A stretch of 22,215 bases of DNA from a virus: the IMG/VR virus record IMGVR_UViG_3300038326_000445, positions 1 to 22,215 of that record. The stretch is one strand, 5' to 3'. The notes below the pieces were generated by a model that was not told where the DNA came from, searched no databases, and saw only the letters and a program-made list of their open reading frames with translations. Position numbers and translations under genes: made by a program. Within the stretch, counting starts at the first letter, position 1. Each line of letters begins with the position of its first letter. Positions 1-22,215 of this stretch are shown in pieces.

Positions 1-3000
1 GCGGCTGTCAATTCACCTTGCTCTAATTTCAGCTTTTCAAGTAAGTCTAATTGGTTTTGGTAAGTTGAAGAAAGATCTTTTAGATTCTTAAAATCTCTGG
101 TCGATAAAGCTTTAAAATCTACTGTAGCGGCTTCTTCACCTAGGCTGAAACCACTACCTCCTAATGACCGCCCCTTAAACCCTTCTAATATCTCCTTCTG
201 ACGGCCAAGGCGACTTGTAGCGGAAAGACCAAGGAACCCTTTAACTTGGTCCCAAAGATAGCCTATCTTTTCGCTAATCCAAGATCCTTCATCTGTTCCA
301 AACAAGTACAGAGCAAAAGCTCCTACTGCGGTAATTGCAGCAGTTAGTGGGTTACTTACAACAAAAGCAGCAATCATTATGCCAATAAATCCGATCATTC
401 TTACGAGAGCACCTGTCAAAGACTTAAGAAGTTCGCCAAAAGCAGCCCAAGACCTGAAACCAGCAACCACAGCAGCGCTACTAGCTATTGTCACAGCCAA
501 CGCAGCATTAAATAGCCTAATAGGTCCGCTAATAGGCGTCTGTAGAAATGAGAAAGCGGCTGCCAGAGCCGCTGCAGACTTAGCACCAAGACCCTGAGCA
601 ACTAAAAGTTTCTTCATATCTTTATACGTACTGACTAACGCGTCTTTATACGTAAGTACACCATTAGCTGCGGCTAAATAAGCTACTAAGCCGAGCCTAC
701 CAACTACACCAAATGTCCGCCCCATCTTAGCTACAAATTCTTTGGAATACTCTACAACTGCGTCAAACCCTGCTCTAAATTTATCTTCGTTAGTCAATTT
801 ACTGAATAACTCAGCTCTAGCTTTTGACCTAGCCTCTGGAACTAGTACCTTCTTTCCAGACAGAATACCTTCTTTAATTATCTCCCTACTCCGACGAATA
901 ACATCGTCAACCGGTATCTCAATTTCACGAATGCCTCTATTATAAGCACGTACAACGCCTCCAAAATACTGCAACGCTTTACCTGCAGCGTATAAAGTAG
1001 CGAGAGATCCTACCAAATCACCGATAGAGCTGGTAATACGACTCACAGCTGTTCCTGTAAAAGAAGCTTCAGCAGAAGAGAAAATAGACGGAATAAGCGT
1101 TAATGCCGCAATTGACATTAACGGATGGCCTCTAATTGCTCTCAGAATGCTGCCAAGGTATCTTGAAATAATACTACCAACTGCTTCAAGGTTAGCAGTG
1201 AGATTTGATAAGATAGATGTAGGTACAATTTTCTCCAGCCCCCTAGACACCAAAGATTTTAAAGAAGCTATATAGTCTTTAATCTTAGCATATGAGGACC
1301 TCAGTGAAAGCCCTTTTATATCAAAGTCTAAAACATGCGCCCAAAAAGCTCTAAGAGAATCTTTGATTGCGCGTCCACGAGTTTTATAAACCCCAGGACG
1401 AACCTCGGAGTATCCACCAAATAAAGCATCAGAAATTGTGATATTCCCAGCTACATATTCTGTAATATTATTTTGGAGATTTCTAAAAGCTCCAAATAGC
1501 GCAGCGCCAATATCTTTAATTTTATCAACAATTGAACCTTTATCAATTGCGCCTATAGCACTTCCAAAGATATTTTCCATCTCAACAGCAAATTGTACAC
1601 GTAAAGCAGTGATAAGTCGCCCAAGGAAAGATCCTGTAAACTCATTTGCAAACTTAGCGCCTATCTCACGAATCAACTTAGCACCAGCCGCTTTACCAAG
1701 AACCGCAAAGATAGCGAGAGGAATGCCTAAAGCTGCAGCTTCGAAAATACTAATACTGTCAAAGAAAGCTAAAGAAAAAGCCGCCATAGAAGCGATTGCT
1801 AATTTAGGACTAGCAAAAATAGACCTGAAAGCTCTTGCTATCTTTGACCTACCATTAAGCTGAAAGACTTCACTAAAATAATCAGTAAAACCTTCCGCAA
1901 CTTTCTTGCCGTCTTTACTTTTGCCAAAAATTGCTTTTTTAATAGCTTTACCAGCTTTCTTAGATTTAAAAGCAATTAAGCTTAGACCTGCTAGCGCTGC
2001 AAGAAATGCTTTATTATCAGGAACAAGCATAGCAAATATTTCACCAGGAGCACCGAAGGCAGAAAGGAAAGCATCTACAGCACTTGGTAAAGAGGAAATG
2101 ACCAAGTTAATACCATTGAGCATTTCCTTGAGAAGAATATCAACCACGAATCCAGTAAACTTAGCGACTCCTGCAGTTACTGATTGTTCAGCTGTTTTTA
2201 AATCCACATCTATTGCTGAGGCAATCATGCTGAAGATAGACAAGCCTACGCCAAGTTTACTAATACCGCTCAGCGAACTGAAAGTATATATAGATAAGAC
2301 TATCTGAGTCAAGCCTTCAATTAAACCACGCCCAATAGATGACCAATCAAATTTAGTAAAACTGTCACCAATATTCTTTCCAAGATCTTTGAGTGAGGTA
2401 ACTGCGCGGTCTATTTTCGAAGGGAGGTTCTTGAAAGCGTTCTCTACTAATCCTGTAAACGCGCTAATCGGTGAAGCGTCAAGACGGCCCGAATGATCCA
2501 TCACACCATCAATCAAGTCAGGCCAATATGAGTGCCCGACTACTTTATCATAAGCTGAATAGAAAGCGTCAGACACTTTTTCTGTGAATTTTGAAATCTT
2601 ACTAACAACGCTAGGTAGTATATTCCCAGCCTTTTCTTTCACTTTCTGAAAAAGCGCAACAATATATTCTACTGTTTTTGACAAGGTCTCCAGCAAAGGC
2701 TGCAAGTTCAAGACTTCATATAACCTACTAGAAAATGCTCCAACAAAACCTGATAGTGTGGCGTAAATACTAGATAACGCCTTTTTAAACGAAGCTGTAA
2801 CTTTCTTTTGGTCTAGCGTAAGAGTAAACTCAAAGTCTTTAGTAGAGAATCCTTTTATGGAATTAAGCGCGAAAGCAGCGCCGTCAAAAATTCCATCTGC
2901 CATCCGTTGGCCAAGGCTCTTTGAAAAGAGGTCACTTACAGCATCAAAAATTGCAGACAAAATAAGATATAATGTATTTTTAACACGGTGCGCAAAGGGC

Positions 3001-4829
3001 TCTAGTACTGGTGCAAGTACATCTTGATACAGTCTAGTAATAGTGTTACGTAAGACTTCAATCCCTGCCGATACGCGGTCAAATCTAAAACCGGCAATAG
3101 ATAGCAATCTGTTGTCAATAAAGCCTAGGCTAGCTAAGAAATTTCGTCCTACAGAGAGCACGGAAATCATACTTGCTCGGATGTCGCCTAGTGTGACTGC
3201 CCAGTCCCAGTAGCGGCCTCTAGCTAGCTGAGTATTCACTTCTCCTAAGTTCTCAGAAAAATCTTCAAGGGAAGTGGAAGTAAATAGGTTAGCCCAAGCT
3301 CTCTCAATATTTTTACCAGGCTGCAGAAAGTTGATTCTATCTACAATACTTTCAATAAAGTATAAACTAGGGCGAAGTGTCTGAAAAATAGCGGCATCAA
3401 TCTTCTTCAATGTATGAGTAATCTTGGCGAAGACACTAGCTACCAACGAGACTACAGGTGTGTAGACGACAGTGAACAAATTAGCGACTTTACTTGCTAA
3501 AATACTGACCATTGTTACAACTTGAGCAGCAATCTTTCCTAAAGACTTAATATCATCGATAAAAGTAGGCTCTATTTTTACTTGGCCGAATGCCATATTT
3601 TTAGACAATTTCTGGAAACTAAAGCCGGTGACCTCTGCTTCTCCTTTCAAGAGACCGAACGCTTCTTTCAGAGCTTCTAACCCAAAATAAGCGTCCCAAA
3701 TAGCGGGGACCGAGTCCCACACTCTTGCGGCAAAAGCAAATTGTTCAAATACATCTTTACCCACTGTTACAGCTTTCCACGCTTGTCCTAGTGTACTTAA
3801 TGAACGAAGTGAGTCTTTAGCAAGCCTAGCATTCTCCTTCAGCAGGATAGCCTGCATCGCCATAGCGTTCCCAAACCTTTCAGCGCCGTCTGCAATTTCA
3901 ATTAGGAACTTAGCGAAATTAGGTGCCGCGTCAATCATCAGATTAAATCCGCCAACAGCAGTCTTAAATGCCATTTTCATGCGATTAGAGGCTTGTTCTA
4001 CTGTGTATGCAGTTCCGCCAAAGTCTCTGTCTACACTCTTTTTAGCTTCTTTAAAGATATCTACCAACAGTGGCACCGAAAATTTACCCGCTTCGGCAAA
4101 CTTATAAATTTCACCAGCTGTCATATTAAGCTGACGTTGCAGCTCAAAGGCAAAGTACTTGTTCTGCTCCATCACAGAGCGCAACTCTTGGCCTCTTAGT
4201 TCACCAGACGACAGACCTTGGGTGAACTGCACGGTAGCCGCCTTAAGCGACTCTGCAGTGCTTCCTGATACCGCGCCCATCTTCTGGTAAGTTTCAGTGA
4301 TCTCAAGGATTTCTTTTTTACTAATTGCTAAATTATTAGCCTCAAGTGCTTTAGAGAAGTCTACAAAGATATCAGTAGTAGTAGCGAAATCTGTGCGAGA
4401 GTCTCTGGCAATCTTATACAAAGATTCTAGATTGGTATTTATTTCTTTCATATCCTTAGATACGAGAGACAATCTGTTTGAAAGTCTTGTCAAGTCGTCA
4501 GCGGCTCTGTGAAAAACACTTACGCTCTTAAGAGCTGCAAAAGCTGTTCCTGCTAACAATACTGCATTACGTAGACCTGTAAAAGACTTTGTCGCCTTAT
4601 TGGTGGATTTAGCAATATCAGTGTTAGCTTTAACAGAACTTCGTTTAAAACTATCTATATCCTTTTTAGTCTTTCCTAAATCACCTGTCTTTCCAATCTT
4701 AATACTCTTAAGATTTGCAGAAGTGATTTTAGAACTTTTTATCATGTCTGCTAACTTCTTATTCAGAGCTTCAAGATCAGCTCTGGCAGACTTAGTATTA
4801 GCCTCTACCGGTATAACGATTCCAGACAT
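1..4829 (-). CDS. Tape measure protein (3' end outside window)
   Basis: This is an open frame of at least 1609 codons; I found no stop in the stretches I read at both ends and in the middle. The ATG follows a good ribosome binding site (AAGGA, 7 nt before the start). Tape measure proteins set tail length and fill the tail tube before DNA ejection. The N-terminal part fits the phage tape-measure N-terminal domain family, with a characteristic stretch around residues 205-225 containing GELRGQELRSVMEQ. The rest is long, Lys/Ala/Phe-rich and helical-looking with hydrophobic patches, as usual for this family. It lies directly downstream of the tail chaperones and the gp10-like protein, the standard siphovirus position. 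The C-terminus lies beyond base 1, so full length is unknown. Its size predicts a long tail. The family assignment is firm. Confidence 0.93.
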   Translation of the reverse strand, partial: MSGIVIPVEANTKSARADLEALNKKLADMIKSSKITSANLKSIKIGKTGDLGKTKKDIDSFKRSSVKANTDIAKSTNKATKSFTGLRNAVLLAGTAFAALKSVSVFHRAADDLTRLSNRLSLVSKDMKEINTNLESLYKIARDSRTDFATTTDIFVDFSKALEANNLAISKKEILEITETYQKMGAVSGSTAESLKAATVQFTQGLSSGELRGQELRSVMEQNKYFAFELQRQLNMTAGEIYKFAEAGKFSVPLLVDIFKEAKKSVDRDFGGTAYTVEQASNRMKMAFKTAVGGFNLMIDAAPNFAKFLIEIADGAERFGNAMAMQAILLKENARLAKDSLRSLSTLGQAWKAVTVGKDVFEQFAFAARVWDSVPAIWDAYFGLEALKEAFGLLKGEAEVTGFSFQKLSKNMAFGQVKIEPTFIDDIKSLGKIAAQVVTMVSILASKVANLFTVVYTPVVSLVASVFAKITHTLKKIDAAIFQTLRPSLYFIESIVDRINFLQPGKNIERAWANLFTSTSLEDFSENLGEVNTQLARGRYWDWAVTLGDIRASMISVLSVGRNFLASLGFIDNRLLSIAGFRFDRVSAGIEVLRNTITRLYQDVLAPVLEPFAHRVKNTLYLILSAIFDAVSDLFSKSLGQRMADGIFDGAAFALNSIKGFSTKDFEFTLTLDQKKVTASFKKALSSIYATLSGFVGAFSSRLYEVLNLQPLLETLSKTVEYIVALFQKVKEKAGNILPSVVSKISKFTEKVSDAFYSAYDKVVGHSYWPDLIDGVMDHSGRLDASPISAFTGLVENAFKNLPSKIDRAVTSLKDLGKNIGDSFTKFDWSSIGRGLIEGLTQIVLSIYTFSSLSGISKLGVGLSIFSMIASAIDVDLKTAEQSVTAGVAKFTGFVVDILLKEMLNGINLVISSLPSAVDAFLSAFGAPGEIFAMLVPDNKAFLAALAGLSLIAFKSKKAGKAIKKAIFGKSKDGKKVAEGFTDYFSEVFQLNGRSKIARAFRSIFASPKLAIASMAAFSLAFFDSISIFEAAALGIPLAIFAVLGKAAGAKLIREIGAKFANEFTGSFLGRLITALRVQFAVEMENIFGSAIGAIDKGSIVDKIKDIGAALFGAFRNLQNNITEYVAGNITISDALFGGYSEVRPGVYKTRGRAIKDSLRAFWAHVLDFDIKGLSLRSSYAKIKDYIASLKSLVSRGLEKIVPTSILSNLTANLEAVGSIISRYLGSILRAIRGHPLMSIAALTLIPSIFSSAEASFTGTAVSRITSSIGDLVGSLATLYAAGKALQYFGGVVRAYNRGIREIEIPVDDVIRRSREIIKEGILSGKKVLVPEARSKARAELFSKLTNEDKFRAGFDAVVEYSKEFVAKMGRTFGVVGRLGLVAYLAAANGVLTYKDALVSTYKDMKKLLVAQGLGAKSAAALAAAFSFLQTPISGPIRLFNAALAVTIASSAAVVAGFRSWAAFGELLKSLTGALVRMIGFIGIMIAAFVVSNPLTAAITAVGAFALYLFGTDEGSWISEKIGYLWDQVKGFLGLSATSRLGRQKEILEGFKGRSLGGSGFSLGEEAATVDFKALSTRDFKNLKDLSSTYQNQLDLLEKLKLEQGELTA

Positions 4830-4857
4830 ATTAAATTCCTTACATTTGCGTTAAATA

Positions 4858-4876
4858 GCCCCTCAATTAGAGGGGC
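4858..4876 (-). terminator. GC-rich hairpin before the tape measure gene
   Basis: GCCCCTC and GAGGGGC form a perfect 7-bp stem with a 5-nt loop in the short gap between the gp10-like gene and the tape measure gene. The downstream bases (TATTTAACG) are AT-rich but are not a real U-run. It could therefore be a weak terminator or attenuator, or an mRNA-stabilising or processing hairpin that sets tape-measure expression. Confidence 0.5.
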
Positions 4877-4881
4877 AGTAA

Positions 4882-5169
4882 TCAAACAATTGTTCCTTTA
4901 GGCTTTACGCCTGGGAATGATAATAGTGTCTTTTCAATAAAGTGTTCTGGAGCTTGCTGAGAAGACCCAGCATTCAGAGCACTAAGATATTCAACATCAT
5001 TAGTTATATTATTTTGATCAATTTGCCAGCCACTTTGAGCTTCGCCTGTGTCAACAGGTGTATTTTCTTTAAGAGATTTTACCATCTCTTTCATCAAAAG
5101 TTTCTTTTGTTTCTTAACTTCAGCTTCAAGTAAATCACTCAAGATCTTCAAAGGCCACCTCCTCGCCAC
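4882..5169 (-). CDS. HK97 gp10-like tail/neck completion protein
   Basis: A 95-aa protein. An amphipathic helical N-terminus is followed by TPVDTGEAQSGWQI (about residues 36-49) and VEYLSALNAGSSQQAPEHFIEKTL. This matches the HK97 gp10-like family (VDTG...L..SW pattern, then Y...LE.G...AP.G). In other phages these proteins act at head-tail joining or tail completion. The start used is a GTG at 5169, which overlaps the preceding chaperone ORF by 35 nt and has GGGAG about 6 nt upstream. A TTG at residue 10 is an alternative start, behind an AGGAGG that is rather distant (15 nt). The position just before the tape measure is slightly unusual for gp10-like proteins, which more often precede the major tail protein. 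Family assignment is by pattern only. Confidence 0.7.
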   Translation of the reverse strand: MARRWPLKILSDLLEAEVKKQKKLLMKEMVKSLKENTPVDTGEAQSGWQIDQNNITNDVEYLSALNAGSSQQAPEHFIEKTLLSFPGVKPKGTIV

Positions 5170-5488
5170 CAGTTGCTCCCAGCATTCTAGAGAACATACT
5201 TGATTTTCTAAATTGTGCCATATTCATAGACTTACCGTCATCTGGCCCTTTAGCATTTAATATCGGGTCGAGAGAGTTGAAAATATCCCAAGCTTTTTCT
5301 TTAACACCTTGCGTTAGTAAAAATTGATACGCTCGATAATCACCGCGCCAACCTACAGGCCGCTGTTTGAAGTAATCTTGCCATTTGAGAAACTCCTCAT
5401 AAGACATTTGTTCTTCAATAACGAACACCGGCATCTGTAGGTTGTAGGCTAGCTCATAAACCGCTAGTTCCTGTTCAGTTAACTTTAC
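5135..5488 (-). CDS. Tail assembly chaperone, frameshift extension (T-like)
   Basis: This frame lies just downstream of the G-like chaperone in the -1 frame. It stays open upstream of its own ATG (5434) right back to the end of the G-like ORF, reading VKLTEQELAVYELAYNLQ before the internal Met. It is therefore best read as the C-terminal 117 residues of a 218-aa G-T fusion made by -1 frameshifting at 5488-5494, as for lambda gpG/gpGT. Residues such as FLKWQDYFKQRPVGWRGDYR match the usual T-domain pattern of tail chaperones. The fusion is thought to bind the tape measure and recruit tail tube subunits. The internal ATG at 5434 could give a 99-aa stand-alone product, but it has no convincing ribosome binding site. 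Confidence 0.8.
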   Translation of the reverse strand, partial: VKLTEQELAVYELAYNLQMPVFVIEEQMSYEEFLKWQDYFKQRPVGWRGDYRAYQFLLTQGVKEKAWDIFNSLDPILNAKGPDDGKSMNMAQFRKSSMFSRMLGATGGEEVAFEDLE

Positions 5489-5790
5489 TTTTCCACATCA
5501 GCGGCCATCCCTGAGAAGCTCATAATGTCTTTAGACAAAGTATTAAGCTCGTCAAGTGGGAATGATTCAAAATCTTCAGCAGTAAGCTCTTCAGAATCTG
5601 GTGCGCCCATTTTAATAATGCTAATTAGGATCTCGAGATTTGCTTCTTCATCCTCGCTACCCTCTTGTGATTTAATCATGGCTTGCATTTCAGTAACCTG
5701 ACCCTTAGTCAGCTTTACGATTTCAACATCAGCTTCCATGAATTTTACTTTCTTACTAATTTTCTTACCAACTAACTCTTTAAAAGACAT
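5485..5790 (-). CDS. Tail assembly chaperone (G-like)
   Basis: A 101-aa acidic protein starting MSFKELVGKK. I chose the ATG at 5790 because AAGGA lies 7 nt upstream. The longer frame, from a start at 5856, overlaps the previous gene and adds an unlikely basic, Asn-rich leader. It fits the tail assembly chaperone position between the major tail protein and the tape measure. Its C-terminus ends GTG GAA AAG TAA, which carries the slippery sequence that leads into the T-like frame. By analogy with lambda gpG it is the abundant chaperone coating the tape measure. The family is recognised from context and the frameshift rather than from conserved residues. Confidence 0.8.
   Translation of the reverse strand: MSFKELVGKKISKKVKFMEADVEIVKLTKGQVTEMQAMIKSQEGSEDEEANLEILISIIKMGAPDSEELTAEDFESFPLDELNTLSKDIMSFSGMAADVEK
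5488..5494 (-). promoter_or_regulatory. Probable -1 ribosomal frameshift site (GGAAAAG)
   Basis: On the coding strand the G-like ORF ends G GAA AAG followed by TAA. The -1 frame has a TGA a few codons upstream (5499-5497, within GCT GAT), so a shift can only occur within the last three or four codons. The A AAG step lets tRNA-Lys re-pair on AAA. The site resembles lambda's G GGA AAG. The result is a 218-aa fusion with the downstream T-like domain. Confidence 0.75.
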
Positions 5791-5821
5791 TCTATTTCCT
5801 TTTGTATTTTTAATTTTGATA

Positions 5822-6022
5822 TTATTCGAAGAGACCATCGAGTTTCTTCCTTGCATTATTGAGCTGCATCAAGACTTCAAAAATCTCCCTAGACTTCTCA
5901 GGATCGTTTACCAGTTCGGGCAATCTATCCGTAGTCTTTCGTATAGAAAAATCTATACTACGTTCTAAGTTAACTTTTGCAGCTTCGAGTACGTACTCTT
6001 TAGTAAATGGACGTGTTTTCAT
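5822..6022 (-). CDS. Small tail-region protein of unknown function, start uncertain
   Basis: A 66-aa protein from the first in-frame ATG, lying between the major tail protein and the tail chaperones. I do not recognise a family. It is charged and helical-looking (EYVLEAAKVNLERSIDF). The ATG at 6022 has no ribosome binding site. The frame is open a further 23 codons upstream and reads like protein (AAVKLVFKQSTDALTIK) but has no usual start codon there. An ATG at 6080 in the neighbouring frame would join it exactly if one G of the GGGG run at 6074-6077 were removed or skipped. The true product may be about 85 aa. Confidence 0.65.
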   Translation of the reverse strand: MKTRPFTKEYVLEAAKVNLERSIDFSIRKTTDRLPELVNDPEKSREIFEVLMQLNNARKKLDGLFE

Positions 6023-6093
6023 TTTGATAGTAAGGGCATCTGTAGATTGTTTAAAAACTAGCTTTACGGCTGCTCCCCATCCTAATCGACTAA

Positions 6094-6702
6094 TTAGTCA
6101 GTGAAAGCACCAACAAACGCAGACTGAACAGAGATAGTCAGTGTAGCGGTGTTGGAGTCAGTCAGCTGAGGATTAACCTGCAACGCTTCCAGCTTACCTA
6201 CCCAGAAGTACTGAGTATTGTCGACGGTACCTAGACCACCAGCGCTAGACGCATGCTGAGTAGCGCTGGTGCCAGTAGGATCTGAGTTCAGGAGAGCAAA
6301 GCGGAAGATATACTGTTTACCATCACCAACCATATCACCAAAGTAGTCAGCAGTATCCTGCCAATCGGTGCCGACATAGTTAATCGTCAGCTCCATTGTA
6401 GGTGCGTCTGACTGACCCTGAATCTGCTGAGACGTAGACTGGCCATAAACAGGGACATTCACAATGTTAGGTGGTGTACCCATAGAAGGGAACTCACGAA
6501 CATTAGAAATACGTGTGAAAGATCCTGCAGTAGTCGCAACAGCGGTTCCAAGAGCAACCTCTTCGGTAAAAGCTGCGCCGAGATCAGTCTCAGACAGTGT
6601 GCCAAATGCGGTAAGAGCCTCAGAGCCACTTACAGAAACATCTTCACGAGTGACGGATAGGTGCGAATAGATTCCTGCACCGATAGAACTAATATGTGCC
6701 AT
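6094..6702 (-). CDS. Major tail (tube) protein
   Basis: A 202-aa protein with a GGAG ribosome binding site 10 nt before ATG. It is rich in Thr, Ser, Gly and Val with beta-strand-like alternation and a clear ELTINYVGTDW segment around residue 128. It ends LTISVQSAFVGAFTD. Size, composition and position (after the tail terminator, before the chaperone pair) are those of a siphovirus tail tube subunit, which stacks as rings around the tape measure. The identity rests mainly on position and composition, since I cannot see a diagnostic motif. It starts only 2 nt after the upstream gene ends. Confidence 0.8.
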   Translation of the reverse strand: MAHISSIGAGIYSHLSVTREDVSVSGSEALTAFGTLSETDLGAAFTEEVALGTAVATTAGSFTRISNVREFPSMGTPPNIVNVPVYGQSTSQQIQGQSDAPTMELTINYVGTDWQDTADYFGDMVGDGKQYIFRFALLNSDPTGTSATQHASSAGGLGTVDNTQYFWVGKLEALQVNPQLTDSNTATLTISVQSAFVGAFTD

Positions 6703-6704
6703 AT

Positions 6705-7109
6705 TTACATAACTCCAAAATAATTAAATGGTATTGAATAGCTTGCGTGAAACAAAGCTGGGTTATCTTTATCTTTTCCTCGAACTTTCAAAGAACTGGA
6801 TAGGAACTGCGTAGAAGCTGGACCTGACGACAGAGTCTTGCCTGACAAATATTCATCAAGCTTATCTGCAAGAATATTAAATCGCTTAGTACCCTTACCG
6901 CCCTCAATAAAGAGCTCTGCTATCAAAACACCAGATACTGAGTTTAAATTAACACCACCCCCAGAAGGGAGGATACTAATTCTAATAAACTCATTACCTG
7001 GGCTGACAGCTAGAAAGTTTGAGGGGTACGTCTTAATGCTCTCTGCAACCCACTCAGCACTAGCAAATACTGAGAAGATGTCAGATTCAAGAGTCTGGTA
7101 TTTACCCAT
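6705..7109 (-). CDS. Tail terminator-like protein
   Basis: A 134-aa protein. The N-terminal helix (SDIFSVFASAEWVAESIKTYPSNF) and the beta-rich centre (EFIRISILPSGGG, LIAELFIEGGKGTKRFNILADKLDEYL) match the layout of lambda gpU-like terminators, as in DUF4128-type phage proteins. These cap the finished tail tube and join it to the head. It starts one base after the stop of the preceding gene, with GGAG overlapping the end of that gene, so translation is probably coupled. The assignment comes from fold-like pattern and gene order. Confidence 0.65.
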   Translation of the reverse strand: MGKYQTLESDIFSVFASAEWVAESIKTYPSNFLAVSPGNEFIRISILPSGGGVNLNSVSGVLIAELFIEGGKGTKRFNILADKLDEYLSGKTLSSGPASTQFLSSSLKVRGKDKDNPALFHASYSIPFNYFGVM

Positions 7110-7110
7110 T

Positions 7111-7461
7111 TTATGACTCCTTAAAAACTTCTACGACATAAATAATTCCACTGTCTTTAATCTTAGGCCCGATACTCCATGTCACACCACCCAACTGAAG
7201 TTCATCATGTTGAGTAAGTGCTCCAATCTCTTTAGATTTCATCATTACAGTCTGCTTTACTGCATTATGCTCTTTGCTCTCTTGTTCTTTCTCAATGATT
7301 ATTACCTTTATAGGCAGTGAGGTGTCTGTTGACGAAGCCTCTCCAGAAGAGAAATTAAAATCAAGATTGCTTTTACGCACCAGCGTAGCGCTCACAGCTT
7401 GGTCTTTTGCCAAATTAAAAGCTTTCACAAGGTTACGATCAATTAGAGTATTATACCCCAT
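7111..7461 (-). CDS. Head closure / head-tail joining protein (putative)
   Basis: A 116-aa protein with a strong AGGAGG ribosome binding site 7 nt before ATG. A helical N-terminus is followed by a beta-rich C-terminal half (LPIKVIIIEKEQ, LTQHDELQLGGVTWSIGP, GIIYVVEVFKES), the pattern of small stopper or adaptor proteins of the SPP1 gp16 / lambda FII type. It lies between the connector and the terminator, as expected. No diagnostic motif is visible, so function is inferred from order and size. Confidence 0.6.
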   Translation of the reverse strand: MGYNTLIDRNLVKAFNLAKDQAVSATLVRKSNLDFNFSSGEASSTDTSLPIKVIIIEKEQESKEHNAVKQTVMMKSKEIGALTQHDELQLGGVTWSIGPKIKDSGIIYVVEVFKES

Positions 7462-7478
7462 ATCATAGCCTCCTGTCT

Positions 7479-7955
7479 TTAATTAGCGCGAAACCAAGCT
7501 CTTGCGCCAGCATTGGCTAACAAAGGCTTAATAAAACTGCGAACAATCCCAGGAAAAATATCTGGGTTAGAAATCTGCTTAAGATCTAGAGCAGTGCCTA
7601 ATTTCAAACTGCTAACATCGCCAGAGTTATCCAGCAGCCCATCGTTATTAAGTAGGTGATACGCTAATTCGTAGCACCCGTTCATAATACGAGTAGGCGT
7701 GCCGGATAACTCCTTCACGATGCCGAGTTTCGGATCAAAGTAGCTTCCAGTTCTAGGAAAAGCTAAATTTTGGGTAGCATCAGAGGTAATTCCAGTCCAA
7801 GTAAGAGAATCCAAGAGTGTTGTAGCCGTAACAAGTGCTTTTTCTCGCTCACTAACGCCAGCGTCATCCCACGCAGCTACGTCTAATCTAGTCTCGAAAT
7901 ATGCATCCGCTTCAGAAGCATCAACATACGAATTTGTACCTTTAATAAGTGCCAT
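7479..7955 (-). CDS. Head-tail connector (adaptor) protein
   Basis: A 158-aa protein with GAGG 8 nt before ATG. The N-terminus TNSYVDASEADAYFETR, followed by EREKALVTATTLLDSLTW, is the typical start of the phage family often labelled 'putative DnaT-like ssDNA-binding protein'. In structural clusters that family behaves as the gp6/gp15-type adaptor under the portal. The central stretch FPRTG and an Ala-rich helical C-terminus agree. It is placed immediately after the major capsid gene. I take adaptor as the function and regard the DnaT name as misleading. Confidence 0.75.
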   Translation of the reverse strand: MALIKGTNSYVDASEADAYFETRLDVAAWDDAGVSEREKALVTATTLLDSLTWTGITSDATQNLAFPRTGSYFDPKLGIVKELSGTPTRIMNGCYELAYHLLNNDGLLDNSGDVSSLKLGTALDLKQISNPDIFPGIVRSFIKPLLANAGARAWFRAN

Positions 7956-7971
7956 AATACTACCTCAACAA

Positions 7972-9174
7972 TTAGCCGTGGAAAATCGGCAGAATTCCCA
8001 AGCTTAGAGCAGAAGTAAACTTCCGATCAAATGTTCCAGTGGTGGAGGCTAGAGTTCCAGATCCAACAGAAGTCAGCGCTTTAGCTGTGCCGCCCTCTAC
8101 CGCATACTGGTACTTAACATCACTTGGGAACTCATCTTCAGAACCTATCCAGCTGTAGCCAGCAGGCAGAAGAATGTAACCCCAACGAGACCAGATCTCA
8201 GTAGTGCCGCCACCTTGGTAAGCAGAAGCATCACGGTCGATTTCAGTAGGAACTGGGACATTCAGAGGCTCCATTGCAACCGCTCCAGGAGCAACAATAA
8301 AGGAGATCTTAGTGCCGCCAATATCAACACCAGCACCGGTGTTAAGCTTGGTCATCTCTGCAGCAGAGAGGCTCTGGGTAGCACGAGTACTGATCAAACG
8401 GAACTTACCATCAAAGATAGTCTGGAAATCAACGTTACCATCACGCACACGATCTTGATCAACCAGGTTCGCGGAGCGGAAAGAAGCCATCATTGATGGA
8501 GAAGTGATCAGATAGTAATATGGAAGTTCATAATCCTTCCAACCTTTTCCGAGAGCCTGCAAGAAAGCTTCTGCACGTTGAGCACCCTGCTCCATAGAAG
8601 CTTTAGTGTTATCATATGCAAGAATAGGCTTAATACTAGCGCCTAGATCTACATAGAAGCCGTACTTACTGTCAGTCGGATCATTCTCGAAAGTCTGACC
8701 ACCAAGACCGGTAGCGCCAGAACCTGCTGCAGCGCCGTTAATAGCCTCAGAGATGGCGACACCCTTAAGCACAGACAACAGAGCATTATGCTCATCTTGT
8801 GCACGAGTCTCACCAAAGTCACGGCCAATCTTAGCCAGACCATCACGCTGAGTAACAACTTCTTTCATGTTAACCTTCTCTGCACCATGAGTACGGACAG
8901 TTTTAACATAACGAAGGTAGTCAGTTGAAGTGGTAGTCTTAGTACCATCAGAATTGTCAGTCAAAGAAGCGACATTAATTGCTGGATTCAGAGGTTTATC
9001 CCAACGAACCTGACCAATGAAGGTCTCAGTATTACGGTCAATCTTCTCATTAGTTCCTACGATACCAGTGCCGGAGAGTTTCCGAGCATTGGTATATGCC
9101 TCATCAGAATAAGCTGAAATAGCTTCCTGAAGGACTTCATTAGTGGCACCTGCCACATCGGTACGTACGCCCAT
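7972..9174 (-). CDS. Major capsid protein
   Basis: A 400-aa protein of the right size and position (after the scaffold, before the connector) for an HK97-fold shell subunit. AAAGGG lies about 9 nt before the ATG. Helical N-terminal segments are followed by FIGQVRWDKPLNPAINV, a central Gly/Ala-rich domain, a SPSMMASFRSANLVDQDRV segment and a beta-rich end containing RWGYILLPAGYSW. It is the most evenly codon-adapted gene here and is relatively GC-rich, as expected of a highly expressed virion protein. I recognise the type but not a specific subfamily. The scaffold is separate, so no cleaved N-terminal scaffold domain is expected. Confidence 0.88.
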   Translation of the reverse strand: MGVRTDVAGATNEVLQEAISAYSDEAYTNARKLSGTGIVGTNEKIDRNTETFIGQVRWDKPLNPAINVASLTDNSDGTKTTTSTDYLRYVKTVRTHGAEKVNMKEVVTQRDGLAKIGRDFGETRAQDEHNALLSVLKGVAISEAINGAAAGSGATGLGGQTFENDPTDSKYGFYVDLGASIKPILAYDNTKASMEQGAQRAEAFLQALGKGWKDYELPYYYLITSPSMMASFRSANLVDQDRVRDGNVDFQTIFDGKFRLISTRATQSLSAAEMTKLNTGAGVDIGGTKISFIVAPGAVAMEPLNVPVPTEIDRDASAYQGGGTTEIWSRWGYILLPAGYSWIGSEDEFPSDVKYQYAVEGGTAKALTSVGSGTLASTTGTFDRKFTSALSLGILPIFHG

Positions 9175-9201
9175 GTTCTATTACCCTTTATTAAAAATTT
9201 A

Positions 9202-9942
9202 CTATTCTTGCTGTGTTCGTAAAGAACCTTCAGCAGCCTTTTGTATTACTTCATCCTGAGACATCTCAAATAATGATTTAGGAGTATCGGATGCAGAATT
9301 ACCGGATGGTACTGTAGCATCACCAGGCCCATTATTCTCTTTAGGTTTCATTAAGAAAGAATTAGCCTCATTTGAAGCAAAACTAGCTACAAAGTCATTA
9401 AGATTGGAACCGTCTTTAGGGGTCCAACTACCATTTTCGTCCTGATGAAGATCGCCGACAACTTCTGAAAAAGCCATCTCTTTAGCTTTATCGTTTCGAA
9501 ATTCAACAGCACCTAAAGCGTCTTTAACTGAGATATCTCGCGTCAATGTAACATTGTTTGACTCAAGAACTTTATTTTTTGCTTCAAGTTCAGCAATCTG
9601 AAGCTTTAAAGCTTCCTCGACTTTGCCTTCATCTTGCAAACGCTTTAGCTCTGCGTCTTTGTCGGACTGATCTCGTTCAGCCAACTTCTCCAGAGCTTGG
9701 TCTCTAGATGCGTAAGCTGCATCTAGTTTCGTCTTAATAGGTGTTAATTTTGCTTCTACGGCAGCTGCAATCTGGGCTTCGATATCCGCAAGTGGGGTAC
9801 TGTCAGAGTTGTCGCTGTCGCTATTTCCATCTATACTATCTGTATTATCATCCGCCATTTTGTTCGTTTCCTTGAGCACAGCTCTTGGTGAAGTCACAGA
9901 CTTCGTTCTTAAATATCCCTCACGGGTTAACTTAACAGTCAT
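9202..9942 (-). CDS. Capsid scaffolding protein
   Basis: A highly acidic, helical protein of 246 aa from the ATG at 9942, or about 218 aa from the ATG at 9858 (MADDNTDS). It contains an Asp/Ser-rich segment, then a long coiled coil rich in Ala, Glu, Lys and Leu (roughly residues 60-150), then a Gly/Pro/Ser linker and a charged C-terminal tail. These are standard features of internal scaffolds that template the procapsid and leave or are degraded. It directly precedes the major capsid gene. Both starts have plausible ribosome binding sites (AAGG about 9 nt before 9942; AAGGA 10 nt before the shorter start). The leader MTVKLTREGYLRTKSV is basic and unlike the rest, so the shorter start is a real alternative. 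Confidence 0.8.
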   Translation of the reverse strand: MTVKLTREGYLRTKSVTSPRAVLKETNKMADDNTDSIDGNSDSDNSDSTPLADIEAQIAAAVEAKLTPIKTKLDAAYASRDQALEKLAERDQSDKDAELKRLQDEGKVEEALKLQIAELEAKNKVLESNNVTLTRDISVKDALGAVEFRNDKAKEMAFSEVVGDLHQDENGSWTPKDGSNLNDFVASFASNEANSFLMKPKENNGPGDATVPSGNSASDTPKSLFEMSQDEVIQKAAEGSLRTQQE

Positions 9943-10022
9943 TTTCAGGCACCTTAAAGAAGGAAAAATTTTCCGGCGCTTATATACGTAAGATAACTGT
10001 TGACGCGAAACTGTTAGATTAA

Positions 10023-10120
10023 CCCATAAATTATCATTTATGTTTATGGGCCAGGCTATTTAATTCCGTAGCCTTTCTGCGGAATTTCCGCGCCCATTTC
10101 ACATTTCAACAATTATGGGC
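10023..10120 (-). promoter_or_regulatory. Structured leader with competing hairpins between polymerase and scaffold genes
   Basis: The gap of about 170 nt after the polymerase exon holds several inverted repeats: AATTCCG/CGGAATT (10062-10068 with 10080-10086), CCCATAAA/TTTATGGG (10023-10030 with 10043-10050), and ATGGGC/GCCCAT combinations (10046-10051, 10092-10097, 10115-10120). Some are mutually exclusive, and the first element overlaps the polymerase stop codon. This suggests an attenuator-like or processing element controlling the capsid genes. I see no clear sigma70 promoter. Confidence 0.45.
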
Positions 10121-11523
10121 CAATCCCATACCATCCACGCCTGTTATCAAACTTCTCGTCTATCTGTTCTAAAATATCTTCTCTTGAGAGAATATCAGCA
10201 TCAGTTAGTAAACGACCGTTCACTCTGGACTTACCTACTACAGGTATCAGCCCAATCTCAATCGCTTCAGCAAGGTACTTATCATAAAGCTCCTTTGGCA
10301 AGCCTCTCTTCCGCATTTCATCTAATGTAATCTTAATCGAATTCTTATCCAAAGCATTGGCATACGCTTGTTTTAGCGCACGCTTAGCTTCCAACATGTC
10401 TCCAATATTAGTAAAAAACGCATCATGGATCGTAGATGTAGCCACGCCATTTTCAGCACCCCAAATATGAAAACGCTTAACAATTACTGCATCTGAAGAG
10501 TGGTTTCCATTTACTGCAAAGGCAGTTCTGGCTTTTGTTACATCAGCAATATCATTAATTTTTCCATCTTTATTTATGGCTTGTTCCCACCAAGAAGCTT
10601 CAGTCTTTTGAGGGACTTGCACCATATTAGTGATCCAATTACCATCTTTATCCTTGTACTTTAAACGCTCTTCAAATTGCTGAGTAAAATTCTGCTCAAT
10701 AATTTTTCCATCAAAGTTCGCCCAAGGTACATTAGTCCAAGACTTAGGTAGCTTATTAGCTTTCAATATCTCTATATCAGGAATCAGTGTAACATCTTTT
10801 CCTAAAGCCTTACGTTTCCATGACGGCCAAAACATAGGCACATCAACCCCAAGAAACTTAGCACCTGTACGTCTATGGGCAGGTGTATCAGCGCCGTAGA
10901 TAAGCTCATGTAAACTTCTTGGAGTACCTAAAGCTTTTAAGAACTTTTCTGATACGGCCTCGCCTGATTTAATGCCAAGGATTTCACTAACTCTGTCTGG
11001 CAGAACATAGCCACGTTTCTTGTCACCTAGGATTTTACCTTTAGCAACACTCTTCCAATCAAAAGCAGCGGTCGAAGGTTTAGCATTCTCAAGAAAGTCT
11101 TGGGCAAGTCGCCCGAAGAACTTTGTAAAATCTTTCAAAATAGGTACTTGAATAGCAAGGTGGTCACTCATAATGTTTGCAATTTTCTTAAAATCATTAG
11201 GTGTAATCACTCTAGCGTAGCTACCAGAAAGCTTGTCTACAAAATCCTTAGTTTTAGCATCAAGAAAATATAGTTGCTCTAAGATGTCTTGACCAGGATT
11301 TAAGCCCTTATCAAAGATATCCTTCACATTCTTCCTTAAAAGCATCAATTCATTATAAGTGTCAGGATCTAGCTTTTTATAACGTGCAGCTCTTGCAGAA
11401 ATCTCAGACAATACTGTATCCCGATCTGAAGCTTTCACTACAAGTGTCCCTTCCGCTCTTCCAAGAATCTTAGACAATTTAGTCTCAACATTCATAATGC
11501 CTGTACGCTCACCTGCACCATAG
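10113..11523 (-). CDS. MuF-RNA polymerase fusion, exon 2 (motif B end and motif C)
   Basis: This is the second exon of the split gene. Splicing at 12425/11523 restores the frame, adding residues 1076-1545. It opens with YGAGERTG, the second half of T7-type motif B; the Tyr (spliced residue 1077) corresponds to T7 Tyr639. Further on, STIHDAFFTNIGDM holds motif C, with His1442-Asp1443 corresponding to T7 His811-Asp812, the second metal-binding Asp. The interval from motif B Tyr to motif C Asp is about 366 residues against 173 in T7, so there is a large insertion. An unspliced reading could start at ATG 11495 (460 aa), but that ATG has no ribosome binding site and would cut motif B. The C-terminus ends in GWYGIGP, echoing residues 129-134 of exon 1. 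Confidence 0.85.
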
Positions 11524-12424
11524 CTCTTACATTTTCAACAGGGCGTTAGTCTGTCAAGAGGAAAGATATGAATAGCCAGAATCACCTCGTTTGAGTCTCT
11601 TCGAAATTGTGGAATGATGTATTTCATACGCCTTCCCAGCTGCCCTGACCGAGGGGAAAACGCCAAGAGGGGTTTGAACCCCTTTTCTCAAATGCTTTCC
11701 GTGGCCTGAAGCTTCTTCTCCGATGATCTTCTCATCTAGGTGATAATAGCCTTTATGTAATACACTCTTACTTTTTGCTTTCTTCGAGATTATAGCTTTG
11801 CTAACCTTATGGGCTGTAGCTGCCTCAGCAACTGTATCAAAATCTCCTAATGGAGTATGGACAGGTCGAGCTCTTGGTGAGTTTCTGCCTGTAACAGCCT
11901 TTCTAGCAATTTCGTATAATTTGGGTGTAAGTTTTATACCTTCTCTTGTACACATGGTTGCAAATGCGATATTTAATTTCGGCTCATCGAACATATTTTT
12001 TAAAAACCAGTGTGCTAGTAGATGGCATCTTGGTGTCAAGTATATAAGATTCGACGCTTCGTTGCCCCCACCTACGCACTTAGGAATGATGTGATGCCTT
12101 TCAGCATATTCAATAGGCTTGCTTTCATAACCATATTTTTCAAGAAGAGCGATATAGTGCTTTTCATAATTCATTTATAAATTTCCTTCCTGCATATTCC
12201 TATACAGAGTAGATCATATCATGTGTCGACACCTTTTCAGGATTGTACACTCCCGCGCTTCGAAGTCACTAGACTCCTACAAGCTTCATCTCCTCAATTG
12301 AGGCGGTATGCTTTGATCGTTGCACCTTCCAAGGCTTCACAGCCGAGGCTTGGCTCAGGATTGTCCGTTCTGGAGTTCCCCTGAATTCACGGGATTTATT
12401 AAGGTGACGTCCTATGTTTGGTTA
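11524..12424 (-). ncRNA. Group I self-splicing intron (901 nt) with internal HNH ORF
   Basis: The intron interrupts polymerase motif B. The exon end GTGACGTT (12432-12425) pairs with GACGTCAC (12411-12404), giving seven Watson-Crick pairs plus the U.G pair at the splice site (P1). CATAG (12416-12412), just before it, pairs with exon 2 CTATG (P10). The last intron base is G (11524). A core resembling T4 td (GGGGAAC ... GGACAATCC TGAG, about 12384-12353) gives the P4/P5/P6 joining region. Splicing removes the TAG at 12412-12414 and keeps one 1546-codon frame. I did not fully fold P3, P7 and P8. The HNH gene lies near the 3' end and presumably makes the intron mobile. Confidence 0.9.
11554..12174 (-). 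CDS. HNH homing endonuclease inside the intron
   Basis: A 206-aa protein starting after AAGGA (9 nt before ATG). The HNH nuclease domain is at residues 22-60: ERHHIIPKCVGGG (His27, His28), then SNLIYLT (Asn42), then CHLLAH (His51, His55). Two similar C-terminal modules follow: VHTPLGDFDTVAEAA...SKAIISKK (about 105-135) and VQTPLGVFPSVRAAG...HSTISKR (about 166-195). These look like NUMOD-type DNA-binding repeats, each with a helix-turn-helix-like end. Such enzymes cut intronless alleles and copy the intron into them. The likely target here is the uninterrupted motif B region of related polymerase genes. The ORF lies entirely within the intron and is translated separately from the host gene. 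Confidence 0.92.
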   Translation of the reverse strand: MNYEKHYIALLEKYGYESKPIEYAERHHIIPKCVGGGNEASNLIYLTPRCHLLAHWFLKNMFDEPKLNIAFATMCTREGIKLTPKLYEIARKAVTGRNSPRARPVHTPLGDFDTVAEAATAHKVSKAIISKKAKSKSVLHKGYYHLDEKIIGEEASGHGKHLRKGVQTPLGVFPSVRAAGKAYEIHHSTISKRLKRGDSGYSYLSS

Positions 12425-15400
12425 AACGTCACCATGTTCTGCGCTTTAGCGGCTTTCCTCAAATCCTTCTCAGTCAGATTAAACTTCTTATTCATTTCCC
12501 TAAAACGAGGGTCATTATAAGTCTCAGCAGCAATCTCATCATACAATCTACGCTTTTGCTGCGTAGGCACTACATTAGACATTGCAGCAAGCTGCTTATT
12601 TCGAGTAGTCAATGCAATAATCTGAGCACCTGACGATGATGCGTCTTGTTCTAAAGCAAGACCAGTGTAGTAATTATCAAGGTGGCTAAGCTTACGGTAG
12701 TTACCTTTTAGGAATATATCAATCTTTGCTTGCTCAATAGCTAACCTAAAAAACTTTCCAAGCTCTTCTCCCTCAATTCTTCCTGCTAACGGACTCTCAA
12801 GAATTTTGCGTATGTCGTTTGGCTTCCCTCTGAGTGCCAAGGTTCCAATCCTGACAAGATCTTCCCGCCATCTCTCAGCGATCTTTTGCCTTCCAGGAAA
12901 TGTAAGTGAATCGAATCGGCCTTCAAAGTAGTCATCCAATCCACCCAAGAAAGCACCAATGGTGTCTTGTAGATTTTGGTATCCATCTTTTCCAAGAGGC
13001 ATCTCCTTTGCTGTGTTTAAGAAAGGTCTGAAAGTCTCTCCTGCTTGAGGTCCGATAAATCCACGCTCATAGACGCGCCCTCGATGATCAATAAAAGCAT
13101 TATTACTAAAAGCAGAATCGTTAGACCTAAGCCACTGCATAGTTTTGAAGCGTTCATAAGAGTCATCACGACCAGCAATATAATGCTTATATTCGTTAAG
13201 ATCATCATAATACTTAGCCTTGCCTTTGTCGTCTTTGAAGTACAGAAGCTTTGTGACGAAGTCATGGTAATCACCGTCCACTTTATATTTTGACTTAGAT
13301 GCCCAGTTAAGAGCCTGAGTAAGATCTTTGTCTACAAATTCCTCGGGGAAATCTGAGAACGATGAAGTTGAAGTAATAGGGATTCGCGTATCTGTATACA
13401 CTCCTCTATCACTTTTGATAAAGTAGGTTTTGTAACCTTCTCTGAAGAGTAGTCGTTGACCCGCCCCTGTGTAGGGGATCCGTAAGCCAATATCAATCTT
13501 TCGTTGCAGCTTTGAATATTTTTGAATTCTTTTATCAGTTACCCTAATATTTTGTGAGAATGTGTCATAGTAAGGACCAAACAACTGACCTGACATACGA
13601 GATTTCATTCTGCGTTTTTGAACACCAAAAGTCTCTAACTTGAAAAATGAGTTATTCTTTTCTAGAATCTTATTGCCAAGATTAAACCACTGGTTTCTAC
13701 TACCATTAAGATTAGCTAGATTAAATAAATCCCGTCCAAGCGCAACAGCGAACTGATCCTTATCAGGTGTATCCGCTAAAGACAATCTATGTGAAAATCT
13801 TAGATAGAACTGCTGAATATCGCTCTTAGCCAGCCTTAATTTAATTTTAGGCGGTATTGACAAGTCAAAGGCTTCACGAAGCTTTCTAGCCAGCTTAGGA
13901 GCAGTACTATCTTCCCACTTATTTCTAGCTACGATATTATCTATCAAGCTGTCATGTAATGAATCCAGCTGAGTAGCTCCTAAAACAGGATCAATATAGG
14001 ATTCATCCAATAACTTTCTCAACGTATTACCTTTTGAACGTAGACGAGTCTCAAGTGAATCAGAGATATTCATGACATCAAATTTTATTTGTGCCTGAGA
14101 GACTGCTTTAAAATTTTGCCAAATCTTTCCTTCTTTTCTGAATCTAGAAAATGTAATTCTTAAGTTGTCCACAATAACAGCAATTTCATTTGCTGACATT
14201 TTATTCTCTAGCGACTTCGCAAAACCCTCTATAAACTCTCTATCTTTTAACTTAAGAGTATCGCTTTCGTGTACAAGCCGGAGATTATTACTAAGCACAG
14301 CAGGTTCAGGGAGATAACGACGAGAATCCTCATAACGTCCACTAATTGGATTGAAGATAAGCTGATCTTCTCTCGGGGGTGCTGAGAGAACACGTCTACG
14401 ATTATTTCGCTTTGAGCCAATAGTGATGCCCCTAAAATTAGTAAGAGAGAGTGTTCCGTCGAGTTCGCCAGCTTGAAGAAGGTAGTACTCTCTAAGGTCT
14501 GTAGTGAGAGATGCGTCACCAATAAAATCGTCAGGAGTACTAGCCCATAATTTAAGCTTGTCTAGTTTCTCTTTAGCCAAGGCAAATCGTCTTGTATCTC
14601 CTGGAACTGTATATTCGGCATCAGTTAACCTCCGAAGATCTCGTAGACCAATAGAATTACCATCGTTGTTAGTAAATTTACTAAGATGTAGTTTTCCGGC
14701 CTGAAATAGCGTGACTCGTCCCATGTCTCCAAGATGCCTATACTGCACTTCCGAAGTTTGTCTAAGAAGCCATTCATGGTATGATTCCTTTAACGGCAAT
14801 TGCCCATCATAAAACTGTACTTGCTTAGGGGTCAGCTTACCTAAGTTCCTTTTGCGGATTTGATCGATTCCTTCAAGTTTCGATAGGTCGTCCCAGGACT
14901 TAACAACAGGTGTAGTGGTAGAACGGCAATTATAATGAGCAGGAGGAAGAAATTCTGTTTCATCCATTCTATAAATTTCTCCATCACGGTGTGAACATAT
15001 TGGTGTGGTACGGCTGTCTAGAACTGCCACGTATTGCCAGCCTTGCAACGCTTGGCTATTCGCCTGATACACGGCATGGTCAGCTTGAGCAAACACAGAG
15101 GTGGTCGCTGTAACAACCAAAGCCCTTGACTGGTTTCTGGTTATTTTATGGGTATTTCCACGTCTGACATCTACTGCTATTACGTCAAGACTTTTACCAT
15201 CAGCTAGACCTTTACGTATAACTTGCTCAAGTCTTTTACGCTCACCTAGCCCAATACCATACCAACCTGGCTCCAATAATTTGTTTTCTATTAAAGGCTT
15301 TGAAAGAACCAACTCTTCAGCAACTCTCTGCTGAGGGCGTCTAGTTCTCCAAACATCTTTCAAAGAAGCGTCTAGATTCTGATAAGCGAATGAGATTTGA

Positions 15401-15651
15401 TCTTTCGCTAAACCTATAAGTGAATCTTTACTTGTACGGTAAGCCTCTTTCATAGTTTTCGAAATCTCTTTATCTAAAAGCCTATGTAACTGCTTCACAT
15501 TTTTAGCTTTTGATATAAGACTATCAACTCGAATTCTATGCTCGCCAAGTACTAATTCTACTTTTTCATTTATCCTTCTTTCAAAGAGCCTAACCATCGC
15601 TGCTCGATCAATGACTTTGTCATATATCAGCGTGTTAGCATTCTTTATCAT
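12425..15651 (-). CDS. MuF minor head protein fused to T7-type RNA polymerase, exon 1
   Basis: The ATG follows AAGGA. Spliced residues 1-1076. The N-terminal part is an SPP1 gp7/Mu F head-morphogenesis domain: RALVVTATTSVFAQADHAVY, then VAVLDSRTTPICSHRDGEIY (Cys219), then PPAHYNCRS (His239, Cys242). The C-terminal part is a single-subunit RNA polymerase. IDHRGRVYERG holds the DxxGR motif (Asp855; T7 DWRGRVY), followed by PQ..., AKEMPLGKDGY (T7 AKGKPIGKEGY). LEQDASSSGAQ is palm motif A (Asp1003; T7 Asp537). LRKAAKAQNMVTF starts motif B with Arg1065 and Lys1069 (T7 Arg627, Lys631). Residues about 260-800 are unassigned, perhaps the polymerase N-terminal domain. Without splicing the frame ends in TAG at 12412, inside motif B. 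MuF proteins bind the portal inside the head, so the polymerase is probably packaged. Confidence 0.9.
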
Positions 15652-15679
15652 GTTAATCCTTATAGCTATTTAATTAAAA

Positions 15680-15740
15680 AGTAGTTTAGAGAATCATACA
15701 ACCGTGGAGGAGGACAGTGTATGATCTACTCTAAACTACT
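15680..15740 (-). terminator. Long hairpin with T-run between portal and MuF-polymerase genes
   Basis: Arms of 12 bp (AGTAGTTTAGAG/CTCTAAACTACT) and 8 bp (ATCATACA/TGTATGAT) are separated by a small 1x3 internal loop and closed by a 17-nt loop. In the direction of transcription the stem runs straight into TTTTTAATT, the layout of a Rho-independent terminator, though the stem is AT-rich. It lies about 30 nt before the MuF-polymerase ATG, so it would limit read-through from the portal gene. Confidence 0.7.
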
Positions 15741-15793
15741 AAACTTTTACAAACTACTAAACTTTTACAAACTACTAAACTTTTACAAACTAC
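15733..15793. repeat. Three perfect 18-bp tandem repeats plus a partial fourth
   Basis: The unit AAACTACTAAACTTTTAC occurs at 15733-15750, 15751-15768 and 15769-15786, followed by AAACTAC. It starts inside the 3' end of the portal gene (the TAG at 15790-15792 lies in the partial copy) and ends inside the terminator stem. Each copy carries the sequence that forms half of the stem arm, so the repeats offer alternative partners for it. Confidence 0.9.
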
Positions 15794-17349
15794 GCATCAC
15801 TAAAATTGTCAGCGTAACTAGAATTACTTTCCGCTAATTTTGTTACAATTTCGTCACTATTAATTGATGCCCTACCCTCTTCATCATCATAATCATAAGG
15901 CACTAGGTCATTCTGTCTAGCAAGTAACAGCCAGACCTCTCTAGGGAGTAGACCGGCCTCATACCATTCAGTAACTAGACGTAACCATTCATGGCCAATA
16001 GGCGCGGGGTTAAAGTCTGAAGATAGCGTAAAAGTTACATCATCTTCGTCAAGACCTTTATCGTAACGCCAGTTAATCATAAATACAATTACTTTTCGCA
16101 ATGTGTTAGATATCTTAGTGTTTAATGTGCCTAGCTGTGCTGTCTGCGCTGCATTTCGGATTTCTAGTGCAACACCTGACTGTGCTGTTTCCGGTGTAAG
16201 CATCCTAATGCCAAGCTTGGCCATCTCTTCAATACCTGCAGCAATAGCTCTATCCATGTCGGCGAGTGCAGCCGTAGGCGTGTCAAGCACAGAGATCTTA
16301 TCATCTGGATCGATTTTTAGCCAAGATCCAAGACCAGCACTTACAATATCTTCAAATCTTTCGTCTGTCATATCTGAAGCTAGTACAGGTGTAAATGTAG
16401 ATGCGCCATACAAAAGGTGATTACGTCTACTTAATTTGTTGTATAGGTTAACTTCCTTATTCACAATTGTAGTGATAAAGGGGTCTTTAGGATCGATTGA
16501 CCCATCTAGCGGCCATGCCGGAATCATACCTAGACGTTTACCATTCATTATGATGTTTGTAACTGTCTCTACTAACTCCATAAGTGGGCCATCAGCCTTA
16601 TCGATGCCGCGCCCATTAACAACTTCTTTAGTATCTTTTTCGGGCTTTTCAAAGACTCTTATCTGATAAGCGCCATTAACTAGCTCGTGAACCCATACAC
16701 GTTCTTTAAATGAAGGGTGGAACTCATTATCAGAAAAGTCTTCGACAGTTCCTCTGACAATAATTTGAGACAATACAGAGTTACCAAAAGAGTCTTTGTC
16801 AGTCTTCCAATTAATTATCGTTTCAGCTTTATGTAATGAGGGATACGGTGCATGCTTTTGAAAGTCTTCAGTAGTATACGTTTTACGAACTTCTTCATTA
16901 ATACTCGGGTAATTTACGAATACCCACGAATGCCCCGTTTGCATTTCCTCTGGCAAAGCCTCATCCAGAAATGATACAAGAGAATTATTATTTTGCGTAA
17001 AGTTGTTAATGATCCAATTACTAATACCTGTACTAGTATCTTCAGGCAGTTCTAAGTTAGGGACTTTGCGTAATAAGCCACCTGTAAGCATTTTAACAAA
17101 CTCAGAAGATATGCCAGGTAACTCAGCTTCCGCTTTATAAAACTTATATTGCAGAATAGTCATCGAAGGCGAGAATGGTATCAATAGATTTGTGTAATTA
17201 GTAAAATCTAAGGTAGCATCAAAAGCCTTAGTCTGCTGCTCCCCGCTGCAGATCGCCCTGTTACGATCCCAAATGTTTCTAAGAGACTCACAAGCAGCAT
17301 TCGGAGAAGCTACAGTCTTAGTGGTTTTTCCGGAGGAAACAACAGACAT
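15790..17349 (-). CDS. Portal protein (DUF4055-type)
   Basis: A 519-aa protein with a strong AAGGAG ribosome binding site. It fits the DUF4055 portal-like family. Evidence includes the N-terminal segment NLLIPFSPSMTILQYKFYKA, a central KEVNLYNKLSRRNHLLYGAS, and a C-terminal part with LGIRMLTPETAQSGVALEIR followed by a long helix (about residues 395-430), corresponding to the portal stem/crown region. The dodecameric portal is the DNA entry and exit channel and the docking site for MuF-type proteins. Its location just before the MuF-polymerase gene is the standard portal-MuF order. The end is acidic (DYDDEEGRASINSDE). No terminase is seen in the window. Confidence 0.87.
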   Translation of the reverse strand: MSVVSSGKTTKTVASPNAACESLRNIWDRNRAICSGEQQTKAFDATLDFTNYTNLLIPFSPSMTILQYKFYKAEAELPGISSEFVKMLTGGLLRKVPNLELPEDTSTGISNWIINNFTQNNNSLVSFLDEALPEEMQTGHSWVFVNYPSINEEVRKTYTTEDFQKHAPYPSLHKAETIINWKTDKDSFGNSVLSQIIVRGTVEDFSDNEFHPSFKERVWVHELVNGAYQIRVFEKPEKDTKEVVNGRGIDKADGPLMELVETVTNIIMNGKRLGMIPAWPLDGSIDPKDPFITTIVNKEVNLYNKLSRRNHLLYGASTFTPVLASDMTDERFEDIVSAGLGSWLKIDPDDKISVLDTPTAALADMDRAIAAGIEEMAKLGIRMLTPETAQSGVALEIRNAAQTAQLGTLNTKISNTLRKVIVFMINWRYDKGLDEDDVTFTLSSDFNPAPIGHEWLRLVTEWYEAGLLPREVWLLLARQNDLVPYDYDDEEGRASINSDEIVTKLAESNSSYADNFSDA

Positions 17350-17388
17350 TTATATACTCCTTTATAAAGATTTAGCTACAGTAGTTGC

Positions 17389-17655
17389 TTATTTACCATG
17401 AAGCAACTTACTAAATGCTTTACGAGTACCTACAAACTCCTCGTCTGATTCAGTATTCGTGGCACGAATTCGAAGATCGTCACCCTCAATAGCGAATTGA
17501 GTCCAGTTTGAAGGGTTACGGTCGAGAATACTGGTTTGCGCAGTATCTTCTATACCATTAGCTACACTATCAGCTACACTATCAGCCTCTTTAGTCACCT
17601 CAACAGCTACATCATCAGCAATTTTAGCGGAAGCGCTCACTTTAATATCAGTCAT
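17389..17655 (-). CDS. Small acidic protein of unknown function
   Basis: An 88-aa protein with GAGAG before its ATG, placed between the lysis block and the portal. It is Ala/Asp/Glu/Val-rich in the first half (KIADDVAVEVTKEADSVADSV) with a small internal duplication: GCTACACTATCA occurs twice in tandem on the plus strand at about 17562-17585. The second half (SNWTQFAIEGDDLRIRATNTESDEEFVGTRKAFSKLL) looks like a small folded beta-alpha unit. I do not recognise a family. A minor virion or assembly role is only a guess from position. Confidence 0.65.
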   Translation of the reverse strand: MTDIKVSASAKIADDVAVEVTKEADSVADSVANGIEDTAQTSILDRNPSNWTQFAIEGDDLRIRATNTESDEEFVGTRKAFSKLLHGK

Positions 17656-17666
17656 TTTTTAATCTC

Positions 17667-17861
17667 TCAGTATATTTCAACAATTGTTTTCGCTTCTAAT
17701 TGAAGCATCCTAGGTACAGACCCAGTCGTCTCACAAACGACTGAATCCAATCTTTTACAAAGCACTTTATAGCACCACCCATCAAGAAAGAAAGTATCTT
17801 TTTCAAGTAGCTCGCTTACTGCAATAGCTCGTCTTAGTGCGGTCATGAGTCTTCCTATCAT
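17667..17861 (-). CDS. Small protein of unknown function
   Basis: A 64-aa basic protein with three Cys residues. Its ATG overlaps the stop of the upstream holin gene by 4 nt (ATGA), so translation is probably coupled. That overlap is the main evidence that it is real. There is no membrane segment. Part of it (FFLDGWCYKVLCKRL) looks beta-hairpin-like. No family is recognised. Confidence 0.6.
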   Translation of the reverse strand: MIGRLMTALRRAIAVSELLEKDTFFLDGWCYKVLCKRLDSVVCETTGSVPRMLQLEAKTIVEIY

Positions 17862-18373
17862 GGTGTGGTATTCATACTTAGCAGTTTATCAAATTGCTTT
17901 GAAGTACGTTGTGCAAAATACCAGCCTACAGCTGTAGCCGTAAGACCAGTAACACTCAATACAATAATCCTGTAAAGGCTAAGAACTTCTGAGGACTCTA
18001 GACCTTGCAACCCACCTGTCAACGTTTCTAAGGTTTGAATAATTAAATAAGTTTGGTACATAAGCAACCCAAGTACGATAGGGCGTACCATAGACTTAAT
18101 AACCTCACTTATAGGGCTACTAGCCTTTTGGCTTTCTTGGAAAGCTTCAGCTTCTACGCGCTCCACAGCTAGTGTACCAGCAATTTTAGCTTGATCCATC
18201 GTTAGCTGAGCAACTTTAGTCGCTGCATCAGATTTAGCTTGTAACATTGATACTTGATGCTCAAATTGGAGCTTGAGATTTTCTCGCTCTTCACGCTTGC
18301 CTAACCACCCAAATACACCGCCTAGGACTGTTCCAAAGCCTGCACTCCCAAGGATATCTAAAATAAAACTCAT
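17858..18373 (-). CDS. Three-TM holin-like membrane protein
   Basis: A 171-aa protein. Membrane segments lie at about residues 7-24 (Gly-rich), 94-114 and 137-155, with a charged helical/coiled-coil stretch at 26-80 (REERENLKLQFEHQVSML). This matches the layout of the 'holin of 3TMs' family found near phage endolysins. It would form the inner-membrane lesions that release or activate the endolysin. Its ATG overlaps the preceding stop by 4 nt (ATGA), and it lies one cluster downstream of the endolysin gene. It is the best holin candidate, although the neighbouring membrane proteins could share the role. Confidence 0.75.
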   Translation of the reverse strand: MSFILDILGSAGFGTVLGGVFGWLGKREERENLKLQFEHQVSMLQAKSDAATKVAQLTMDQAKIAGTLAVERVEAEAFQESQKASSPISEVIKSMVRPIVLGLLMYQTYLIIQTLETLTGGLQGLESSEVLSLYRIIVLSVTGLTATAVGWYFAQRTSKQFDKLLSMNTTP

Positions 18374-18597
18374 TCTTCGTCCCTCTCTATTTTCTTGGAA
18401 AAATGTTCAAACATAAACTTAATACAAGCCACTAAAGTTGTTGCGTAAGCAAATACTCCCGCTACTTGAAAGTCTTTCATCTCTAGCGCGTTTTCCTTAT
18501 AGAATAAATGAAAGTCATAAGTTAGCCACATAATAAACATAGTAGCTAATATAGGGATCACTCTCGCTTTTTGTAATGTGTGTATTACATCATTCAT
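18370..18597 (-). CDS. Small two-TM membrane protein of the lysis block
   Basis: A 75-aa protein from the ATG at 18597 (MNDVIHTL). I chose this start because the ATG forms an ATGA overlap with the stop of the 38-aa ORF just upstream. The longer reading begins at a TTG (18645) with no ribosome binding site. Two hydrophobic segments (RVIPILATMFIMWLTYDFHL and VAGVFAYATTLVACIKFMF) and a charged C-terminus (KKIERDEE) suggest a holin or antiholin-like inner-membrane protein. No family is recognised. Confidence 0.7.
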   Translation of the reverse strand: MNDVIHTLQKARVIPILATMFIMWLTYDFHLFYKENALEMKDFQVAGVFAYATTLVACIKFMFEHFSKKIERDEE

Positions 18598-18710
18598 AGC
18601 GCTACGTACATACAATATTGCATTACTGCAGACACAGTTTGACAAGCCGCAAGAGTTTCAAACAATGGCGTATCAAGGACTCTAATACCACCTTCCATTA
18701 ATGCATACAT
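18594..18710 (-). CDS. 38-aa small ORF in the lysis block
   Basis: A small ORF that fills the gap between two membrane protein genes. It starts at ATG 18710, overlapping the preceding stop by one base (TAATG), with GAGG 8 nt upstream, and ends with an ATGA overlap on the next gene. It reads MYALMEGGIRVLDTPL, then FETLAACQTVSAVMQYCMYV. It is hydrophobic toward the end with two Cys and may associate with the membrane. Perfect coupling on both sides is the evidence; the function is unknown. Confidence 0.6.
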   Translation of the reverse strand: MYALMEGGIRVLDTPLFETLAACQTVSAVMQYCMYVAL

Positions 18711-18961
18711 TATTCGCACCTCGCTTCTGCTAATTCTACATTCAATTTAAGAATCTCATGCATCTTACCTTGCTCAATATGCAGACCCTCAATAGTCGCT
18801 TCTAAGCCGCTAGCCGTAGCTTGTAACACACCGACTCTCTCCAGAAGTTCTTTATTATTTGTTTCGCTCTCGTAAGCATAGTAGCCTAATGCCACAGGTA
18901 AAATTATATAAATTACTAAGGGATTTTTAATCCATGCATCGAGAATCTTTGCAAAATCCAT
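18710..18961 (-). CDS. One-TM coiled-coil membrane protein (possible lysis accessory)
   Basis: An 83-aa protein whose ATG overlaps the endolysin stop by one base (TAATG). An N-terminal membrane segment (about residues 13-30, LVIYIILPVALGYYAYES) is followed by a helical coiled-coil tail (about 38-80). The layout resembles an inner-membrane spanin or a small anchored lysis protein, but no outer-membrane lipoprotein partner with a lipobox is embedded or adjacent. Function is inferred from position. Confidence 0.65.
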   Translation of the reverse strand: MDFAKILDAWIKNPLVIYIILPVALGYYAYESETNNKELLERVGVLQATASGLEATIEGLHIEQGKMHEILKLNVELAEARCE

Positions 18962-19422
18962 TACTTATATCTCTCATAAGCTCTTAAACACTCTTCAACC
19001 GTACCTTTCCCACTAGACGTATTATAATGCTTTTTCCAGTATCCTGCTAGACCTTCAGGATCAGAAGCCTTAGGTAGCGGCTCAGAAACACGCCAATAAT
19101 GTAAACGCGCCATGGCTGTAGCATACGCAAAATTACCAAGTAGCTGCGTCTCTGGTGTACTGCTAGGTAGCATGAAATCTTTAAGAATTAAAATTAGTGA
19201 TTTTTTACGACTTAAATAATTCTTCCAAATATCATCATGGGTAGCTGGCTCCATTTGGTAGAGACCTAATGCTGGACCTTGCATTTGTTTCAGCCAATGC
19301 CCCATATGAGACTCTTGCGCAGCAGTCATCACAAGAAGCTCTACAGCCGCATCACTGTGCATATCTAGCTGCTTTAGTCCAGGTATAATGAACTCTTCTC
19401 TTAGAATCTTTACAGGAATCAT
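18961..19422 (-). CDS. Endolysin, lytic transglycosylase-like
   Basis: A 153-aa protein with AAGGA 9 nt before ATG. It has the lysozyme-superfamily/SLT pattern: MTAAQESHMGHW with a likely catalytic Glu37, then ALGLYQMEPATHDDIW (like GLxQIxP, about residues 52-65), and a helical C-terminal half including NFAYATAMARLHYWR and LAGYWKKHYN. The expected role is peptidoglycan cleavage at the end of infection. It has no signal peptide, so it should depend on a holin, which is encoded just downstream. The exact enzyme class is inferred from motif layout. Confidence 0.75.
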   Translation of the reverse strand: MIPVKILREEFIIPGLKQLDMHSDAAVELLVMTAAQESHMGHWLKQMQGPALGLYQMEPATHDDIWKNYLSRKKSLILILKDFMLPSSTPETQLLGNFAYATAMARLHYWRVSEPLPKASDPEGLAGYWKKHYNTSSGKGTVEECLRAYERYK

Positions 19423-19434
19423 CGGTAATTTTCC

Positions 19435-20616
19435 TTAAAAACGATATACAGTTGAGACTGCAAAGGAGCTTGTATCAGCCATGTCTTTGTATGACCAATG
19501 CCCTAGCTCATCTCGTAGCTTGTGATACTCAGCACCAACCCACCAATCCTCGTAAGATTTACTTAGTCCGATATAGCGGTCGACAGCTGAAGCACTTTCA
19601 CGAGGGATTCCTTCAGTTCTACCAATAAATGCTTCAACATTATTTGATAACTTCTTTCGTATTGTATGATAGTAACCTCTAGAGTGTCCCTCCTGACGGT
19701 AGGCTTCTAGCCAATAGAATTCTGTCTCGTAAGAAAGGTCATGAGGCAACTCAGTAATCCTGAAGCCTAAGCGGTCAATATACAAAAAGGGCGTAGTGCC
19801 TTCTAGAATTGAACTATATATGTCAGGAGCGCCTGTGCGATACCACTGCATTGTATAAAAAGCTCTTCCAAAAAGAATATCTACATTATGGTGGGAGATA
19901 CGGCCAAATAGATTCCAGTTTTTAGAAATACTGTTCAGCTCCATATTGTCTAGGTGTGTTCGAATGACGTAGTTCTGCACATCATTTTGCGCACCAACTT
20001 CTAAGTCACCATATGTGCCTTCTAGATGAAACGTTAAAGTTTCACCAAACCAATCTAAGTAGAGTTGTGTTGCGTCTTCCATCGTAGCGAAAGAGCTTGT
20101 AAGAAATAAACTGTTGTAAGGTGCTTGAGGAAGCAGTGCCATACGTGCAGTAGACGGTGCATCTGTCTGATCGTTTGCCCAGCCTTGTGTTACGGCAATT
20201 TTACCGTACTTAGCACCAGCAATATGCATGCCTAAGTTGATAGGTAGCGCTACATTTAAACGTCTTATACGATCTATCTTATGCTCTGCATTTACTTGGG
20301 TAAATACTATAATACCCTGATTAAAAACGCTAAGGCTACAGAATCCATTTAATGCCAGTGTATTCTCATTCTCCCTGAAATTCTCATTACTGAAATTGGT
20401 ATGATAAGCGAATCCATTAACGCCACATGGTGCAGATAATGAGTCATCAAGCTCAGTGGCATTTGCGAAAGGGGCAATGATAAGAATACCGATTGCCAAT
20501 CCTAAGTAGACTGACCAAAGGCTCTTTAAAGATCTCTCATTAAGAAAGAAAATTTGCTTCTGGCCATAATTAAACACCATTGCAACTAACATTAAAGAAA
20601 GTATAATGTTCGACAT
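19435..20616 (-). CDS. Outer-membrane beta-barrel protein (porin-like)
   Basis: A 393-aa protein. A hydrophobic signal-like segment at about residues 33-50, ending in ANA (51-53), is preceded by another hydrophobic stretch (3-15). The translated start may therefore be too far upstream, although no other usual start codon lies close before the signal. The mature part alternates polar and aromatic residues throughout and ends FAVSTVYRF with a terminal Phe, the signal recognised by the outer-membrane barrel assembly machinery. I cannot assign a porin family. Known phage-encoded outer-membrane proteins alter receptors or block superinfection. Its position beside the periplasmic-type protein suggests they work together or at least share expression. 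Confidence 0.7.
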   Translation of the reverse strand: MSNIILSLMLVAMVFNYGQKQIFFLNERSLKSLWSVYLGLAIGILIIAPFANATELDDSLSAPCGVNGFAYHTNFSNENFRENENTLALNGFCSLSVFNQGIIVFTQVNAEHKIDRIRRLNVALPINLGMHIAGAKYGKIAVTQGWANDQTDAPSTARMALLPQAPYNSLFLTSSFATMEDATQLYLDWFGETLTFHLEGTYGDLEVGAQNDVQNYVIRTHLDNMELNSISKNWNLFGRISHHNVDILFGRAFYTMQWYRTGAPDIYSSILEGTTPFLYIDRLGFRITELPHDLSYETEFYWLEAYRQEGHSRGYYHTIRKKLSNNVEAFIGRTEGIPRESASAVDRYIGLSKSYEDWWVGAEYHKLRDELGHWSYKDMADTSSFAVSTVYRF

Positions 20617-20626
20617 ATTATTCTCA

Positions 20627-21058
20627 TCAGTCTGTTACTTCAATAATATTAATGTGGTCACCATCAGACATAACAGCGTATGCTGAGCTATACCCAATCG
20701 CTCCTTGAATAAGCTTCACCTTCTCTATCATCTCAGCTTCAGAACGTACTTTAACATATCTTGTAGCATTACCTTGGTTGATAGCTTTTTCAATTCTTGC
20801 TCGGTGCTCCAATGGGTGAATTCGTAATTTAGTCTTAACAAATTCATGATGGCCAAAAGAAGACCAAGGGAGCAAGACTACAGTAATTCGCTCACCGGTA
20901 CTCCAGTATTTAGCATTTAGTGTGAATACCTGTAAAGCATTATGACGACTCATCGTGTACTGAGCAACGAAAGGATTTTTAATTATATCATACCCAGCAG
21001 TTACTGTAAAACAGAAAATTAGTAAAGTCAGTGAAATCGGTAAAGTGTAACGACGCAT
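20627..21058 (-). CDS. PstS-like periplasmic substrate-binding domain protein
   Basis: A 143-aa protein. I chose the ATG at 21058 because GAGGA lies 6 nt upstream; the ATG at 21064 touches the GAGGA. A signal peptide (about residues 5-21) is followed by a short domain like part of phosphate/PBP-like binding proteins: VFTLNAKYWSTGERITVVLLP, a helical middle with HHEFVKTKLRIHP, then SEAEMIEKVKLIQGAIGYSS and a final beta strand (INIIEVTD). It is much shorter than PstS (about 320-350 aa), matching the small single-domain versions seen in bacterial genomes. The bound ligand is unknown. It lies 10 nt upstream of the outer-membrane protein gene. Confidence 0.7.
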   Translation of the reverse strand: MRRYTLPISLTLLIFCFTVTAGYDIIKNPFVAQYTMSRHNALQVFTLNAKYWSTGERITVVLLPWSSFGHHEFVKTKLRIHPLEHRARIEKAINQGNATRYVKVRSEAEMIEKVKLIQGAIGYSSAYAVMSDGDHINIIEVTD

Positions 21059-21079
21059 TGTCATTCCTCAATTAATTAG

Positions 21080-21502
21080 TTAGTAAGGCTCACCTCCAGG
21101 CAGCCTCGTTTTATCTTCCAAAGACTTAATTCTTTGCAAAATTGAATTCTTTAGCTCTTCACGTTTTTTATTTTCTAATTTTCTCTCGCTATTTTCTCTA
21201 GCGCTAGCTTCACGGAGATTGTCCACCTCTTTTTCTGCTAAATTTAACAGCCACCCGCCAGTAGCTAATGTCATGACTAGTACGCCAGCAGACCATGTTA
21301 AGATGGTCTGTATACTACCAACGCGTGCGGCTAAACGAAGATACGATGCCCAATCAGTCAAGTTTCCGCTTAGATGACTAGTAGTACTTTTGAGTGTATC
21401 TGTCTCATCTAATAAATGTTCTTGCACTTTAATACTTTCACCCATAAAACCTGCAACATCTTGTGGGTTAGTTACATCCGTAGGTTTGTTAGCAGGTTTC
21501 AT
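21080..21502 (-). CDS. One-TM membrane protein with C-terminal coiled coil
   Basis: A 140-aa protein with a strong AAGGAG 6 nt before ATG. A polar N-terminal region is followed by a membrane segment at about residues 66-87 (ILTWSAGVLVMTLATGGWLL) and a long charged coiled coil (about 88-132) with LEDKTRLPGGEPY at the end. I do not recognise the family. It may be an inner-membrane protein of the lysis or host-alteration module; a spanin role is possible but there is no direct evidence. Confidence 0.65.
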   Translation of the reverse strand: MKPANKPTDVTNPQDVAGFMGESIKVQEHLLDETDTLKSTTSHLSGNLTDWASYLRLAARVGSIQTILTWSAGVLVMTLATGGWLLNLAEKEVDNLREASARENSERKLENKKREELKNSILQRIKSLEDKTRLPGGEPY

Positions 21503-21528
21503 AAGTTACTCCTTATTAAGTGCGTGTC

Positions 21529-21912
21529 TTACATAAGTATTAAAAGACCTGCAATCAAAGTAAGAGCAGTAGAGATAATGCGATAGCCCGACCGATTATG
21601 TATAGATTCCTCACGAAGATCACCAGCAAATTTACGTGCATCTATCTCGTAAGGGTTACTCCAGTAGCCGTAGCGTAAGGAGTACGCATAGTACTTAGCA
21701 CTCCATATAAAACGACCTTCAGTCCGTTGCTGTAGAACATGGCCATACTCATGCGCAAGAAGCATGGCATTACGCTGATACTTTGCTCGCACATAAACCT
21801 GACCAAAGGAAGTGATATAACCGCCGAACTTACGAAATTCTAAGAATTTATCAAATAGGCTATTTTCAGGTATTACATAAAATGTAGCATCTTTATATTT
21901 CATCTCTCGCAT
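21529..21912 (-). CDS. HExxH zinc metallopeptidase-like protein with C-terminal TM
   Basis: A 127-aa protein. LLAHEYGHVLQQR contains the zinc-binding HExxH (His54, Glu55, His58), and NPYEIDARKFA supplies a likely third ligand, Glu89, about 31 residues on. A C-terminal hydrophobic segment (about 110-126, ISTALTLIAGLLILM) would anchor it in a membrane. The start at 21912 has GGAG 11 nt upstream; a second ATG lies at 21903. It resembles small DUF4157-like phage and bacterial proteins, whose substrates are not known. A truncated relative lies immediately upstream in the window. Confidence 0.72.
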   Translation of the reverse strand: MREMKYKDATFYVIPENSLFDKFLEFRKFGGYITSFGQVYVRAKYQRNAMLLAHEYGHVLQQRTEGRFIWSAKYYAYSLRYGYWSNPYEIDARKFAGDLREESIHNRSGYRIISTALTLIAGLLILM

Positions 21913-21959
21913 TTTTACTTATTCTCCATCTTAGCTGACATCTTTAGCTGACTGCATCC

Positions 21960-22032
21960 CCAGTTGCTCACCAGTTGCTCACCAGTTGCTCACCAGTTGC
22001 TCACCAGTTGCTCACCAGTTGCTCACCAGTTG
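21960..22032. repeat. 11-bp tandem repeat array (6.6 copies)
   Basis: CCAGTTGCTCA is repeated perfectly six times, starting at 21960, 21971, 21982, 21993, 22004 and 22015, with a partial seventh (CCAGTTG, 22026-22032). The array lies between the two metallopeptidase-like ORFs. The period is close to one DNA helical turn, so it could be a phased protein-binding array, or simply a slippage-expanded repeat. It carries no ORF of note. Confidence 0.95.
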
Positions 22033-22065
22033 AGGCATATCCATCTGGATGTACGCCTTGATGAT

Positions 22066-22215
22066 CTAGCACTCTCCATGTTCTTTGAGCTGTCTTACGT
22101 GCTCCATCTCATGAGCAATCAGCGTGGGATTATTCTCCCAGCTAGGCATGGCATAGACACTGCCCCAGAAGGTCATGAAGCCCTCAAAACCACGCAGCTT
22201 CATGTACCAGTACCA
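22066..22215 (-). CDS. HExxH metallopeptidase-like protein, 3' end only (5' end outside window)
   Basis: An open frame enters at base 22215 and ends at TAG 22068-22066, giving the last 49 residues. Its LIAHEMEHVRQLKEHGEC matches LLAHEYGHVLQQR of the gene downstream, and the upstream part (LRGFEGFMTFWGSVYAMP) aligns with FRKFGGYITSFGQVYVRA there. It stops a few residues after HExxH, so it lacks the third-ligand region and the membrane anchor. Either it is a short version or the gene has been cut off by a premature stop. The segment is noticeably more GC-rich than its neighbours. Confidence 0.6.
   Translation of the reverse strand, partial: WYWYMKLRGFEGFMTFWGSVYAMPSWENNPTLIAHEMEHVRQLKEHGEC

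Follow-up and report, generated by a model that had tools for sequence, protein, structure and literature searches.

The window analysed here is a 22-kb fragment, positions 1 to 22,215 of IMG/VR virus record IMGVR_UViG_3300038326_000445. It encodes a protein in which we confirmed, from N to C terminus, a MuF/SPP1-gp7 minor head module, a helical linker and a complete single-subunit RNA polymerase. Computation establishes the fusion, its T7 fold, its intact active site and its place in the head cassette, as well as a second polymerase in relatives. Taken as a whole, we consider it quite probable that this MuF-RNAP is a virion RNA polymerase, which would be packaged, ejected and start early transcription.

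A head protein gene interrupted by a group I intron

The gene and its parts lie on the minus strand as follows.

12425-15651 (-): MuF-RNAP gene exon 1, residues 1-1075 and two bases of codon 1076
14617-15651 (-): MuF minor-head module, about residues 1-345; PF04233 core at residues 141-246, with C219, H239 and C242
12425-13959 (-): polymerase part within exon 1, from about residue 565 (a start mapped from the model of a relative, L114); N-terminal domain, DxxGR (D855), motif A (D1003) and motif B (R1065, K1069)
11524-12424 (-): group I intron of 901 nt; ribozyme core at about 12434-12190, RF00028 match, P1 U.G and P10
11554-12174 (-): HNH homing endonuclease with NUMOD1, within the intron (phrog_655, E 7.8e-29; PF01844, E 8.6e-6)
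10113-11523 (-): MuF-RNAP gene exon 2, the remaining polymerase with Y1077, the PW..FDGK motif, motif C (H1442, D1443) and a C-terminal foot ending WYGIGP (PF00940, E 5.4e-5)

In silico splicing of exon 1 (15651-12425) to exon 2 (11523-10113) reproduced the single 1545-aa, stop-free frame described in the original prediction, and every residue named there (C219, H239, C242, D855, D1003, R1065, K1069, Y1077, H1442 and D1443) carries the number it had been assigned. The interval that had been proposed for the fusion, 10113-15651, does span both exons but also holds the intron and its endonuclease. The intron lies between the codons for the motif B Lys and Tyr, and the MuF-RNAP protein of this phage would be made only once it has been spliced out.

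The splice junction was placed on the basis of P1, P10, the Rfam group I match and the uninterrupted relatives. At the splice sites (12425/12424 and 11524/11523) there is a P1 U.G pair at the 5' site, a final G and a P10 in which the guide CAUAG pairs with CUAUG of the 3' exon. About 80 relatives read NMVTFYGAG or close variants across the junction without interruption. Against Rfam RF00028 the window intron scored 40.4 bits (E 1.6e-8), which is below the gathering score of 50, while the introns of relatives scored 66-97 bits. The need for an intron to join the two frames of the window could point to an assembly chimera or a wrong splice. This explanation is refuted by intron-free, single-frame relatives, among them the cultured roseophages DSS3_VP1 and DSS3_PM1. 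The same join recurs in two cultured phages and in 78 uninterrupted, full-length frames drawn from many metagenomes, leaving an artefact with a negligible probability.

The head module was recognised in exon 1 by Phage_Mu_F (PF04233; E 7.9e-14, 52.8 bits, gathering cut-off 29.6) and by phrog_241, head morphogenesis (E 1.3e-57). All three family members scanned matched Phage_Mu_F, and the Cys/His/Cys residues C219, H239 and C242 are invariant among relatives. In a Foldseek comparison with solved structures, the MuF half of the structural model had no match at E 0.001 or below; we do not hold this against its sequence assignment.

A conserved T7-type polymerase

Matches to RNA_pol (PF00940) and phrog_414 cover the end of exon 1 and exon 2. 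Exon 2 alone scored 22.6 bits against PF00940, for which the cut-off is 22, and all three spliced members matched this family with a best E of 7.7e-11. Furthermore, a profile of the family compared with PDB sequences found T7 RNAP as its best match (E 9.5e-9). The signatures DxxGR, motif A Asp, motif B Lys/Tyr and motif C His-Asp occur in order, with only the Gly of DxxGR varying. Residues D855, R859, D1003, K1069, Y1077, H1442 and D1443 are in register with T7 D421, R425, D537, K631, Y639, H811 and D812. R1065 (corresponding to T7 R627) had also been listed as a polymerase signature; the window clade retains this motif B Arg, whereas the marine DSS3 clade has Ala at the position.

An AlphaFold2 model was built for the intron-free relative L114, which is 62% identical (pLDDT 79, pTM 0.74). 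The top Foldseek matches of this model were all single-subunit RNAPs, the best at E 2.4e-17, and it superposed on residues 38-883 of T7 RNAP with a Z of 29.7 and an rmsd of 3.8 A over 529 residues. The palm/fingers fold, whose loss the original prediction had named as grounds for rejecting the polymerase, is thus present in the model. Together, the profile matches, the fold comparison and the conservation of catalytic residues in many relatives back the T7-type identity.

Identity to T7 is only about 19%, and one might propose that the polymerase part has no catalytic activity and is retained purely as a structural or DNA-binding domain. Against this, no relative has lost the catalytic Asp, Lys or Tyr, a loss that the original prediction would have taken as a refutation: D855, R859, D1003, K1069 and Y1077 are invariant in 83/83 sequences, and H1442 and D1443 in all 80 complete ones (80/80). 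The fusion gene is under purifying selection, and MuF evolves faster than the RNAP part (median omega 0.20 and 0.15, respectively). We therefore regard a dead polymerase as highly improbable. Judged from its sequence and the model of its relative, the MuF-RNAP polymerase is apparently a complete and competent T7-type single-subunit RNAP.

Head cassette, relatives and a second polymerase

The genes surrounding MuF-RNAP encode head and tail proteins.

15790-17349 (-): portal protein (DUF4055), directly upstream of MuF-RNAP (phrog_145, E 2.3e-50; PF13264, E 6.2e-8)
10010-10024 (strand not assigned): tentative variant of the clade's intergenic near-palindrome, CCCCGTTAAATTAACCC, right after the MuF-RNAP stop (PWM 17.1, shuffled maximum 11.9)
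9202-9942 (-): scaffold protein, downstream of MuF-RNAP (phrog_206, E 3.7e-9)
7972-9174 (-): major capsid protein (phrog_247, E 3.9e-20)
3-4829 (-): tail tape measure protein, truncated at the end of the window (PF20155, E 8.3e-39)

The order in the window is portal, MuF-RNAP, scaffold, capsid, and in DSS3_VP1 it is portal, MuF-RNAP, capsid. The tape measure gene indicates a long tail. The near-palindrome variant is weak and is oriented opposite to the copies of relatives.

Phages carrying MuF-RNAP are a widespread, globally common group of bacterial viruses: at least 557 IMG/VR contigs, among 600 candidate stretches, encode relatives. When 84,980 genomes were scanned for prophage carriage, a single MAG came up; it holds a phage-like contig of 74 kb together with another, short one. 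Aegir, a related phage of Pelagibacter, has a MuF protein without a polymerase. Relatives L133, L135 and L136 contain an in-frame insert, and no family match backs its reading as an intein. DSS3_VP1 and G015 carry a gene of the dCMP-deaminase family, whereas none was found in G011-G014, G016 or EBPR siphovirus 1; with this gene patchy among carriers, nothing indicates that the fusion depends on uracil-DNA.

A separate, canonical T7-like RNAP is encoded by 6/6 near-complete genomes of the window clade and by six DSS3-clade records. This finding covers the genomes of relatives, the window being a fragment and the 54-kb record of EBPR siphovirus 1 being incomplete. Two RNAPs per genome are as expected of a pair of virion and non-virion polymerases such as those of N4 and P23-45. 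A recent duplication of the stand-alone enzyme as the origin of MuF-RNAP is not supported, since the MuF-RNAPs form one clade (support 100) and share a mean identity of 16.5% with the stand-alone RNAPs; deep placement in the RNAP tree is unreliable because of long branches.

The second polymerase also bears on the possibility that a protease parts MuF from the polymerase, which would then work unattached during infection like any conventional RNAP. Processing of head proteins is common in other phages, and the helical linker lies between MuF and the polymerase fold. However, no protease was recognised beside the gene among the proteins scanned, the free role is already filled by the stand-alone RNAP, and the fusion is kept across relatives. 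Such processing is thus quite unlikely.

A probable virion polymerase and its known counterparts

In the explanation that we favour, a virion polymerase, the N-terminal MuF/SPP1-gp7 module would anchor the protein at the portal in the capsid interior, with the helical linker joining it to the T7-type RNAP that makes up the C-terminal two thirds. Several copies per head would leave with the DNA at ejection. The injected polymerase would transcribe the first phage genes, including the stand-alone T7-like RNAP of relatives, which would then take over, and the first genes would thereby be freed from the host transcription machinery. We infer packaging, ejection, early transcription and promoter use, the first three of which are well motivated. 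Packaging and injection are strengthened by the place in the head cassette, the MuF protein of Aegir without a polymerase and the stand-alone RNAP in relatives. A point against is the size of the protein, which at about 1545 residues could pass through a long tail only by unfolding; N4 vRNAP and the P23-45 TMP-RNAP provide precedents.

The main competitor is a late role in the producing cell, where an RNAP tethered by MuF at the portal would couple transcription to packaging or late expression, with head copies as a by-product. T7 RNAP takes part in concatemer processing and packaging, the MuF-RNAP gene sits among the late head genes, flanked by those for portal and scaffold, and other stages could be served by the second RNAP. 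On the other hand, proteins of the MuF type belong to the virion and their fusions have been proposed as effector carriers into the host (PMC5512222), and the known RNAP fusions to structural proteins, in N4 and P23-45, work at entry. We consider a late role possible but unlikely, and a virion polymerase remains our preferred explanation.

Few designs of virion polymerase are known, and to our knowledge T7-type enzymes in virions are known essentially only from N4-like phages. MuF-RNAP extends this list by a phage group common in the environment, whose packaging signal is likely a small, well-known head domain. If true, this would explain a host-RNAP-independent start of transcription in these phages and would suggest MuF as a general carrier of large enzymes into bacteria. 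The cultured pair of Ruegeria pomeroyi DSS-3 and DSS3_VP1 makes the idea directly testable. A literature search found no paper describing a MuF-RNAP fusion, in agreement with the earlier view that no well-described example is known, and public records name only the head half. Our results would correct annotations that end at "head morphogenesis".

Among known phages, gp108 of roseophages DSS3_VP1 and DSS3_PM1 (Naomviridae) is an end-to-end homologue with MuF and RNAP in the same place after the portal, although it lacks the intron and is 33% identical. It is recorded as "head morphogenesis" or "minor head protein-like protein", with the polymerase half unnamed, and these phages encode a separate stand-alone RNAP, gp080. 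EBPR siphovirus 1 has the same protein (gp47/gp48/gp49; 56.5% identity over exon 1) and an intron with an HNH endonuclease, which lies 6 nt upstream of the site in the window; the three genes are annotated as head protein, HNH endonuclease and hypothetical protein.

T7 RNA polymerase shares the fold and active site of MuF-RNAP but is a free enzyme that is not packaged. In N4 (Schitoviridae), gp50 is a giant virion protein containing a single-subunit RNAP, and a second phage RNAP serves later genes (PMC12633501, PMC4496689). It differs in having other packaging domains and no MuF, and the MuF-RNAP polymerase is structurally nearer to T7 than to N4 vRNAP (Z 19.7). The N4 architecture of about 3500 aa, with a central RNAP and a large C-terminal packaging region, was not found; MuF-RNAP has a MuF N terminus and its polymerase extends to the C terminus. 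Thermus phage P23-45 similarly pairs an RNAP fused to a structural virion protein, gp96, with a non-virion RNAP, gp64 (PMC10770324), but gp96 is a two-barrel, cellular-type RNAP on a tape measure protein, neither T7-type nor MuF. Iyer et al. 2017 described MuF fusion or polyvalent proteins that combine MuF with an enzyme presumed to reach the host cell, with RNase, 2H phosphoesterase and RelA/SpoT domains among the partners; the N4-like virion RNAP that they reported was confined to N4-like phages and had no MuF (PMC5512222). Beside N4 gp50 and the P23-45 tape-measure polymerase, MuF-RNAP is probably a third, separate virion polymerase design, in which long-tailed phages would inject a T7-type RNAP as the C-terminal part of a portal-bound MuF protein and a two-polymerase cascade would start from the head.

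A head-protein gene interrupted by a group I intron

Nearly all genes of the window, a virus record of 22,215 bases, lie on the minus strand and are ordered head to tail, with gene calls based on Pfam and phrog matches.

17349-15790, minus: portal, preceding MuF-RNAP
15651-12412, minus: 1079-aa frame, first part of MuF-RNAP
12174-11554, minus: HNH/NUMOD1 homing endonuclease frame, between the two MuF-RNAP frames
11495-10113, minus: 460-aa frame, second part of MuF-RNAP
9942-9202, minus: scaffold, after MuF-RNAP
9174-7972, minus: major capsid, followed by the head-tail adaptor and tail proteins
truncated at the window end, minus: tape measure protein, last in order

Two smaller proteins were also noted. 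A 127-aa protein (21529-21912) carries a zincin-like HEYGH motif, with a weak eCIS_core match (E 0.0026) and a match to phrog_37302 (E 9.5e-14). A 153-aa protein (18961-19422) matches phrog_3108, a family of unknown function (E 1.3e-39); its sequence looks like that of a phage muramidase, and with the adjoining small membrane proteins it perhaps forms a lysis cassette.

In silico splicing of 15651-12425 to 11523-10113 yielded 1545 residues with no stop, and every residue number given in the original prediction proved correct. The junction, NMVTFYGAG or a close variant, is uninterrupted in intron-free relatives. The RF00028 group I intron match at 12434-12190 (40.4 bits, E 1.6e-8) lies below the gathering score of 50; introns of relatives at the same or neighbouring sites score 66-97 bits. 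The 5' exon terminates in ...AACATGGTGACGTT at 12425, where GGUGACGUU forms a P1-type pairing with intron GACGUCACC and its preceding G, which puts a U.G pair at the splice point. The last intron base is a G, at 11524, and in P10 the guide CAUAG pairs with CUAUG of the 3' exon.

Group I introns have hit this gene repeatedly (the window, 12424-11524, and loci L130, L132, L134, L135, L136 and L001), and all those listed are positioned near polymerase motifs.

Sites of group I introns in MuF-RNAP genes
Between residues 874 and 875: L134
Between residues 1074 and 1075: EBPR, L130, L135, L136
Between residues 1076 and 1077: the window
Two introns: L132

Separately, L133, L135 and L136 contain an in-frame insert of ~100-150 aa directly before motif A (about frame residues 983-1130), which gave no intein match; its matches were confined to phage families with no assigned function (phrog_5043, E 2.8e-9).

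A MuF module fused to an intact T7-type polymerase

The spliced protein is a fusion in which the polymerase active site is intact. Its N-terminal part matches PF04233 (E 7.9e-14) and phrog_241 (E 1.3e-57), in agreement with the predicted MuF identity, and Cys219, His239 and Cys242 are invariant among relatives. For the remainder, the original prediction proposed a T7-type polymerase, to be checked by profile search and by superposition on T7 RNAP, and both support it. All three members, whether spliced or free of the intron, are hit by Pfam RNA_pol (best E 7.7e-11), and the best PDB match of the family profile is T7 RNAP (E 9.5e-9), in an alignment that takes in DxxGR, motif A, the T7 WVTPDG region and motif C. 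The fold comparison used an AlphaFold2 model (pLDDT 79, pTM 0.74) of L114, an intron-free relative that shares 62% identity with the window protein; the model covers L114 residues 348-1539. Foldseek returned single-subunit RNAPs from the top match down; VIA-align superposed the model on T7 RNAP residues 38-883 with Z 29.7 (3.8 A over 529 residues), against 19.7 for the N4 virion RNAP.

Residues identical to T7 D421, R425, D537, K631, Y639, H811 and D812 occupy the aligned family positions and are invariant in 83 sequences (80 where complete). The motif B Arg (T7 R627), also listed as a signature, is matched in the window clade and replaced by Ala in the marine DSS3 clade. Evolution is slower in the polymerase part than in the MuF part (median omega 0.15 vs 0.20, with dS near saturation).

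Distribution, a second polymerase and candidate promoters

At least 557 relatives are encoded among the 600 candidate stretches listed in an IMG/VR scan. A second scan recovered from the window's own clade ~20 unbroken frames, each roughly 1,500-1,580 residues long and 47-64% identical to the spliced protein. Only 3 of 50,697 named phage records were found with the fusion (EBPR siphovirus 1 and roseophages DSS3_VP1 and DSS3_PM1), labeled 'head morphogenesis', 'minor head protein-like protein', 'head protein' or 'hypothetical protein'; other named records matching the polymerase part alone are RNA polymerases where annotation is informative. The related Pelagibacter phage Aegir encodes a 633-aa MuF protein without a polymerase, its RNAP being separate. 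A 74,179-base phage contig of this group, equal in length to IMG/VR genome G011, occurs in the MAG Gammaproteobacteria 8_1_Jan_SF_Bin17 (L140, L141) and is likely mis-binned.

All six near-complete window-clade genomes, and 6 of the 9 DSS3-clade records searched, also encode a canonical T7-like RNAP that stands alone, its frame being about 700-930 aa long. MuF-fused polymerases form one clade (support 100) and stand-alone ones another; because each divides into the same two phage groups, the tree fits co-inheritance of both over a long time. In G013 the stand-alone RNAP (L148, 40438-42273; 926-aa frame) has a gap inside its PF00940 match, suggesting that it also holds an insert.

Phage polymerases are expected to have recurrent sites, and a directional motif, sense AACCCCGTTAAATTAACCC, occurs in 2-5 almost exclusively intergenic copies per genome in four window-clade genomes (G011, G016, G014 and G012; L162-L176). 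In each of the four, one copy immediately follows the MuF-RNAP stop codon and another lies a few kb upstream of the gene for the stand-alone RNAP. Copies score 25-37, versus <=18 in shuffled sequence, and EBPR siphovirus 1 has weaker ones. The motif is a candidate phage promoter or operator. The repeated element of DSS3_VP1 differs: CTAATAGGTTACGTTAAAGAGGGGGAG (L002, 4161 and 26149; core in three copies) has likeness to a T7-type promoter (TAATA...GGG) and is followed by a hairpin.

Proposed role and relation to known virion polymerases

MuF proteins are structural head parts, and MuF fusions have been proposed to bring effectors into the host (PMC5512222). The simplest reading is that MuF-RNAP is a virion polymerase that starts infection; we infer that it would be packaged in the virion, ejected at infection and then transcribe early genes. 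The same polyvalent-protein survey lists many MuF fusions, and by its account N4-like virion RNAPs are confined to N4-like phages (PMC5512222). Consistent with the original view that no MuF-RNAP fusion is well described, no report of one was found in the literature searched for MuF with virion RNAP; the paper describing DSS3_VP1 lies outside that coverage and may mention it.

N4 packages and ejects a single-subunit RNAP that transcribes early genes despite rifampicin (PMC12633501), and in P23-45 a different RNAP is fused to the tape measure protein while a second RNAP serves later genes (PMC10770324). Here a T7-type polymerase is joined to a MuF anchor, and most of the phages concerned also encode a second RNAP. 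We rate MuF-RNAP as a probable variant among the virion RNA polymerases already known, rather than as a new kind.
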